A stretch of DNA of 64,000 bases from Falsiroseomonas ponticola (GTDB lineage Bacteria > Pseudomonadota > Alphaproteobacteria > Acetobacterales > Acetobacteraceae), in contig NZ_JAERQN010000004.1 of the NCBI RefSeq assembly GCF_016805305.1, positions 248,001 to 312,000 on the forward strand, given 5' to 3'. Position numbers and translations under genes: made by a program. Below the pieces are notes generated by a model. That model saw only the letters and a list, made by a program, of their open reading frames with translations, made no database searches and was not told the origin of the DNA. Of the stretch, positions 1-64,000 are shown one piece after another. The first letter of the stretch is position 1. The number at the start of each line of letters is the position of its first letter.

Positions 1-313
1 GCACGCGGCGGGCGCGGGAATCGGCATCCGGCACCGCGAGGCCGAGGGTGACGTTGGCGAGCACGCGTTCCCAGGGCAGCAGGCGGCTGTCCTGGAACAG
101 GATGGCCTTGTTGCGCGGCGCCTCCACCGTGCCGCCACCGGCCACGCCCTCATCGAGGCCCGCGATGGCCCGCAGCAGCGTGGATTTGCCGCAGCCGCTG
201 CGGCCGATCAGCGCCACGAACTCCCCGGGCTGGAGGTCGAGGTCGATCTCCTCCAGCACCACGCGGCCGGCGAAGGCGCGGGTCAGCGCCTCGATCCTCA
301 TGGCCTGCGTCAT
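1..313 (-). CDS. ABC transporter ATP-binding protein, sulfonate/nitrate/taurine type (partial)
   Basis: The first 104 residues of an ABC ATPase can be read before the gene leaves the window at its left edge. Walker A is GRSGCGKST at residues 37-45, and the Q-loop is [12 protein letters not shown], a form typical of SsuB/TauB/NrtD proteins. The ATG overlaps the stop of the permease gene (ATGA), so the two are translationally coupled. It is the energy-coupling subunit for the permease and binding protein encoded just upstream. The signature motif and Walker B lie outside the window. The substrate is inferred from the family only; an organosulfur compound is favoured by the Cys-Cys leader peptide at the head of the operon. 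Confidence 0.93.
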
Positions 314-1191
314 GTGCCGAGCGCCTTGCGCCAGGACAGCGCGCGGCGTTCCACCGCCCGCACCGCCATGTCCGACGCCAGGCCCAGCACGGCATAGACC
401 GCGAGGCCGACGACGATGACATCCGTCTGCCCGTAGTCCCGGGCGCGGTTCATCAGGTAGCCGATGCCCTCCGTCGTGTTGATCTGTTCCAGCACCACCA
501 GCGCGGTCCAGCAGGCCGTGACCGCCAGGCGCAGCCCCGTGAAGAAGCCCGGCAGCGCGCCTGGCAGCGCCACGCGCCGCAGGAATTCCGCCCGGCCGAG
601 CCCCACGGAGCGCGCCAGTTCCACGAAGCGCAAATCGATGCCCCGCAGCGCCGCATGGGTGTTGATGTAGACGGGGACGAGGACGGAGGTCGCGATCAGG
701 GCGATCTTCATCGCCTCCCCGATCCCGAGCCAGAGGATCGCCAGCGGGATCAGCGCGAGCGTCGGGATGGCGCGCTTCACCTGCACGACGCCGTCGATCG
801 AGGCCTCGCCGAGGCGCGTCAGGCCCGAGGCCAGCGCCAGCACCAGCCCCGCCACGACGCCGATGCCGAGCCCGAGCCAGGCGCGCTGGGCGGAGGCGAG
901 GAAATGCTCCTGCAGGGTGCCGGCCTGGAGCATGGCGAAGCCGGTGGTGACGGCGGTGGAGGGCGCGGCCAGCAGGCGGGGCGAGAGCAGGCCCGTCTGC
1001 GAGGCCGCTTCCCACACCAGCACCAGCACCAGCGGGCCGAACAGGATGCCCCAGGCGGGCAGGCGCCGCGGCGCCAGCACCGGCGCGGCGGGGCGCGCGG
1101 ATCGCGGCCGGGGCGGATCGATCGGCAGCATCACATCCGCGACCGAGATCAGTTCATAGGTCGCCCGGTCGCTGGTGGAATGGCCGCTCAT
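310..1191 (-). CDS. ABC transporter permease, sulfonate/nitrate/taurine type
   Basis: 293-aa inner-membrane permease (BPD_transp_1 family). After a proline- and arginine-rich cytoplasmic head of about 45 residues come about six hydrophobic helices. The cytoplasmic EAA loop is visible as [19 protein letters not shown], with the usual G and the LP end. I chose the ATG at 1191 because it overlaps the binding-protein stop (ATGA) and gives the usual family length; the frame stays open further upstream, but that part is a shadow of the binding-protein gene. It lies between the binding-protein and ATPase genes, completing an SsuABC/TauABC-like importer. Confidence 0.93.
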
Positions 1192-2204
1192 GCCGCGTAC
1201 TCGGCGATCACGGCGTCGAAGCGCAGGTCGAACTCCTCCCGCGCATCCAGGCGGCGGGGGATGTCGCCGGCGGCGTGGATCAGGTCGATCGTCGCCTGGT
1301 GCGGGGCGATGAGCGTGGAGAGCGCGGGAAAGCGGTACTCGCCCTCCGATGCCTCGATGGCGCGGCCATCCTCCGGCCGCAGATTCTGCAGGCGCACGTA
1401 ATAGGCCTGCACCCATTCCTCCGGCCGCGCCTTGGACCAGCGGCTGGCGGCGATCCAGCGGATGACGAAGTCCCGCAGCGCCGCGGCCTTGGCCGGGTCA
1501 TCCAGCGCGCGGCCGCTGGCATAGAGGTAGCTGAGCCGCTTCGGCAGATCGGCATACTGGTCCGCCGGCAGGGCGGAGGCGCCGCGATCCGCCCATTGCG
1601 CGAGGTAGCGGGAGAAATGCGGCTCGTTCAGCGGCGCGATATCCACCTGCCCGCCGCGCACCGCATCGGGGAAGTCCGAGACGCGGAGCGGCACGAGGCG
1701 AACGTCGCGCCGCGTCAGCCCCGCCAGTTGCAGAGCCCGCAGCACGAAGGGCTGGCGGCCCGTACCCTCGGCATAGGCGATGCGCCTGCCCGCGAAATCC
1801 TTGAGCGTCGTCACCGACAGCCCCGGGCGCACCGCGAATTTGTAGTCGGGCTCGGTGGAGGCGCGGGCCGCGATGACGGGAATGCGCTCCCCGGCCGCAT
1901 GGGCCTGGATCGGCGGCGTGTTGCCGACGATGCCGAGGTCGAGCGCACCGGCGCGGAACGCCTCCAGGATGGCGGGGCCGCCGAGGAAATTGGCGTAGCT
2001 CACCTGGGCGGCCAGGCGGCCATGCTCGCCGGAGGCCTGCATCATGGTCTGCAGCGCCTGGTTCTGGTCGGCCGCGACCAGCCGCGTGCCGGGCGGCACC
2101 CGGCGCGGCAGCTCGCTCGCCAGGGCCGGAGACGCCAGCAGCGCGGGCAGCAGGAAGGTCGCACGGCGGCCGAGCACGGCGCGCCGGGATGGCACGAGAG
2201 GCAT
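1188..2204 (-). CDS. ABC transporter substrate-binding protein, SsuA/NrtA-like
   Basis: 338-aa periplasmic binding protein. The N-terminus has several arginines (SRRAVLGRRATFLL) followed by an Ala-rich segment ending SPALA, a Tat- or Sec-type export signal. The mature part shows the NMT1/SsuA layout: an early G-rich stretch, DLGIVGNTPPIQA (the ligand-site loop of this family), then DFAGRRIAYAEGTGRQPFVLRAL and a second lobe with QVDIAPLNEP. It is the first full-length gene of the transporter operon and overlaps the permease by 4 nt. A sulfonate or a related organosulfur compound is the likeliest ligand, but nitrate or other anion binders share this fold. Confidence 0.9.
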   Translation of the reverse strand: MPLVPSRRAVLGRRATFLLPALLASPALASELPRRVPPGTRLVAADQNQALQTMMQASGEHGRLAAQVSYANFLGGPAILEAFRAGALDLGIVGNTPPIQAHAAGERIPVIAARASTEPDYKFAVRPGLSVTTLKDFAGRRIAYAEGTGRQPFVLRALQLAGLTRRDVRLVPLRVSDFPDAVRGGQVDIAPLNEPHFSRYLAQWADRGASALPADQYADLPKRLSYLYASGRALDDPAKAAALRDFVIRWIAASRWSKARPEEWVQAYYVRLQNLRPEDGRAIEASEGEYRFPALSTLIAPHQATIDLIHAAGDIPRRLDAREEFDLRFDAVIAEYAA

Positions 2205-2235
2205 GAAGGATGGGTCCTTGCGCGGAGGGACGGCG

Positions 2236-2250
2236 CGGCCCGGCGGGCCG
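2236..2250 (-). other. GC hairpin between leader ORF and binding-protein gene
   Basis: CGGCCC-GGC-GGGCCG forms a 6-bp perfect stem with a 3-nt loop. It lies 20 nt after the stop of the Cys-Cys leader ORF and 31 nt before the binding-protein start. No U-run follows on the minus strand, so it is not a classical intrinsic terminator. It may be part of an attenuator or a block to Rho, or may simply reflect high GC. Confidence 0.3.
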
Positions 2251-2269
2251 GGCGGAAGGAGGCGGCGGA

Positions 2270-2302
2270 TCAGCCCCGACAGCAGGGCAGGATGGGCGGC
2301 AT
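2270..2302 (-). CDS. Putative 10-aa Cys-Cys leader peptide
   Basis: A mini-ORF, ATG to TGA, encodes MPPILPCCRG. It lies 65 nt upstream of the binding-protein gene of the sulfonate-type ABC operon and on the same strand. Two adjacent cysteine codons just before the stop, followed by a GC hairpin, are what a translation-dependent sulfur or cysteine attenuator would look like. Cys-rich leader peptides before sulfur operons are known in other bacteria, notably actinobacteria. I see no strong Shine-Dalgarno sequence, so translation is not proven, and a 33-nt ORF can arise by chance. Confidence 0.4.
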   Translation of the reverse strand: MPPILPCCRG

Positions 2303-2364
2303 GGGGCGCTCCTCTGCGGCGGGCGGATCGTGCGATCAGCGGTCGCGCAGAGTCAATAAGCCCG

Positions 2365-2381
2365 ATTCAAACATGGTGAAT
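2365..2381. promoter_or_regulatory. Inverted repeat in divergent promoter region
   Basis: ATTCA-AACATGG-TGAAT is a 5-bp inverted repeat inside the only AT-rich island of the 2303-2475 gap. The transporter operon (-) and the amine oxidase gene (+) diverge from this gap, so it is a natural place for a shared operator. No clear -35/-10 pair could be assigned on either strand, and the regulator is unknown. The rest of the gap is GC-rich and featureless apart from the leader ORF and hairpin listed separately. Confidence 0.25.
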
Positions 2382-2475
2382 AGGCGATGCCTGCGCGTCC
2401 GGCCGTTGAACCGGCCCGCGCTTCCGTCCCCCTTCCGCCCCCGGTACCGTCGCGGGACGCCCGAAGGACGACGCC

Positions 2476-4365
2476 ATGCCCGCCCATCCGCTCGACCCGC
2501 TGACCCCCGCGGAAATCCGCCAGGCCGCCGCGCTGGTCCGCGCCGCGCATGATCTGGGCGCGGGCATGATGTTCGAGACGATCAGCCTGCACGAACCCGC
2601 CAAGGCCGAACTGCGCGGCGATGCCCCGCCGCCCCGCCGCGCCTTCGTCTGCGCCTTCGACCGCACCGATGGCCGGGTGTTCGAGGCGGTGGCGGACCTG
2701 ACCGCCGGCGCCATCCTGTCCTGGACGCCGATGCCGGGGGTGCGGCCGCGCATCCTGTTCGACGATATCGAGCTGGTGGGCCGCGTCGCCCGCGCCGATC
2801 CCGGTTTCCAGGCGGCGCTGGCGCGGCGCGGCATCACCGATATCGGCCTGGTCCAGGTCGATCCCTGGTCCGCCGGCAATTACGGCCTGCCGGATGAGGA
2901 AGGGCGGCGCCTGTCACACACCTTCTGCTGGCTCCGCACCTCTCCCGACGACAATGCCTATGCGCACCCCATCGAGGGTCTCTGCGCCGTCATCGACCTC
3001 GACCGCGCCTCGGTGCTGCGGATCGATGACCATGGCGAGGCGCCGATCCCGATGCGCGACGTGAACTACGCCGCGAAGTTCCGGCAGACCTTCCGCGACG
3101 ACATCAAGCCGCTGGAGATCATCCAGCCGGAGGGCGCCTCCTTCACCGTCGAGGGCCAGGAGGTTCGCTGGCAGAAATGGCGCTTCCGGGTCGGCTTCAA
3201 CGCGCGGGAAGGCCTGGTGCTGCATGCCCTGGCCTATGAGGACCAGGGGCGGCTGCGCCCGGTGATGCATCGCGGCGCGCTGTCGGAGATGGTGGTGCCC
3301 TACGCCCATCCCGGCGGCGGGCATTATCGCAAGAACGCCTTCGATGTCGGCGAATACGGCATCGGCGTGCTGGCCAATTCACTGACGCTGGGCTGCGATT
3401 GCCTGGGCGCCATCCACTACTTCGATGGCTGGCTGGCCGACAGCAAGGGCGATCCCTACTGCATCCGCAACGCCATCTGCCTGCATGAGGAGGATCACGG
3501 CATCCTCTGGAAGCACACGGATCTCCACACCGGCAAGGTGGAGGTACGGCGCGCGCGGCGGCTGGTGCTGTCCTCCATCTCCACCATCGGCAACTACGAA
3601 TACGGGTCCTTCTGGTACCTGCACCAGGACGGCTCCATCCACTTCGAGATCAAGGCCACCGGCATCATGAACACCGCCGGCCTCAAGCCCGGGGAGGAGC
3701 CGCGCTTCGGCACCATGGTGGCACCTGGCGTCTATGCGCATCTGCACCAGCACGTCTTCGCCATGCGCCTCGACATGGATGTCGATGGGGAAGCGAACCG
3801 CGTCGTGGAGGTGGACACCGTCGCGCTGCCGATGGGGCCGGAGAACCCGCATGGCAACGCCTTCGTGCTGCGGGAGACGGTGCTGGAGAGCGAGTTGCGC
3901 GCGCAGCGCAACGTCGATTTCCACGCCATGCGCGGCTGGCGGGTGGAAAGCGCCACGGCGCGCAACGCCATGGGCCGCCCGACCGCCTATCGCCTGGTGG
4001 CGCAGAATCCCCTGCCCACCTTCTCCGCCCCCGAGGCCAGCGTCACCCGCCGCGCCGCCTTCATGACGAAACAGCTCTGGGTCACCGCCTTCGAGCCCGA
4101 GGAGATGTTCGCCGCCGGCCGCTACCCCAACCAATCCGCGGGCGGGGATGGGTTGCCGGCCTGGACGGCGGCGGATCGGCCGCTGGTCGATGCCGACCTC
4201 GTCCTCTGGCACTGCTTCGGCCTGCACCACATCCCGCGGCCCGAGGATTTCCCGGTGCAGCCCGTCATCACCGCCGGCTTCGCCCTGCACCCCGAGGGCT
4301 TCTTCGACGAGAATCCGGCGCTGGACGTGCCCCCCAGCCGCAGCGCGAAGAGCTGCTGCGTCTGA
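2476..4365 (+). CDS. Primary (copper/topaquinone) amine oxidase
   Basis: 629-aa quinoprotein that oxidises a primary amine to the aldehyde, releasing ammonia and hydrogen peroxide. All catalytic hallmarks are present. The cofactor motif N373-Y374-E375-Y376 contains the tyrosine that becomes topaquinone. The catalytic base is D290 in NAFDVGEYG. The copper ligands are H424 and H426 (HLHQH) and H585 (GLHHIPRPEDFP). There is no signal peptide, and the length matches the cytosolic AGAO/phenethylamine oxidase group. The C-terminus ends in two cysteines, KSCCV. The aminotransferase gene follows on the same strand, suggesting a role in using amines as nitrogen or carbon source. The exact amine cannot be read from sequence. 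Confidence 0.96.
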   Translation: MPAHPLDPLTPAEIRQAAALVRAAHDLGAGMMFETISLHEPAKAELRGDAPPPRRAFVCAFDRTDGRVFEAVADLTAGAILSWTPMPGVRPRILFDDIELVGRVARADPGFQAALARRGITDIGLVQVDPWSAGNYGLPDEEGRRLSHTFCWLRTSPDDNAYAHPIEGLCAVIDLDRASVLRIDDHGEAPIPMRDVNYAAKFRQTFRDDIKPLEIIQPEGASFTVEGQEVRWQKWRFRVGFNAREGLVLHALAYEDQGRLRPVMHRGALSEMVVPYAHPGGGHYRKNAFDVGEYGIGVLANSLTLGCDCLGAIHYFDGWLADSKGDPYCIRNAICLHEEDHGILWKHTDLHTGKVEVRRARRLVLSSISTIGNYEYGSFWYLHQDGSIHFEIKATGIMNTAGLKPGEEPRFGTMVAPGVYAHLHQHVFAMRLDMDVDGEANRVVEVDTVALPMGPENPHGNAFVLRETVLESELRAQRNVDFHAMRGWRVESATARNAMGRPTAYRLVAQNPLPTFSAPEASVTRRAAFMTKQLWVTAFEPEEMFAAGRYPNQSAGGDGLPAWTAADRPLVDADLVLWHCFGLHHIPRPEDFPVQPVITAGFALHPEGFFDENPALDVPPSRSAKSCCV

Positions 4366-4404
4366 CCGCAGGGCTGCCATGCGCGGAAATTATGTCAGCC
4401 CCTC

Positions 4405-4433
4405 TTACCGTTCCTAAAAGAACGCGGCATGGT
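4405..4433 (+). promoter_or_regulatory. Possible promoter with inverted repeat before ilvE
   Basis: TTACCG (4405-4410), a 17-nt spacer and CATGGT (4428-4433) weakly resemble a sigma-70 promoter. The spacer overlaps an inverted repeat CGTTC-CTAAAA-GAACG (4409-4424), which could be an operator or a short hairpin ending the amine oxidase transcript. It is relatively AT-rich for this genome. Neither hexamer is close to consensus. Confidence 0.27.
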
Positions 4434-4469
4434 AGGGAACGCGCAAGGAAACGCTGGAGGACCCGCCTG

Positions 4470-5543
4470 ATGAGCAACTTCCCGATCACCCGCACAAGCT
4501 CGCCCAAGGCGAAGCCCGCCGACGAGACGCTCGCCTTCGGCAAGGTCCTGACCGACCACATGTTCCTCATGAATTACGACGAGGGCCGTGGCTGGCATTC
4601 CCCGCGCATCGAGCCCTATGGCCCGCTCTCCCTCGACCCCGCGACCAGCGTGCTGCACTACGGCCAGGCGATCTTCGACGGGCTCAAGGCCTTCCGCGGC
4701 GATGACGGCCAGATCCGCCTGTTCCGCGCCGATCGCCATGCGGAGCGTTTCAACCGCTCCGCCCGCATCATGTGCATGCCGGAAGTGCCGGTGGAGTTGG
4801 TGCGGCAGAGCTTCGACGCGCTGGTGGGGCTGGAAGCGGATTGGGTGCCGCGCAAGGCGGGCACCTCGCTCTACCTGCGGCCCACGATCATCGCGACCGA
4901 CGTGATGCTGGGCGTGCATCCCGCCCACAGCTACCTCTATTTCCTGATCCTCTCCCCCGTCGGAAGCTACTACAAGGAAGGGGTGAAGCCGGTGCGCATC
5001 CTGGCCTCCGACACCCATGTGCGCGCGGTGCGCGGCGGCACGGGGGAGGCGAAGACGGCGGCGAACTACGCGCAGTCGCTCTCCGGCCAGCAGGACGCCG
5101 CGGCGGCGGGCTACACGCAGGTCCTCTACCTCGATGGCGTGCACCGCAAGTACCTGGATGAGGTCGGCACCATGAACATCATGGTCCGCATCGGGGATGA
5201 GGTGATCACGCCCCCGCTCGCCGGTACCATCCTGGATGGCGTAACCCGCGCCTCCACCCTGCAGCTCATGCGCGACTGGGGCCTCAAGGTCTCCGAGCGT
5301 CCCATCACCATCGACGAGGTCATGGCAGCGGGCCGCGACGGCACGCTGAAGGAGATGTGGGGCACGGGCACCGCGGCCGTCGTCTCCCCGGTGGGCACGC
5401 TGGGCTACAAGGGGGAGGACGTGCTGATCAATGGCGGCGTGACCGGGGAGCTGACGCAGAAGCTCTACGACAGCATCGTCGGCATCCAGTATGGCCGGAC
5501 CAATGATGCGCATGGCTGGACCAGCGTGGTGCCGGCAGTCTGA
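4470..5543 (+). CDS. ilvE: Branched-chain amino acid aminotransferase
   Basis: 357-aa PLP enzyme of fold-type IV interconverting leucine, isoleucine or valine with their 2-oxo acids (2-oxoglutarate/glutamate as partner). The start is fixed by GGAGG at 4456-4460, 9 nt before the ATG. The PLP lysine is K195 in GGTGEAKTAANYAQS, and the downstream motif YLDEVGTMNIMV is the standard class IV signature with its Glu. Length and motifs match the eukaryote-like (type II) BCAT group rather than the short E. coli type. It sits about 100 nt after the amine oxidase gene with a possible promoter of its own, so co-transcription is uncertain. Confidence 0.95.
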   Translation: MSNFPITRTSSPKAKPADETLAFGKVLTDHMFLMNYDEGRGWHSPRIEPYGPLSLDPATSVLHYGQAIFDGLKAFRGDDGQIRLFRADRHAERFNRSARIMCMPEVPVELVRQSFDALVGLEADWVPRKAGTSLYLRPTIIATDVMLGVHPAHSYLYFLILSPVGSYYKEGVKPVRILASDTHVRAVRGGTGEAKTAANYAQSLSGQQDAAAAGYTQVLYLDGVHRKYLDEVGTMNIMVRIGDEVITPPLAGTILDGVTRASTLQLMRDWGLKVSERPITIDEVMAAGRDGTLKEMWGTGTAAVVSPVGTLGYKGEDVLINGGVTGELTQKLYDSIVGIQYGRTNDAHGWTSVVPAV

Positions 5544-5572
5544 GGCAGGCGCGGGGCGGCGCCTGCCGCCCC
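5544..5572. terminator. GC-rich convergent hairpin, possible bidirectional terminator
   Basis: Between the convergent ilvE and kinase genes, GGGGCGGC-GCCT-GCCGCCCC (5553-5572) forms an 8-bp perfect stem. An alternative 9-bp stem pairs GGCAGGCGC (5544-5552) with GCGCCTGCC (5559-5567). No T-run follows on either side, so a Rho-independent role is likely but not certain. Confidence 0.45.
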
Positions 5573-5573
5573 G

Positions 5574-6854
5574 TCACGCCGCCGGCAGCAGCAGCCGCAT
5601 CGTCATGGCGCCGTCGGCGCCGCCGGTGCTGGTCAGGCTGCCGCCATGCCGCTCCGCCAGGCGCCGGGCGATGGCGAAGCGCAGATCCTCCTGCGTGCGG
5701 GCGAAATCGGACAGCACGGGCGCCGGCTGATCCGGCCCCGACTCGCTGGCCCGGACGGCGAAGCGGGCCTCCGCCATGCCGTTCGCGGCGGGCTGCGCCG
5801 CCAGCACGACGGATGCGCCGGGCGAGGCCCAGGCCAGCGCGCTGTCGGCGCAGAGGTCGATGACCCGCCGCAGGTCGTTCGGCAGGCAGCGCACCAGCAC
5901 GCCCGCGCCCCCTTCCACCACCAGCGCCGCTTCCGGCGGCGGGTCCCGGCGCTGCAGCCGCTGGGCGAGCCGCGTGATGGCGAGGGAGAGGTCGAGCGGC
6001 GCCGGCTCCTCCCCCGGCGGGGTGGCATCGGTGCGGTGCAGCTCCTCCACCAGCGCCACGGCCTCCACCGCGCGCTGCACGCCGTCCTGCAGCATCGCCA
6101 TGTCGTCCCGCGCCGCGGCGTCATCCAGCGTGCCGCCGCGCAGCTTCAGCAGGTCCGCCCCGCCGGCGATGGCGTGCAGCGGCGTGCGCAGCGCGTGGGA
6201 GATGGCGTGCAGCTCCCGCCGCAGCGCCTCGGCCGGGGCGAAGCCGCTCGGCATGGCCGAAAGCCGCCCCTCGGCGCCGCCGACCAGGCGTTCCATCTCG
6301 GCGCGGGCGCGTTCCGCCTCCTCCGTCCGGCGCAGCAGGTCGCGGCGATGGGCGCCATCCGCGCGGCGCGACCGGGCGCGGGCCAGGCCGCGTTCCACCG
6401 CCTCCGCCGCCGCATCCACGGTGAAGGGCTTCGGCAGGAAATCGAAGACATGCAGCCGGATGGCGGCCGCGGCGTCCTGCACCGTGGCGTGGCCGGTGAT
6501 GACGACGACCTCGATCGCCGCCTCATCCGGCCGGCCGGTCATGATCTGCTGCGCCAGCTTCAGGCCATCCTCGCCCGGCATGCGGATATCCGTGATGACC
6601 ACGCCGATATCCTCCCGCCCCGCCATCACCGCGCGGGCCTGTGCGGCCGAATGGGCGGTCAGCACCACATGGCCGCACATCTCCAGGCCCTCGGCCAGGT
6701 TCAGGACGATATCCTCGTCGTCATCCACCACCAGGACGCAGAGCGGGGCCTCGGGCGGCGGGGCGCCGGCGGCCATCACGGCCGGCGGCCCGGGCAGGAG
6801 GCTACGGGCCGGCATATCCGCAGCGACGACGGGCCCGGTGGCGTGATCATGCAT
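5574..6854 (-). CDS. Receiver domain fused to HisKA and a degenerate HATPase
   Basis: 426-aa cytoplasmic signalling hybrid. The N-terminal REC domain is complete: acidic pocket VVDDDED, phospho-acceptor Asp in VVITDIRMPG, conserved Lys in DFLPKPF. A short coiled region leads to a HisKA helix with the H-box HAISHALRTPLHAI. The ATPase part is poor: the N-box asparagine is replaced (VIDLCADSALAWASPG) and the GLGL loop is lost, leaving only RRLAERHGGSL. It therefore probably dimerises, and may pass or remove phosphate, rather than acting as an ATP-dependent kinase. No membrane segment and no sensor domain are present. An in-frame GTG at 6866 is an alternative start; neither start has a good ribosome site. 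Confidence 0.85.
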   Translation of the reverse strand: MHDHATGPVVAADMPARSLLPGPPAVMAAGAPPPEAPLCVLVVDDDEDIVLNLAEGLEMCGHVVLTAHSAAQARAVMAGREDIGVVITDIRMPGEDGLKLAQQIMTGRPDEAAIEVVVITGHATVQDAAAAIRLHVFDFLPKPFTVDAAAEAVERGLARARSRRADGAHRRDLLRRTEEAERARAEMERLVGGAEGRLSAMPSGFAPAEALRRELHAISHALRTPLHAIAGGADLLKLRGGTLDDAAARDDMAMLQDGVQRAVEAVALVEELHRTDATPPGEEPAPLDLSLAITRLAQRLQRRDPPPEAALVVEGGAGVLVRCLPNDLRRVIDLCADSALAWASPGASVVLAAQPAANGMAEARFAVRASESGPDQPAPVLSDFARTQEDLRFAIARRLAERHGGSLTSTGGADGAMTMRLLLPAA

Positions 6855-6866
6855 GGAGGATGCCAC

Positions 6867-7163
6867 GCGCGGCCGGGGGGCGACAGGTTCTGAATTGAAA
6901 GGAGCTTGCCCCGGGCATGGTCACGCCGTGCGGCCGGCAGGGGCGGAAGGGGGAGGAGACGTCATGACCGGGGGCGACGGGCTTCGATGCGGACCTGTCC
7001 CATCATGCGCCCCCGCACTTAACCGCGGATGAACCGCCGCCGGAATGGGCACCATGCTGCGGTGCCGAAATCCTGTCTTCCACCCCCTGCCCTGCCGCGT
7101 TAGTCCTCCGCCCCCCGCCCGGCCCCCGGGCGGCGAGTCCGCAACACCGGCCGGGATGGGTGC
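6867..7163. other. Gap between divergent genes; one mini-ORF with strong Shine-Dalgarno
   Basis: This gap must hold the promoters of the divergent kinase-like and ATPase genes, but no convincing -35/-10 pair is visible. The one feature worth noting is ATG at 6964, preceded at good distance by GGAGGAG; it opens a 22-codon ORF (6964-7032) encoding MTGGDGLRCGPVPSCAPALN plus two residues. It resembles nothing I know and could be chance. Confidence 0.25.
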
Positions 7164-8669
7164 ATGACGATCGGGATCGAGATGGGACGCGCGCCGAACG
7201 GGGAAGCCGCGACCTTCGACCTCGAGGAACTGCTCTCCACCCGCCTGCTGGTCCAGGGCAATTCGGGGTCCGGCAAGTCCCACCTGCTGCGCCGCCTGCT
7301 GGAACAATCCGCCCCCTGGGTGCAGCAGGTGGTGGTGGACCCGGAGGGCGACTTCGTGACGCTCGCCGACAAGCACGGCCACCTGGTGATCGAGGCCGAG
7401 GACCATACGGAAGCCGCCCTGGCCCGGGTGGCGGAGCGGGTGCGCCGCCACCGCGTCTCCGTCGTGCTGAACCTGGAGGGGGTGGAGGTCGAGGCCCAGC
7501 TGCGCTGCGCCGCCGCCTTCCTCAACGGGCTGTTCGAGGCCGATCGCGACGCCTGGACCCCGCTGATGGTGGTGGTGGATGAGGCGCAGCTCTTCGCCCC
7601 CGCCATGGCCGGGGAGGTCTCGGACGAGGCCCGCCGCGCCGCGCTCGGCGCCATGACCAACCTGATGTGCCGCGGCCGCAAGCGCGGCCTGGCCGGCGTG
7701 ATCGCGACGCAGCGCCTCGCCAAGCTCGCCAAGAACGTGGCGGCGGAGGCGTCCAACTTCATGATGGGGCGCACCTTCCTCGACATCGACATGGCCCGCG
7801 CGGCCGACCTGCTGGGCATGGAGCGGCGGCAGGCGGAGATGTTCCGGGACCTCCAGCGCGGGCATTTCGTGGCGCTCGGCCCCGCCGTCTCCCGCCGCCC
7901 GCTGCCGATCCGCATCGGCGGGGTGGAGACGGCGTCGCGCTCCGCCGGCCCGGCCCTGGTGCCGCCGCCGGTGGCGAGCGCGGAGGAGGCGCGGGACCTG
8001 ATCCTGAAGGCGCCGCAGGACGAGGCGCCCCGCCCCGCCCCCGTGCGCCGCGCGCCCAAGCCGCCCATGCCGGACATCCTGGTCCAGCTCTCCCAGTACC
8101 GCCCGCCCGCCGCCGCCGAGCCGGCGGAACCCCCGCCGCCCCCGACGCCGGAGCAGCAGGAGGACAGGCGCCGCCGCATGGACGCCATCCTCCGCCAGGT
8201 GCTGGCGGACCCGGAGGCCGCCTTCCGCCCGGCCAGCGTGCTCTACCAGGATTTCCTGGTCCGGCTCCGCATCCATGAGGTGGAGGGCCCGCCGGACCTG
8301 CCCGCCTTCCGCCGCATGCTCTCCACGGCGCGGGCCGGCATCGACCCCGATGTGGCGGAGGGCGAGGCCTGGCAGGGCGCGGTGGCGCGGGCGGAAGCGC
8401 TGCCCGAGGATTCGCAGGGCGTCTACCTGCTGCTGGCCCGCGCCGCGCTGGACGGCCTCCCCTGCCCCTCCGACGCCACCATCGCGAGGGCCTATGGCAG
8501 CCACTCCCTCGGCCGCGCGCGGCGCCTGCTGGCCTGGATGGAGGAGCGCAAGGCCATCGTGCTGCGCGCGGAGCGTGGCGGGCGGCGCGTGGTGGCGATG
8601 GTGGGCCTGGGCTGGGAGACGGCGCCGGGCGATCCCGACGGACCCGCGGAGGATGCGGCCGCGGCGTGA
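7164..8669 (+). CDS. HerA/FtsK-like P-loop ATPase (DUF87-type)
   Basis: 501-aa cytoplasmic ATPase of the HerA/VirD4 superfamily. Walker A is GNSGSGKS (residues 32-39). Walker B is LMVVVDEAQLF with D139 and E140. A sensor-like segment GVIATQRLAKLAKNVAAEA follows, as in HerA hexamers. After about residue 260 comes a proline-rich linker (RPAPVRRAPKPP, EPPPPPTPEQQ), then an alpha-helical, winged-helix-like tail ending near residue 490. It likely forms a ring that moves DNA or remodels protein, but no NurA nuclease gene is adjacent, so a repair role is unproven. It stands alone between the signalling gene and the transpeptidase-type gene. Confidence 0.85.
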   Translation: MTIGIEMGRAPNGEAATFDLEELLSTRLLVQGNSGSGKSHLLRRLLEQSAPWVQQVVVDPEGDFVTLADKHGHLVIEAEDHTEAALARVAERVRRHRVSVVLNLEGVEVEAQLRCAAAFLNGLFEADRDAWTPLMVVVDEAQLFAPAMAGEVSDEARRAALGAMTNLMCRGRKRGLAGVIATQRLAKLAKNVAAEASNFMMGRTFLDIDMARAADLLGMERRQAEMFRDLQRGHFVALGPAVSRRPLPIRIGGVETASRSAGPALVPPPVASAEEARDLILKAPQDEAPRPAPVRRAPKPPMPDILVQLSQYRPPAAAEPAEPPPPPTPEQQEDRRRRMDAILRQVLADPEAAFRPASVLYQDFLVRLRIHEVEGPPDLPAFRRMLSTARAGIDPDVAEGEAWQGAVARAEALPEDSQGVYLLLARAALDGLPCPSDATIARAYGSHSLGRARRLLAWMEERKAIVLRAERGGRRVVAMVGLGWETAPGDPDGPAEDAAAA

Positions 8670-8736
8670 GGCCCCCTTTCTCACCTCGCCATCGCGGCCC
8701 AGACTGCGCGCCATGACGAGGAAGGAGGCGCCGGCG

Positions 8737-10428
8737 ATGGCGCAATCGGTGGGCCGCAACGGCTTCGCCCTCACGCTGGAGAAATCGCCCGCGCGCGGGA
8801 CGCGCGGCGTGGTGGCGACCAACCATCCCATGGCCTCCGCCGCCGGCGCGGAAGTGCTGCTGGCCGGCGGCAATGCGGTGGATGCCGCCATCGCGGCGCT
8901 GTTTGCGCTGACGGTGGTGGAGCCGATGATGGTCGGGCTGACCGGCGGCGGCGTCTGCCACCTCCGCATGGCCGATGGGCGGCACAAGGTCGTGGACGGC
9001 CTCAGCACCGCGCCCGCCGCGGCGAGCCCCACCATGTACACGCCCGCGCCGGGTTCGGCGCCGGAGGAGCGGGAGACGGTGGGCCGCGCGAATGCCATCG
9101 GCGCGCTCTCCGTCGCCGTGCCGGCGGCGCTGCGGGCCTGGTGCGTCACCTTGGCGGAATACGGGACCTGGCCACTGGCCGATGTCATGGCGCCGGCCAT
9201 CCGCCTGGCGAGCGAGGGCTTTCGCGTCACGCCCTACCTCTCCGACTCCATCGGCGATGCCGGCGCCGACCTGGCGCGCGACCCGGACCTCGCCGCGCGC
9301 TTCCTGGCGGGCGGGGCCAAGCCCGCCGTGGGGTTGAAGCTGGTGCAGGGCGCCTATGCGGAGACGCTGCGCTGCGTGGCCCGCGAGGGAGAGGCAGCGC
9401 TGCATGGCGATGGGTCGCTCGGCGGCGTCGTCGCCGATGCCATCGCGAAGATGGGCGGCATCATCACGCGCGACGACCTCCGCGCCAGCCGCCCGATCCA
9501 GCGCGACCCGATCGGCGGCACCTATCGCGGCTACGAGGTCTTCGCGCCCCCGCCGCCGGCCTCGGCCGGCGTGCATGTCGCGCAGATGCTGAACGTGCTG
9601 GAGGGCTTCGACGTCGCGGGCATGGGCTTCGGCACCGTGGACGGCTTCCATCTGGTCGCGGAGGCGCTGAAGATGGCCTTCGCCGACCGTAGCGCAGCGA
9701 CGGCCGACCCCGACTTCGTCAAGGTCCCGGTCGCGCACCTGACCTCGAAGGACTACGCGGCGCTGCGTCGCGGCGAGATCGACCTGGCGGCGGCGAAGGC
9801 CTGGGCCTCGCATCCCTCGCTGATGGAATCCAACTGCACCACCCATGTCACCGTCGCTGATGCCCACGGCAACATCGTCGCCACGACCCAGACCATCAAC
9901 GCGCTGTTCGGCGCCCGCATGGCCATCCCCGGCACGGGCCTCATCTGCAACAACTACATGCATAACTTCGACCCGCGGCCGGGGCTCGCGCTGTCCGTCG
10001 AGGCGGGCAAGCGCGTCTATACCTCCATGGCGCCGACCATCGCGCTGAGGGACGGCAAGCCCGCCTTCGCGCTCGGCCTGCCGGGGGGCTTGCGCATCTT
10101 CACCTCTGCCTTCCAGGCCGTGCTGAACCTGATCGACCACGGCATGACGCTGCAGCAGGCGGTGGAGGCGCCGCGCATCTGGACGCAGGGCCAGGCGCTG
10201 GAACTGGAGCCCGCCGTGCCGGCCGAGGTCGCGGAAGGCCTGGCCGCGCGCGGCCACAAGGTGCAGCGCGTGCGCACCATCGGCGGCGGCATGAACGCCA
10301 TCGCCTTCGAGGCCGATGGATCGATGACCGGCGCCGCCTGCTGGCGCGCGGATGGTTCGGTGGTGGCACTCGGCGGGGGGCTCGCGCGCGCGGGCATCCG
10401 CTTCTCCGCCGACGCCCCTGTTCTCTGA
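8737..10428 (+). CDS. Gamma-glutamyltransferase family (Ntn hydrolase)
   Basis: 563-aa self-cleaving Ntn hydrolase. The nucleophile is T368, the first Thr of CTTHVTVADAHGN, after which the proenzyme is expected to split into large and small subunits. The N-terminal part has the family motif VVATNHPMASAAGAEVLLAG, and MAPTIALRDGKP lies in the small subunit. I chose the ATG at 8737 because AAGGAGG lies 8 nt upstream; the ATG at 8713 is in frame but lacks a ribosome site. There is no signal peptide, so it is probably a cytoplasmic acylase or gamma-glutamyl hydrolase rather than a periplasmic glutathione enzyme. The dehydrogenase gene follows 11 nt later, forming a two-gene operon. Confidence 0.92.
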   Translation: MAQSVGRNGFALTLEKSPARGTRGVVATNHPMASAAGAEVLLAGGNAVDAAIAALFALTVVEPMMVGLTGGGVCHLRMADGRHKVVDGLSTAPAAASPTMYTPAPGSAPEERETVGRANAIGALSVAVPAALRAWCVTLAEYGTWPLADVMAPAIRLASEGFRVTPYLSDSIGDAGADLARDPDLAARFLAGGAKPAVGLKLVQGAYAETLRCVAREGEAALHGDGSLGGVVADAIAKMGGIITRDDLRASRPIQRDPIGGTYRGYEVFAPPPPASAGVHVAQMLNVLEGFDVAGMGFGTVDGFHLVAEALKMAFADRSAATADPDFVKVPVAHLTSKDYAALRRGEIDLAAAKAWASHPSLMESNCTTHVTVADAHGNIVATTQTINALFGARMAIPGTGLICNNYMHNFDPRPGLALSVEAGKRVYTSMAPTIALRDGKPAFALGLPGGLRIFTSAFQAVLNLIDHGMTLQQAVEAPRIWTQGQALELEPAVPAEVAEGLAARGHKVQRVRTIGGGMNAIAFEADGSMTGAACWRADGSVVALGGGLARAGIRFSADAPVL

Positions 10429-10439
10429 GGAAAGACACG

Positions 10440-11408
10440 ATGACGACGAAGATTGCCCTGCTGCAGCCCATCGCCGGCGAGATGGCCGACATCATCCAGT
10501 CCCTGCTGCCCGAGGGCTTCACCGCCACGGCCGTGAAGGGCCGGAGCGTGGAGGACCTGAAGGCCGAGGTGGCGGATGCGACCTATGCGCTGTGGTGGGA
10601 CGTGCCGGTGCCGGCGGAGGTGCTGGCCGCGGGGCCGAAGCTGAAGCTGGTCCACAAATGGGGTGTCGGCATCGACAACATCGACCTCGACTATTGCCGC
10701 GCCCACGGCATCAAGGTGGCGCGCACCACGGGCAGCAATGCCGCGCCCGTGGCCGACTTCACTATTGGCCTCATGCTGGCGTTGGCGCGGCGCATCGTGC
10801 CCGCGCATAACAGCACGGCCGCTGGCGGCTGGGCCAAGAACGAGGTGTGGAAGCAGTCCATCATGGTGTCCGGCAAGACCGTCGGCATCATCGGGCTCGG
10901 TGCCATCGGCAAGGGCGTGGCGAAGCGCCTGCAGGGCTTCGATTGCCGCGTGCTCTACTACAGCCGCACGCAGCTGCCGCCGGAGCAGGAGAAGGCGCTC
11001 GGCGTCGAATACCGCACGCTCGACGCGCTGCTGCCGGAGGTGGACATCCTCTCGCTGAACTGCCCGCTGACGCCGGAGACGGCGAAGATGATCGACGCCA
11101 AGGCCTTCGCGAAGATGAAGCGCGGCGCGCTGCTGATCAACGTCGCGCGCGGCGGCGTGGTGGTGGAGGCCGACCTGGTGGCGGCGCTGAAGGACGGCAC
11201 GCTGCGCGGCGCCGCCGTCGATGTCTTCGACCAGGAGCCGCCGCCCGCCGACCACCCGCTGCTGCACATGGACAACGTGATCGTCACGCCGCACTGCGCC
11301 TCCACGGCCTATGAGAACAGCCGGCGGAGCATCCAGCACTGGCTGGGCAACATGATGCGGGTGGAGAAGGGCGAAGCGATCCCGGAGCAGGATCGCGTGG
11401 TGGACTGA
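10440..11408 (+). CDS. D-2-hydroxyacid dehydrogenase, NAD(P)-dependent
   Basis: 322-aa dehydrogenase that reduces 2-oxo acids to D-2-hydroxy acids or the reverse. The Rossmann motif is VGIIGLGAIGKGVAKRL. The catalytic triad is R237 (INVARGGVV), E266 (DVFDQEPP) and H285 (TPHCAS). Length and arrangement match the glyoxylate/hydroxypyruvate or phosphoglycerate-dehydrogenase-like group without an ACT domain. It starts 11 nt after the gamma-glutamyltransferase-type gene with AGGA before the ATG, so the two are probably co-transcribed. A strong terminator follows within 50 nt. Substrate is unknown. Confidence 0.94.
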   Translation: MTTKIALLQPIAGEMADIIQSLLPEGFTATAVKGRSVEDLKAEVADATYALWWDVPVPAEVLAAGPKLKLVHKWGVGIDNIDLDYCRAHGIKVARTTGSNAAPVADFTIGLMLALARRIVPAHNSTAAGGWAKNEVWKQSIMVSGKTVGIIGLGAIGKGVAKRLQGFDCRVLYYSRTQLPPEQEKALGVEYRTLDALLPEVDILSLNCPLTPETAKMIDAKAFAKMKRGALLINVARGGVVVEADLVAALKDGTLRGAAVDVFDQEPPPADHPLLHMDNVIVTPHCASTAYENSRRSIQHWLGNMMRVEKGEAIPEQDRVVD

Positions 11409-11428
11409 AGGATCGACCCCTCACCCAA

Positions 11429-11460
11429 CCCTCTCCCCCGTCCGGGGGAGAGGGCTTTTC
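11429..11460 (+). terminator. Rho-independent terminator
   Basis: CCCTCTCCCCCG (11429-11440), loop TC, CGGGGGAGAGGG (11443-11454), then CTTTTC. The 12-bp perfect stem followed by four T residues is a textbook terminator for the plus-strand dehydrogenase gene. It lies between convergent genes, so the same stem may also stop the minus-strand operon ending at 11464, although the T-run on that side is poor. Confidence 0.85.
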
Positions 11461-11463
11461 ACG

Positions 11464-12276
11464 TTACTGCTTGGCGTAGTGGTGGCAGAAGCCGGCGCCG
11501 ATCTCCGTCAGGCGGTCGGCGATCAGCTTACCGGATTCCGCGCTGCACAGCCGCGGATCGCCGGTGCCGAGGCCGTTGGGGCTGACCGCATCATACTCGA
11601 TGGGGACGGTGACTTCCGCGCCCTGGAAATCGAGCGCACCCCAGCCGCTGAAGGGCAGGCCCAACGCTTCCGGCTTGCCGCTGCGGGGCTCCGGCACCAG
11701 GTCCCCGCGGATGCGTTCCGGGAACAGGTGCATGCAGAGGCTGGTCAGCGGATCGGCGCCGTGGCTCGACACCGCCTTCGCCTTCTCCGCGCCCAGCAGC
11801 TTCGGCATCTCCGCATAGGCGATGCGCCAGAGATACAGTGCCGGGATGACGAGCCCCGTCTTGTGCATCACCGCGCGCGTGGCTTCGTTGATGACGGTGA
11901 CGTTGCCGCCATGGCCGTTGATGACGATGAGCTTCGTCAGCTTGTGGCGCAGCAGCTCCCCGAACAGCTCATCCAGCACGGCGCGGAAGGTGGCGGCGGA
12001 GAGTGCGATGCCGCCCGGCATGGGGCCGAAGAAATCGCCCTTGCCGAAGGGCAGCACGGGCGCCACGACGGTGCGCGTGCCCTCCGCCGTCGCGCGCAGC
12101 GCGATCAGCTCCGCCATCTTCTCGGCCAAGAAATAGTCGCCCATCGGCGCGTGCGGGCCCTGGTCCTCATGACTGCCCATGGGCAGCAGGATCACGGGGT
12201 TGGTGGCGTAGAGCGCGCGGGCCTCGCCGCCCGTGATCTCCCCCATACGCACCTTGGTCGGGGACAGCGTCGTCAT
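11464..12276 (-). CDS. Creatininase-family amidohydrolase (variant metal site)
   Basis: 270-aa protein of the creatininase/formamide hydrolase fold. The metal-binding N-terminus reads LPMGSHEDQGPHAPMGDYF: E37 and D47 are kept, but the usual EQHG is EDQG, so the His ligand is Gln39. VINGHGGN is intact, while the usual HAGxxETS motif is altered to SHGADPLTS. This points to a subfamily with a changed metal site, so creatininase activity should not be assumed. GAGGA precedes the ATG. It is the last gene of the minus-strand transporter series and might hydrolyse an imported cyclic amide. Confidence 0.87.
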   Translation of the reverse strand: MTTLSPTKVRMGEITGGEARALYATNPVILLPMGSHEDQGPHAPMGDYFLAEKMAELIALRATAEGTRTVVAPVLPFGKGDFFGPMPGGIALSAATFRAVLDELFGELLRHKLTKLIVINGHGGNVTVINEATRAVMHKTGLVIPALYLWRIAYAEMPKLLGAEKAKAVSSHGADPLTSLCMHLFPERIRGDLVPEPRSGKPEALGLPFSGWGALDFQGAEVTVPIEYDAVSPNGLGTGDPRLCSAESGKLIADRLTEIGAGFCHHYAKQ

Positions 12277-12293
12277 CTGGCTCTTCCTCTTGT

Positions 12294-13268
12294 TCAGCCG
12301 ATCTCTTCGGCCCGGATGCAGGCCACACGGTGCCCGCTTTGGTCGAGGCTGCGAAGCGGGGGCACCGCCTCCGCGCAGGCGGGGCGGGCATGCAGGCAGC
12401 GCGTGCGGAACACGCAGCCGGATGGCGGGTTGGTGGGGCTCGGCGGCTCCCCCGGCAGGATCACGCGCTTCGCGCGCTTCGCGGGATCGAGCATCGGCGT
12501 CGCCGACAGCAGCGCCACGGTGTAGGGATGCAGCGGCCGCGCGAAGACCTGGGCGACGGGCCCTTCCTCCATGACGCGGCCCAGATACATGACGATGACG
12601 CGGTCACAGAGATGCCGCACCACCGGCAGATCATGGCTGATGAACAGCATGGCCAGGCCGAGATCGCCGCGCAGCTCCGCCAGCAGCTTCACCACCTGCG
12701 CCTGGATGGAGACATCGAGCGCCGAGACCGGTTCATCCGCCACCAGGAAATCGGGCGAGGTCGCCAGCGCGCGCGCGATGCCGAGGCGCTGCCGCTGCCC
12801 GCCGCTGAACTCATGCGGATAGGCGCCCATGCGCTGCGGGTCGAGGCCCACGCGCCGGAACAGCGCCGCGGTGCGCTCCTCGCGCTCGGCGGCGTTCAGC
12901 GTGGTGTGGATGGTCAGCCCATCCATCACCTGCGCGCCGATGCTGCGCCGCGCATCGAGGCTGCCGAAGGGGTCCTGGAAGACGATACCCATGCGGGCCC
13001 GCAGCTTCCGCCATGCGCTGCTGCCGGGCTTGGGCAGGGGTTCGCCATCGAAGCGCACGCTGCCGCCCGTGGCCGCCAGCAGGCCCAGCAGCAGGCGTCC
13101 CAGCGTGGACTTGCCGCTGCCGCTTTCGCCGACGACGCCCAGCGCCTCACCCTTCGCGACGGTCGCATCCACGCCGGCGACGGCGCGCACGGGCCGCCCG
13201 CCGGCCAGGATGCCGCGCGGGGCGAAGCTCATCTCCACCGCCTCCGCCACTACCAGCGGCGCGGTCAT
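12294..13268 (-). CDS. Peptide-type ABC transporter ATP-binding protein (DppF/OppF-like)
   Basis: 324-aa ATPase of the oligopeptide/dipeptide/nickel family. Walker A is GESGSGKST, the signature is SGGQRQRLGIARAL, Walker B is FLVADEPVSALD and the H-loop is FISHDLPVVRHL. The C-terminal extension has the Pro- and Cys-containing oligopeptide-transporter domain (SGCVFRTRC). The ATG at 13268 overlaps the stop of the permease-ATPase fusion (ATGA); the frame is open further upstream, but only as a shadow of that gene. It pairs with the ATPase half of the fusion to form the NBD heterodimer. Confidence 0.95.
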   Translation of the reverse strand: MTAPLVVAEAVEMSFAPRGILAGGRPVRAVAGVDATVAKGEALGVVGESGSGKSTLGRLLLGLLAATGGSVRFDGEPLPKPGSSAWRKLRARMGIVFQDPFGSLDARRSIGAQVMDGLTIHTTLNAAEREERTAALFRRVGLDPQRMGAYPHEFSGGQRQRLGIARALATSPDFLVADEPVSALDVSIQAQVVKLLAELRGDLGLAMLFISHDLPVVRHLCDRVIVMYLGRVMEEGPVAQVFARPLHPYTVALLSATPMLDPAKRAKRVILPGEPPSPTNPPSGCVFRTRCLHARPACAEAVPPLRSLDQSGHRVACIRAEEIG

Positions 13269-15088
13269 GGCGCGATCTCCCGCCAGCGGATGCAGCGCAC
13301 GGCACGGTCCCCCTGCCCTTCCAGCGCGGGCGGCGCGGCGTTGCAGGCCTCCGTCGCATGGGCGCAGCGCGGCGCGAAGCGGCAGCCCGGCGGCCACTGG
13401 TCGGGCCGCGGCACGACGCCGGGGATCCCCTCGGGCTCCACATCGCCATCCGGCACGGCGGCGAGCAGCGCGCGGGTGTAGGGATGCAGCGGGTGGGCGA
13501 AGACCTCCGCCACCGGGCCGCGCTCCACCACCTGCGCGGCGTACATGACGACGACGTCCTCGGCCACTTCGGCCACGACGCCGAGCGAATGGGTGATGAG
13601 CACGACGCCCATCCCCTCCTCCCGCCGCAGCACCGCGAGCAGTTCCAGGATCGCCGCCTGCACCGTGACGTCGAGCGCCGTCGTCGGTTCATCCGCGATC
13701 AGCAGCCGCGGCTTGTTGGCGATGGCCATCGCGATCATCACGCGCTGGCGCATGCCACCGGAGAGTTCATGCGGATAGGCGCGGGCGCGGCGTTCAGGAT
13801 CGGCGATGCCGACGCGCTTCAGCAGGTCCACTGCTTCCCGTCGCGCGGCCTCCGCCGTCACGTCGCGATGGGCGCGGATGGCTTCCGCCACCTGGTCGCC
13901 GATGCGGTGCACGGGGTTCAGGCTGCTCATCGGGTCCTGGAAGACCATCGCCATGGCGCCGCCGCGCAGCTTGCGGCGCTGCGCCTCCGGCATCCGCAGC
14001 AGGTCCTCGCCCTCGAACCGCGCGACACCATCGGCGGCGCGCGCCGCGGGCGGCAGCAGGCCCATGATGGCCGTGGCCGCCATGGATTTGCCGGAGCCGC
14101 TCTCCCCCACAATGGCCAGCGTGCGGCCGGCGGAGAGGCTGAAGGAGACATCCTCCACCGGCTTGATGACGCCGCCCGGCACCGCGATCTCCACCGTCAG
14201 CCCCTGCACCTCCAGCAGCGGCGCGGGCGAGGCCGGCGGGGGGAACAGCCCCGGCAGCAGCCGGTCCACCAGCCGCAGCCGCTTGGCACCACCGCCACCG
14301 CGCTTGTCCGCGATGTCGCGCACGGCGTCGCAGAGGATGTTCATCGCGAGGATGGTGAAGGTCAGCGCCACGCAGGGCCAGACCAGCAGCATCGGCGCCT
14401 GTTCCATGGTGGATCGCGCACCACGGATCATCAGGCCCCAGGACGGCGTCGGCGGCACCACGCCGAGGCCGAGGAAGGAGAGCCCCGATTCCAGCACCAC
14501 CGCCGCCGCGACGGCGAGGGAGAATTGCACCAGCACCGGTCCCGCGATGTTCGGCAGCACCGTGCGCAGCAGGATGCGCGTGGTCGGCGCGCCGAGCGCG
14601 CGCACGGCCTCCACATAATCCTGGTTCCGCGCCGACAGCACCTCCGCGAAGCTCACGCGGATGAAGCCGGGGAGGTAGAGGACCGACAGCACCAGGATCA
14701 GCGTCGCCGTGCCCGGGCCGAGCAGCGTGACGACCAGCAGTGCCAGCAGCACCGGCGGGAAGCACAGCACGACATCCGCGCCGCGGATCGCCAGGAACTC
14801 CGCCACCCCGCGGAACCAGCCGCCGAGCAGCCCGAGTGCCGTGCCGACCACGGCCGCGATGGCGGAGGAGATGAAGGCCACCATCAGCGACGACCGCGCG
14901 CCCCAGATCAGGCGCGACAGCACGTCCCGCCCGAATTCGTCGCGCCCGAGCGGGCTGCCCGGCAGCCAGGCCGCGAGCCGGTTCGCGACATCCTGCCGGA
15001 TCGGGTCCGGCATGGGCAGCAACGGCGCCGCGGCCGCGACCAGGCAGATGAACAGGACCGCGAGGCCCGGGAGATAGAGGCGTCTCAT
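13265..15088 (-). CDS. Fused peptide-type ABC permease (DppC-like) and ATPase (DppD-like)
   Basis: 607-aa fusion. Residues 1 to about 270 are a DppC/OppC permease: an N-terminal helix, then [21 protein letters not shown] (typical of the family), about six helices, and the EAA loop [20 protein letters not shown] charged linker ([13 protein letters not shown]) leads to a complete DppD-type ATPase from about residue 295: Walker [10 protein letters not shown], signature [15 protein letters not shown], Walker [13 protein letters not shown], plus the C-terminal Cys-containing domain. Such permease-ATPase fusions occur elsewhere in this transporter family. It overlaps both neighbours by 4 nt and fixes 1:1 stoichiometry of permease and ATPase. 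Confidence 0.95.
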
Positions 15089-16035
15089 GACCGGCTGATC
15101 CGCGGATCGAGGGCGGCGTAGAGCAGGTCCATCGCCAGGTTGATGAGCAGGAACAGCGCGGAGACCGTCAGCACGATGCCGACCACCATCGGGTAGTCCC
15201 GCCCCTCCACCGCGCGCAGCAGCGGCGTGGAGAGGCCCGGCCAGTTGAAGACGTATTCCACCAGCACCGTACCGCCAAGCAGCGTGCCCATCTGCAGGCC
15301 GAGCACGGTGGTGACGGGGATCAGCGCGTTGCGCACGACATGGCGCGTCAGAACGCGCCGCGGCGTCAGCCCCTTCGCCCGCGCGGTGCGGACATGGTCG
15401 CGGGACAGCGCATCCAGCACGGAAGCGCGCGTCATGCGGAAGACCGTCGCCGTCAGCCCCTTGGCGATGGCGATCGCGGGCAGCGACAGCAGCAGCAGGT
15501 GGCGCGCGGGGTCCTGTGCCAGCGGCACGTAGCCCCCCGCCGGCATCCAGCGCAGTGTCTGCGCCAGCAGCAGGATCAGCAGCGTGCCCAGCACGAAGAC
15601 CGGCACCGCCTGCAGCAGCGCCGCCACCCAGGATGCGGCACGGTCGAAGGCCCCGCCAGCGCGCACCGCGGCATAGGTGCCGGCCGGCAATGCGATGAGG
15701 ATGGAAAGCAGCGTGCCGGCCAGGATGAGTTCGAGGGTGCGCGGCAGGCGCAACAGGATCTCCTCCGCCACCGGATAGTCATCCACCAGCGAATTGCCGA
15801 GGTCGCCGCGCGACAGCCCCTCCAGGAAGGCCAGGTATTGCTCCCAGATCGGCCGGTTGAGGCCGAGCTTCTCCCGCAGTTCGGCGATGGCATAGGCATC
15901 CGGCATGGCGCCACCGGTGGAAAGCAGCAGTTCCGCCGGATCGCCGGGGACCATGTGCAGCGCCATGAAGACGACCGTCGCCACCACCCACATGAGCAGC
16001 AGCGACACGCCGATGCGCTTGGCGATCCAGAGCAT
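15085..16035 (-). CDS. Peptide-type ABC transporter permease (DppB-like)
   Basis: 316-aa permease with the DppB/OppB hallmarks: the first helix begins at the N-terminus (WIAKRIGVSLLLMWVVATVV), then the periplasmic HMVPGDPAELLL motif, about five more helices, and the EAA loop RTARAKGLTPRRVLTRHVVRN. The ATG at 16035 shares one base with the stop of the binding-protein gene (TGATG); a TTG one codon earlier is a less likely start. It forms the channel with the permease half of the next gene. Confidence 0.95.
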   Translation of the reverse strand: MLWIAKRIGVSLLLMWVVATVVFMALHMVPGDPAELLLSTGGAMPDAYAIAELREKLGLNRPIWEQYLAFLEGLSRGDLGNSLVDDYPVAEEILLRLPRTLELILAGTLLSILIALPAGTYAAVRAGGAFDRAASWVAALLQAVPVFVLGTLLILLLAQTLRWMPAGGYVPLAQDPARHLLLLSLPAIAIAKGLTATVFRMTRASVLDALSRDHVRTARAKGLTPRRVLTRHVVRNALIPVTTVLGLQMGTLLGGTVLVEYVFNWPGLSTPLLRAVEGRDYPMVVGIVLTVSALFLLINLAMDLLYAALDPRISRS

Positions 16036-17567
16036 CAACCGAAGGCCGCGAATTCCAGCAGGGCGCCGGATGCGGTGGACAGCGCGGCGGGCAGGTTGGC
16101 GAAACCCGTGATGCGGCGGTCGAAGCCGTAGCCCTGCTCGCGCCAGGCGAGGCCGACCAGCGGTACTTCCTCCAGCGCCGCGCGCTGCATGTCGCGATAG
16201 ATCTCGATGCGCTTCGCCTGGTCGAATTCCTGCCGGCCCTTCGCCAGCAACTCCGTCGTGCGCGGCGCGCGGACGCCGAAGGAACGGCCATGCGCGGGCG
16301 ACAGGGACGTATCCATCACCACGCTCAGCCCATCCGGATCGTTGAATTCGGAGGAGACACCATGTACCGCCAGGTCATACTGCCCGCGGATGCCGCGGCT
16401 GACGCGCGTGGACCAGTCCACCAGCTGAAGCTCCGCGCGGATGCCGATGGCCGCCAGGTATTGCTGGCTGATCTCCGCGCTGTCCTTGTGCATGGCGAAT
16501 TGCGAGGCGGCGAGCAGGGTGGTGTTGAAGCCGTTCGGGTGGCCCGCCTGCGCCAGCAGCGCCTTCGACCGCTCGGGATCATAGGCGTGGCCGCGGGAGA
16601 GTTCCGCATCGAACCAGGGCGTGCCCTCGGAGATCGGCATGCCCTCCAGCACCTTGCCGCGGCCGGAGAAGGCGACGCGCACGATGTCGTCCCGCTTCAC
16701 CGCATGCGCCACGGCGCGGCGCACCAGCGGGTTGTCGAAGGGCGGGCGCGTGCCGTTGAACAGGATGTCCATGAAGGGGCCCATCTGGGTCGCCAGCGTG
16801 AGGCGCGGATCGGCCTCCACCGCCGCCATGCCGGACCAGGGCACGTATTCGATCATGTCCATGTCGCCGGATTGCAGCGCGGCGAGGCGAAGGTTCTCAT
16901 CCGCATAGACGGTGAAGCGGATGGTGCGCGTGCGCGGCAGGCCGGGCACCCAGTAGTTCGGCACGGCCTGCACCTCGATCCAGGTGCCGCGTTCCTGCGA
17001 CGTCACGCGGTAGGGCCCGCAGCCGACCGGCGCGTTCATGTCGCGCGACCCGCGCCAGACGATGGCCATGTTGTAGTTGGTGAACCACAGCGGGACGGTG
17101 GCGGAGGGTTCCTTCATCACCAGGCGCACGGTATGCGCATCCGGCGTCTCGACGCGCTCCACCTGCTGCATCTGCTGGCGGTAATAGGCGGTGGAGCGTT
17201 CGGCGGCCATCTGCTCGATGGTCCACTTCACATCCTCGGCCGTCACCTTCTCCCCATTGTGGAAGACGGCTTCGGGACGCAGCTTGAAGACCCAGGCGCC
17301 CTGCGCATCCAGCGACCATTCGCGCGCCAGCTCACCGCGCATCTCCCCCTTCTCGTCGAAGCCGACCAGGCGGCGATGGATCAGCAGCTTCACCGTGCCG
17401 GCGGAAGCGCCGGTGGAAACCCACGGCTGCAGGTTGGGCGGCCAGGCCGAAAGGCCGTAGCGGATCGTCGCCGGCCGCTGCTGCGCGCGCGCCGGGTTGA
17501 CCAGCACGGGCAGCATGGCCCCGCCTGCGGCGGCGCCGAGAAGGGTGCGTCGGTTCAGCGTCGGCAT
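16035..17567 (-). CDS. Peptide-type ABC transporter substrate-binding protein (family 5)
   Basis: 510-aa periplasmic protein of SBP family 5 (DppA/OppA/NikA). It has a Tat-type signal with NRRTLLGAAAGGA, ending near NPARA. Family features are REWSLDAQGAWVFKLRPEAVFHNG, AEDVKWTIEQM and VGCGPYRVTS. I chose the ATG at 17567, which begins at the signal peptide and has AGGA upstream. The cognate permease and ATPase genes follow directly. The ligand may be a peptide, an opine or another amine-containing compound. A promoter candidate with TTGACA lies just upstream. Confidence 0.94.
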   Translation of the reverse strand: MPTLNRRTLLGAAAGGAMLPVLVNPARAQQRPATIRYGLSAWPPNLQPWVSTGASAGTVKLLIHRRLVGFDEKGEMRGELAREWSLDAQGAWVFKLRPEAVFHNGEKVTAEDVKWTIEQMAAERSTAYYRQQMQQVERVETPDAHTVRLVMKEPSATVPLWFTNYNMAIVWRGSRDMNAPVGCGPYRVTSQERGTWIEVQAVPNYWVPGLPRTRTIRFTVYADENLRLAALQSGDMDMIEYVPWSGMAAVEADPRLTLATQMGPFMDILFNGTRPPFDNPLVRRAVAHAVKRDDIVRVAFSGRGKVLEGMPISEGTPWFDAELSRGHAYDPERSKALLAQAGHPNGFNTTLLAASQFAMHKDSAEISQQYLAAIGIRAELQLVDWSTRVSRGIRGQYDLAVHGVSSEFNDPDGLSVVMDTSLSPAHGRSFGVRAPRTTELLAKGRQEFDQAKRIEIYRDMQRAALEEVPLVGLAWREQGYGFDRRITGFANLPAALSTASGALLEFAAFG

Positions 17568-17596
17568 GGGGACATCCTGCGGCTCCGGTCCCTGCG

Positions 17597-17625
17597 ATGC
17601 CACGGGACGGGGCCGTCCCTGTCAA
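17597..17625 (-). promoter_or_regulatory. Promoter candidate with palindromic spacer for the peptide-type ABC operon
   Basis: Read on the minus strand, a perfect -35 TTGACA (17620-17625) is followed by exactly 17 nt and TGGCAT as -10 (17597-17602), about 30 nt before the binding-protein ATG. The entire spacer is a perfect inverted repeat, GGGACGG-CC-CCGTCCC, plus one base. A palindrome lying between the two hexamers is a classic repressor position. The weak -10 keeps confidence moderate. Confidence 0.45.
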
Positions 17626-17652
17626 GCGGAATGCGGCCGCAAAAATTCCCTC

Positions 17653-18707
<1,055 letters not shown>

Positions 18708-18711
<4 letters not shown>

Positions 18712-19508
18712 GCACGGCCCCTTCGTTCGGCACGCAGGCGCAGCGCCTCGCTGACCAGCAGGAAGACCAGGGAGCAGAGGAACAGCAGCGTGGCCGCGGC
18801 CAGGATGGTGGGGCTGAGGAATTCCCGCACGCTGGCATACATCTGCCGCGGCAGGGTGAACTGGCCGGGCCCCGCCATGAACAGCGTGATGACGAATTCG
18901 TCGAGCGAGGTGGCGAAGGCGAAGATGGCGCCGGCCGCGATGCCGGGCCAGATGTTCGGCACGACGATGCGCAGGAAGGCCGTGGCCGGCGAAGCGCCGA
19001 GCGAGGCCGCCGCGCGCAGCAGCGTCGCATCGAAGGTCTGCAGGGTGGCCAGCACGCTCACCACGACGAAGGGAACGGCCACCACCGTATGCGCCAGCAC
19101 CAGCCCCGGCAGCGATCCCGTCAGCCCCACCAGCGAATAGGCGAAGAACATCGCGGCCGCGGTGACGATGTAGGGCGTCACCATCGGCAGGGTCAGGATC
19201 GTGACCAGCACCGCCTTGCCGCGGAACCGGCCGAGTTGCAGGCCGAGCGCCGCCATCGTCCCCAGCACCGTCGCGACCAGCGTCGTGGCGCCCGCGACGA
19301 TAAAGCTGTTCTTCATCGCCAGCAGCCAGCGCGCGCTGTCCAGGAACTCCCCGTACCAGCGCAGGGAGAAGCCCCGCGGCGGCAGCGCCAGCAATTCGGT
19401 GGGGGAGAAGGACAGCAGGATCACCGCTACCATGGGCGCCAGCAGGAAGGCCAGCACCAGCCCCGTGACCAGGCGCAGCAGCAGGCGGGCCAGCGGCGAT
19501 TCCCGCAT
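18708..19508 (-). CDS. Polyamine-type ABC transporter permease (PotC-like)
   Basis: 266-aa inner-membrane protein with about six helices. The first is LLRLVTGLVLAFLLAPMVAV, followed by the family motif FSLRWYGEFL. The EAA loop is RAAASLGASPATAFLRIVVPN, and FATSLDEFVITLFM is typical of PotC. The ATG at 19508 shares one base with the stop of the partner permease gene. It works with that permease as a heterodimeric channel. Confidence 0.94.
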
Positions 19509-20689
19509 CAGGCACGCCCGCCGATCGTCGCCACGCCGCCCGTCAGCACGCGCGCCAGGCCGATCGCGGCCCCCGTCAGCGCCAGCAGATAGGCCGACAG
19601 GGCCGCGGCCATGCCCCAGTTCACCTCCCGGTTCATGAAGTAGGCGATGAACCAGGCGACCATCTGGTCGCGGTCCCCGCCCACCAGCGCGGGCGCCGTG
19701 TACATGCCGACCGCGAGGAGGAAGACCATCGCCGCCCCGGCCAGCACGCCCGGCAGGCTCATCGGCAGATAGACGCGCAGGAAGCGCTGGAAGCCGTTGG
19801 CGCCGAGGGAGGCTGCGGCGCGGAGGTAGCTGCCATCCAGCCGCTTCATCACGCTGTGCATCGGCAGCACCGCGAAGGGCAGCAGCACATGCACCAGCGC
19901 CACCACCACCGCGATGCGCGTGCCGACGATCTGCACCGGCGCCTCCGTCAGCCCCAGCGCCATCATCGCCTGGTTCACCGGGCCTTCGCGTTGCAGCAGC
20001 ACGAACCAGGCGGTGCTGCGCACCAGCACGCTGGACCAGAAGGGAATCAGCACGAGCGTCAGCGCGATGGACGACCAGGGCGCGCGCAGCTTCGCGATGG
20101 TGTAGGCGACGGGATAGGCCAGCAGCACGCAAAGCGCCGTCACCAGCAGGCTGATGCCGAAGGTCCGCCAGAAGAGCTGGCGGTACAGCGCCTCATCCGC
20201 CGCCACCGCCTGCACGCCGCCATCCGGTGCGCGCTGCAGATCCATGGCGCGCAGCAGGTAGAGCGGCGTCACCGGCCCGCCCGCGCGGGCGACCAGCAAC
20301 CAAGTCTCGCTCTCCCCCCAGCGGGGATCGAGCGCCACCATCGATGCCGCATAGGGCGCGGCCAGGCGGCCGGAGGCCCGCGCGGTGCGCAGCAGCAGGC
20401 CGCGCATGCCCGTGCGTTCGAAGTTCAGGCGCTGCGCCATGTCGCCGATGCGCCGTTCCTCCAGCGCCTGGCCAAGCTCCTGCGCCATGGCGGCGAAGGC
20501 GGCCTCCGGCGGCAGGCCCTTGCCATCCCAGGCGGAGAGCGCCGCCCGGGTGCGCGGCAGCGTCGCCGCCACTTCCCGGTCCGCCACCGCGGTGAACAGC
20601 GCGAAGCCCACGGGCAGCAGGAAGCTGCCCAGCATCAGCAGCATCAGCGGCGCGATGAGAAGCGCGGCGAGCCAGTTGGTACGTCGCAT
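19508..20689 (-). CDS. Polyamine-type ABC transporter permease (PotB-like) with long periplasmic insert
   Basis: 393-aa permease, about 100 residues longer than PotB. The first helix (residues 5-35) is followed by a soluble, charged stretch of about 130 residues (roughly 38-170) before the second helix. The remainder is standard: LVLIPFWSSVLVRSTAWFVLL, the EAA loop RAAASLGANGFQRFLRVYLP, and LAVGMYTAPALVGG. The large first periplasmic loop is found in one branch of polyamine/opine-type permeases and may contact the binding protein. Confidence 0.93.
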   Translation of the reverse strand: MRRTNWLAALLIAPLMLLMLGSFLLPVGFALFTAVADREVAATLPRTRAALSAWDGKGLPPEAAFAAMAQELGQALEERRIGDMAQRLNFERTGMRGLLLRTARASGRLAAPYAASMVALDPRWGESETWLLVARAGGPVTPLYLLRAMDLQRAPDGGVQAVAADEALYRQLFWRTFGISLLVTALCVLLAYPVAYTIAKLRAPWSSIALTLVLIPFWSSVLVRSTAWFVLLQREGPVNQAMMALGLTEAPVQIVGTRIAVVVALVHVLLPFAVLPMHSVMKRLDGSYLRAAASLGANGFQRFLRVYLPMSLPGVLAGAAMVFLLAVGMYTAPALVGGDRDQMVAWFIAYFMNREVNWGMAAALSAYLLALTGAAIGLARVLTGGVATIGGRA

Positions 20690-20712
20690 CGCCGCGCGCC
20701 GATCAGGTCAGG

Positions 20713-21738
20713 TCAGCGATTCACCCAGGCGGCGAAGCGCTGTTCCAGGTCCGGCCCGTATTCCAGCCAGAATTCGGTATTGATCTCGAGCCCGCCGGCC
20801 TGGTGGTTCGTCATCATCAGCGGGTTGCGCGCGCGCACATCGGGGTCGTTCGCCACCGCCGCCGTCGCCGGGTTGATCGGCCAGAGCTTCGTCAGCTCCA
20901 TCACCGGCCCCGGCTCCGTGATGTGCTGGATCAGCCGCATCGCCGCCGCCGTGTTCGACGAACCCCGCACCACCGCCCAGCTGTCATAGGCGTAGAGCAG
21001 CGTGGACCAGCGCAGCGCGTAGCGCGCGCCGGCGCGGATGCCGTTGGCGGTGCGGCCGACGAAGCCCAGCGCGTAGGCGACCTCTCCGGAATTCACCAGC
21101 TCGATCGGCTGCTGCCCGCCGGTCCAGAACACGAGGTTGGGGCGCAGCCGGTCCAGCGCCGCGAAGGCGCGCGCCTGGCCGGCCGGCGTCGCCAGCACGC
21201 GATAGACATCGGCGGGCGCCACGCCATCGCCCATCAGCGCCGCTTCCAGCGTGATGCGCGCGCCACGGCGCAGCGTCCGGCGGCCGGGGAAGCGCTGCGT
21301 GTCCCAGAATTCCTGGAAGGTCGAGGGGCCGTTGGGGTTCCGGCCCTCATCGTAGAAGACCGCGACGCCCCAGCCGATGGCGCCCGCGCCGCAGGTGGTG
21401 GCGCCGCCCGGCATGAACTTGGCGCGGTCCACCACGCTGTAGTCGATGCGTTCGAAGATGCCGTCCTCGCAGCCGCGGATCAGGTCCGGCGCTTCCACCA
21501 GCACCACGTCCCAGGTCACGTTGCGGGCCTGCACCATCGCGCGGATGGGGCCGACATTGTAGTCATAGGCCGTGTCCACCACCGGGCCGCCGGCAAAGGT
21601 GGAGAAGAGCGTCCGCCGCATGTGGTCCTGCAGCGCGCCGCCGCCGGCCACCACGGTCAGGTCCCGCGCCATGGCGGGCGACGCCGCGGCGGCCAATCCG
21701 ATCGCCAGCCCCGCCAGCTTTCCCAGCAAACGCTTCAT
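20713..21738 (-). CDS. Polyamine-type ABC transporter substrate-binding protein
   Basis: 341-aa periplasmic binding protein with a Sec signal (MKRLLGKLAGLAIGLAAAAS, cleavage near AMA). The mature part begins RDLTVVAGGGALQDHMRR and contains WDVVLVEAPDL, AIGWGVAVFYDE and WDTQRFPGRR, all typical of PotD/AfuA-like extracellular solute-binding proteins. Two cysteines (residues about 108 and 127) might form a disulfide. It lies 23 nt before the permease gene and 6 nt after the aminotransferase gene, so all belong to one transcript. Confidence 0.92.
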   Translation of the reverse strand: MKRLLGKLAGLAIGLAAAASPAMARDLTVVAGGGALQDHMRRTLFSTFAGGPVVDTAYDYNVGPIRAMVQARNVTWDVVLVEAPDLIRGCEDGIFERIDYSVVDRAKFMPGGATTCGAGAIGWGVAVFYDEGRNPNGPSTFQEFWDTQRFPGRRTLRRGARITLEAALMGDGVAPADVYRVLATPAGQARAFAALDRLRPNLVFWTGGQQPIELVNSGEVAYALGFVGRTANGIRAGARYALRWSTLLYAYDSWAVVRGSSNTAAAMRLIQHITEPGPVMELTKLWPINPATAAVANDPDVRARNPLMMTNHQAGGLEINTEFWLEYGPDLEQRFAAWVNR

Positions 21739-21744
21739 CCCGCC

Positions 21745-22695
21745 CTATCCCTCATCCCTGGCCGTCACCGGTGTGATGTGCCAGCCCTCATTCTTCTTGC
21801 GGTAATAGGTATTGAGCAAGCGCGTCGTGATCGGCCCGGGCACGCCGGCGCCGATGGCCCGCCCGTCGATCCGGGTCACCGGGAACAACCCGCAGGAGGT
21901 GGCGGTCAGGAAGGCCTCCTCCGCCCCCAGCAGCGCCTCCGGCGTCAGCGCGCCGTAGCGGGCGGGGATGCCGAGCTCCGCCGCGATCTCGAACATGGTG
22001 CGGCAGGAAATGCCCTCCAGCACCCCCGATTCCGGGCTGAGCAGCGCGCCATCGATGACGGCCACGATGTTGAAGCCCGGCGCTTCCGCCACCAGCCCGT
22101 CGGTCGCCAGCAGGATCGGCGTGTCGAAGCCCGCATCCTTGGCGGCGAAGGTGGCGCGGATGAAATCGCCCCAATGGCTGTTCTTCCAGACCGGATTCAC
22201 GGCGGAGGACGGGATGCGGTGGATATCGCGAACCAGCATCGCATCCTTGCCGCGTGCCATCTCCTCCGGCTGCCCGCGCAGGATCAGCGGCGTGACGGTG
22301 GCGAAGAAGGTGTTGCGGGACAGCGTCGGGTCGCGCGACCCCGGCACCGCCATCCCCCGCGTGCAGGCGAAATAGACCAGCGTGTCCTGAAGCCCGCTCT
22401 GCCGCACCAGGTCCATCAGCACCGCCCGCATCCCTGCGCGGTCCATGCCCGCATCCAGCCGGAGCCCCGCCATGGAGGCGAAGAAGCGGTCGAGGTGATC
22501 CTCCAGCCGGAAGAAGCCGCCCTTCCAGGTATGCACCACGTCATAGGTCATGTCGGCATACATCAGGCCGAGGTCGCGGACCGGGATCTTTGCCTCCGCC
22601 AGCGGCACCACCGCGCCATCGATGAAGCCGAGCGCCTTGCTGAAATCGGCGTTCTCCACGGTCAGGTGCGTGGGAACCTGCAACGCCTCGGTCAT
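21745..22695 (-). CDS. Class IV aminotransferase (D-amino acid/branched-chain type)
   Basis: 316-aa PLP enzyme of fold-type IV. The PLP lysine is K171 (NPVWKNSHWGDF). The cofactor-phosphate loop is ATDGLVAEAPGFNIVAVIDG. VPVRDLGLMYADMTYDVVHTW fixes the family but not the substrate. The ATG at 22695 is preceded by GAGG at 7 nt; a TTG one codon upstream is also open. It is the first gene of the long minus-strand series and its product could act on an amine or amino acid imported by the adjacent ABC systems. D-amino acid, branched-chain and (R)-amine transaminases share these motifs. Confidence 0.88.
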   Translation of the reverse strand: MTEALQVPTHLTVENADFSKALGFIDGAVVPLAEAKIPVRDLGLMYADMTYDVVHTWKGGFFRLEDHLDRFFASMAGLRLDAGMDRAGMRAVLMDLVRQSGLQDTLVYFACTRGMAVPGSRDPTLSRNTFFATVTPLILRGQPEEMARGKDAMLVRDIHRIPSSAVNPVWKNSHWGDFIRATFAAKDAGFDTPILLATDGLVAEAPGFNIVAVIDGALLSPESGVLEGISCRTMFEIAAELGIPARYGALTPEALLGAEEAFLTATSCGLFPVTRIDGRAIGAGVPGPITTRLLNTYYRKKNEGWHITPVTARDEG

Positions 22696-22797
22696 CAATC
22701 ATCCTCGTGTCGACTCAGGATAGGGATCGCCGGCGCGCCGCGTCAAACCGCCGCCCCCCGGCTTTGCAGCCCCGCAACGGCGTCGCATGCTGCTTGT

Positions 22798-24216
22798 ATG
22801 GAACCCCACCCCGCCCCGCCTGTCGATGACCTGGCCGCGGCAGCCACCGCCCTCGGGACGGGGACCGCCACGTCGGAGGGCCTGCTGGAAGCCTGCCTGG
22901 CGCGGCTTTCGGCGCACAACCCGTCGCTCAATGCCATCATCGCCACAGACCTGCCGGCCGCCCGCGCGGCGGCGGCGGAAAGCGGCGCGCGGCGCCGCGC
23001 GGGAAAGGCGATCGGCCCGCTGGATGGCGTGCCGTTCACCGTGAAGGACAACCTCTACGCCACGGGCTTCGGCGCGACCTGGGGATCGCGGCTGTTCCGG
23101 GATTTCGCGCCGGGGGTGGACGACCTTTGCGTCGCGCGCCTGCGCGCGGCGGGGGCGGTACTGGTCGGCAAGACGAACACGCCGGAATTCGCGCTGGCCG
23201 TGCACACCAGCAACCCGGTCTTCGGCACCACGCGCAACCCATGGAACCCGGCGATGGTGCCGGCCGGGTCATCGGGCGGCGCGGCCGCGGCGGTGGCGGC
23301 GGGCATGGCGCCGCTCGCCATCGGCACGGATGCCGGCGGCTCCATCCGGCTGCCCGCGGCCTTCACGGGCCTCAGCGGCTTCAAGCCGAGCACGGGGCGA
23401 ATCCCCCGGCTGCACGGTTTCCCGCCGCTGTCGCTGGACTACCAGGCGATCGGCGTCATGGCGCGGGATGTCGCGGGGCTGCGGCTGGCGATGGCGGTGC
23501 TGGCGGGGCCCGATGCGCGGGACCGCGCCTCCCTCGCCTTCGGGCCGCTCGATGCGTCACTCCCTGCCGGCGGCACGCGCATCCGCCTGGTCATGCAGGC
23601 GCCCGGCGAGGGGACGGACCCCGCCGTGGCGGCGCTGCTGCGCGATGCGGCCGCCGTGCTGGCGGAAGCGGGATGCACCGTCACCGAGGGCGCCATGCCG
23701 GGCGATGCCACCGCGCTGCGCGACTTTTCCGCCGTGCTGTCCGCCGTCGGCGTCGCGCGCGTCGTGCAGGGGCATGAGGGGTGGCAGGACGCCGTGACCC
23801 CCGCCATCCGCGCGGTGGCCGAACGCGGCATGGCGCTGTCGGGCATCGACCACGCCCGCGCCCAGGACGGCCTGGCCGCCTGGCGCGCCAGCGTCGGCGC
23901 CGCGATGGGCGATGACGACCTGATCGTGACGCCCACCTGCCCGGCCCCGCCCTGGCCGATCGAGTCCGGCCCGCCCGCCACCGTGGGCGGCATGCCCGCC
24001 GGGCCGCGCATGCCGGTCGCCTTCACCGCCTTCGCCAATGCCATGGGCTGGCCGGCCATCTCCATCCCCTGCGGCCTGTCGCCCGATGGCCTGCCCATCG
24101 GCCTGCACCTCATCGGCCGGTACGGGCAGGATGCGCGCGTGCTGGCCCTGGCCGAGGCCTTTCAACAGCGCACCGCCTGGCACAAGGCGCGGCCGCCTTT
24201 GGGAGAAACGCCATGA
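22798..24216 (+). CDS. Amidase (amidase-signature family)
   Basis: 472-aa hydrolase with the Ser-cisSer-Lys triad: K83 (FTVKDNLY), cis-Ser S158 (AGSSGGAA) and nucleophile S182 (DAGGSIRLPA). The spacings of 75 and 24 residues equal those of fatty acid amide hydrolase. It hydrolyses a carboxamide to acid and ammonia; the substrate is not readable. The ATG at 22798 begins a typical N-terminus, but no Shine-Dalgarno is visible. Divergent from the aminotransferase gene across 102 nt, and overlapping the next Bug-protein gene by 4 nt. Confidence 0.93.
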   Translation: MEPHPAPPVDDLAAAATALGTGTATSEGLLEACLARLSAHNPSLNAIIATDLPAARAAAAESGARRRAGKAIGPLDGVPFTVKDNLYATGFGATWGSRLFRDFAPGVDDLCVARLRAAGAVLVGKTNTPEFALAVHTSNPVFGTTRNPWNPAMVPAGSSGGAAAAVAAGMAPLAIGTDAGGSIRLPAAFTGLSGFKPSTGRIPRLHGFPPLSLDYQAIGVMARDVAGLRLAMAVLAGPDARDRASLAFGPLDASLPAGGTRIRLVMQAPGEGTDPAVAALLRDAAAVLAEAGCTVTEGAMPGDATALRDFSAVLSAVGVARVVQGHEGWQDAVTPAIRAVAERGMALSGIDHARAQDGLAAWRASVGAAMGDDDLIVTPTCPAPPWPIESGPPATVGGMPAGPRMPVAFTAFANAMGWPAISIPCGLSPDGLPIGLHLIGRYGQDARVLALAEAFQQRTAWHKARPPLGETP

Positions 24217-25175
24217 CCCTCACCCGACGCACCCTGCTCGGCACGCTGCTGGCGACGCCAGCCCTGGCGCAGGATGGCTGGCCCAACCGCCCCATCCGCC
24301 TCGTCGTGCCCTTCCCGCCCGGCGGGCCCACGGACATCATGGGCCGGCTGCTGGCGCAGGCGCTGGAGGTCGATCTCCGCGTGCCGGTCGTGGTGGAGAA
24401 CCGCGCCGGCGCCACGGGCGCCATCGGCAGCGCCGCCGTGATGCAATCGCCGCCGGATGGCTACACGCTGGTGGTCGGCACGCTCGGCAGCCATGCGCTG
24501 CAGCCGCTGATCGCGAAGACGCCGGCCTATGACCCGCGGCGGGATTTCGCGCCCGTGGCCCTCTTCGCCACCATCGCCAACGTCCTGATGGTGCATCCCG
24601 GCGTGAATGTCCGCAGCGCCGGGGAGCTGGTGGCGCTGCTGAAGGCGGAACCCGGCCGGCACAATTACGGCTCCGCCGGCATCGGGTCGCCCATCCACCT
24701 CTCCGCCGTGCTGCTGGAAGCGGTCGCCGGCGTGCAGGCGCAGCATATCCCCTATCGCGGCTCCGCCCCGGCCATCCAGGACCTCCAGGGCGGGCGGCTC
24801 ACCTTCATGTTCGACGCGGTGCCGAGTGCCATGGGCGCCATCCAGGGCAATGCCGTGCGGGCGCTGGCCGTCACCACCCCCAACCGCATCGCCGCGCTGC
24901 CGGACCTGCCGACCATGCAGGAAGCCGGCATCAGACCCTATGACGCCTATACCTGGAACGCCATCTTCGCGCCGCCGCGCACGCCGGAGCCCCTCGTCGC
25001 GCGCCTCAACGCCGCCATCGGCGCCATCACCGCCCGCACCGAATTCCGCGCCCGCGCCACCGCGCTCGGCGCCGATGCCGCGACCTCCACGCCCGAGGCG
25101 CTGCGCGCGCTGGTGACGGCGGAGATGGAGAAGTGGCGCGGCATCGTCGAGACCGCCGGCGCGCGGGAGAGCTGA
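24213..25175 (+). CDS. Bug-family (TctC-like) tripartite tricarboxylate transporter binding protein
   Basis: 320-aa periplasmic protein with a Tat-like signal (TRRTLLGTLLATPALA). Bug hallmarks are WPNRPIRLVVPFPPGG, VENRAGATGAIG, PPDGYTL and HIPYRGSAPAIQDL. Such proteins bind carboxylates or amides through the first loop. It overlaps the amidase gene by 4 nt, so it may capture the amidase's substrate or product. No TctA/TctB genes are in this operon, so it must share a permease encoded elsewhere or act in sensing. Confidence 0.95.
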   Translation: MTLTRRTLLGTLLATPALAQDGWPNRPIRLVVPFPPGGPTDIMGRLLAQALEVDLRVPVVVENRAGATGAIGSAAVMQSPPDGYTLVVGTLGSHALQPLIAKTPAYDPRRDFAPVALFATIANVLMVHPGVNVRSAGELVALLKAEPGRHNYGSAGIGSPIHLSAVLLEAVAGVQAQHIPYRGSAPAIQDLQGGRLTFMFDAVPSAMGAIQGNAVRALAVTTPNRIAALPDLPTMQEAGIRPYDAYTWNAIFAPPRTPEPLVARLNAAIGAITARTEFRARATALGADAATSTPEALRALVTAEMEKWRGIVETAGARES

Positions 25176-25176
25176 G

Positions 25177-26070
25177 ATGGAAGCCATCCGCTGCCTGGCC
25201 GACACGGCCGACGAGCTCGGCGAGAGCCCGGTCTGGGACCCGCGCGACCATTGCGTCTGGTGGCTCGACAACCTCAAGCCCGCGATCCATCGCTGCGACC
25301 CCGCCACGGGCGCGCATGCCGAATGGAAGCTGCCGGAATTCGTGGGCTCCATCGGGTTGCGCGCCAAGGGCGGCTTCATCGCCGGCACGCTGCAGGGCTT
25401 CGCGGTGATCGAGCCGGAGAAGGGTATCTTCGAGACCATCGCCCGGCCGGAGCCCGACCGCCCCGGCAATCGCATGAATGACGGCAAGGTGGATCGCCGC
25501 GGTCGCTTCTGGTGCGGCGGCATGAATGCCCGCTTCGTCGAGACCTATGAGCCCTCGGCCTCCCTCTGGCGGCTCGACCCCGATGGCAGCGTGCACCGGA
25601 TGGAAACCGGCATCATCGTCGGCAACGGCATCGCCTTCAGCCCCGACGACCGGACGATGTACCTCTCCGACAGCAGCGCCAAGACCGTCTGGGCCTACGA
25701 CTTCGACCTCGACGCCGGCACCATCGGCAACCGCCGGATCTTCCTCTCCGCCACCAACTTCCCCGGCCACAACGGCAAGGTCGATGGCGCGGCGGTGGAT
25801 ACCGATGGCTTCTACTGGGCGGCGCTGCCCTATGACGGGCTGCTGATGCGCTACGCGCCGGATGGGCGGATCGACCGCTGCTACCGCATGCCCTCCTCCT
25901 GCCCCACCATGCCGAGCTTCGGCGGCGCGGCGCATGACGTGATGTTCGTGACCACCGCGCGGAAATTCCTGAATGGCTGGCAGCGCGGCGTGCAGCGCTG
26001 GGAAGGCGCGCTGCTGGAGGTCACGGGCCTCGGCGTGAAGGGCCTGCCGGAACCCATGTTCGCGGGCTGA
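25177..26070 (+). CDS. SMP-30/gluconolactonase family lactonase
   Basis: 297-aa six-bladed beta-propeller. Metal-site residues are recognisable: the Glu of ELGESPVWDPRD near residue 15, the Asn and Asp of PGNRMNDGKVDRRGRFW, the Asn of IIVGNGIAFSPDDRTMYLSDS, and the Asp of KVDGAAVDTDGFYWAAL. It probably hydrolyses a sugar- or carboxylic-acid lactone. It begins 1 nt after the Bug-protein stop, within the same operon as the amidase. No signal peptide is present, so it acts in the cytoplasm. Confidence 0.93.
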   Translation: MEAIRCLADTADELGESPVWDPRDHCVWWLDNLKPAIHRCDPATGAHAEWKLPEFVGSIGLRAKGGFIAGTLQGFAVIEPEKGIFETIARPEPDRPGNRMNDGKVDRRGRFWCGGMNARFVETYEPSASLWRLDPDGSVHRMETGIIVGNGIAFSPDDRTMYLSDSSAKTVWAYDFDLDAGTIGNRRIFLSATNFPGHNGKVDGAAVDTDGFYWAALPYDGLLMRYAPDGRIDRCYRMPSSCPTMPSFGGAAHDVMFVTTARKFLNGWQRGVQRWEGALLEVTGLGVKGLPEPMFAG

Positions 26071-26115
26071 CCGACCCGTGCTTCACTGCGATCCAACAAC
26101 GGGAGATTTCACACC

Positions 26116-27090
26116 ATGCGTCGTCGCGCCGCCCTGAGCCTTCTCGCCGCCCCCCTGCTGCTGCCGCGCCTCGCCGGCGCGCAGGCGCCCTGGGCGCCGA
26201 CCCGGCCGATCAGCATGGTGGTCCCCTTCCCGCCCGGCGGGCCGACGGACCTGGCCGGCCGGGTGGTGCAGAACGGCATGCAGGCGGCGCTCGGCCAGCC
26301 CGTGGTGATCGACAACCGGCCGGGCGCGACGGGCGCCATCGGGTCCCGCTTCGTCGCCGGCCAGCCGGGGGATGGGCACACGCTGCTGGTCGCGGCCAGC
26401 GGCACGCTGACCATCAACCCCGTCATCATGCGCAACCCCGGCTATGACGTGGAGCGTGACTTCGCCCCGGTGACGCTGGTGATGACGGCGCCGAACATGC
26501 TCGTCATCCACCCCTCCATCCCCGCGCGGGCGGTGCAGGAGGTCGTGGCCTGGATGAAGACCATCCCGGGCGGCCCGGCCTATGCCTCCTCCGGCGTCGG
26601 ATCCTCCGAACAGCTGGGGATGGAGCTGTTCAAGCTGCTGACGGGGACGGAGGCCGTGGCCGTGCCCTTCACCGGCGGGCCGGCGGCGGCCACCGCCGTG
26701 ATCCAGAACCAGGCGCCGATCGCGGTGCTGAACGCGGCGACGGTCGGCGTGCATGTGGCCTCCGGCGCGCTGCGCGGCATCGCCATCTGCGGCCCGACGC
26801 GCTTCGGCCAGCTGCCCGACGTGCCGACCATGGCGGAGCAGGGGCTGCCGGACCATGTCTCCGGCTCCTGGACCGCCATCGTCGCCCCGGCCGCGACCCC
26901 CGCGCCCATCCTGGACCGGCTGAACGAGGTGATCGTGGCGGCGCTGAAGACGCCGGAGGTGACGGAGCGCCTGGCCCGCGTCGGCTTCGCCGTGGATGCG
27001 ACGGACCGGCCGACCCTGGCGCGGCTGATCGCCGCCGACCTGGCGCGCTGGCGCCGCGTGGTGCGCGACGCCCGGATCGACCTGATCTGA
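26116..27090 (+). CDS. Bug-family (TctC-like) transporter binding protein
   Basis: 324-aa periplasmic binding protein with a signal starting MRRRAALSLLAAP and ending near AGAQA. It has ISMVVPFPPGGPTDLAGR, IDNRPGATGAIG and a GDGHTLL variant of the usual PDGYT loop. The usual IPYRG is VPFTGGPAA, suggesting a different ligand from the paralogue two genes upstream. Last gene of the amidase/SMP-30 operon; convergent with the helicase gene only 4 nt away, with no terminator hairpin visible. Confidence 0.94.
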   Translation: MRRRAALSLLAAPLLLPRLAGAQAPWAPTRPISMVVPFPPGGPTDLAGRVVQNGMQAALGQPVVIDNRPGATGAIGSRFVAGQPGDGHTLLVAASGTLTINPVIMRNPGYDVERDFAPVTLVMTAPNMLVIHPSIPARAVQEVVAWMKTIPGGPAYASSGVGSSEQLGMELFKLLTGTEAVAVPFTGGPAAATAVIQNQAPIAVLNAATVGVHVASGALRGIAICGPTRFGQLPDVPTMAEQGLPDHVSGSWTAIVAPAATPAPILDRLNEVIVAALKTPEVTERLARVGFAVDATDRPTLARLIAADLARWRRVVRDARIDLI

Positions 27091-27094
27091 GGCG

Positions 27095-28789
27095 CTACCG
27101 CGGCGCCCGGTTCTTCGGCACGTAGGGGCGCTTCGGCCCCCGCGGCGGCCCGCGATCGTCATGCCGCGGCGGCCCGGAAGGCCGGGGCGGCGCCCGGTGC
27201 GGCGCGGGGCGGCCGAGCGGCTCCACCTTGATTCGGTCGTCCTCGTCCCCCGTCGGGCGGGCGACGGCGGCCAGGAAGCGCTCCGCGGCCCAGGGGGCGA
27301 TCTCGACCCGCGTCTCCCGGTCCAGCACATCGATGCGCCCGACCTCCCGCCGCGTCAGGTCGCCGCGGCGGCAGAGGAAGGGCAGCACCCAGCGCGGATC
27401 CGCCTGGGAATGCCGGCCGATGGACAGGCGGAACCACACACCCTCACCGCCGCCCGTGTCGCGCGGCGCGCGGGGCGCGGGCGGCGGCAGGGCGGTGATC
27501 TCCTCGGGCGCCGGCAGGGTGGAGCGCAGCGCGCGGAACAGCGCGGCCGCCACCTGTTCCGGGCTGCGTTCCGCCAGCAGCGCCTGGCCCAGCGCCACAT
27601 CATCCTCATCCGCCGCCGCATCGGCCGCGTCCCGCGCCTGCGCGGCCAGGCGTTCCCGGTCCTTGGCATGGACGTCATCGGCACTCGGCGGGCCTGACCA
27701 TTCGGCCTGGAGCCGCGCCATGGCCAGCAGCCGCTCCGCGATGCGGCGCCGCGAATGCGGCACCAGCATCACCGCCGTGCCCTTGCGCCCCGCGCGGCCC
27801 GTGCGGCCGGAGCGGTGCAGCAGCGTCTCCTTGTCCCGCGGCAGCTCGGCATGGATCACCAGGCCGAGGTCCGGCAGGTCGATCCCCCGCGCCGCCACAT
27901 CGGTCGCGACGCAGACCCGCGCGCGCCGGTCCCGCAGCGCCTGCAGCGCGCGGTTTCGCTCCGCCTGGGTCAATTCGCCAGAGAGTGCGACGGCCGAGAA
28001 GCCGCGTTCCGAGAGGCTGCCATGCAGCCGCGCCACCTGTTCCCGCGTGTTGCAGAAGACCAGCGCGCCGGAGGCCTCGAACCAGCGGAGCGCGTTGACG
28101 ACGGCCGCCTCCACCTCCCGCGGTCCCACCATCATGGCGCGATAGGCGATGTCGCCATGGCGCTCGCCCTCCGCCGTCGCGGCGATGCGCATGGCGTCCC
28201 GCTGGTAGGAGGCGGCCAGCGCCGCGATCTCCCGCGGCACGGTGGCGGAGAACATCAGCGTGCGGCGGGATTCCGGCGCCGCTTCCAGGATGGCTTCCAG
28301 ATCGTCCCGGAAGCCCATGTCCAGCATCTCATCCGCCTCATCGAGCACGGCGGCGCGGAGCTGGGACATGTCGAGCACGTTGCGCTCCACATGGTCCCGC
28401 AGCCGCCCCGGCGTGCCGACGACGATCTCGGCGCCGATGGAGAGCATGCGCCGGTCGCCGCGCACTTCCGTCCCGCCGACGCAGGCGATGACGCGGGCGC
28501 CGGTGCCGCCATAGAGCCAGGTCAGCTCATCCCGCACCTGCTGGGCGAGTTCGCGGGTCGGCGCGATGATGAGGGCGAGCGGCGCGCCGGTGCGGCGGCC
28601 TTCCAGCACATCGGCGGCCATGGCCAGGCCGAAGGCCACGGTCTTGCCGGAGCCGGTCTGGGCGGAGACGAGCAGGTCCCGCCCCTGGGTTGCGGGGTCG
28701 AGGACAGCGGCCTGGACGGGGGTGGGTTCGGCGTAGCCGCGCTCGGCCAGGGCCTGGGCGATCGGCTGGGGCAGTTCGGGAAATGGCAT
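27095..28789 (-). CDS. DEAD-box ATP-dependent RNA helicase with DbpA-type RNA-binding tail
   Basis: 564-aa helicase of the DeaD/CsdA type. Q-motif Q26, motif I AQTGSGKT (43-50), motif II LDEADEMLDMGF, motif III MFSATVP and motif VI HRSGRTGRAG are all present. The region from about residue 450 is a DbpA RNA-binding domain (VWFRLSIGRHSQADPRWVLP). The tail is basic and Pro/Arg-rich (RPAPHRAPPRPSGPP), suited to RNA contacts. Likely roles are ribosome assembly or cold adaptation. The 5' end is unusual: a 9-bp hairpin ends one base before the ATG and hides the G-rich ribosome site. Confidence 0.95.
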   Translation of the reverse strand: MPFPELPQPIAQALAERGYAEPTPVQAAVLDPATQGRDLLVSAQTGSGKTVAFGLAMAADVLEGRRTGAPLALIIAPTRELAQQVRDELTWLYGGTGARVIACVGGTEVRGDRRMLSIGAEIVVGTPGRLRDHVERNVLDMSQLRAAVLDEADEMLDMGFRDDLEAILEAAPESRRTLMFSATVPREIAALAASYQRDAMRIAATAEGERHGDIAYRAMMVGPREVEAAVVNALRWFEASGALVFCNTREQVARLHGSLSERGFSAVALSGELTQAERNRALQALRDRRARVCVATDVAARGIDLPDLGLVIHAELPRDKETLLHRSGRTGRAGRKGTAVMLVPHSRRRIAERLLAMARLQAEWSGPPSADDVHAKDRERLAAQARDAADAAADEDDVALGQALLAERSPEQVAAALFRALRSTLPAPEEITALPPPAPRAPRDTGGGEGVWFRLSIGRHSQADPRWVLPFLCRRGDLTRREVGRIDVLDRETRVEIAPWAAERFLAAVARPTGDEDDRIKVEPLGRPAPHRAPPRPSGPPRHDDRGPPRGPKRPYVPKNRAPR

Positions 28790-28790
28790 T

Positions 28791-28822
28791 GTGCGCCCCC
28801 CCTAGCGCAGAAAGGGGCGCAC
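28791..28822 (-). promoter_or_regulatory. Hairpin sequestering the helicase ribosome-binding site
   Basis: On the minus strand GTGCGCCCC (28822-28814), a 14-nt loop and GGGGCGCAC (28799-28791) make a 9-bp perfect stem. It ends one nucleotide before the helicase ATG. The G-run that must serve as Shine-Dalgarno lies in the right arm and adjoining loop, so the folded mRNA should translate poorly. Whether it regulates is inference. Confidence 0.45.
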
Positions 28823-28872
28823 CGCACGCATTACCGGAAGGCCGCGCATGGCTGCACCGCGCCACACGCTTG

Positions 28873-29838
28873 TCAGTTGAGGGCGACGCCCGCCCGCTTC
28901 GCCACATCCGTCCAGCGCGCGACCTCCGACCGCACATGCGCGGCGAAGGCCTCCGGCGCCAGGGCGGCCATGGAGGCACCGCCGGCTTCCAGCACGCGCT
29001 GGTATTGCGGCTCCGCCATCGCCCGGTTGACGGCGGCGTTGATGGTGGCGGTCAGCGCCGGGGGCAGGCGGGCGGGCGCGAAGACCCCCCACCAGACGCC
29101 GGTGACGTAGTCGATCCCCGTCGCCTCCCGCACCGTCGGCACATCCGGCATGCGGGCGTCACGCTCGGCGGAGGCGGTGGCGAGGAGGCGAAGCTGCCCG
29201 GCCTCGATCAGCCCGCGGGCGGAGGCGAGGGTCGTCACCACCAGGTCGATGCGCCCGGCGGCGGCATCGGTCTGCGCCTCCGTGATGCCGCGATAGGCCA
29301 CGGCCTCCATGTCCAGATTGGCCGCCATTTTGAGCAGTTCGGTCGCGAAAAAGGAGGTATCGCCGGGGCCGGCGCCGCCGAAGCGCAGCATCCCGGGCCG
29401 TTCGCGCGCGATCCGCACCAGATCCGCCATGGTGCGGGCCGGGCTGTCCTTGCCGACGGTCACGATCATCGGCGCCACGGCGGCCTGGGCGATGGGGGTG
29501 AAGTCCGCCACGGGGTCATAGGGCAGGCGCTGCACGGCGGCGTTCGTCGTGAGCGACGACGACATGAAGAGCAGCGTGTAGCCATCCGGCGCCGATTTCG
29601 CGACCTGGTCCGCGCCGATCGCGCCCCCTGCCCCGCCCCGGTTCTCGACCACGAAGGGTTGCCCGAGTTGCGCGCCCAGCCGTTCGCACAGCGCGCGGCC
29701 CAGCACGTCATTGCTCCCGCCCGGCGGGAAGGGCACCACCATGCGCACGGCGCGGGTGGGCCAGGCCGGCTGCGCTGCCGCGATCCCCGGCAGCGCGCCC
29801 AGCGCGGCGGCGGTCAGCAACGTCCTGCGATCCATCAT
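28873..29838 (-). CDS. Bug-family (TctC-like) transporter binding protein
   Basis: 321-aa periplasmic protein. Two ATG codons in tandem open a Tat-like signal (DRRTLLTAAALGALPG) ending at AAA. Bug motifs are WPTRAVRMVVPFPPGG, VENRGGAGGAIG, APDGYTLLF and AYRGITEAQTDAAAG. GGAG lies 7 nt before the first ATG, which overlaps the amidase stop (ATGA). It is the last of five tightly coupled genes starting with the CoA-transferase and is presumably the periplasmic receptor for that pathway's substrate. Confidence 0.95.
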   Translation of the reverse strand: MMDRRTLLTAAALGALPGIAAAQPAWPTRAVRMVVPFPPGGSNDVLGRALCERLGAQLGQPFVVENRGGAGGAIGADQVAKSAPDGYTLLFMSSSLTTNAAVQRLPYDPVADFTPIAQAAVAPMIVTVGKDSPARTMADLVRIARERPGMLRFGGAGPGDTSFFATELLKMAANLDMEAVAYRGITEAQTDAAAGRIDLVVTTLASARGLIEAGQLRLLATASAERDARMPDVPTVREATGIDYVTGVWWGVFAPARLPPALTATINAAVNRAMAEPQYQRVLEAGGASMAALAPEAFAAHVRSEVARWTDVAKRAGVALN

Positions 29839-31256
29839 GCGGCGTCTCCGTCGATGCGTGCCGGCAGCCCCGGCGTGAAGGACCAGCCCAGCGCGGCCGA
29901 GAGCCCGGCGCCGAGCGAGAGCAGCCGTGCCTCCCCGAAGGGCCGCCCGACCAGCTGCGCCGCGACGGGCATGCCGTTGCGGTCGAGCCCGATCGGCACC
30001 GTGAGCACGGGCAGGCCGAGATAGGAGAAGGGGCGCGTCCAGCTGGTCAGCGCCGCCACCACGGGGAAGACGCGGCCCGCGCCTTCCATATCGGCCTCGA
30101 TCCGCGTCGGCACGGGGATCGGGATGGCGGGGCAGATCAGCGCATCGGCATCGGCCATGACGGTCTGGAGAAAATCCTCCAGCATCCGGGCGCGGAGCGC
30201 GAGCGATTCCAGGTAGCGCTGGGCCGGGATGTGCAGGCCGGGTTCCGTCCGTGAATGCACGGCGGTGGAATAGTCGCCGCCCTGCGTCGCCATCCAGTGG
30301 CCGTGCAGCGTGGAGGCCTCGACCTTGGAGAGCACGTCGCCCAGCGCATCGCAGGCCGCGAATTGCGGGAAGGGACGGCGCGCGACGGGGCCGTGGAGCT
30401 CGGCCGCGACGCGCAGCAGGTCCTCGATACGCGCGGCGATGTCGGCATCCATCGGCCCGGGATCGGCGAGCGTGACGAGGCGCGAGCCCGCCGCCGCGGT
30501 CGCGATCCGCGCGGCATAATCGGGCACCGGCGCATCGAGCGCGGTCGGGTCCCGCGGGTCCGGCCCGGCCAGCGCGCCGAGCATCAGTGCCGCATCCTCC
30601 GCCGTCCGCGTCATCGGCCCGACGCAGTCGAGGCTGTGCGCCCGCGGGAAGCAGCCGGCGCGGCTGACGCGGCCATAGGTCGGCTTCAGCCCGAACAGCC
30701 CCTGCATGGCCGCGGGCAGGCGGATGGACCCCCCGGTATCCGACCCCAGCGCCCCATAGACCGCGCCGGACGCCACCGCGGAGCCGGAGCCGGAGGACGA
30801 CCCGCCGGAGATGCGATCCGCGTCCCAGGCATTCGTGCAATCCCCGAGATGCGGGTTCTGCCCCGTCGGCCCCGCCACGAACTCGTTCAGGTTCAGCCGC
30901 CCGAGATCGACCGCGCCCGCTGCTTCCAGCCGCGACAGCGCCGTCGCATCCCGCGCACCCGGCGCGCTGTCCGCCAGCAGCTTCGACCCCACGCCCATGG
31001 CGGCGCCCGCACGCTCGAAGCAATCCTTATGCGCAAGCGGCACGCCATGCAGCGGGCCGCGGAGGCGCCCCGCGCGCAGTTCCGCATCCAGCGCCCGCGC
31101 CTGGTCCAGCGCGCGATCCGCGAGAATCTCGACGAAGGCGTTGGTGACGGGCTGCACCGTCTCCGCCTGCTCGATGGCGGCAAGCGTCACTTCCAGGCAG
31201 CTCACCTGCCGCGCGCGAATGGCGGCGGCAATCTGCGCCAGCGTCAGCTCAAGCAT
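29835..31256 (-). CDS. Amidase (amidase-signature family, GatA/AtzE-like)
   Basis: 473-aa amidase with the Ser-cisSer-Lys triad K77 (PLAHKDCFE), S153 (ISGGSSSGSG) and S177 (SDTGGSIRLPA). The rest is collinear with GatA/AtzE-type enzymes, including RVSRAGCFPRAHSLDCVGPM. Its start lies inside the end of the 69-aa gene (8-nt overlap), an arrangement that ties it to that small protein. In the pathway inferred for this operon it would remove an amide nitrogen before or after CoA activation. Substrate unknown. Confidence 0.93.
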   Translation of the reverse strand: MLELTLAQIAAAIRARQVSCLEVTLAAIEQAETVQPVTNAFVEILADRALDQARALDAELRAGRLRGPLHGVPLAHKDCFERAGAAMGVGSKLLADSAPGARDATALSRLEAAGAVDLGRLNLNEFVAGPTGQNPHLGDCTNAWDADRISGGSSSGSGSAVASGAVYGALGSDTGGSIRLPAAMQGLFGLKPTYGRVSRAGCFPRAHSLDCVGPMTRTAEDAALMLGALAGPDPRDPTALDAPVPDYAARIATAAAGSRLVTLADPGPMDADIAARIEDLLRVAAELHGPVARRPFPQFAACDALGDVLSKVEASTLHGHWMATQGGDYSTAVHSRTEPGLHIPAQRYLESLALRARMLEDFLQTVMADADALICPAIPIPVPTRIEADMEGAGRVFPVVAALTSWTRPFSYLGLPVLTVPIGLDRNGMPVAAQLVGRPFGEARLLSLGAGLSAALGWSFTPGLPARIDGDAA

Positions 31257-31458
31257 TGGCGGGATCGGCGTTGCGCAGCAGCGCCGCCGGGAAATCCGCA
31301 GGCTGGTCGCTGAAATGCAGCGCCGGGCGGGCGAGGTCCCGCACCGCCTTGTTCAGCCGCACCACCTCCCGCGCCACGGCCTCCGCGCCGGCGCGGCTTT
31401 CGATCCCGTGCAACTCGCGCACGGAAATCCCGACCAGCCGCGCGATCTCCTCGCTCAT
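31249..31458 (-). CDS. Small protein, possible GatC/AtzG-like amidase partner
   Basis: 69-aa cytoplasmic protein I do not recognise by sequence. It has an N-terminal helical stretch (MSEEIARLVGISVRELHGIE), a second helix with alternating charges (REVVRLNKAVRDLARPAL), then an extended tail with HFSDQPADFPAALL. Size, helix-helix-tail layout and position directly before an amidase gene resemble GatC and AtzG, which clamp amidase partners. The start overlaps the CitE-like gene (ATGA), and its end overlaps the amidase start by 8 nt. That context makes it a real gene; the function is inference. Confidence 0.72.
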   Translation of the reverse strand: MSEEIARLVGISVRELHGIESRAGAEAVAREVVRLNKAVRDLARPALHFSDQPADFPAALLRNADPANA

Positions 31459-32291
31459 GATGCCAGCGCGAGGATGCGGCGCGCGCGGATCAGGATGGGC
31501 TCATCCACCATCATGCCATCCACGGTGAAGGACCCGCGCCCGTCCCGCGCCGCCTCCTCCGCCGCCGCCAGCTGCCGCCGCGCCAGGTCCACCTCCTTCT
31601 CGGAGGGCGAGAAGCCCGCATTCAGCACCGGCACCAGCGCCGGATGGATGCAGGTGGCGCCCACGAAGCCGGAACGCTTGGAGCGCGCGACCAGGTCGCG
31701 GATGCGATCCGCATCCCGGTAATCCGCGACGGTGCCGAGCGTGCCGAGCGGCGCCACCCCCGCCGCCACCGCGGCCAGCACCATCTGCCGCTTGGCCAGC
31801 ACGATGAGGTCGTCGTCGGAGGCAGCGTTGCATTCCAGCGCCAGGTCCTCCGCCCCCACCAGCAGCCCCGCCACCATGGACGACGCGCGCGCGATCGCTT
31901 CCATCTGCGGCAACGCGGCCGCGGTCTCGATCATCGGCACGATCACCATCTTCTGCCGCGCCTCGGCCAGCACCTCCGCCGCCAGGCGCACATGGTCGGG
32001 TCCCAGGCACTTGGTCAGCAGGATTCCATGCGCGCCCGCTTCCGCCGCCGCTTCCATGTCCGGCACGGCGAGCTTCAGCGGGCGGTTGATGCGCACCAGC
32101 ACATCGGCGCCGCCGGAGGCCGCCATCGGCACCGCATCCTTCAGCGCGGCGCGGGCTTCCAGCTTGCGGTCATGCGGCACGCTGTCCTCGACATCCAGCA
32201 CCACCGCATCGGCGCCGGCACCCGGCGCCTTGGCGACGAAGCGCGGCACATTGGCGGGGACATACAGCATGGAACGCCAGACGCGGGTCAT
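31455..32291 (-). CDS. CitE-like CoA ester lyase (HpcH/HpaI family)
   Basis: 278-aa TIM-barrel enzyme of the citrate lyase beta/malyl-CoA lyase group. Family motifs are WRSMLYVPANVPRF, AVVLDVEDSVPHDRK (metal and CoA site), VLVRINRP and PMIETAAALPQM with its metal Glu. GVGAEDLALE is replaced by LLVGAEDLALE. It probably cleaves a 3-hydroxyacyl-CoA to acetyl-CoA plus a 2-oxo acid, or the reverse. It follows the CoA-transferase gene with a 1-nt TGATG overlap, so activation and cleavage are coupled genetically. It is not part of a citrate lyase operon: no citDF genes are present. Confidence 0.93.
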   Translation of the reverse strand: MTRVWRSMLYVPANVPRFVAKAPGAGADAVVLDVEDSVPHDRKLEARAALKDAVPMAASGGADVLVRINRPLKLAVPDMEAAAEAGAHGILLTKCLGPDHVRLAAEVLAEARQKMVIVPMIETAAALPQMEAIARASSMVAGLLVGAEDLALECNAASDDDLIVLAKRQMVLAAVAAGVAPLGTLGTVADYRDADRIRDLVARSKRSGFVGATCIHPALVPVLNAGFSPSEKEVDLARRQLAAAEEAARDGRGSFTVDGMMVDEPILIRARRILALAS

Positions 32292-33550
32292 CAGACAATC
32301 TCTCCGTGCAGGATCACGCCGGCGGCACGCAGCCGCGCGACTTCGGCCTCGCCCAGCAGGGGCACCAGCAGCGCATCATTGTCCTGGCCCAGCCGCGGCG
32401 CCGGATTGCGCAGGATGCCCGGCGTGGCCGACAGGCGCGGCACCTCCCCATGCATGGGCAGCCAGCCATCCGGCATCTCGGCGTCCGGCACCTCGATCAG
32501 CGCCTCCCGCTGCGCGGCGTAGTCGTCGGCATCGATATCCTCGACATCCATGATGGGGCCGATGGTGACGCCGTCGCGGTCGAATTTCTGCAGAGCCTCC
32601 TCCCGCGTCATCAGCGCGATAGCGTCGCGGATCACGCCGTCGATGGCCTCGATGTGCCTGAGGCGATCGGGGTTGGTGCGGAAGCGCGGGTCGTCAACCA
32701 GCTCGGGCCGCCCGATGCTCTGCATCAGGCGCACGAAGACCGCCTGGGTGGAGGTGGACAGGCTGAGCCAGCCGCCATCCTTCGTGCGATAGGCGTTGCG
32801 CGGCGCGGTGTTGGTGCTGCGGCTGCCCGTGCGTGGCTTCTTGCGGCCCATGATCCGCCAGTTGGCCATCTGCGGTTCCAGCACCGCGAAGATCGGCTCG
32901 AACAGCGAGAGGTCGATGACCTGCCCCTGCCCCGTCCTCTCCGCGTGATGCAGCGCGATCATGGCGGCGGAGGCGCCGTAGAGGCCCGCATAGGCATCCG
33001 CCATGAACATCGGCGGCAGCACCGGCTCCCGATCCTCGAAGCCGTTGATGGCGGCGAAGCCGGAATAGCCCTCCACCAGCGTGCCGAAACCGCCCTTGTG
33101 GCGGTACGGCCCCGTCTGCCCCCAGCCGGAGACGCGGACGATGACGAGCTTCGGGTTAATGGCCAGCAGCGTCTCCGGCGCCAGGCCCATCGCCTCCAGC
33201 GTGCCGGGTTTGAAGCTCTCGACGAAGATGGAGGCGGTGGCGGCCAGGCGCTTCACCACCTCGATCGCGTCGGGGTTGCGCAGGTCCATGCAGGTGCTGC
33301 GCTTGTTGCGGCACCAGGTCTTCCACGCCGTCTCCACGCCGTCGACCTTCCAGGCCCGCAGGCTGTCGCCCGCCGGCGGCTCCACCTTCACCACCTCCGC
33401 CCCGTGATCGGCCAGCACCTTGGTCAGCATGTTGCCGGCGACGAGCCGCGCCAGGTCCACCACGCGCAGCCCATCCAGCGCGCCCTTCGCCGCCGGGTCG
33501 AAGTCACGCCGCCGCTTGCTGGATCGCGGCTTCGAAGGGGTATCGCCCAC
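32291..33550 (-). CDS. CaiB/BaiF family (class III) CoA-transferase
   Basis: 419-aa CoA-transferase. The catalytic Asp is D185 in PPMFMADAYAGLYGASAA. Other features are GLRVVDLARLVAGNMLTKVLADHGAEVVKVEPP, in part, and NKRSTCMDLRNPDAIE. It moves CoA from a donor acyl-CoA to a free carboxylic acid. A basic head of about 18 residues (SKPRSSKRRRDFDP) precedes the domain. The start is GTG. First gene of a five-gene operon (CoA-transferase, lyase, small protein, amidase, Bug protein) with a GntR-type palindrome in its promoter region. Confidence 0.94.
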   Translation of the reverse strand: MGDTPSKPRSSKRRRDFDPAAKGALDGLRVVDLARLVAGNMLTKVLADHGAEVVKVEPPAGDSLRAWKVDGVETAWKTWCRNKRSTCMDLRNPDAIEVVKRLAATASIFVESFKPGTLEAMGLAPETLLAINPKLVIVRVSGWGQTGPYRHKGGFGTLVEGYSGFAAINGFEDREPVLPPMFMADAYAGLYGASAAMIALHHAERTGQGQVIDLSLFEPIFAVLEPQMANWRIMGRKKPRTGSRSTNTAPRNAYRTKDGGWLSLSTSTQAVFVRLMQSIGRPELVDDPRFRTNPDRLRHIEAIDGVIRDAIALMTREEALQKFDRDGVTIGPIMDVEDIDADDYAAQREALIEVPDAEMPDGWLPMHGEVPRLSATPGILRNPAPRLGQDNDALLVPLLGEAEVARLRAAGVILHGEIV

Positions 33551-33572
33551 TGACAGGCCTTCGGATAGGGTG

Positions 33573-33586
33573 GTTGTCCGTACAAC
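33573..33586. promoter_or_regulatory. GntR-type operator 1
   Basis: GTTGTCCGTACAAC is a 14-bp palindrome with a single mismatched base pair at the centre. It lies 23 nt from the CoA-transferase start (-) and 40 nt from the PuuE-like gene (+), so one site could control both. An almost identical perfect palindrome lies at 35696-35707, next to the operon that encodes a GntR regulator. I found no third palindromic copy in the window. Confidence 0.6.
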
Positions 33587-33625
33587 GGTAGGCGCGGCCC
33601 CTCACGGGGTCAATGCGAGGGCAGG

Positions 33626-34552
33626 ATGCACTACGAGGTGAAGCGCGACTTCGTCGGCTATGGCCGCCACACGCCCGATCCGCGCTGGCCGGATGGCGCG
33701 CGCATCGCCGTGAACTTCGTCCTGAATGTCGAGGAAGGCTCCGAACCCTCCGTGCAGGATGGCGAGGGCTTCACCGAGAACAACCTGACCGAAGCCGCCG
33801 CCCGCGCGCAGATTCCCCGCGGCCGCGACCTGGCGGCGGAGGGCATGTTCGAATACGGCAGCCGCGCCGGCTTCTGGCGCATCCTCCGCGCCTTCGAGGA
33901 ACGGAAGCTCCCCCTCACCTTCTTCGCCTGCGCCCTGGCGCTGGAACGCAACCGGCCGATCGCGGAGGCGATCCGCGACAGCGGCATGGACATCTGCAGC
34001 CATGGCTGGCGCTGGGTGAAGCATTACGAGATGGACGAAGCGGAGGAACGGTCGCAGATCGCCCGCGCCGTCGCGAGCTTCAAGGCCACCACGGGCATGA
34101 CGCCGGAAGGCTGGTATTGCCGCTACGGACCCAGCGTGAACACGCGCCGCCTGGTGGCGGAGCATGGCGGCTTCCTCTACGACAGCGACTATTACGGCGA
34201 CGAATTGCCGCATTGGGTGACAGTGCAAGGCAACCCGCATCTCGTCGTGCCCTACACCATGACGACGAATGACGCGCGCCACTTCGGCGCGGCGACCACC
34301 TCCGACGACTGGTTCCATTTCTGCCGCGACCATTTCGACGTGCTCTACGCCGAAGGCGCGGTGGGGCGGCCGGTGATGATGTCGGTCGGCCTGCATTCCC
34401 GCATCACCGGCCAGCCCGCCCGCGCCGCCGGCCTGCATCGCCTGCTGGACCACATGGCAGCGAAGCCGGGCGTCTGGATCACGCGGCGGATCGACATCGC
34501 CCGCCACTGGGTCCAGACGCATCCCTATCCCGGCCGCGGCCTGAACGAGTAA
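33626..34552 (+). CDS. PuuE-like polysaccharide-deacetylase-fold hydrolase (allantoinase/imidase type)
   Basis: 308-aa enzyme of the NodB/PuuE fold. N-terminus YEVKRDFVGYGRHTPDPRWP and FEYGSRAGFWRILRAFEE match the metal-poor allantoinase PuuE and related cyclic-imide hydrolases rather than chitin or peptidoglycan deacetylases. ICSHGWRW corresponds to the deacetylase HxxxH region in altered form, and GWYCRYGPSVNTRRL follows. No signal peptide is present, which argues for a cytoplasmic small-molecule substrate. It diverges from the CoA-transferase operon across operator 1. Ring opening of a cyclic ureide or imide is the best guess; the natural substrate is unknown. Confidence 0.85.
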   Translation: MHYEVKRDFVGYGRHTPDPRWPDGARIAVNFVLNVEEGSEPSVQDGEGFTENNLTEAAARAQIPRGRDLAAEGMFEYGSRAGFWRILRAFEERKLPLTFFACALALERNRPIAEAIRDSGMDICSHGWRWVKHYEMDEAEERSQIARAVASFKATTGMTPEGWYCRYGPSVNTRRLVAEHGGFLYDSDYYGDELPHWVTVQGNPHLVVPYTMTTNDARHFGAATTSDDWFHFCRDHFDVLYAEGAVGRPVMMSVGLHSRITGQPARAAGLHRLLDHMAAKPGVWITRRIDIARHWVQTHPYPGRGLNE

Positions 34553-34578
34553 GGGCTTTGCCCGCCCTCAAGCGCCGG

Positions 34579-34660
34579 GCGCGCGCTCCGCGCGCTTGGC
34601 TCGCCGCATAAGCGGCGGGCCGCGTTCGCGGCCTCGGTCGCCGGGGGCGACCGCCTTTCT
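34579..34660. repeat. Tandem array of four perfect hairpins
   Basis: Four different stem-loops follow each other almost without gaps: GCGCGCG-CTC-CGCGCGC (34579-34595), CGCCGC-ATAA-GCGGCG (34602-34617), GGCCGCG-TT-CGCGGCC (34618-34633) and CGGTCGCC-GGG-GGCGACCG (34635-34653), the last followed by CCTTTCT. They fill the gap between convergent genes. The last hairpin could end the plus-strand gene, but the whole looks like a dispersed palindromic intergenic element or a multi-hairpin terminator. Confidence 0.6.
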
Positions 34661-35628
34661 CAATCCGGCCGGATGTTCGCTTCCCGGATCACCCGGGTCC
34701 AGCGCGCGCGGTCACGCTCGATCAGCGCGCCGAAGGCCGCCGGCGTCATCGGCGCGGGATCGGAACCCTGCGCCAGCAGCTTCTCGCGGAAGGCAGGGCG
34801 GGCCAGCAGCGCGTTGATCTCGCTGTTCACGCGCTCGATCATCGCGGCCGGCGTGCCGGTCGGCGCCGCGATGCCGTACCAGCCCGTGGCCTCGTAGCCC
34901 GGCACGCCCGATTCCGCGACGGTCGGGATCTCCGGCAGCGCCTGGTTGCGCGTGGCCGTCGTCACCGCCAGCGCCCGCACGCGGCCTTCCCGCACATGCG
35001 GCAGCGCCAGCGGCAAGGTGTCGCACAGGATCTGCACGCGCCCCGCGATGGTGTCCGTCATGGCCGGCCCGCCGCCGCGATAGGGGATGTGCTGGATATC
35101 CACGCCCGCCATCTGCTTCAGCAATTCGCCGAACAGGTGCTGCGCCGTGCCGTTGCCACCGCTGGCGTAGGACAGCGCGCCGGGCTGCGCCTTGGCCAGC
35201 GCCAGCAGCTCCGTCATCGTCCGTGCCGGCACCGCGGCGTTCACGATGAAGATGGAGGGCACGATCGCCACCATCGCAACAGGTGTCAGGTCCCGCGACG
35301 GGTCGATGTTCAGCCTGAACAGGCCGGGATTGATCGCGAAGGGACCCGTGCTGGCCAGCAGGAAGGTATAGCCATCCGGCGTGCTGCGCGCCGCATGCTC
35401 CGTGCCGATGGCGCCGCCGGCGCCCACGCGATTCTCGACGAAGACGGTCTGGCGCAGGGCGCCGGACAATTCCTCCGCCACCATCCGCGCCGTCAGGTCC
35501 GCGGCGCCGCCGGGCGGAAAGGGGGAGACGATCCGCACCTGGCGGTTGGGCCAATCGCTGCCCTGTGCCAGCGCCGGCAGGGAAAGCCCCGCCATGCCGC
35601 CGGCCAGCACCGTCCTGCGTCGCATCAT
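34660..35628 (-). CDS. Bug-family (TctC-like) transporter binding protein
   Basis: 322-aa periplasmic protein with a short Tat-like signal (MMRRRTVLAGGMAG, cleavage near ALA). It shows WPNRQVRIVSPFPPGG, VENRVGAGGAIG, TPDGYTFLL and HIPYRGGGPAMTD. It is transcribed alone from the operator-2 region, divergent from the isochorismatase/GntR operon. With the Bug protein at 28873-29838 it gives this regulon two receptors, perhaps for substrate and a related compound. No dedicated permease is encoded nearby. Confidence 0.95.
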   Translation of the reverse strand: MMRRRTVLAGGMAGLSLPALAQGSDWPNRQVRIVSPFPPGGAADLTARMVAEELSGALRQTVFVENRVGAGGAIGTEHAARSTPDGYTFLLASTGPFAINPGLFRLNIDPSRDLTPVAMVAIVPSIFIVNAAVPARTMTELLALAKAQPGALSYASGGNGTAQHLFGELLKQMAGVDIQHIPYRGGGPAMTDTIAGRVQILCDTLPLALPHVREGRVRALAVTTATRNQALPEIPTVAESGVPGYEATGWYGIAAPTGTPAAMIERVNSEINALLARPAFREKLLAQGSDPAPMTPAAFGALIERDRARWTRVIREANIRPD

Positions 35629-35688
35629 CGGTCCGTTTCCCTCGGCTGATGTCCGGATGCGCCGCTCGCGATGCGCGGCGCCCTCGGT

Positions 35689-35707
35689 TATCATGTTGTC
35701 CGGACAA
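35689..35707. promoter_or_regulatory. GntR-type operator 2 with overlapping -10 element
   Basis: TTGTCCGGACAA (35696-35707) is a perfect 12-bp palindrome, one base different from operator 1. TATCAT at 35689-35694 matches the sigma-70 -10 element in five of six positions on the plus strand, placing the palindrome across the expected transcription start of the isochorismatase/GntR operon. That is the expected place for autorepression. The -35 (near 35666) is poor. The site also faces the divergent Bug-protein gene. Confidence 0.6.
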
Positions 35708-35758
35708 GGCTATGCGGCACCGCCCCCCGGGGTCAACGCCGCAGGCAGGAGGACCCGC

Positions 35759-36472
35759 ATGCCGAGTGACACCGCACGCCCCTGGGACGTTTTCCTCACG
35801 GACGCCGATCGCGCCGTCCTGTCCAAGGGGCGCTTCGGCCGTCGCATGGGCTTCGGGCGTCGCGCGGCGGTCCTCGTCATCGATGCGCAGCGCTACATGG
35901 TGGGGGCGGAGGGTGATGACGCCGCCTGGCCCTCCTCCTGCGGCGCCATCGGCCGCGCATCGCTGGCCGCCGCCGCGCAGGTGGTCCGCGCCGCGCAGCA
36001 GGCCGGCGCGCCCTGCATCTTCACGCGCTTCGAACTCGATCCCGAAGGACGCGACATCGGCGTCTATGGCCGGAAGCGCGACCTGCTCCAGAGCCCGCAT
36101 TGGTGCCTGGCCGGCACGCGCGGCGCCGAACTGGCGGAGGGGATGGAGCCCCACGCCCGCGACCTGGTCTTCGTGAAGAAGAAGCCCTCCGCTTTCCACG
36201 GCACGCCATTGCTGGGCTACCTGATCGATCGCGGCATCGACACCGTCATCGTCACCGGTGGCGCCACCAGCAACTGCGTGCAGGCGACGGTCTTCGACGC
36301 CGCCTCCTACAACCTGCGCGCCATCGTGCCGCAGGAAGCCGTCTTCGACCGCATCCCCATCTCCCACGCCATCGCGCTGTTCGACATGGACCGGCAATTC
36401 GCCGATGTCCTGCCGATGGAGGAGGTGCTGGCCTGGCTCGGCACGCTGCGGGACGGGACGGCCCCCGCATGA
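35759..36472 (+). CDS. Isochorismatase-family cysteine hydrolase
   Basis: 237-aa alpha/beta hydrolase of the isochorismatase/N-carbamoylsarcosine amidase group. The triad is D42 (LVIDAQRY), a Lys in the run K140-K142 (FVKKKPSAF) and the nucleophile C173 (GATSNCVQAT). These enzymes open carbamoyl or amide bonds; maleamate, ureidoacrylate and biuret hydrolases belong here. AGGAGG 6 nt before the ATG fixes the start. The GntR gene overlaps its end by 4 nt. In the inferred pathway it would hydrolyse a half-amide or carbamoyl intermediate. Confidence 0.93.
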   Translation: MPSDTARPWDVFLTDADRAVLSKGRFGRRMGFGRRAAVLVIDAQRYMVGAEGDDAAWPSSCGAIGRASLAAAAQVVRAAQQAGAPCIFTRFELDPEGRDIGVYGRKRDLLQSPHWCLAGTRGAELAEGMEPHARDLVFVKKKPSAFHGTPLLGYLIDRGIDTVIVTGGATSNCVQATVFDAASYNLRAIVPQEAVFDRIPISHAIALFDMDRQFADVLPMEEVLAWLGTLRDGTAPA

Positions 36473-37218
36473 GCCGCCGCGCACCGCCCCGCCTCGGCCC
36501 GCGCTACGCCGCGCTGGCGGAGACGCTTGCCGCCGGCATCGCCGCCGGCCAGCCCGCGATCGGGGAGAACCTGCCCACCGAGGCGAAGCTGGCGGAGACG
36601 CATGGCGTCAGCCGCGCCACGGTGCGGGAAGCGCTGCGGCGCCTGCGCGACCAGGGCTTGGTGGAGCCCGTGCATGGCGTGGGCACCCGCGTCACCGCCC
36701 GCCGCCCGCGCCCGACCTATGAGATGGCGGTGCGGTCCCTCGCCGACCTCATGGGCTATGGCGGCCCGACGCAGCTGACGGTGACGAAGCGCGACCGCCT
36801 GGTGGTGGACCCCGCGCTCGGCGCGCTGCTCGGTGATGGCGCGGGGGTGGAGATGGCGCGCATCACCGGCATCCGCACCGCCGCCGGCACGGACCCGACG
36901 CCGCTGGCGGCGGTGGAGATGTTCGTCCCCGCCCCCTTCGCCGCCGCCGCCGAACGGCCGGAGGTCGGCCGCACGCCGATCTACCGCCTGATCGAACGGC
37001 AGTGGAAGATCCCCGTGGTGGACATGCGGCAGGAGATCGCGGCCCTGTCCCTGCCCCGCGCCGCCGCCCATGCGCTGGGCGTGCGCGCCGGCACGCCGGG
37101 GCTCCGCATCGTGCGCCGCTTCTACGGGCCGAAGGCGCTGCTGCTGGAAGCCACGGTGAACCTGCACGCGGCCTCGCCCCGCTTCGCCTACGCCATCCGC
37201 CTGTCATCGCCGGAGTGA
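36469..37218 (+). CDS. GntR/HutC-family transcriptional regulator
   Basis: 249-aa regulator. The N-terminal winged helix has the GntR signature ENLPTEAKLAETHGVSRATV followed by REALRRLRDQGLVEPVHGVGT. From about residue 85 a UTRA effector domain of the HutC type follows (TPIYRLIERQWKIPVVDMRQ, the LGVRAGTPGLRIVRRFYG core). It is coupled to the isochorismatase gene by an ATGA overlap and probably represses its own operon through the 35696-35707 palindrome and the CoA-transferase operon through 33573-33586. The effector is likely a pathway intermediate. Confidence 0.93.
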   Translation: MSRRAPPRLGPRYAALAETLAAGIAAGQPAIGENLPTEAKLAETHGVSRATVREALRRLRDQGLVEPVHGVGTRVTARRPRPTYEMAVRSLADLMGYGGPTQLTVTKRDRLVVDPALGALLGDGAGVEMARITGIRTAAGTDPTPLAAVEMFVPAPFAAAAERPEVGRTPIYRLIERQWKIPVVDMRQEIAALSLPRAAAHALGVRAGTPGLRIVRRFYGPKALLLEATVNLHAASPRFAYAIRLSSPE

Positions 37219-37281
37219 CAACGGGCCTGGACCTTCGCGCTGACAGGGCGATACTGCGCCCCGATTCATCCGGGACCCGCC

Positions 37282-38220
37282 ATGACCCTCGCCGGCCTGT
37301 CGCTGCGTGACCTGGAATACCTGCTGGCCGTGGCGGAGCATCTGAGCTTCGGCCGCGCCGCCCAGGCCTGCGCCGTCAGCCAGCCCACCCTCTCCGCCCA
37401 GATCCGCAAGGTGGAGGAGCTGCTGAAGATCGAGGTCTTCGAACGCGCGCCGCGTGGCGTGCTGGTGACATCCCGCGGCGCGGAGGTGGTGGCCCAGGCC
37501 CGCCTGGTGGTGGCGGAAGCGCGAAGGCTGTTCGAGGTCGCGGCCGCCGGCAATGCGCCGCTGGAGGGCACTTTCCGCCTCGGCGTCATCGCCACCCTCG
37601 GCCCCTACCTCGTCCCCTTCCTGTTGAAGCCGCTGCGCGCCCGCTTCCCGCATCTGCGGCTGCTGCTGTCGGAGGGCTATACCCGGCAGCTTGCCCGCCA
37701 GGTGGAGGAAGGCGAACTCGACGCCATCCTCGCCGCCTCCCCCCTCCCCGGCCCCGAGCTGACGGAACTCAAGCTGTTCCGGGAGGAATTCGTCCTGGCC
37801 GTCCCGCGCGACCATGCGCTCGCCCGCGTGGAGGCGGTGCGGCGGGAGGATGTGCCCGTGCAGGACCTGATCCTGATGAGCGAGGGCCATTGCCTGCGCG
37901 AACACGCCCTGGCCTTCTACGCCGAGCGCCTGTCCGTGGACCGTCCCGAATTGCAGGCCGCGAGCCTGGAGACGCTTCGCCAGATGATCGCCGCCGGCGT
38001 CGGCGTTTCGCTGCTGCCGCAGCTCGCCGTGCAGGTCGGCGCGCTGCTGGATGACATGGTCGCCTATCGCCGCATCGGCGATGGCAGCATCTCCCGCGAC
38101 GTGGCGCTGTTCCACCGCCCGGGCTTCAGCCGCATCCGCGACGTGCGGCTGCTCCGCCAGGCCGTGCAGCAGATCCTGGCGGAGCAGAGCGCGGTGAAGG
38201 TGGCGGCGACGCTGGCCTGA
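37282..38220 (+). CDS. LysR-family regulator, OxyR-like with a single redox cysteine
   Basis: 312-aa LysR regulator. The helix-turn-helix is in RDLEYLLAVAEHLSFGRAAQ and SQPTLSAQIRKVEELL. The effector domain matches OxyR closely: SEGHCLREHALAFY corresponds to the peroxide-sensing loop, with C204 at the place of E. coli Cys199. The resolving Cys208 position is Tyr213, nine residues on, so no intramolecular disulfide can form there. It may sense through sulfenylation or be a paralogue with another signal. It stands alone and converges on the aldolase gene with a 3-nt gap. No catalase or alkyl hydroperoxide reductase gene is near. Confidence 0.9.
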   Translation: MTLAGLSLRDLEYLLAVAEHLSFGRAAQACAVSQPTLSAQIRKVEELLKIEVFERAPRGVLVTSRGAEVVAQARLVVAEARRLFEVAAAGNAPLEGTFRLGVIATLGPYLVPFLLKPLRARFPHLRLLLSEGYTRQLARQVEEGELDAILAASPLPGPELTELKLFREEFVLAVPRDHALARVEAVRREDVPVQDLILMSEGHCLREHALAFYAERLSVDRPELQAASLETLRQMIAAGVGVSLLPQLAVQVGALLDDMVAYRRIGDGSISRDVALFHRPGFSRIRDVRLLRQAVQQILAEQSAVKVAATLA

Positions 38221-38223
38221 CCG

Positions 38224-39006
38224 CTACTGCCGCCAGCTGCTGTCGGCCTGGTCCAGCTTCCGCAGCAGCCCCGGCCATTCCAGCAGCCCGTAGCGGCGGG
38301 ACGCCGAGAGGTCATAGGCCGCGCAGGATTTCGCCACGACCTCCGGGGATGGCATCTCGAGTTCCGTGTTGCAGGCCATGGCGGCGAGCTGTGCCTGGCA
38401 GGCACGCTCCATGCCCCACATCGCGATGAAGGCCTCCGGCACGCTCTCCCCCAGCGTCAGCAGGCCGTGGTTCTTGAGGATGCAGTAGTTCTTCTCGCCG
38501 ATGCTCTTCGCCAGCAGGTCGCGCTCGGAGGGATCGCGCTCCGGCCCCCGGAAATCGTGGTAGGCGACCCGGCCATAGAAGCGCGTCGCCGTCTGCGTCA
38601 GCGGCAGCAGCCCGCATTTCAGCGCGGAGACCGCCATGCCCGCGATGGTGTGCGTGTGCATCGCCGCCATCGCATCCGGCCGCGCGCGGTACAGCGCGCT
38701 GTGGATGGTGAAGCCGGCCTTGTGCAGCCCATAGGGCAGTTCCGGCTTGTAGAGGACCTCGCCCTCGATCGTGACCTTCAGCAGTGAGGATGCCGTGATC
38801 TCCCCGAACAGCATGCCGTTCGGGTTGATCAGGAACTGGTCCGGCGCATCGGGCACGCGGGCGGAGATGTGGGTGTAGATCATGTCCGACATGCCGTAGC
38901 CGTCGCAGAGCCGGTAGGCCGCGGCGAGGTCGAGCCGCGCCTTCCATTCCGCGTCGCTGACGGAAGCCTGGATGGGCGCGATCTCGAGCGGTCCGAACTG
39001 GGTCAT
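38224..39006 (-). CDS. Class II aldolase/adducin family protein
   Basis: 260-aa protein of the fuculose-phosphate aldolase/adducin fold. The zinc-site pattern is present: AAMHTHTIAGMAVSA supplies two His, and ILKNHGLLTLGES the third. DMIYTHISARVP and FLINPNGMLFGEIT are typical of the non-sugar-phosphate subgroup that includes decarboxylases and 3-hydroxy acid lyases. I chose the ATG at 39006, with AGGA upstream. The Bug-protein gene lies 13 nt upstream on the same strand, so the pair is an uptake-plus-enzyme unit. Confidence 0.92.
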   Translation of the reverse strand: MTQFGPLEIAPIQASVSDAEWKARLDLAAAYRLCDGYGMSDMIYTHISARVPDAPDQFLINPNGMLFGEITASSLLKVTIEGEVLYKPELPYGLHKAGFTIHSALYRARPDAMAAMHTHTIAGMAVSALKCGLLPLTQTATRFYGRVAYHDFRGPERDPSERDLLAKSIGEKNYCILKNHGLLTLGESVPEAFIAMWGMERACQAQLAAMACNTELEMPSPEVVAKSCAAYDLSASRRYGLLEWPGLLRKLDQADSSWRQ

Positions 39007-39019
39007 TCTCGTCTGTCCT

Positions 39020-39988
39020 TCAGGAATCGCCGCGGATGCCGGCACGCTGGATCACGTCGCGCCAGCGGGGGATCTCGGCGGTCAGCTGCGCGGTCAGCGC
39101 GGCCGGGCCATCCATGCGCACGATGGCGGCGGCGGTGTTGAGGCGGTTCAGCAGGTCCTCGTCACTTCGCATCGCCGTCAGCTCCGCCACCAGCCGGCCC
39201 ATCAAGGCATCGGGCATCCCCTTCGGCGCGAACATCGCGAACCAGTTGGGCGCGGCATAGCCGGGCACGAATTCCGCGATGGCCGGGATCTCCGGCACGG
39301 CCGGAACGCGCGCCGGCATCGTCATGCCCAGCAGCCGCGCGCGGCCCTGGCGGTAATGCGCCAGCACCTCCACCGTGCTGCCGAAGACGAAGTCGATCTC
39401 CCCCGTATAGATCGCATTCACCGCCTGGCTAACGCCGCGATAGGGCACATGGGTGATGTCGATATTCGCGAGCGCCCCGAACTGCGCCGCCGCCAGGTGG
39501 TTGGCCGAACCGACGCCGCCCGAGCCATAGGTCAGCCGCCCCGGCGCCGCGCGTGCCGCCGCGATCAGCGCGGGCAGGTCGGCGAAGCGGCTGTCGGCGC
39601 GCACCATCAGCCCGGCCGGCACGTCGCACACCACCGTCAGCGGCGCCAGGTCCCGCAGCGGGTCGAAGTTCAACTGCGCCTGCAAGGTCGGCAGGATGGC
39701 GATGGAGGAGGAGATGAAGAGCAGCGTCGCGCCATCCGGCTCGCTCCGCGCCACCGCCTGCGCGCCGAGCCCGCCGCCGACGCCGGGCCGGTTCTCCACG
39801 ATGAAGGTGGCGCCCATCCGCCGGCTCAGACGGTCCGCGATGATGCGCGCCGGCACGTCCTGCGGGCCGCCGGCGGCGAAGGGGATGATGATGCGGACCT
39901 GGCGCACCGGCCAGGCTTCCTGGGCGCGCAGGACGGAGGGCGCCAGCAGCGCGCCCCCGGCGTAGAGCAGGACCTGCCTGCGTTGCAT
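39020..39988 (-). CDS. Bug-family (TctC-like) transporter binding protein
   Basis: 322-aa periplasmic protein with signal MQRRQVLLYAGGALLAPSV ending at RAQ. It has WPVRQVRIIIPFAAGG, VENRPGVGGGLG, EPDGATLLF instead of PDGYT, and HVPYRGVSQAVNAI. The altered loop suggests a divergent ligand. It leads the two-gene operon with the class II aldolase. The 187-nt gap to the divergent TTT operon contains the promoter candidate listed at 40100-40129 and an inverted repeat GGCG-GGACAAACT-CGCC near 40137-40153. Confidence 0.94.
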   Translation of the reverse strand: MQRRQVLLYAGGALLAPSVLRAQEAWPVRQVRIIIPFAAGGPQDVPARIIADRLSRRMGATFIVENRPGVGGGLGAQAVARSEPDGATLLFISSSIAILPTLQAQLNFDPLRDLAPLTVVCDVPAGLMVRADSRFADLPALIAAARAAPGRLTYGSGGVGSANHLAAAQFGALANIDITHVPYRGVSQAVNAIYTGEIDFVFGSTVEVLAHYRQGRARLLGMTMPARVPAVPEIPAIAEFVPGYAAPNWFAMFAPKGMPDALMGRLVAELTAMRSDEDLLNRLNTAAAIVRMDGPAALTAQLTAEIPRWRDVIQRAGIRGDS

Positions 39989-40099
39989 GGTGTTTCCTCC
40001 TTGGCGGGCGCGGTGGACCGCGCCTCTTGCGGCGCATGTTGCATGGCGGCGGCAACCCCGTCACCCCGCCCGCTAATGCAGGCGTGACGGCGGGGGGTT

Positions 40100-40129
40100 T
40101 TGCGTCCGTCGCCAAAAGGGTTCTATCTT
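40100..40129 (+). promoter_or_regulatory. Promoter candidate for the TTT transporter operon
   Basis: TTGCGT (40100-40105), an 18-nt spacer and TATCTT (40124-40129) resemble a sigma-70 promoter. They lie in a relatively AT-rich stretch about 45 nt before the binding-protein ATG, which has GGGGAG at 10 nt. Both hexamers deviate from consensus. Confidence 0.33.
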
Positions 40130-40175
40130 TCCCATCAGGCGGGACAAACTCGCCATATCTGGGGAGAAAGCGACC

Positions 40176-41294
40176 ATGGCTGACCGCGAGGGCGTGATGA
40201 ACGCCGGACGCCGCGACCTCATCCGCCTCGGCGCCGGGCTTGGGGTGGCGGCGGCGCTGCCGGGCGCGGCGCGGGCCCAGGATTTCGCCGGCCGCACCAT
40301 CGAATGGATCATCCCCATGTCGGTGGGCGGCGGGTCCGATACCTGGGCGCGCTTCCACCTGCCCTTCCTCAACCGCCACATGGCGGGCAACCCCACCATC
40401 GTCGTCCGCAACATCACCGGCGGCGGCGGCATCAACGGCACCAACCAGTTCGCCGCAAGGGCGCGGCCGGATGGGCTCACCATCCTCGGCACCACCGCCT
40501 CCATCCAGTTCCCCTTCCTGCTCGGCGATCCGCGCGTGCGCTACGACTACGCGAACTGGGTGCCGGTCCTGGCCTCCCCCACCGGCGGCGTCCTCTACAT
40601 CCGGCCGGAGGTCGGCGTGCGCGGGCCTGGCGACATCGCGAAGCTGCGCGCGACGACGGGCCTGAAATTCGGCAGCCAGGGGCCGACCTCGCTCGACATG
40701 GTGCCGGCGCTGGCCTTCGAGCTGCTGGGCATCGACGTGCAGGTGGTGATGGGCATGCAGGGCCGCGGCCAGGGGCGGCTGGCCTTCGAACGCGGCGAGA
40801 CGCCGATCGATTACCAGACCAGCTCCGCCTACATCTCCCAGGTCATGCCCCTGGTGCGGGAGGGCAAGGCCGTGCCGCTATGCAGCTGGGGCAGCCTGAA
40901 CGATGCCGGCGAACTCGTTCGCGACAGCAATTTCCCGGACCTTCCGCACTTCGCGGAATTCCTGCAGGCCGCGACGGGCCGCGCCCCCTCCGGCCCCGCC
41001 TGGGAAGCCTGGAAGGCGCTCTTCGTCGCCGGCTTCGGCGCGCAGAAATTCGTCGTGCTGCCGAAATCCACGCCGGCCAACCTGGTGAACGCCTACAAGG
41101 AGGCCTTCCGCAAGACGATCGCCGATGCCGAATACCGGGAGAAGCGCGGCCCCGTGATCGGCGAGTACAACGAGACGGTCGGCGAGCCCGCCGACCGCGC
41201 CTATGCCGCCGCCACCACCATGGCGCCGGAGGTCCGGCAATGGACGCGGGACTGGCTGCAGCGCCGCTTCAACCACACGCTCGGTCGCGAATAG
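40176..41294 (+). CDS. TctC-type binding protein of the tripartite tricarboxylate transporter
   Basis: 372-aa periplasmic protein, about 50 residues longer than the Bug proteins in this window. The Tat-like signal is GRRDLIRLGAGLGVAAALPG, cleaved near ARA. The mature part starts DFAGRTIEWIIPMSVGGGSD, has VRNITGGGGINGTN and RPDGLTILGT, and differs from Bug paralogues in its second half. It lies directly before the TctA-TctB fusion gene, making it the dedicated receptor. An internal ATG (MNAGRR) seven codons in is an alternative start. Ligand: probably a di- or tricarboxylate. Confidence 0.92.
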   Translation: MADREGVMNAGRRDLIRLGAGLGVAAALPGAARAQDFAGRTIEWIIPMSVGGGSDTWARFHLPFLNRHMAGNPTIVVRNITGGGGINGTNQFAARARPDGLTILGTTASIQFPFLLGDPRVRYDYANWVPVLASPTGGVLYIRPEVGVRGPGDIAKLRATTGLKFGSQGPTSLDMVPALAFELLGIDVQVVMGMQGRGQGRLAFERGETPIDYQTSSAYISQVMPLVREGKAVPLCSWGSLNDAGELVRDSNFPDLPHFAEFLQAATGRAPSGPAWEAWKALFVAGFGAQKFVVLPKSTPANLVNAYKEAFRKTIADAEYREKRGPVIGEYNETVGEPADRAYAAATTMAPEVRQWTRDWLQRRFNHTLGRE

Positions 41295-41357
41295 CGCGCA
41301 ACGGGGCCCGCATCGCCGGTGCGGGCCCGATCGCCTTGCCTGGATGGATGACGCGCG

Positions 41358-43313
41358 ATGATCGAAGCCCTGCTCTCCGCCCTCGTGCAGCTGTCGAGTC
41401 CCGACCGGCTGGCCTACATGGCGCTCGGCGTCGCCATCGGCTACGCGATCGGCGTGCTGCCGGCCCTCGGCGGCCTGGCGGGCCTCTCCCTCGTGCTGCC
41501 CTTCATCTACGGGCTGGACCAGGTCTCCGCGCTGGCGATGCTGACGGGGCTCGTCGCCGTGGCGGCGACGGCGGATACCTATAGTTCCATCCTGATGGGC
41601 ATCCCCGGCTCCTCCGCCAGCCAGGCAACCATCCTGGACGGCTTCCCGATGGCCAGGCGGGGGGAAGCCGCGCGCGCTTTGTCCGCCAGCTTCATCGCTT
41701 CCATGATCGGCGGCCTGGTCGGCGCGGTGATCCTGAGCTGCGCGGTGCTGGTCGCGCGCCCGCTGATCCTGGCGCTGGGCACGGCGGAGCTGTTCATGCT
41801 GGCCGTGCTCGGCCTGTCCATGGTGGGCGTGCTGGCGGGGCGCAGCTTCGGCAAGGGGTTGGTGGCCTGCGGCCTCGGCCTCGCGCTCGGCACCATCGGA
41901 TCGGCGCCCGCCACCGCGGAATATCGCCTCGATTTCGGCACGCTCTACCTGAGTGACGGCCTACCCCTGCCCGTCCTCGTGCTGGCCATCTTCGCGCTGC
42001 CGGAGATCGTGGACCTTGCCCGCGGCGGCGGCACCATCTCCAAGACGGCGGAGTTGGGGAAAGGCTGGATGGCGGGGCTGCGCGACATCGCGACGCATTG
42101 GTGGCTGCTGCTGCGCACCTCCACCATCGGCAGCCTGCTCGGCGCCATCCCGGGGCTTGGCGGCAGCGTGACGGACTGGATCGTCTATGGCCATGCCGTG
42201 CAGACGGAGAAGAACGGCCAGTTCGGCAAGGGCGATGTCCGCGGCGTCATCGCCGTCGAAGCCTCCAACAACGCGCGGGAGGGCGGCGCGCTGGTGCCGA
42301 CGCTGTTCTTCGGCATCCCCTCCTCCGGCTCCATGGCCGTCTTCCTCGGCGGCATGACGCTGATCGGGATCGAGGCCGGGCCGCAACTCGTCGGCGAGCG
42401 GCTCGACCTGACCTACGCCATCATCTGGTCGCTGGCGATCGCCAACGTCATGGGCACGGGGCTCTGCTTCGTCACCTCGCCGCTGATCGCGAAGCTGACG
42501 ACGATCCGCTTCGGGCTGATCGCGCCCTTCATGGTGATGATCGTCTGCTTCGGCGCCTTCAACACCAGCCGGGACGCGGCGGATCTCTACCTGCTGCTGG
42601 CGGTCGGCGTGCTCGGCCTGTTCATGCGCCGCTTCGGCTGGCCGCGGCCGCCCTTCGTGGTGGGCTTCGTCCTCGCCCAGCCGATGGAGACCTACCTCTA
42701 CCAGGCCGTGCAGTTCTATGGCTGGAGCTTCGTGGAACGGCCTGGCGTGCTGATCATCGCCGCCATGATCGCGTTGTTCGTCTTCATCGGCGCCCGCCAG
42801 CGGCGCCTGGCCGATACGGATGACGAGAGCGACAAGCGCGGCCAGGCGCGGCCGCAGGCGATCTTCGCCCTCGTCCCCGTTGCCATCTTCGCGGCCGTGC
42901 TGCTGGACGCCACGAAGCACAGCTTCCTCGGCGCCGTCTTCCCCGGCATGGTCGCGGCGGCGATGCTGGTCATCAGCATCCCTATCGCGCTCAAGCTCGC
43001 CTTCGCGAAGGATCCGGGGTCCCTGCTGCATGACGGGGAGGAAGGTTCGGATGAAAGCCAGGGCGGCTTCTGGACCTACCTCTTCTGGTTCGCGGGCCTG
43101 ATCCTGGGCTCCGCCCTGGTCGGCTTCCTGATCGCCAGCATCGTCTTCTTCCTGGCCTTCCTGCGCCACGCCGCGAAATGCAGCTGGACCAAGACGCTGG
43201 TGCTGACCGCCATCGCCAATGGCGGCCTTGTGGCGGTGGCGGATATCCTCGTGCTCGACTTCCCCAATGGCCTGCTGCAATCCATGATCGACCTGCCCTG
43301 GCCGCTCCGATGA
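41358..43313 (+). CDS. tctA: TctA-TctB fused permease of the tripartite tricarboxylate transporter
   Basis: 651-aa membrane protein. Residues 1 to about 475 are TctA: about ten to twelve helices with GVLPALGGLAGLSLVLP, then ILMGIPGSSASQATILDGFP, the repeat GAIPGLGGSVTDWIVYGHA, and FGIPSSGSMAVFLGGM. After a charged linker (RQRRLADTDDESDKRGQARP) four more hydrophobic segments from about residue 500 to 640 have the size and layout of the small TctB subunit. No separate tctB gene is present, which supports a fusion. It imports a carboxylate using an ion gradient. The next gene overlaps its stop (ATGA). Confidence 0.93.
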   Translation: MIEALLSALVQLSSPDRLAYMALGVAIGYAIGVLPALGGLAGLSLVLPFIYGLDQVSALAMLTGLVAVAATADTYSSILMGIPGSSASQATILDGFPMARRGEAARALSASFIASMIGGLVGAVILSCAVLVARPLILALGTAELFMLAVLGLSMVGVLAGRSFGKGLVACGLGLALGTIGSAPATAEYRLDFGTLYLSDGLPLPVLVLAIFALPEIVDLARGGGTISKTAELGKGWMAGLRDIATHWWLLLRTSTIGSLLGAIPGLGGSVTDWIVYGHAVQTEKNGQFGKGDVRGVIAVEASNNAREGGALVPTLFFGIPSSGSMAVFLGGMTLIGIEAGPQLVGERLDLTYAIIWSLAIANVMGTGLCFVTSPLIAKLTTIRFGLIAPFMVMIVCFGAFNTSRDAADLYLLLAVGVLGLFMRRFGWPRPPFVVGFVLAQPMETYLYQAVQFYGWSFVERPGVLIIAAMIALFVFIGARQRRLADTDDESDKRGQARPQAIFALVPVAIFAAVLLDATKHSFLGAVFPGMVAAAMLVISIPIALKLAFAKDPGSLLHDGEEGSDESQGGFWTYLFWFAGLILGSALVGFLIASIVFFLAFLRHAAKCSWTKTLVLTAIANGGLVAVADILVLDFPNGLLQSMIDLPWPLR

Positions 43314-44437
43314 AGGCTCCGATGACGAAACCCGTTCTCCAGACTGCGATCCCCTGCACCTTCATGCGCGGCGGCACCAGCCGCGGCCCCTATTTCCTGC
43401 GCAGCGACCTGCCCGCGGACCGGGAGACGGCGGGCCGCGTGCTGCAGGCCGTGATGGGCTCCCCCGATGCGCGGCAGATCAACGGCCTCGGCGGCGCGAC
43501 CACCCTCACCAGCAAGACGGTGATGGTGAGCAAGGCGGAGCCCGGCCAGCCCCAGCAGGTGGACTACCTCTTCGCCCAGGTGAATGTGGACAAGGATTTC
43601 GTGGATTGGGGCCCCACCTGCGGCAACATGCTCGCCGGCATCGGCCCCTTCGCGATCGAGAATGGCCTGGTCCCGGCCGAGGACGGGGAGACGAAGGTGC
43701 TGATCCGAGCCGTCAACACCGGCGCGCTGATCGAGGCCGTGGTCCAGACCCCCGGCGGCCGCGTGACCTATGATGGGGATACCGCCATCGCCGGCGTCCC
43801 CGGCACCGCCGCGCCCATCGTGCTGAACTTCGCGGATGCCGTCGGCGGCTCCACCGGCAAGCTGATGCCCACCGGCAACCCGAAGGATGTGATCGAGGGC
43901 GTGGAAGTCACCTGCCTCGACGTCGCCATGCCCGTCGTCATCGCCCGCGCGCGGGACCTCGGCAAGACGGGGCATGAAAGCAGCGCGGACCTCGATGGCG
44001 ACAAGGATTTCATGGCGCGGATCGAGCGCATCCGCCGTGCCGCCAGCCTCGCCATGGGCATGGGCGATGCGGAAGGGCGCGTGATCCCGAAATTCGCGAT
44101 CGTCGGCGAACCCAAGGGCGGCACCGGCGTCGCCGCGCGCTACTTCACGCCGCTCGCGCTGCATGAAGCCATGGCCGTCACCGGCGGCATCTGCATCGCC
44201 AGCGCCTGCAAGCTGCCGGGCACGGTGGCGGAAGGCATCGCCGTGGTGAACAGCGAGGCGCGGGAGAACGTCACCATCGAACATCCCTCCGGCGTCATGG
44301 ATGCCGTCATCACCACCGGCACCGCGGCGGATGGCAGCGCCACCATCCTCGGCGGCGGCACGCTGCGCACCGCGCGCCGCATCATGAAGGGGGAGGTCTA
44401 TATCCCCGCGCGGGTCTGGGCGGGACACGGCGCGTGA
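43310..44437 (+). CDS. PrpF/GalD-type isomerase (4-oxalomesaconate tautomerase-like)
   Basis: 375-aa protein of the PrpF family (diaminopimelate-epimerase fold). Hallmarks are IPCTFMRGGTSRGPYFLRSD at the N-terminus, VDWGPTCGNMLAGIGPFAIE with its catalytic Cys, and VTGGICIASACKLPGTVAEG with the second Cys. Members isomerise 2-methylaconitate (PrpF) or 4-oxalomesaconate (GalD). No methylcitrate genes are near, so a tautomerase acting on an unsaturated tri- or dicarboxylate is favoured. The ATG at 43310 overlaps the permease stop; the in-frame ATG at 43322 is also possible. Confidence 0.92.
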   Translation: MKAPMTKPVLQTAIPCTFMRGGTSRGPYFLRSDLPADRETAGRVLQAVMGSPDARQINGLGGATTLTSKTVMVSKAEPGQPQQVDYLFAQVNVDKDFVDWGPTCGNMLAGIGPFAIENGLVPAEDGETKVLIRAVNTGALIEAVVQTPGGRVTYDGDTAIAGVPGTAAPIVLNFADAVGGSTGKLMPTGNPKDVIEGVEVTCLDVAMPVVIARARDLGKTGHESSADLDGDKDFMARIERIRRAASLAMGMGDAEGRVIPKFAIVGEPKGGTGVAARYFTPLALHEAMAVTGGICIASACKLPGTVAEGIAVVNSEARENVTIEHPSGVMDAVITTGTAADGSATILGGGTLRTARRIMKGEVYIPARVWAGHGA

Positions 44438-45465
44438 CGGACGCCACCATCACGGAAGACGCGCTGCGTTCGCTCGCCACCCGCGCGCTCGCCGCGGGCG
44501 GGATGCGGGAGGAGGAAGCGGCGCTGGCCGCGCGCGTGCTGGTGCTGGCGGATCTCTTCGGCCTGTCCACGCATGGCATCAGCCGCGTGCCGCAGTATCT
44601 CGGCCGCGTGAAGGTCGGCGGCATCGATGCGGCGGCCGGGGTGCAGGTGGAACGCGTAATGCCCGCCCTGGCCATGGTGGATGGCCGCAACGGCATCGGC
44701 CCGCTGGTCGGCATGAAGGCGCTGGAGGCGGCGCTGGAGGGTGCGCGCGCCTGCGGCATCGGCGCCGCCTTCGCCCGCGCCAGCAACCATTTCGGCCCCA
44801 TCGCCCCCTACGCCATGATGGCCGCGGAACAGGGCTTCGCAACGCTGATCGCCAGCAACGCCACCACCACCATCGCGCCCTGGGGTGGCAAGGATACGCG
44901 GCTCGGCAACAACCCGATCGGCATCGGCATCCCCAATCCCGGCGGCGATCCCGTGCTGCTGGACATGGCGCTGTCCGTCGCCGCGCGCGCCAAGATCCGC
45001 AGCCTCGCCGCCTCCGGCCAGCCCATGCCGGAAGGCTGGGCCACGGATGCCGATGGCAGGCCCACCACCGATCCGAAGGCGGCGCTGGCCGGCTTCCTGC
45101 TGCCGGTCGGCGGGCACAAGGGCTATGGCCTGGCGGTGATGGTCGATCTGCTGGCCGGCCTGCTCTCCGGCGCCTCCTACCTCACCCGCGTGCGGGCCTG
45201 GGACAAGACGCCGGAGGTGGCGCAGGACCTGGGCCACGTCTTCATCGCCATCGATGCCACCAGGCTGGCGCCGGTGGAGGTGCTGAAGGCCCGCATGGCC
45301 GACTTCATCGACATCATCCACACCACGCCGCCCGCCGACGCCACCCGCCCCGTGCTGCTGCCGGGGGAGCGGGAGATGCAGCTGCTGCACCGAAGCCGCG
45401 CGCAGGGCGTGCGGGTGGCGAGCGCCGACCTGGTGAAGCTGCGGGAACTGGCGAGCGAAGCCTGA
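44434..45465 (+). CDS. Ldh-family (malate/L-lactate dehydrogenase-like) oxidoreductase
   Basis: 343-aa NAD(P)-dependent dehydrogenase of the Ldh_2 fold. Features are LFGLSTHGISRVPQYL with the catalytic His, FARASNHFGPIAPYAMMA, TIAPWGGKDTRLGNNPIGIG and GGHKGYGLAVMVDLLAG. The start is GTG, overlapping the PrpF/GalD-type stop (GTGA). Relatives act on malate, ureidoglycolate, sulfolactate, 2,3-diketogulonate and delta-1-piperideine-2-carboxylate. A second family member is encoded at 48058-49110. Confidence 0.93.
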   Translation: MTDATITEDALRSLATRALAAGGMREEEAALAARVLVLADLFGLSTHGISRVPQYLGRVKVGGIDAAAGVQVERVMPALAMVDGRNGIGPLVGMKALEAALEGARACGIGAAFARASNHFGPIAPYAMMAAEQGFATLIASNATTTIAPWGGKDTRLGNNPIGIGIPNPGGDPVLLDMALSVAARAKIRSLAASGQPMPEGWATDADGRPTTDPKAALAGFLLPVGGHKGYGLAVMVDLLAGLLSGASYLTRVRAWDKTPEVAQDLGHVFIAIDATRLAPVEVLKARMADFIDIIHTTPPADATRPVLLPGEREMQLLHRSRAQGVRVASADLVKLRELASEA

Positions 45466-45503
45466 ACGGCGCGACGCCCGCCACCAAAGGGAGGAAACGA
45501 ACC

Positions 45504-46481
45504 ATGCTGACGCGCCGCATCCTGCTGGCCAGCGCCACGACGGCGCTGGCGGCGCCTGCCCTCGGCCAGGGCGGCTACCCCAACCGCCCGATCCGCCTGC
45601 TGGTGCCCTATGCCGCCGGCGGCGGGCAGGACATCTCGGCCCGCCTGCTGGCGGACCCGCTCCGCAACGCGCTCGGCCAGCCCGTGGTGGTGGAGAACCG
45701 CACCGGCGCCAGCGGCATGATCGCCGCCCAGGCGCTCGCGACCGCCGCGCCGGATGGCTACACGCTGATGCTCGGCGGCGCCGGGGAGACGGCGATCAAC
45801 CAGCACCTGTTCCGCGGCCGCATGACCTACGACCCGATGCGCGACATCCGCGCGGTGATGGTCGTGGTGAAGGTGCCGAACGTGCTGATGGTGAACCCGC
45901 AGGCGCCCTTCGGCACGGTGGAGCAGCTGGTCACCTACGCCAAGGCGAATCCCGGGCGGCTCTCCTACTCCTCCTCCGGCATCGGCAATCCGCAGCACCT
46001 GGCGGGTGCGCTGTTCGACTACATGGCGGGCATCCAGACCGTGCACGTGCCCTATCGCGGATCGGGCCAGGCGGTGATCGATATCGCCGGCGGCCAGGTG
46101 CAGTTCGGCTACAACAGCCTCGCCTCCGGCCTGCCGCTGATCCGGGAAGGCCGCATCAGGGCCATGGCGGTCACCAGCAAGGAACGGATGCCGCAGCTGC
46201 CGGACAGCCCCTCCGTCTCCGAATACGCGCCGCTCGCGGCCTATGAACTCGTGAACTTCTTCGGCGTCTTCGCCCCCGCCGGGGTGCCGGACCCCATCAT
46301 GCAGCGGCTGCACGAGGTGGTCGCGGCCGCGGTGCGCGACCCGGAGCTGCGCGGCCGGTTCGAGGGCCAGGGCCTGCTGGTGCAGTCCATGAACCTCGCA
46401 GAATCGCAGGCCTTCGTGACGAATGAGGCCACGAAGTTCGGCCGCATCGTGGATGAGGCGAAGATCACGGTGGAAAGCTGA
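45504..46481 (+). CDS. Bug-family (TctC-like) transporter binding protein
   Basis: 325-aa periplasmic protein with signal TRRILLASATTALAAPALG. It has YPNRPIRLLVPYAAGG, VENRTGASGMIA, APDGYTLMLGG and HVPYRGSGQAVIDI. GGAGG before the ATG gives a good ribosome site. It is the fifth gene of the plus-strand operon that starts with the TctC/TctAB transporter, so this operon has two binding proteins for one permease; it could be an alternative receptor for the TctA-TctB fusion. Confidence 0.95.
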   Translation: MLTRRILLASATTALAAPALGQGGYPNRPIRLLVPYAAGGGQDISARLLADPLRNALGQPVVVENRTGASGMIAAQALATAAPDGYTLMLGGAGETAINQHLFRGRMTYDPMRDIRAVMVVVKVPNVLMVNPQAPFGTVEQLVTYAKANPGRLSYSSSGIGNPQHLAGALFDYMAGIQTVHVPYRGSGQAVIDIAGGQVQFGYNSLASGLPLIREGRIRAMAVTSKERMPQLPDSPSVSEYAPLAAYELVNFFGVFAPAGVPDPIMQRLHEVVAAAVRDPELRGRFEGQGLLVQSMNLAESQAFVTNEATKFGRIVDEAKITVES

Positions 46482-46482
46482 G

Positions 46483-47307
46483 ATGCCGCGCTGGAACCGC
46501 CTTCTCGTCACCGGCGCGGCCGGGGAGATCGGCAGCGTCATCCGCCCCGCGCTCCGCGGCGCCGCCTCCAACCTCCGCTGGCACGACATCCGCCCCATCG
46601 CCGATGCCGCGCCCGGTGAGGAGGTGATGCGGGGTGACCTGGCGGAGCCCGGCGTCGCGCTGGACGCGACGCGTGACGTCGATTGCCTCATCCACCTCGC
46701 CGGCATCCCGCGCGAGACCGGCGGCACAGCCGCTGACATCCTGCGCGCCAACGTCATCGCCTGCCACGCGGTCTTCGAGGCCGCGCGGGAGAACGGCGTG
46801 AAGCGCTTCATCTTCGCCAGTTCCAACCACACCATCGGCTTCCACCCCGCCGATGCGCTGGTCGGTACGGAGGAACGGCCCCGCCCCTCCGGCCAGTACG
46901 GCGCCAGCAAGGTGTGGGGGGAGACGCTCGGCCGTCTCTACGCCGACAAGCATGGGATCGAGGTCGCCTGCCTCCGCATCGGCGCCTTCCGCGCGCGGCC
47001 CGGCAATGCGCGCGAACTCGGCGGCTGGATCAGCCATGGTGACATGGCGGGCCTGGCCCGCGCCGCGGTCGATGCCGCGCCCTTCCACTTCCTCGTCGTC
47101 TATGGCGTCTCCGCCAATCGCCGCGCGCTATGGGGCAAGGACGAGGCCGCGCGCGCCGCGCTGGGCTGGTGGCCGAAGGACGATGCTGAACCCTATGCCG
47201 CGGAACTCGCGGACAAGCGCCCGCCCGCCGGCAGCGTCGCCGCGCGCTTCCATGGCGGCGTCGTCTGCGAATACGGCTTCACGGGCGACGCCGACCGGAT
47301 CAGCTAG
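46483..47307 (+). CDS. Uronate-dehydrogenase-like SDR oxidoreductase
   Basis: 274-aa extended short-chain dehydrogenase. NAD-site is LLVTGAAGEIGSVIRPAL. The active site is the Ser of FASSNHTIGFHP and YGASK, with the Tyr/Lys pair; SSNHxIGF is typical of uronate dehydrogenases, which oxidise D-galacturonate or D-glucuronate to the aldarolactone. The ATG is 1 nt after the Bug-protein stop. The neighbouring PrpF/GalD-type isomerase and Ldh-family enzyme would fit a sugar-acid pathway. Its end overlaps the convergent hydrolase gene by 8 nt. Confidence 0.9.
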   Translation: MPRWNRLLVTGAAGEIGSVIRPALRGAASNLRWHDIRPIADAAPGEEVMRGDLAEPGVALDATRDVDCLIHLAGIPRETGGTAADILRANVIACHAVFEAARENGVKRFIFASSNHTIGFHPADALVGTEERPRPSGQYGASKVWGETLGRLYADKHGIEVACLRIGAFRARPGNARELGGWISHGDMAGLARAAVDAAPFHFLVVYGVSANRRALWGKDEAARAALGWWPKDDAEPYAAELADKRPPAGSVAARFHGGVVCEYGFTGDADRIS

Positions 47308-48061
47308 CGCCGCGCTCCGTCACGTCGAACCTCGTCACGTCATCGAGCGAGGCGCCGAACCAGGCCTGGATCTCCAGCACCCGGGCCTCCATCGCCTCGG
47401 GCTGCCCATCGGCGCCGATGCGCAGCGCGACGTCATGGCCGGGCAGCAGCACCGTGCCCGGCTTCTCCCGCCACACCGCGTTCAGCCGCGCGATGGAGGC
47501 GCGGTGGACCCCGGCATCCATCGTCATGTCCGCCACCCCGGTCGCCAGCTCCGCGCGGTTCTTGGCGACGTCGGCGGAGAAGATGGTGCGCGCCGCACCC
47601 TCCAGCACGAAGACCAGGTGGTACGGCGAATGGCCAGGCGCCTCGAAGCAGGTGATGCCGGGCACGCCCGTCTCCCCTTCCGCCAGCCGCCGCATGCGCG
47701 GGTTCTCCGCCAGCGCGCGGAGGCAGAATTCCGGCCAGAGCGGCGCGCCTTCGGGCTGGCGCAGCGCGTAGTCCAGTTCCGCGCCTGGCACATGGATCAG
47801 CGCGTTGCGGAACATCGGCCAGTTCTCGACATGGTCGTAGTGCAGATGCGTGACCAGCACGTCGGTCACCGCCTCCGCCGCCACGCCCACCGCCTTCAGC
47901 CGGTCGAGGATCAGGCGGCGCGCGCCGCTGCGCCCGGTATCCAGCACGGCGATGCGGCCACCGGGTCCGCGCGCCAGCGCCACGGTGCTGAAGCCAAGCC
48001 CGCCCTGCTGCTTGGATTTGCCGGGATAGCCCTGGATCAGCGTCTCGACGGTCCAGCTCAT
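47300..48061 (-). CDS. Metallo-beta-lactamase-fold hydrolase
   Basis: 253-aa MBL-fold protein. Metal motifs are VLVTHLHYDHVENW, FEAPGHSPYHLV and the Asp of TIFSADVAKN. The final His lies in LLPGHDVALRI. The pattern matches lactonases and thioesterases of the quorum-quenching or glyoxalase type. The ATG at 48061 overlaps the stop of the Ldh-family gene upstream (ATGA), so the two form an operon; dehydrogenation to a lactone followed by its opening is one possibility. The substrate is unknown. Confidence 0.9.
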   Translation of the reverse strand: MSWTVETLIQGYPGKSKQQGGLGFSTVALARGPGGRIAVLDTGRSGARRLILDRLKAVGVAAEAVTDVLVTHLHYDHVENWPMFRNALIHVPGAELDYALRQPEGAPLWPEFCLRALAENPRMRRLAEGETGVPGITCFEAPGHSPYHLVFVLEGAARTIFSADVAKNRAELATGVADMTMDAGVHRASIARLNAVWREKPGTVLLPGHDVALRIGADGQPEAMEARVLEIQAWFGASLDDVTRFDVTERGAS

Positions 48062-49110
48062 GCCATCAGCTCCTCCGGGGCGGCGACGCCCCAATGCGTC
48101 GCGGCCTGGCGCAGATCCAGCACCGTGTTCTCCGGCAGGTCGATGCCCTGCGCCAGATGCTTCGCCTCGTTCCGTGCCTCGATCTCGCCGGGGTAGAAGA
48201 TCTCCTCCACCCCATCCGCGCGCGGCGCGGCCTTCATCTCCGCGATCATGCGCTCGATCCGGTCCTCGAAGACCGGCAGCAGGCCGAAGGCGGCGATGTT
48301 CAGCGCCATCACGAAATGGCCGCTGCGGCTGCGCTTCTCCGCCTGGTAGGGGCCGGCCACCTCCGTCAGCATCCCGCTGCCGGACAGCGCGCCCGCCAGC
48401 ACATCCATCATGGCGGAGATGGCGTAGCCCTTGTGCTCCGCCATCGGCTGGATCACGCCTTCCAGCGCCGCCACCGGGTCCGTCGTGCGGCGGCCTTCCT
48501 TGTCCAGCGCCCATGAATCGGGAATCGGCTGGCCCTTCTGCCGCGCCAGGAAGATCTTGCCGCGCGCCACGCTGGTATTGGCGATGTCCAGCATCATCGG
48601 CGCATGCCGCCCCGCCGGCGCCGCGATGGACCAGGGGTTGTTCCCCACCACCTTCTTCCGCCCGCCCCAGGGCGCCATGGCCGGGCTGCCATTGGCGACC
48701 AGCATGCCGATGCAGCCCTGCGCCGCCGCCATGCGCGTGAAGTAGCCGAGCGCCCCGTGGTGGTTGCTCTCCCGCACGGAGACGATGCCCACGCCATGCT
48801 TCCGCGCCCGGTCGATGGCGCTGTCCATCGCCTGCTTCGCGATCACCTGGCCGACGCCGTCATGCCCGTGCAGCACGGCGATGGCGCCGCCATCCACCAG
48901 GTATTCGGCCTGCGTCCGCGCCTTCATCACGCCGGTACGGATGCGGTCCAGGTACCAGGGCGCGCGCATCACGCCGTGGGAGGAATGGCCCCAGAGATCC
49001 GCCTTCACCAGGCTGTCCGCCACCAGGGCCGCATCATCCCCCGGCAGCCCGGCCGCGCGGTACAGCGCCGCCACGAAGTCACGCAAGCCGTCAGCCCGCA
49101 CCACCGCCAT
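48058..49110 (-). CDS. Ldh-family (malate/L-lactate dehydrogenase-like) oxidoreductase
   Basis: 350-aa NAD(P)-dependent dehydrogenase, paralogous to that at 44434-45465. It shows DLWGHSSHGVMRAPWYL, SVRESNHHGALGYFTRMA, AMAPWGGRKKVVGNNPWSIA and EHKGYAISAMMDVLAG. I chose the ATG at 49110, which starts MAVVRADGLRDFVAAL; an in-frame ATG at 49146 adds an unlikely W/G-rich head. Neither has a strong ribosome site. It leads a two-gene operon with the MBL-fold hydrolase. The 204-nt gap to the divergent PhoX-type gene holds the Pho-box-like repeat and nothing else I can recognise. Confidence 0.92.
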   Translation of the reverse strand: MAVVRADGLRDFVAALYRAAGLPGDDAALVADSLVKADLWGHSSHGVMRAPWYLDRIRTGVMKARTQAEYLVDGGAIAVLHGHDGVGQVIAKQAMDSAIDRARKHGVGIVSVRESNHHGALGYFTRMAAAQGCIGMLVANGSPAMAPWGGRKKVVGNNPWSIAAPAGRHAPMMLDIANTSVARGKIFLARQKGQPIPDSWALDKEGRRTTDPVAALEGVIQPMAEHKGYAISAMMDVLAGALSGSGMLTEVAGPYQAEKRSRSGHFVMALNIAAFGLLPVFEDRIERMIAEMKAAPRADGVEEIFYPGEIEARNEAKHLAQGIDLPENTVLDLRQAATHWGVAAPEELMA

Positions 49111-49219
49111 CGTCCTGATCGTTCCCCATCCCCATGGGCGGATCATGGGCGGCCCGCCGCCCCGGCGCCAGCCTGCCGGGGCGTGGCGGGGTCAAGGCAG
49201 CCATGCAACCGCCACGGAT

Positions 49220-49237
49220 GCTTCATCCATCCGTCAT
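49220..49237 (+). promoter_or_regulatory. Weak Pho-box-like direct repeat upstream of the PhoX-type gene
   Basis: GCTTCAT-CCAT-CCGTCAT: two TCAT-containing heptamers start 11 bp apart, as in PhoB sites (consensus CTGTCAT, 4-bp spacer). The second half-site matches six of seven positions, the first only four. It lies 78 nt before the start of a PhoX-type phosphatase gene, where phosphate control would be expected. Confidence 0.28.
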
Positions 49238-49314
49238 CGGCCTTTCGCGGAGCCTGTCTAATCACCCGCCCGACCGCCGCGCCATCCCGCGCGGCGCCGG
49301 AGAGACGAGTGACC

Positions 49315-51303
49315 ATGCCCGAGACGATGGAGCCAGCCGGCCACGGCAAGCCGATCGAGATCGAGGATATCGGCAGCAACCCGAACCCCCGGGAGACGAT
49401 CGGGGATGTGATGAAGCGCCGCCTGTCCCGCCGCGCCGCGATGCTCGGACTGGGTGGCGCGGCCGCCGCGGCGACGCTGGTGGACCAGATGGTCGCCGCC
49501 GCCGATGGCGCGCTGGCGCAGGGCGTGGTGCCGATGACGGATGGCCCCTCCACCCTCGGCTTCACCGAGATCCGCCACGGCATGGCGCAGCGTGACGCGG
49601 TGGCCGAGGGCTATGAGATCCAGACCGTGATCCGCTGGGGCGATGCGGTGGTGGGGGAGGCGCCGGCCTTCAACCCGATGGCGCAGACCCCCGCCGCGCA
49701 GGAAGTGCAGTTCGGCTACAATAACGACTTCATCGATTTCCGCCCGCTGCCCCAGGGCAGCCGCAACAGCGACAGCGGCCTGCTGGTGGTGAACCACGAA
49801 TACACCGACACCCAGCTGATGTTCGCCGGCATCGGCGCCGGCCGCGCCGGCCGCCTGCGCGCCACCGCCGAGCAGTCCCGCATCGAACTCCTCGCCCATG
49901 GCCTCAGCGTGGTGGAGATTCGCAAGACCGATGGCCGCTGGGCCGTCGTGCCCAACAGCCGCTACAACCGCCGCATCACCGGCGAGACGCCGATGCGCAT
50001 CAGCGGCCCGGCCGCGGGGCATGACCTGCTGAAGACCGCCGCCGACCCGACCGGCACCCAGGTCCTCGGCACGCTCAACAACTGCGCCGGCGGCAATACG
50101 CCCTGGGGCACCGTCATCACCTCCGAGGAGAACTTCAACCAGTACTTCTCGGGCCGCGCGGCCACCACCGGCGCGCAGGCGGAAGCCTATCGCCGCTACG
50201 GCATCGCGGCGGAGGGCACCTATGGCTGGTCCCGCTTCGTGGACCGCTTCGACCTGGACAAGGAACCGAACGAGCCGAACCGCTTCGGCTGGAACGTCGA
50301 ATTCGACCCCTACGACCCCGCCAGCGTGCCGGTGAAGCGCACCGCCATGGGCCGCTTCAAGCATGAAGGCGCGACGCACGCCATCAGCGCCGATGGCCGC
50401 GTGGTCTTCTACCAGGGCGACGACGAACGCTTCGACTACGTCTACAAATTCGTCACCGCCCGCCCCTGGAACCCGAATGACCGCGCTGCCAATCGCGACC
50501 TGCTGGATGAGGGCACGCTCCACGTCGCGCGCTTCCACGATGATGGCCGCGTCGAATGGTTGCCGCTGGTGCATGGCCAGGGCCCGCTGACCGCGGCCAA
50601 CGGCTTCGCGAACCAGGCGGAGGTGCTGATCAACACCCGCCGCGCGGCCGACCTGCTGCAGGCCACGCCGATGGACCGGCCGGAGGATGTGGAGGCGAAC
50701 CCCGCCACGGGCCGCGTCTATGTCATGCTGACCAACAACGGCAACCGCACCGCGCAGCAGGTGAACCGCGTGAACCCGCGCGCCGCCAACACCCATGGCC
50801 ATGTGGTGGAGATCATCCCGCCCGGCGCGGGCACCAACGCCGTGGACCATGCCGCGACCGAGGCCCGCTGGGCCATCTTCCTGATGGCCGGCAAGCCCGG
50901 CACCGATGCGGGCGCGCGCTACCACCGCGCCACCAGCGATGCGGGCTGGCTCTCCTGCCCCGACAATTGCGCCTTCGACAGCAAGGGCCGCATCTGGATC
51001 GCGACCGATGGCGCGCCTTCCGCCGCCGGCGTCGCGGACGGCATCTGGGCCGCGGATACCATGGGCGCCGGCCGCGCGCTGACGAAGCAGTTCTACCGCG
51101 CGCCGACCGGTGCGGAGGTCTGCGGCCCCTGCTTCACGCCGGATGACCGCACCCTCTTCCTCGCCATCCAGCACCCCGGCGATGATGCGGGCAGCACCTT
51201 CGAACGCCCCTCCACCCGCTGGCCGGACTTCGCGGAGGGCATGCCGCCCCGTCCCGCCGTCATCGCCATCGTCAGGAAGGATGGCGGCGAGATCGGGTCG
51301 TAG
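49315..51303 (+). CDS. PhoX-family (DUF839) secreted phosphatase
   Basis: 662-aa protein of the PhoX alkaline phosphatase family. A Tat signal near residue 35 has the twin arginines in KRRLSRRAAMLGLGG followed by an Ala-rich stretch, typical of PhoX, which folds in the cytoplasm with iron and calcium before export. Family motifs are LLVVNHEYTDTQ, GTLNNCAGGNTPWGTVITSEE, FGWNVEFDPYDP and MDRPEDVEANPATGRVYV with metal-binding Glu residues, and SCPDNCAFDSKGRIWIATDG. It frees phosphate from organic esters in the periplasm. It is monocistronic, followed without a gap by the convergent lyase gene. Confidence 0.92.
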   Translation: MPETMEPAGHGKPIEIEDIGSNPNPRETIGDVMKRRLSRRAAMLGLGGAAAAATLVDQMVAAADGALAQGVVPMTDGPSTLGFTEIRHGMAQRDAVAEGYEIQTVIRWGDAVVGEAPAFNPMAQTPAAQEVQFGYNNDFIDFRPLPQGSRNSDSGLLVVNHEYTDTQLMFAGIGAGRAGRLRATAEQSRIELLAHGLSVVEIRKTDGRWAVVPNSRYNRRITGETPMRISGPAAGHDLLKTAADPTGTQVLGTLNNCAGGNTPWGTVITSEENFNQYFSGRAATTGAQAEAYRRYGIAAEGTYGWSRFVDRFDLDKEPNEPNRFGWNVEFDPYDPASVPVKRTAMGRFKHEGATHAISADGRVVFYQGDDERFDYVYKFVTARPWNPNDRAANRDLLDEGTLHVARFHDDGRVEWLPLVHGQGPLTAANGFANQAEVLINTRRAADLLQATPMDRPEDVEANPATGRVYVMLTNNGNRTAQQVNRVNPRAANTHGHVVEIIPPGAGTNAVDHAATEARWAIFLMAGKPGTDAGARYHRATSDAGWLSCPDNCAFDSKGRIWIATDGAPSAAGVADGIWAADTMGAGRALTKQFYRAPTGAEVCGPCFTPDDRTLFLAIQHPGDDAGSTFERPSTRWPDFAEGMPPRPAVIAIVRKDGGEIGS

Positions 51304-52446
51304 TCAGCGCGCCGCCAGCGCGGCCTGAAGGCGGGCGACCCCCGCTTCCAGCGTCGCGCGCGGGCAACCGAAATTGAGCCGGGCGCCGAGAGGCACGCCG
51401 AATTCGGCGCCCGGGCTGAGCGCGACCTTCGCACGCTCCAGGAACCAGGGCTGCGGCTCCCCGATGCCGAGGGCGCTGCCGTCCAGCCAGGCCAGGAACG
51501 TCCCCTCCGGCCTGTGGATCGAGAGACCCGGAAGGCGCGCGCGCACCGTCTCCACCAGCCAGTCGCGGTTGGCCTGGAGGTATGCGAGCACCGCCGCCTT
51601 CCACGCCGCGCCGTGTTCCAGCGCCGCCAGCGTCGCCTCCAGCCCCAGCACGTTCACGCTGTCCACCATCCCCGCCTTGCTGGCCAGGAACCGCTCCCGC
51701 ATGGCCTCGTCCGGGATGATGGCGAAGGCGGTCTTCAGGCCGGCGATGTTGTAGCTCTTGCTCGCCGACATCAGCGTGATGGTCCGCGCCGCGACCGGCG
51801 GCGAGAGGGACGCGATCGGGATGTGCCGCCGCCCGTCGAAGAGCAGTTCGCAATGGATCTCGTCGGAGATGATCACCGCGCCCGCCTCCAGCGCCGCGGC
51901 CGCGATCGCCTCCAGCTCGGTTCTCGAAAAAACCTTCCCCAACGGGTTGTGCGGGTTGCAGAACAGCAGCGCGCGGGATTTCGCCAGTGCCGCGCGCAGC
52001 GCATCCATGTCGCAGATGACGTCATCGCCCCGCACCGCGAGCGGCGCATCCACCCGCCGCAGGCCCCAATGGCCGGGCGCGGCCAGCATCGGCTTGTACG
52101 CCGGCGTCTGCACCACCACGCCCTCTCCGGGCGTCAGGAAGGCACGCAGCGCCATGTTGAAGCCGGGCTCCACGCCGGGCAGGAAGCACACCGCCTCCGG
52201 CGCCACCGCCCAGCCATACTCCCGCGCCAGCATCGCCACCACGGCATCCCGCAGCGCATCCCGCGCCACGCCATAGCCCAGCACGGGATGCTCCAGCCGT
52301 GCGCGGATGGCGTCCAGGATCGGCGGCGCCACCGCGAAATCCATGTCCGCCACCCACATCGGCAGCACGTCGTCGCCGTAGCGGCTCCATTTCGAACAGC
52401 CGGTGCCGCGGCGGTCGATCGGCGTGTCGAAGTCGAAGCCGCTCAT
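51304..52446 (-). CDS. PatB/MalY-type C-S lyase or aminotransferase
   Basis: 380-aa fold-type I PLP enzyme. The PLP lysine is K230 (MSASKSYNIAGLKTAF). FDTPIDRRGTGCSKW and VLPMWVADMDF at the start, then CNPHNPLGKVF and IISDEIHCELLF, are the PatB/MalY signature. Most members are cystathionine beta-lyases or cysteine-S-conjugate beta-lyases giving pyruvate, ammonia and a thiol. It overlaps the upstream sulfurtransferase gene by 4 nt, which supports a sulfur role: one enzyme releases reduced sulfur, the other transfers it. Confidence 0.93.
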   Translation of the reverse strand: MSGFDFDTPIDRRGTGCSKWSRYGDDVLPMWVADMDFAVAPPILDAIRARLEHPVLGYGVARDALRDAVVAMLAREYGWAVAPEAVCFLPGVEPGFNMALRAFLTPGEGVVVQTPAYKPMLAAPGHWGLRRVDAPLAVRGDDVICDMDALRAALAKSRALLFCNPHNPLGKVFSRTELEAIAAAALEAGAVIISDEIHCELLFDGRRHIPIASLSPPVAARTITLMSASKSYNIAGLKTAFAIIPDEAMRERFLASKAGMVDSVNVLGLEATLAALEHGAAWKAAVLAYLQANRDWLVETVRARLPGLSIHRPEGTFLAWLDGSALGIGEPQPWFLERAKVALSPGAEFGVPLGARLNFGCPRATLEAGVARLQAALAAR

Positions 52447-53291
52447 TCCGGGCGGCCGCCCACCACCACCGGCCGGTCGGGATCGGCGATCCAGGCGGAC
52501 CAGGATCCCGGATACATCGCGGCCTCCACCCCGATGGAGGCCAGCACCGCCACCGCATGCGCGGCCGAGATGCCCGCGCCGCAGGAAACCCCCACCGGCC
52601 GGCTGCCATCCGCCCCCAGCGCGGCATAGAGGTGCCGCAGCGTCTCCGCCTCCGCGAAGGTGCCGGCCTCGGTCAGGTTGTCGATGGCGGGCGCGCTGAC
52701 CGATCCCGGGATATGCCCGCGCCGCGGCTGCCCCGGCGCGACCGTGGCGCCGATGTAGTTGGGCCGCACGCGCGAATCGAGCAGCACCCCCTCCCGCGCC
52801 AGCCGCGCCGCACCATCAGCGTCCAGCACGCCGAGATGGCCTGGCGACAGCACCACATCCCCGGGCGCCGGATCACCGGGCGAGGTCACGGTGGAAAGCC
52901 CCGCCCCCTGCCAGGAAGCGAAGCCGCCATCCAGCAGCCGCACATCCGCAATCCCCGCCCAGCGCAGCACCCACCAGCCCCGCCCAGCCACCAGGCAGCG
53001 GTCATGGTCATAGACCACCACGGCATCCCCCTGGCGGATGCCCCAGCGCCGCGCGGCTTGCTGCAGCGCCCCGATCTCCGGCAGCGGCCGGCTTCCCTTG
53101 GTGCCGCCGCCGGGGGAGGCCAGTTCGGTCGGCAGATCCACATCGATGGCGCCCGGTATCCGCGGCGCCGCTTCCATCTCCGCCGTCCTGGGATTGCGGA
53201 CGCACAGCACCACCGGCGGCCGCGCCCCCTGCAGGGCCGCCGCCAGCGCAGTCGCGGTGATGAAAACCTGGTCGCGGGGGTCGGTGGCCAT
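52443..53291 (-). CDS. sseA: Sulfurtransferase with two rhodanese domains (SseA-like)
   Basis: 282-aa protein with two rhodanese domains. The N-terminal one (residues 1 to about 140) is structural, ending in LLDGGFASWQGAG. The C-terminal one has the active Cys237 in VSCGAGISAA, similar to the CGSGVTA loop of 3-mercaptopyruvate sulfurtransferases. LLDSRVRPNYIG and RGHIPGSVSAPAIDNL are usual for SseA. I chose the ATG at 53291; the open frame continues upstream only as a shadow of the divergent transporter gene. First gene of a two-gene sulfur operon with the C-S lyase. Confidence 0.93.
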   Translation of the reverse strand: MATDPRDQVFITATALAAALQGARPPVVLCVRNPRTAEMEAAPRIPGAIDVDLPTELASPGGGTKGSRPLPEIGALQQAARRWGIRQGDAVVVYDHDRCLVAGRGWWVLRWAGIADVRLLDGGFASWQGAGLSTVTSPGDPAPGDVVLSPGHLGVLDADGAARLAREGVLLDSRVRPNYIGATVAPGQPRRGHIPGSVSAPAIDNLTEAGTFAEAETLRHLYAALGADGSRPVGVSCGAGISAAHAVAVLASIGVEAAMYPGSWSAWIADPDRPVVVGGRPE

Positions 53292-53363
53292 GGAGTCTCC
53301 GGAGCATTGCGGCGCCGCGCATCCTGCCCCGCGCAGGCCGTGGTTGCGAAGCGGGGGGCGGCA

Positions 53364-54695
53364 ATGCTCCCCTGGGCCATGCCTGATCCCTCCCCTGGCG
53401 CGCTGTCGCTGCTGCGCCAGACGCCCTTCGCGCTCTTCCTCGGCTCCCGGATCATCTCGGCCATGGCCGTGCAGGTGCAGGTCGTGGCCGTGGGCTGGCA
53501 GGTCTATGACCTGACGGACAGCGCCTTCGCCCTCGGCCTGGTCGGGCTGGTGCAGTTCCTGCCCGTGCTGCTGCTGACGCCCCTGACCGGGGAGGTCGCG
53601 GACCGCTTCGATCGCCGCCTGGTCGTCGGCATCTGCCGGGCGCTCACCGGCCTGGCCGCGCTGGCGTTGACGCTGGCCAGCCATGGCGGCTGGGTGACCA
53701 GCTCCACCATCTTCGCCTTCGTGGCCGTCATCGGCGCGACGCGGGGCTTCGAGATGCCGGCCCAGCAGGCGCTGCTGGCCGGCGTGGTGCGGGCGCCCGA
53801 CATGGCGCGCGCCACCGCCCTCTCCTCCTCCGCCAGCCAGGCGGCCACCATCGCGGGGCCGGCGGCGGGCGGCTTCCTCTACGCGCTGGGCGGGCCGGAG
53901 ATCGCCTATGGCACGGCGGCGGGCGGCTTCCTGCTCGCCGCCCTCATGGCCTTCGCCATCCGCACCGCGCCCCGCCAGGGCATCCGCGGCCGCGTGACGA
54001 TGGAGAACCTGCTCTCCGGCCTCGTCTTCGTCCGCACCCGCCCCGTTCTGCTCGGCGCCGTCTCGCTCGACATGGTGGCGGTGCTGCTGGGCGGTGCGGC
54101 GGCGCTGCTGCCGATCTATGCGCGGGACATATTGCAGACCGGGCCCTGGGGCCTCGGCATCCTGCGTGCAGCCCCGGCCGTGGGCGCGCTCGGCATGTCG
54201 CTGGTGCTGGCCTGGGTGCCGCTCGGCCGCAACGCGGGGCGGAAGATGTTCGCGGGCGTCATACTGTTCGGCGTCGCGACGGTGGTCTTCGGCTTCTCCA
54301 CCAACCTCTGGCTCTCCGCTAGCGCGCTGGCGCTGATCGGCATGGGGGATGTCGTCAGCGTCGTGGTGCGGCAGACGCTCGTGCAGTTGGCAACGCCCGA
54401 TGAGATGCGCGGCCGCGTCGCCGCGGTGAATTCGCTGTTCATCGGCGCCTCCAACCAGCTCGGCGAATTCGAATCCGGCGTCGCCGCCGCGCTGATCGGC
54501 CCCGTCGCCGCCGTGGTGCTGGGCGGCATCGGCACCGTCGCGGTCGCGCTGCTCTGGATGCGGATCTTTCCCGCGCTGAGGGACATCGACCGGCTGGAGG
54601 ACATCACGCCGGACAGCGAGACCGCGCGCCGGCGATCCGCAACCGGCAAGCCCGCGATGCCGTCGTCAGGAACAGCGAAAAGCACGTTGCAATAG
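53364..54695 (+). CDS. MFS transporter (DHA3/EntS-like exporter)
   Basis: 443-aa membrane protein with about twelve helices. The loop between helices 2 and 3 reads GEVADRFDRRLVVGICRA, the MFS motif A. ATRGFEMPAQQALLAGVV and TALSSSASQAATIAGPAAGG are typical of the EntS/DHA3 (MFS_3) group of drug or siderophore exporters. The last 45 residues are a polar cytoplasmic tail. The ATG at 53364 has a G-run upstream; the ATG at 53379 (MPDPSPG) is equally plausible. It diverges from the sulfurtransferase operon across 72 nt. Substrate unknown. Confidence 0.92.
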   Translation: MLPWAMPDPSPGALSLLRQTPFALFLGSRIISAMAVQVQVVAVGWQVYDLTDSAFALGLVGLVQFLPVLLLTPLTGEVADRFDRRLVVGICRALTGLAALALTLASHGGWVTSSTIFAFVAVIGATRGFEMPAQQALLAGVVRAPDMARATALSSSASQAATIAGPAAGGFLYALGGPEIAYGTAAGGFLLAALMAFAIRTAPRQGIRGRVTMENLLSGLVFVRTRPVLLGAVSLDMVAVLLGGAAALLPIYARDILQTGPWGLGILRAAPAVGALGMSLVLAWVPLGRNAGRKMFAGVILFGVATVVFGFSTNLWLSASALALIGMGDVVSVVVRQTLVQLATPDEMRGRVAAVNSLFIGASNQLGEFESGVAAALIGPVAAVVLGGIGTVAVALLWMRIFPALRDIDRLEDITPDSETARRRSATGKPAMPSSGTAKSTLQ

Positions 54696-54801
54696 TCCCA
54701 CCGCGTGACATGCTTTCGCCTGTCGCGACGGCTCCCACCAACCCGTCGCATTCCCGGCATCACCCTCGCGCGGTGCCGAAGGGGCTGGAGGGCTTTGCAC
54801 G

Positions 54802-56175
54802 ATGCCTGCGACGCGAAAGATCAGGCTCGGCGTCTCCATGGTCGGCATGGGGTATCACCTCGCCGCCTGGCGCCATCCCGACGCCTCCGCTGGCGGCAAC
54901 ATGGAATTGCAGCACTTCGTGAAGACGACGCAGGTGGCGGAGCGCGGGCTGCTCGACATGGCCTTCCTCGCCGATGGCGTCGGCATCCGTTTCAACGACC
55001 GTCCGCCCGGCGCGCTCAGCCACACCTGCAAGAACGTGCAGTTCGAGCCGCTGACGCTGCTTTCCGCGCTGGCCATGGTGACGGAGCGCGTGGGCCTCGT
55101 CGCCACCGCCTCCACCACCTACAACGAGCCCTATCACGTCGCGCGGAAATTCGCCTCGCTCGACCATATCAGCGGCGGGCGCGCGGGCTGGAACGTGGTG
55201 ACCAGCGCGACCGACATGGAGGCGCAGAATTTCGGGCTGGATGGCGCGCCGGCCAAGGGCGGACGCTACGACCGCGCCATCGAATTCGTCGACGTCGTGC
55301 GCGGCTTGTGGGAGTCCTGGGAGGATGATGCCTTCGTCCGGGACAAGGCGAGCGGCGTCAACTACGACCCCGCCAAGCTGCACATCCTGAACCACCAGGG
55401 CGAGCATTTCCGCGTCCGCGGGCCGCTCAATGTGCAGCGCACGCCGCAGGGCCGCCCGATCATCGTGCAGGCCGGTGCCAGCGACCAGGGACGCGAGTTG
55501 GCCGCCGCCACCGCCGATGTCGTCTACGCCGCGGCGCAGACGCTGGAGGATGCGCGCGCCTACTACCAGGATGTGAAGCGCCGCATGCCCCGCTACGGGC
55601 GCCATCCCGACCAGTTGAAGATCATGCCGGGCCTGATGGCCGTGCCCGGCCGCACGCGGCAGGAGGCGCAGGATCGCTACCAGGTGCTGCAGGAACTGGT
55701 GCAGCCCGTGGTCGGGCTCGGCGCTCTCGCCAACTACCTCGGTGATCTCTCCGACCATGACCTCGACGGCCCGCTGCCGGAGCCGAAGGACCGGCGCGAC
55801 CACAGCCGCGGCCAGATCTTCATCGACATGGCGCGGCGCAACAACCTGACGATCCGCCAGCTCTACCTCTCCATCGCCGGCGGCAACGGCCACCGCACCG
55901 TCATCGGCACGCCCGCCGATATCGTCGACGCCATGGAGGAGTGGTTCCACGGCGAGGCCGCCGATGGCTTCAACATCCTGCCGACCTGGCTGCCAGGCGG
56001 GCTCGAGGAAGTCGTGGAGATGGTGGTGCCGGAGATGCAGCGGCGCGGCCTCTACCGCACCGCCTATGAAGGCCGCACCCTGCGGGAGAATCTCGGCCTC
56101 GCCTATCCCGAACACCCCGCCGCCGCCGCCCGCCGTGCCGCCCTGTCACAAGCCCTCGGGAGTGCCGCTGAATGA
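54802..56175 (+). CDS. LLM-class FMN-dependent monooxygenase (NtaA/SnaA/DszA family)
   Basis: 457-aa flavin monooxygenase of the bacterial luciferase fold, in the group of nitrilotriacetate, dibenzothiophene-sulfone and pristinamycin monooxygenases. Motifs are FLADGVGIRF, TASTTYNEPYHVARKFASLD, HISGGRAGWNVVTSATDMEA, in part, and RGPLNVQRTPQGRPIIVQAG. It needs reduced FMN from a separate reductase, not encoded nearby. GGAGGG lies before the ATG. It overlaps the orphan binding-protein gene by 4 nt. Its paralogue is two genes downstream. Likely job: oxidative C-S or C-N cleavage of an imported compound. Confidence 0.94.
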   Translation: MPATRKIRLGVSMVGMGYHLAAWRHPDASAGGNMELQHFVKTTQVAERGLLDMAFLADGVGIRFNDRPPGALSHTCKNVQFEPLTLLSALAMVTERVGLVATASTTYNEPYHVARKFASLDHISGGRAGWNVVTSATDMEAQNFGLDGAPAKGGRYDRAIEFVDVVRGLWESWEDDAFVRDKASGVNYDPAKLHILNHQGEHFRVRGPLNVQRTPQGRPIIVQAGASDQGRELAAATADVVYAAAQTLEDARAYYQDVKRRMPRYGRHPDQLKIMPGLMAVPGRTRQEAQDRYQVLQELVQPVVGLGALANYLGDLSDHDLDGPLPEPKDRRDHSRGQIFIDMARRNNLTIRQLYLSIAGGNGHRTVIGTPADIVDAMEEWFHGEAADGFNILPTWLPGGLEEVVEMVVPEMQRRGLYRTAYEGRTLRENLGLAYPEHPAAAARRAALSQALGSAAE

Positions 56176-57752
56176 TCCGTCCGACGCTCGCCCTGCTCCT
56201 GGCCCTTGGCACCGCGCTGCCCGCAGGCGCCCAGACGCTGCGCATCGGCATGAAGGCCGCGATCGACGGATCGGACCCGCACCAATCCTACAGCCCCAAC
56301 CGCAACGTGCAGATGCACGTCTATGAATCGCTGGTGGAGCAGGATCCCAACATGCAGGCCCTGCCGGGGCTCGCGGAATCCTGGCGCGTGGTGGACGACA
56401 GCACCTGGGAATTCAAGCTGCGGCCTGGTGCCACCTTCCATGACGGGACGCCGCTCCGCGCCGCCGACATCGCCTTCTCCTTCGCGCGCGCCGGCGATGC
56501 GCGGGGCCTTCGCACCTACAGCGCGCAGATGCGCGCGGTGACGGGGGTGGAGGAGGTGGATGCGCGCACCATCCGCATCCGCACCAACGGCCCCTCGCCG
56601 CTGCTGCCCTACAACCTCGCCTCCATCATGATCGTCTCCGCCGCCGCGGTGGGGGAGAATGCGACGGAGGATGACTTCAACGGCGGCCGCGCCGCCATCG
56701 GCACCGGCCCCTATCGCTGGGTGCGCTTCAACCGCGGCGCCGACGTCACGATCGAACGCGTGCAGCGCCCCTCCGGCCGCCCAGCCGAGCCCTGGGAGCG
56801 GGTGGTCTTCCGCTTCATCCCGAATGACAGCGCGCGCGTCTCCGCACTCCTCGCCAATGATGTCGATGTGGTGGATGCGGTGCCGCCGGCGCTCTATGGC
56901 CGCGTGCGGACCGATGCGCGCTCGCGCCTCGTCACCTCCACCTCCGGCTTCAACTTCTACATGTACATCGACAGCGGACGCGAACGCTCGCCCTTCGTCA
57001 CCACGACGGAAGGCCAGCCGCTGGACCGCAACCCGCTGCAGGACCGCCGCGTGCGCCTTGCCCTCTCCCACGCGCTGAACCGAACGGCGCTGGCGGAGCG
57101 CGCGATGGAAGGCGGCGCGGAGCCCGCGGGCCAGATCGCGCCGGCGGGCTTCATCGGCCATGTGCCGGACCTGCCGATCCCCGCCTTCGACCCCGCCCGC
57201 GCCCGCGCCCTGCTGGCGGAGGCCGGCTACCCCAACGGCTTCGGCCTGACCATCCACTGCACCGGGGACCGCTTCGCCGGCGATGCGCGCAGCTGCCAGG
57301 CGATCGGCCAGATGCTGACCGCGATCGGCATCAGGACGGAGGTGGAGGCCCTGCCCTCGGCCATCTTCTTCCGCCGCGCCAATCGCAACCCCGCCAATGG
57401 CGGCCCGGAATTCTCCGTCTCGCTCTCCATGTTCTTCACCACGACGGGCGCGGCGCCGGAAGGGATGAGCACGATCCTCCGCACCTACAACGCGCAGCTC
57501 AGCCACGGCGCCTCCAACCGCGGCCGCTATTCGGATGCGAATCTCGACCGCCTGCTCGCCGCCATCGAGACCACGCTCGACGATACGCGGCGCGAGGCGC
57601 TGACGCAGGAAGCCGTGCGCTACGCCATGCAGGAGGCGGCCATCGTGCCGGTCTTCTTCGTCCGCTCCGCCTGGGGCACGGCGCGCAACATCACCCTGAC
57701 CCCGCGCGGGGACCAGTACACCATGGCGACCGGCATCCGCATCGCCCGCTGA
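56172..57752 (+). CDS. ABC transporter substrate-binding protein family 5, orphan
   Basis: 526-aa periplasmic binding protein with a Sec signal (MIRPTLALLLALGTALPAGA, cut after AGA). Family 5 features are VYESLVEQDPNMQALPGLAE, FKLRPGATFHDGTPLRAADI, and AIGTGPYRWVRFNRG. It lies between two flavin monooxygenase genes, overlapping the first by 4 nt and 16 nt before the second, but no permease or ATPase gene is in this operon. It could use the permease/ATPase encoded at 12294-16035, or one outside the window. It presumably captures the monooxygenase substrate. Confidence 0.93.
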   Translation: MIRPTLALLLALGTALPAGAQTLRIGMKAAIDGSDPHQSYSPNRNVQMHVYESLVEQDPNMQALPGLAESWRVVDDSTWEFKLRPGATFHDGTPLRAADIAFSFARAGDARGLRTYSAQMRAVTGVEEVDARTIRIRTNGPSPLLPYNLASIMIVSAAAVGENATEDDFNGGRAAIGTGPYRWVRFNRGADVTIERVQRPSGRPAEPWERVVFRFIPNDSARVSALLANDVDVVDAVPPALYGRVRTDARSRLVTSTSGFNFYMYIDSGRERSPFVTTTEGQPLDRNPLQDRRVRLALSHALNRTALAERAMEGGAEPAGQIAPAGFIGHVPDLPIPAFDPARARALLAEAGYPNGFGLTIHCTGDRFAGDARSCQAIGQMLTAIGIRTEVEALPSAIFFRRANRNPANGGPEFSVSLSMFFTTTGAAPEGMSTILRTYNAQLSHGASNRGRYSDANLDRLLAAIETTLDDTRREALTQEAVRYAMQEAAIVPVFFVRSAWGTARNITLTPRGDQYTMATGIRIAR

Positions 57753-57768
57753 ACGGACCATCCGCATC

Positions 57769-59130
57769 ATGACCACCAAGAAGAAACAGCTGAAGCTCGG
57801 CGCCTTCCTCAGCGTGCCGGGCAACCACCTGGCGGGCTGGCGCCACCCCGATGCCGTGCCCGAATACGACATGGATTTCGCGCTCTACATGCGCCTGGCC
57901 CAGACGGCGGAGCGCGCGCTCTACGACACCATCTTCTTCCAGGACACGGTCGCGGTCGGCGGCAGTGATGCGCTGAAGGCCGGCGACCTGACGCGCACGC
58001 GGCTGTCGCGCATCGTCAAGCTGGAACCCACCGCCACGCTCGCGGCGCTGGCCGTCGGCACGAAGAACATCGGCCTGATCGCCACGGCGACGACGACCTT
58101 CAACGAGCCCTACAACATCGCCCGCCGCTTCTCGACCATCGACCACATCAGCGGCGGCCGCTGCGGCTGGAACCTGGTGACCTCCCAGATCGAGGACGAG
58201 GCCGGCAACTTCAACCTCGACACCCATGTGGACCACGCGCTGCGCTACGAACGCGCGATCGAGTTCTATGAGGTCGTCGCCGGGCTCTGGGATTCCTGGG
58301 AACACGACGCCTTCCTGCGGGACAAGGAAAGCGGCGTCTGGTTCGACCGGGAGAAGATGCATTTCCTCGACCACCACGGGAAGTACTTCAACGTGCGCGG
58401 CCCGCTGAACTCGCCGCGCACGCCGCAGGGAAGGCCCGTGGTGGCGCAGGCCGGCTCCTCCGAACCGGGCCGCGAACTCGCCGCCCGCACCGCCGACATC
58501 GTCTTCACCGCGCAGACGGAGCTGGAGGCCGCGCGCGAGTTCTTCGCCGATGTGAAGGGCCGCACCGCCCGCTACGGCCGCACGCCGGACGACATCAAGA
58601 TCATGCCCGGCATCACCCCCGTCATCGGCCGCACGATGGAGGAGGCGCAGGAGAAGTACGACGCCCTGCAGGCGCTGCTGCCGGACGATGTGGCGCTGGC
58701 CGCGCTGGCCCGCTTCACCCGCGGCATCGACATCTTCAGCTATGATCTGAACGGCCCGATGCCGGACCTGCCGGAGGCCAATTCCGCCAAGTCGCGCCAG
58801 AAGCTGATCATGGACATGGCGAAGAAGCACAACATGACGCTGCGCCAGGTCGCGCGCTCCGTCTCCGCCGCGCAGGGGCATCGCGTGCTGGTCGGCACCG
58901 TGGGCTACATCGCCGACCAGATGCAGGAATGGCTGGAAGCCGATGCCTGCGACGGCTTCAACGTGATCTGCAACTACTACCCCGGGCCCTTCGACGATTT
59001 CGCCAACCAGGTGATCCCGGAACTGCAGCGGCGCGGCATCTTCCGCACGGCCTATGAGGGCAGCACGCTGCGGGAGAATCTCGGCCTGCGCGTGCCGGAG
59101 AACCGCTACACCGCCGCGCGGCGGGGCTAG
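57769..59130 (+). CDS. LLM-class FMN-dependent monooxygenase (NtaA/SnaA/DszA family)
   Basis: 453-aa paralogue of the enzyme at 54802-56175. The N-terminus is LKLGAFLSVPGNHLAGWRHP, then FFQDTVAVGG, TATTTFNEPYNIARRFSTID, HISGGRCGWNLVTSQ and RGPLNSPRTPQGRPVVAQAG. Both share a C-terminal motif, RRGxxRTAYEGxTLRENLGL, but differ in the substrate-side loops, so they may catalyse successive steps or act on related compounds. It shares the CTAG at its stop with the convergent small gene. The required flavin reductase is not in the window. Confidence 0.94.
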   Translation: MTTKKKQLKLGAFLSVPGNHLAGWRHPDAVPEYDMDFALYMRLAQTAERALYDTIFFQDTVAVGGSDALKAGDLTRTRLSRIVKLEPTATLAALAVGTKNIGLIATATTTFNEPYNIARRFSTIDHISGGRCGWNLVTSQIEDEAGNFNLDTHVDHALRYERAIEFYEVVAGLWDSWEHDAFLRDKESGVWFDREKMHFLDHHGKYFNVRGPLNSPRTPQGRPVVAQAGSSEPGRELAARTADIVFTAQTELEAAREFFADVKGRTARYGRTPDDIKIMPGITPVIGRTMEEAQEKYDALQALLPDDVALAALARFTRGIDIFSYDLNGPMPDLPEANSAKSRQKLIMDMAKKHNMTLRQVARSVSAAQGHRVLVGTVGYIADQMQEWLEADACDGFNVICNYYPGPFDDFANQVIPELQRRGIFRTAYEGSTLRENLGLRVPENRYTAARRG

Positions 59131-59447
59131 ATCCCGGCGCGCCGCCGGGCGCGCCGCATCAGCCAGCCCGCGACACCAGGCGCCTTGTCGATGAGGTCGC
59201 TGAGCGCCTTCCGCTCGGCCTCCGCCTTGGCCCGCGCCGCGGCAGCTTCCAGCGCCTGGCCGCGCGCCACCAGCCGCGCCTCATCCATCTCGGCCATGCG
59301 GCGCTTCATATAGGCATCCGCGCCCTCGGCCTCGATCCGCCGGAGCTTCGCCTCCAGGGACTCGATCGCCTGGCACAGGGCATCGACATCGGCCGTGGCG
59401 GCGGGTTTCGGGCTGCGGATCGGGGGCTTCTGGCGACGCCGGCTCAT
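59127..59447 (-). CDS. Hypothetical coiled-coil protein
   Basis: 106-aa protein of unknown function. A basic head (MSRRRQKPPIRSPKP) is followed by a long coiled-coil from about residue 22 to 85 (ALCQAIESLEAKLRRIEAEG, then ARGQALEAAAARAKAEAERK), ending in a basic stretch WLMRRARRRAGI that could touch membrane or nucleic acid. No known domain is recognised. It lies downstream of the tRNA gene on the same strand and its TAG overlaps the stop of the convergent monooxygenase gene by 4 nt. Confidence 0.7.
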   Translation of the reverse strand: MSRRRQKPPIRSPKPAATADVDALCQAIESLEAKLRRIEAEGADAYMKRRMAEMDEARLVARGQALEAAAARAKAEAERKALSDLIDKAPGVAGWLMRRARRRAGI

Positions 59448-59510
59448 GGCTTCCTCCCGCGCCGCCTCGCGGCGGAACGCACTGGAAGTGGGGTGGGGAA
59501 GGCGTTGGCG

Positions 59511-59525
59511 CCCCTGCGAAAGGGG
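59511..59525 (-). terminator. Short hairpin just after tRNA-Glu
   Basis: CCCCT-GCGAA-AGGGG forms a 5-bp stem starting three nucleotides after the tRNA 3' end. It could be a weak terminator or a processing signal; no T-run follows on the minus strand. Confidence 0.3.
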
Positions 59526-59527
59526 TA

Positions 59528-59600
59528 TGCCCCGTACGGGATTCGAACCCGTGTTACAGCCTTGAAAGGGCCGTGTCCTAGGCCTCTAGACGAACGGGAC
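59528..59600 (-). tRNA. tRNA-Glu (anticodon UUC)
   Basis: A 73-nt cloverleaf is readable on the minus strand. The acceptor stem GTCCCGT pairs with ACGGGGC (one G-U at the second pair), discriminator A, with no encoded CCA. The anticodon loop is CTTTCAA, giving UUC for glutamate. The T-loop is TTCGAAT on a 5-bp ACGGG/CCCGT stem. Sequence is close to other alphaproteobacterial tRNA-Glu genes. Nothing suggests use as an integration site: no duplicated 3' end or integrase is nearby. Confidence 0.95.
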
Positions 59601-59641
59601 AGCCGGAGGTGGTGGGCGTATGGCCGCGCCCGGGCGACCGG

Positions 59642-60721
59642 TCAAGTCCCAGGCACGCCCAATCGGGTGCGAAGCGCCGCCCAGCGCGCCAGCCCCGGCG
59701 CCCAGCCTGCCAGCAGCGCCACCGCCCCCGGCCCGCGGGCCAGCGCCCAGTCCACCAGGCCCGCCACCCGCATCCCCGGCCGCACATGCCGCCCCCAGGC
59801 CGCCTGGTGCCGCGCCGCGCCCTGCCCCGCCAGGATCATCCGCGCCGCATGGCCGCCCGATCCCAGCGCCATCGCGATTCCATCCCCGCAGAGGGAGGGG
59901 ATGACCGCCGCCTGGTCGCCGATTCGGAACAGGGACGAGGCCTCCGGCGCCACATAGCCATAGGGCACCGCCGCCACCGCCAGCGGCCGGTCCCACAGCG
60001 GCACCGCCCCCCGCAGAAGCGCCCGCGCCAGCAGGCTGCCGCCCGCCACCAGGTCGAGCAGCGCGGCGGGCTCCCGCGCCGCGGCGGCCAAGCCGGGGGT
60101 GCCCGCCGGCAGCGCCAGGCAGAGATTCGCCCCGCCCCCCGCCCGGGGCTGCAACCCGGCATAGCCGCCGCCGCAGGCCAGCACGGCGATCGCATCCCCG
60201 ATCGGCACCGCCGCCAGCGGCAGCTTCAGCCCGACCGCCCCCGCCGCCGCGCCCCGCCCCCAGCCGCGCAGCTCATGCTTGCCCGTCGCCAGCACCAGGT
60301 CCCGCGCGCCCAGCACCCGGCCATCGGCCAGGCGGAGCGACCAGTCGCCCTCCCGCCCCGTCGCCGCCGTCACCGCCACCCCGCGCTCCACCCTGGCCCC
60401 CGACGCTTCCGCCGCCGCCAGCAGGGCCTCGTCGAGCACCAGGCGCGGCAGGCTCCAGGCCGCGAAGGGCAGGCCGAACCGGCCCTCCCGCCGCCCGGCG
60501 GCGAAGATCGCGCGCCGGACCGGAACCGCGCCCAGCGCGGCCAGGTCGATGCCGAGGCCCGCCAGCGCGGCCGCGGCATCGGCGCCCAGGAATTCGCCGC
60601 AGACCTTCTCCCGCGTCGCCGGATCGCGTTCCAGCAGCAGCGGCCTGGCGCCGCCGCGGGCCAGGGTGATGGCGGCGGCGCTGCCCGCGGGGCCGCCGCC
60701 CACGATCACCACCCCCGTCAC
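59642..60721 (-). CDS. FAD-dependent oxidoreductase of the type III PKS triad
   Basis: 359-aa flavoprotein of the geranylgeranyl reductase/aromatic hydroxylase class. FAD motifs are VVIVGGGPAGSAAAITLARG at the N-terminus, the LERD end of the second strand, KVCGEFLGADA, and SLFRIGDQAAVIPSLCGDG, in which GD contacts the ribityl chain. The tail is Ala/Arg-rich and hydrophobic, perhaps membrane-associating. It overlaps the methyltransferase gene by 4 nt and is last in the operon. By analogy with Streptomyces SrsC it may hydroxylate or oxidise the polyketide made by the synthase. Confidence 0.92.
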   Translation of the reverse strand: MTGVVIVGGGPAGSAAAITLARGGARPLLLERDPATREKVCGEFLGADAAAALAGLGIDLAALGAVPVRRAIFAAGRREGRFGLPFAAWSLPRLVLDEALLAAAEASGARVERGVAVTAATGREGDWSLRLADGRVLGARDLVLATGKHELRGWGRGAAAGAVGLKLPLAAVPIGDAIAVLACGGGYAGLQPRAGGGANLCLALPAGTPGLAAAAREPAALLDLVAGGSLLARALLRGAVPLWDRPLAVAAVPYGYVAPEASSLFRIGDQAAVIPSLCGDGIAMALGSGGHAARMILAGQGAARHQAAWGRHVRPGMRVAGLVDWALARGPGAVALLAGWAPGLARWAALRTRLGVPGT

Positions 60722-61401
60722 CCGCCGCCCGGCCCTTCCACCGCCCAGCGGAAGGGCAGCACCCAGCGGGCGCGCGCCTCCACCCCCGCTTCCGCCACCA
60801 GCCGCGTCCAGTCATTCCGCTTGAAGCCGCGCGCGATGGAGATCGGGCCGTCATGGCTCACCATGGGGTGCATGCGCATCACCCGCGTCCCGGCCCAGAC
60901 CGCCGCCCAGGGAATCCAGTGGCGATGCAGGTCCAGGATCAGCCAGCGATCCCGCGCATGCCCAGGCAGCCAGCGCAGGAAGCGCACCAGCGTCGCGTCA
61001 TCCAGGTGATGCGCGAACAGCCCGCAGATCACGACATCGAAGCGCCGCCCCGGCTCCAGCTCGAACAGATCCGCCGTGATCCAGCGCGCCGGCGTGCCCC
61101 GCGCCAGGGCGTGCCGCTCCGCCCAGGGGCTGCGGTCCAGCCCCCAGAGATCCGTCGCGATGCCCCGCTTCGCCCCCCACCGCGCCACCGCCCGCAGCGC
61201 ATCCCCGCCGCCCGCGCCGACATCCAGCACGGAGATCGAATCCCGCGGACGCGCCGCCACCACCCGGTCCAGGAAGCGCAGCAGCGGCGTATAGGCGAAG
61301 GTCAGGCGGTTCAGCGTCTCCAGGTCCCGCAGCGCGGCGGCGAAATCGGCCTCGGACTGGCCGGGATCGTCCATGATCTCCCCGGCCTGGCTGCGCGGCA
61401 T
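60718..61401 (-). CDS. SAM-dependent methyltransferase of the type III PKS triad
   Basis: 227-aa class I methyltransferase. SAM motif I is SVLDVGAGGGDALRAVA; motif II is the Asp in LWGLDRSPWA; ITADLFELEP and FDVVICGLFAHHLDD follow as in phenol- and ubiquinone-type methyltransferases. The start is 1 nt after the polyketide synthase stop; an ATG at codon 10 (MDDPGQ) is an alternative. It probably O-methylates the aromatic or pyrone product, like SrsB in Streptomyces, although the sequences need not be close. Confidence 0.92.
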   Translation of the reverse strand: MPRSQAGEIMDDPGQSEADFAAALRDLETLNRLTFAYTPLLRFLDRVVAARPRDSISVLDVGAGGGDALRAVARWGAKRGIATDLWGLDRSPWAERHALARGTPARWITADLFELEPGRRFDVVICGLFAHHLDDATLVRFLRWLPGHARDRWLILDLHRHWIPWAAVWAGTRVMRMHPMVSHDGPISIARGFKRNDWTRLVAEAGVEARARWVLPFRWAVEGPGGG

Positions 61402-61402
61402 G

Positions 61403-62461
61403 TCAGGCGGCCTCGAAGCGCATGGCCTCGGCCGAGAGGCCCGGCCCGAAGGCCAGCGCGCAGCCCAGGCCCCGCCGCCCCTCCCGCATCATCCGCGCCA
61501 GCACGAAAAGCACGGTGGCGGAGGACATGTTGCCATGCTCCGCCAGCACGCCCCGGCTCTCCGCCAGCGCATCCTGCGGCAGGTCCAGCCCATGCGCCAC
61601 GGCATCGAGGATGCTGCGCCCGCCGGGATGCACGGCCCAGAGGTCCACCGCCGCCACCTCCCTCCCCGCCAGCATCCGCGGCGCCAGCGCCGGCAGCGCA
61701 TGGGCCAGGGTGAAGGGCACCATGCCGGACAGGGTCATGTCGAAGCCCGCATCGCCGATGCGCCAGGTGATCTGCTCATGCGCCTCCGGGATCACCACGC
61801 TGCTGAACCCGTCCAGCCGCAGCCCCGTCTCCTCCGCGGACACGATGGCGGCGGCGCAGCCATCGGCGAACAGAAGAAAGCACAGCAGCTGTTCCAGCGC
61901 CGTCGTGTCCTGCAGGTGCAAGGTGCAGAGTTCGAGGCACACCACCAGCACGCGGGCCCGCGGCTCGCTCCGCACCACATGCCAGGCCAGCTTCAGCGCG
62001 TTGATCGCGGCCTGGCAGCCCATGAAGCCCACGGTGGTGCGTTCCACCGACAGCGGCAGCCCGAAGCGGGTGATGATGTGGCGGTCGAGCCCCGGGGCCA
62101 CGAAGCCGGTGCAGGTGGCGACGATGACATGGGTGATCCCCGGCGCCGCCGAGGCCAGGTCCAGCCGTTCCAGCGCCGCATCCGCCAGCGCCGGCGCCTC
62201 CTCCTCCCACCGCCGCATCCGGGCCTGGGTGGTCGGGAAGGCGCCGCCCTGGCGGTAGAAGCCGCAGCTGGTGCCCGAACCCTCCGGCTCGGCGGGGTGG
62301 AGCACGGAGTGCCGGCTTGCGATGCCGGACCGCGCCGCCATCTTGGCGAAGGCGGCGCGGTCCCGCCCCAGCGCCTGGGCCATGGCGAAGGCAGAGAAGG
62401 CGCCATGCACCTGGTGGGCGGGCGTTGCCGTGGCGATGCGGTTCAGGAAGACCTGTGTCAT
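61403..62461 (-). CDS. Type III polyketide synthase
   Basis: 352-aa homodimeric chalcone-synthase-like enzyme. The catalytic triad is C149 (GFMGCQAAIN), H278 (WAVHPGGRS) and N311 (EHGNMSSATV). ATCTGFVAPGLDRHII is the usual motif before the active Cys. It condenses a starter acyl-CoA with malonyl-CoA to a resorcinol, pyrone or phloroglucinol. First gene of a three-gene operon with the methyltransferase and FAD oxidoreductase, the same gene order as the Streptomyces srsABC phenolic-lipid operon. The starter is unknown; long acyl chains are likely in the alkylresorcinol branch. Confidence 0.95.
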   Translation of the reverse strand: MTQVFLNRIATATPAHQVHGAFSAFAMAQALGRDRAAFAKMAARSGIASRHSVLHPAEPEGSGTSCGFYRQGGAFPTTQARMRRWEEEAPALADAALERLDLASAAPGITHVIVATCTGFVAPGLDRHIITRFGLPLSVERTTVGFMGCQAAINALKLAWHVVRSEPRARVLVVCLELCTLHLQDTTALEQLLCFLLFADGCAAAIVSAEETGLRLDGFSSVVIPEAHEQITWRIGDAGFDMTLSGMVPFTLAHALPALAPRMLAGREVAAVDLWAVHPGGRSILDAVAHGLDLPQDALAESRGVLAEHGNMSSATVLFVLARMMREGRRGLGCALAFGPGLSAEAMRFEAA

Positions 62462-62834
62462 CCCATCAAGGTTGGGCGGCGCGGCCCGGCGGTAAGGCCC
62501 CGTTCACGAAACAGGCGGTGAGCAGCCGCGACTCCGCCATGCAGCAAAGTCAATCCTGGGCAGCCCTTGGCGCAGGTCTACCCCCAAACCCCGCTTTTCC
62601 CTGCATTTTCCGCCGCCTGCCCGGCGTTCTGCACATGACAGGTTTCTGGCGATTTGGGGGTGTCTTGGCGCCTTGACTGGCCCATATGGTGCCGGCGGCC
62701 GAAACCGGCCCCTTCCCAACCGCAAGATCGCTGACCCGCCGGTGAACCCGCGCGGGCCATCGCTCGTGCCGGCGCCGGGCGGGGGTCCTGGCTTCGGGCA
62801 CCGACGTGATGGCGGCAGGGACACGGGCTGACAG
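62462..62834. other. Divergent promoter region between type III PKS and sigma factor genes
   Basis: 373 nt without a gene. It must contain the promoters for both neighbours. TTGACT at 62673-62678 is a good -35, but no acceptable -10 follows at 16-18 nt. GGCCG-AAAC-CGGCC (62697-62710) is a small hairpin in the probable 5' leader of the sigma factor gene. The central part (about 62580-62695) is less GC-rich than average. I see no RNA gene or riboswitch. Confidence 0.4.
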
Positions 62835-64000
62835 ATGGACGGGATGTTCGGACAGAAGGCGACCGACCGGGACGGGCTGGAGGCTGAGGCCCCCAGCTTC
62901 GCGGCCCTGATGCGCCGCGATGGCTCCGACGATGCGGGCCATGACGAGATGCGCCCGGGTGTCTCGGCCGAGGCCCTGATCCCCGAGGATGACGAGGATG
63001 CGGTCGTCGGCCTGGTGGATGACGCCGGCCTCGACGTGCTGCCGGAGGAAGAGGCCGAGGAGCAGGAGGGCATGGCCCCCCTCGGCTTCACCGCCGGCGC
63101 CGGGGACGACGAGTCCGCCCCGGCCGCGGGCAACATCAATCCTGCCTCCGGCGGCCGCAACGACGACAGCGTCACCATGTTCCTGCGGGAGATGGGCCAG
63201 GCGGAGCTGCTGTCGCGCGAGGATGAGATCGCGATCGCGCAGCGGATCGAGGCCGGGCGCGAAGCCATGCTCTCCGCCCTGTGCGAGAGCCCGACGACCA
63301 TCGCCACGCTGACCGCCTGGCGGGACGCGGCCGAGGCCGGCCGCCTGCCGCTGCGCGACCTGATCGAGCTGGAAGCCGCCGCCGCCGCCCATGGCGCGGA
63401 GGAACCGATCGTCGAGGGCGTGGAGGAAGCCGCCGCCGACCTGCCCGTCATCTCCGTCGAGGCGCGGATGCGGCCGGAGGTGATGGAATCCTTCGCCACC
63501 GCCCTCGCCGCGCTGGCCGCGCTGCGGGCCCCCGGCATCAAGGCGGCCGAGCTGCAGGCGCTGCGCCAGGAGGCCGTCGCGCAGGTGACGGCGCTTCGCC
63601 TCCGCCCCGCGCGGACCGAGGAGCTGCTGGGCAAGCTGCGCGACATCCACCGCCAGCTGGTCGCGCTGGAAGGCCGGGCCCTGCGCCTGGCCGCCAGCGC
63701 CCGCATCAGCCGCGACGATTTCCTGAAGCTCTGGAAGGGCGGCGAGGCCGGCTGCGGCGCGCGGCTCGAAAAGGCGATCGGCGCCACCAAGGCGGCGACC
63801 ACCCTCAAGGGCGACCTGGCCGAGATCAAGGCCGAGCTGGCGCGGATCGAGCAGGATTCCGGCGTTCCCGCCGCCACGCTCCGCCGCCTCTATGCCGAGG
63901 CCGCCCGGGCGGAGCGCGACCTGCGCCAGGCGAAGGATGAGCTGATCCGCGCCAATCTCCGCCTGGTGGTCCACCTGGCCCGCAAGTACCGCAACCGCGG
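62835..64000 (+). CDS. rpoD: RNA polymerase sigma factor of the RpoD family (partial)
   Basis: 388 residues are readable before the right edge. Region 1.2 is clear (SVTMFLREMGQAELLSREDE, then IAIAQRIEAGREAM). A non-conserved region follows (LCESPTTIATLTAWRDAAEA), and region 2.1 begins at IRANLRLVVHLARKYRNRG. An in-frame TGA lies directly before the ATG, so the start cannot be moved upstream. Region 1.1 is short and acidic, keeping only a trace of its second half (VVGLVDDAGLDVLPEEEAEE). HLARKYRNRG differs from the near-invariant SIAKKYTNRG. It may be the housekeeping factor or a divergent RpoD paralogue; the cut at the edge prevents a decision. Confidence 0.88.
   Translation, partial: MDGMFGQKATDRDGLEAEAPSFAALMRRDGSDDAGHDEMRPGVSAEALIPEDDEDAVVGLVDDAGLDVLPEEEAEEQEGMAPLGFTAGAGDDESAPAAGNINPASGGRNDDSVTMFLREMGQAELLSREDEIAIAQRIEAGREAMLSALCESPTTIATLTAWRDAAEAGRLPLRDLIELEAAAAAHGAEEPIVEGVEEAAADLPVISVEARMRPEVMESFATALAALAALRAPGIKAAELQALRQEAVAQVTALRLRPARTEELLGKLRDIHRQLVALEGRALRLAASARISRDDFLKLWKGGEAGCGARLEKAIGATKAATTLKGDLAEIKAELARIEQDSGVPAATLRRLYAEAARAERDLRQAKDELIRANLRLVVHLARKYRNR

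Follow-up and report, generated by a model that had tools for sequence, protein, structure and literature searches.

A candidate cysteine leader peptide ahead of an organosulfur-type ABC transporter operon in Falsiroseomonas

Sulfur scavenging in proteobacteria is usually credited to protein regulators. The ssuEADCB and tau operons of enterobacteria, which encode a binding protein, a permease, an ATPase, and an oxygenase for organosulfur compounds, have the proteins CysB and Cbl as their regulators, and to our knowledge no leader peptide is known for either of them. The uORFC-8-2 motif of Rhodobacterales lies before cysS, contains tandem Cys codons, usually residues 14 and 15, and is proposed to act by ribosome-mediated attenuation, with an intrinsic terminator that has a U-run and a first stem that holds the Cys codons (PMC8632094). 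For actinobacteria, two reports describe leader ORFs with runs of Cys codons and no conserved terminator, before cys and cbs operons, with Rho as one suggested possibility for the mycobacterial cys leaders (PMC1262725), and before cys operons (PMC9094748). The cys leaders of M. smegmatis are described as acting by translation attenuation (PMC13236596), and mycobacterial ORFs are called polycysteine and leaderless in the title of a further study (Mol Microbiol 2020 114:93). Among titles and the opening lines of abstracts in the open-licence literature, we recognized no cysteine leader before a sulfonate operon.

The Cys-Cys ORF and its operon

The window analyzed here is a stretch of 64,000 nucleotides (nt) from Falsiroseomonas ponticola. 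A sequence-only reading had pointed to a Cys-Cys ORF at 2270 to 2302, without naming its strand, and to a binding-protein gene after it, and both are borne out. The ORF reads ATG CCG CCC ATC CTG CCC TGC TGT CGG GGC TGA (MPPILPCCRG and a stop codon) on the minus strand, is led by the Shine-Dalgarno (SD) sequence AGAGGAG, and lies upstream of the operon on the same strand, with its adjacent Cys codons close to the stop codon; 65 nt separate the leader stop from the start of the binding-protein gene at 2204. A putative promoter farther upstream was read by eye from an alignment of three genomes, those of the window, of an Acetobacteraceae MAG (locus L046), and of Falsiroseomonas stagni DSM 19981 (locus L047). 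TTGACT is common to all three, and the −10-like hexamer is CACGAT in the window, CATAAT in L046, and CATGAT in L047; the predicted transcription start, placed by rule, falls at about 2319, 17 nt upstream of the leader ATG. Because a strict consensus scan detected no promoter at TTGACT/CACGAT, the promoter has the status of one that we infer. The MPPILPCCRG ORF itself is real and occupies a 5' position behind this inferred promoter (Table 1).

Table 1. Coordinates of the leader region and of the operon genes in the window
Feature	Position	Strand	Remarks
Inferred promoter	2327..2356	-	TTGACT (2356-2351), 18 nt, CACGAT (2332-2327)
Shine-Dalgarno AGAGGAG of leader ORF	2309..2315	-	Invariant across three genomes
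Leader ORF MPPILPCCRG	2270..2302	-	Peptide identical in L046 and L047; 32-33/33 nt identical
Cys codons TGC TGT of leader ORF	2284-2279	-	Residues 7-8
Spacer, C-rich and G-poor	2205..2269	-	36 C and 16 G in 65 nt; candidate site of Rho loading
GC hairpin GCCCGG/CCGGGC	2238..2253	-	6 bp, no U-run; fold prediction
Conserved block GCCGCGCCGTCCCTCCGCGCAAGGACCC	2212..2239	-	Includes ribosome-binding site AAGGA of binding-protein gene; from alignment
SsuA-like substrate-binding protein	1188..2204	-	338 aa; TIGR01728 102.6 bits, under curated cutoff 163.5
SsuC-like ABC permease	310..1191	-	Under curated cutoff
SsuB-like ATPase	past window edge (L096)		Operon continuation; under curated cutoff
NtaA/DmoA-family FMN monooxygenase	past window edge (L096)		Operon continuation; TIGR03860 541 bits, cutoff 279.7

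The binding protein, the permease, and the ATPase all score under the curated cutoffs of their best NCBIfam families. The organosulfur role that we propose is therefore read from the whole set of protein families, since the combination of SsuA-, SsuC-, and SsuB-like proteins with an NtaA/DmoA-family monooxygenase fits sulfur scavenging, and the gene order is the same in a Terrarubrum plasmid relative. The whole genome holds 14 NtaA/DmoA-family genes above the family cutoff. Two further FMN monooxygenase genes of this family lie in the window, at 54829 to 56091 and 57796 to 59079, both on the plus strand (positions converted from contig to window coordinates). The divergent neighbor of the leader, at 2476 to 4365 on the plus strand, encodes a copper amine oxidase (NF008559, 908 bits) with KSCCV at its C terminus. 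At the gathering threshold, Rfam gave no family match at the leader, and its only match in the window is a tRNA gene at 59528 to 59600 on the minus strand.

The window has 15 small intergenic ORFs led by an SD, of which MPPILPCCRG alone contains Cys-Cys; the intergenic and gene counts rest on 42 frames chosen by our own GC3 rule. When all SD-led ORFs of 5 to 40 codons in the whole window are considered (n = 101), two have CC within their last six residues, the second being the end of the amine oxidase gene, read in frame. Cys-Cys occurs once in the 17,625 codons of the 42 window genes, where TGT is a rare codon (6 of 135 Cys codons). The Cys pair of the leader is TGC TGT in the window and TGT TGT in L046.

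Conservation and distribution among relatives

A contig scan with the binding protein, which detects close relatives only, returned 11 orthologous loci. L046 and L047, whose binding proteins are 93% and 95% identical to that of the window, carry the same peptide in the same place. None of the nine more distant orthologs (63 to 71% identical; three Bosea, Bradyrhizobium, Microvirga, two Rhizobiales, Cupriavidus, and Advenella) has such an ORF within 500 nt, the one Cys-Cys frame of L048, about 300 nt upstream, having a TTG start, no SD, and CC in mid-peptide. No leader was found for the plasmid orthologs in the best 2 of 412 matching records (67.6% and 58.8% identical). A DNA search of 15 genus genomes gave long matches only in the window genome and in G397 and G398, which are the genomes of L046 and L047, and short patches in the others; the downstream gene is found in 3 of these 15 genomes, and the leader in all three. 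Conservation in relatives, which had been put forward as a check on the ORF, holds within the genus wherever the gene is present but not among the distant orthologs or the plasmid records. A lineage-specific cysteine leader peptide is, on these comparisons, the best reading of the putative leader.

The leaderless orthologous operons L048 to L052 share an upstream element, roughly AAAGAACATTC-TTTGACT-AGAACGAT, around a −35-like TTTGACT. It was recognized by eye, lies at most 320 nt upstream of the binding-protein match, and recurs with its first half in L097. Perhaps it is a protein-regulator site used in place of the leader.

All conservation evidence comes from three closely related genomes of one genus, and the three pairs compared (window/L046, window/L047, and L046/L047, the order kept below) are non-independent, with region bounds picked after the alignment was viewed. 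The leader ORF is identical at 32/33, 33/33, and 32/33 positions. For the remaining intergenic sequence, taken from column 66 up to the ATG of the following gene, the counts are 116/186, 162/186, and 115/186 (binomial, 4e-6, 0.010, and 3e-6). At fourfold sites of the binding-protein gene, 41/203, 40/208, and 53/204 differ, and the binomial chance of the leader identity at this rate is 0.005, 0.0009, and 0.0006. In no pair does any of the 121 other 33-column windows of the intergenic alignment equal the leader ORF in identity, and the sole change in the ORF is synonymous, from TGC to TGT (Cys). The identity block breaks off at the leader stop codon. The first 33 nt past it are identical at 17/33, 29/33, and 18/33, and the stretch upstream of the promoter at 25/58, 47/58, and 25/58; these two least conserved flanks alone come to 42/91, 76/91, and 43/91. 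The promoter stretch is identical at 39/56, 45/56, and 38/56, the SD stretch at 15/18, 18/18, and 15/18, and the last 32 nt ahead of the binding-protein gene at 27/32, 31/32, and 27/32. The block GCCGCGCCGTCCCTCCGCGCAAGGACCC, unlike the 33 nt after the leader stop, is nearly invariant in the three genomes and almost equals the leader ORF in conservation (31/33, 32/33, and 30/33 over 33 columns just ahead of the binding-protein gene), so that the ORF is not the sole element kept in the leader. Across these three genomes, the leader ORF is more conserved than its surroundings, with one neighboring block close behind it.

In the leader's own genome, CCRG followed by a stop codon gave 14 matches, against 3 in the reversed control. 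Five of the 13 other strings are overlapped by long open frames on at least one strand, which is a weak criterion where DNA is GC-rich, and the remaining eight were dismissed by eye; MAAPPSCCRG at L002, with an ATG and a preceding GGAG, was set aside in view of its other frame, which we take to read like the N terminus of an amidohydrolase. Across the family, LPCCRG followed by a stop codon was found in 9 of 397 genomes and never in the control, and the eight other matches lie inside other genes or, on reading, have no leader-like setting. The whole-peptide pattern with up to three mismatches was found in 2 of 385 genomes of the class, the second match lying inside a long open frame. With the binding protein as query at 1e-30, a protein search found a match in 1 of 200 genomes of the family, its negatives being weak because only ten candidates were scored per genome. 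Since G397 and G398 are outside the family and class samples (200, 397, and 385 genomes), those samples say little about the genus.

The search for SsuA-like genes in the F. ponticola genome gave 35 matches, none above the family cutoff, of which 30 have loci. In the stretches screened directly beside the 29 other loci there was neither a CCRG leader nor an SD-led Cys-Cys leader; short Cys-Cys or Cys-x-Cys frames at L020, L030, L031, and L045 have no SD. The class sample, to which G397 and G398 do not belong, gave 32 SsuA matches in 142 genomes and 29 new loci, 28 of them usable (L121 has only 27 nt upstream). None of these 28 has an SD-led Cys-Cys ORF, and CC occurs in short frames without an SD at L109, L112, and L123. 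In the F. ponticola genome, the 1.5 kb upstream of cysS and of each of the 14 NtaA/DmoA-family genes showed no adjoining SD-led Cys-Cys leader. L134, an NtaA/DmoA-family locus, has an SD-led short CC frame more than 1 kb upstream, and at L130, the cysS locus, there is an SD-led short frame that contains Cys-x-Cys but not Cys-Cys; the other loci of this screen gave no hit.

Folding, proposed mechanism, and alternatives

The GC hairpin that had been placed after the ORF can form in all three genomes. Folded alone, its stretch gives a GC stem of 6 bp in the window, 5 bp in L046, and 8 bp in L047, while its sequence changes fast; in full-length free folds, the hairpin is predicted in the window and L047 and is unused in L046. 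In a modeled fold truncated ahead of the next ATG, all three genomes show the stem once a ribosome is placed on the Cys codons. The stem may have been kept despite its changing sequence, although GC-rich DNA forms stems readily and the 131-nt leader taken whole shows no gain in folding over shuffled sequences (z −0.12). As no U-run follows it, the hairpin is not an intrinsic terminator, and no hairpin with a U-run was found between 2100 and 2500. The excess of C over G in the spacer is +20, a value reached by 0.055% of 65-nt windows on the same strand and by 0.66% on the opposite one, and is +14 and +18 in the two relatives. This signal is one of base composition only, in which the spacer resembles Rho loading stretches.

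We propose that MPPILPCCRG is a translated, cis-acting leader that ties expression of the organosulfur operon to the supply of cysteinyl-tRNA, with Rho as the output. Cys-tRNA sensing with a Rho-dependent output is the most likely reading, and the proposal as stated falls somewhat short of an even chance. From the ORF, SD, local conservation, codon choice, operon content, and C-rich spacer that are observed, we infer that the ORF is translated, that cysteine is the signal and Rho the output, and in which direction the effect runs. A ribosome would begin translation at the transcript's 5' end. Given ample cysteine, it would pass both Cys codons, terminate at UGA, and depart, and the exposed C-rich spacer would then allow Rho to halt transcription ahead of the binding-protein gene. 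With scarce Cys-tRNA, the ribosome would pause on the Cys codons, one of which is the rare UGU, and the operon would be expressed. The Rho step and its direction are the weak part of the proposal, because a ribosome on the Cys codons would shield the mRNA to about the stop codon and leave the spacer uncovered, and because the modeled stall alters the openness of the spacer little (unpaired, 0.47 to 0.45, 0.44 to 0.52, and 0.44 to 0.53). What remains of the cysteine attenuation suggested by the sequence-only reading is the conserved SD-led ORF near a predicted 5' end, the Cys codons by the stop, one of them a rare TGT, and the organosulfur-type operon; an intrinsic terminator and a modeled change at the next SD did not appear.

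A cysteine leader might also have a structural, translational, or mRNA-protecting output, in which the stall would refold the leader, free the next ribosome-binding site, or shield the 5' end from decay. In two of the three genomes, the free leader keeps the next SD mostly paired, the conserved block surrounds it, and the GC stem is possible in all three genomes and used in all three in the shortened fold with a ribosome on the Cys codons; translation attenuation has, moreover, been reported for mycobacterial cys leaders (PMC13236596). However, the modeled stall leaves access to the SD unchanged in all three sequences (unpaired, 0.14 to 0.15 in the window, 0.51 to 0.51 in L046, and 0.10 to 0.11-0.12 in L047), openness around the start codon in L047 falls slightly (0.58 to 0.41-0.47), and pairing of the 5' end with the GCCGCGCCGTCCCTCCGCGCAAGGACCC block is not clearly above that with shuffled blocks, of which fractions of 0.214, 0.06, and 0.231 do as well. 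RNA switch models of the three sequences gave no clear stall-dependent change, and we consider such an output unlikely. The peptide might instead be regulatory without metering cysteine, the nascent PPILPCCRG arresting the ribosome in response to another signal, for example a metal or a thiol-reactive compound at the paired cysteines. That the entire peptide, beyond the Cys codons, is unchanged in the three genomes would suit such an arrest, but ten residues occupy little of the exit tunnel and the organosulfur content of the operon is explained more simply by cysteine supply, which makes this very improbable.

Two further alternatives dispense with the peptide. If the stretch were conserved for its nucleotides, as an RNA element or a DNA operator, the short ORF would be incidental; synonymous sites within the ORF are indeed nearly as conserved as the others, and a second block of the leader, which is non-coding, comes close to this conservation. 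Against this, the conserved stretch takes in an SD as well as the ORF and does not continue past the stop codon, the single substitution falls on a synonymous third position, and Rfam matched nothing here at the gathering threshold, so that we hold it to be quite improbable. Least probable of all is chance, that is, an unselected short ORF common to the three genomes by descent. It would accord with there being three relatives only, with the 13 other CCRG-stop strings of the genome, which look like chance, and with the comparable identity of one neighboring non-coding block, but not with a leader identity above both the rest of the intergenic region and the fourfold sites.

If the Cys-tRNA reading is true, sulfur scavenging would have a second and simple control route in leaders of this kind before organosulfur operons. 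A bolder and rather unlikely proposal is that a patchy, apparently horizontally transferred organosulfur operon gained a new cysteine-meter leader in one Falsiroseomonas lineage, with Rho- rather than hairpin-dependent termination, the 11 distant relatives checked being without the leader. A leader confined to one lineage of a scattered operon would, if true, open the birth of an attenuator to comparative study.

Comparison with known leaders

The operon resembles ssuEADCB and tau in encoding a binding protein, a permease, an ATPase, and an oxygenase. In contrast to a classical terminator/antiterminator attenuator, its leader has a hairpin and no U-run. As uORFC-8-2 shows, tandem-Cys leaders are already known in alphaproteobacteria, and here the target, the Cys position, and the terminator differ. 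Both are short alphaproteobacterial ORFs with two tandem Cys codons, and the Cys codons lie within a stem, predicted for the window (2288-2273) and for L047, as they do in the first stem of uORFC-8-2. The target here is an organosulfur-type ABC operon and not cysS, the Cys codons are at positions 7 and 8, and the U-run is absent; the different target, the different Cys position, and the missing terminator place the leader outside uORFC-8-2. With the actinobacterial cys and cbs leaders, it shares a Cys run near the stop ahead of a sulfur operon and the lack of a conserved terminator hairpin, and it differs from them in phylum, in having two Cys and a strong SD, and in its target, which is a cys or cbs gene there. 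Unlike the mycobacterial ORFs that a title calls leaderless, it has the invariant SD AGAGGAG and a predicted start site 17 nt upstream. If our inference is right, the leader would work like the known cysteine leaders.
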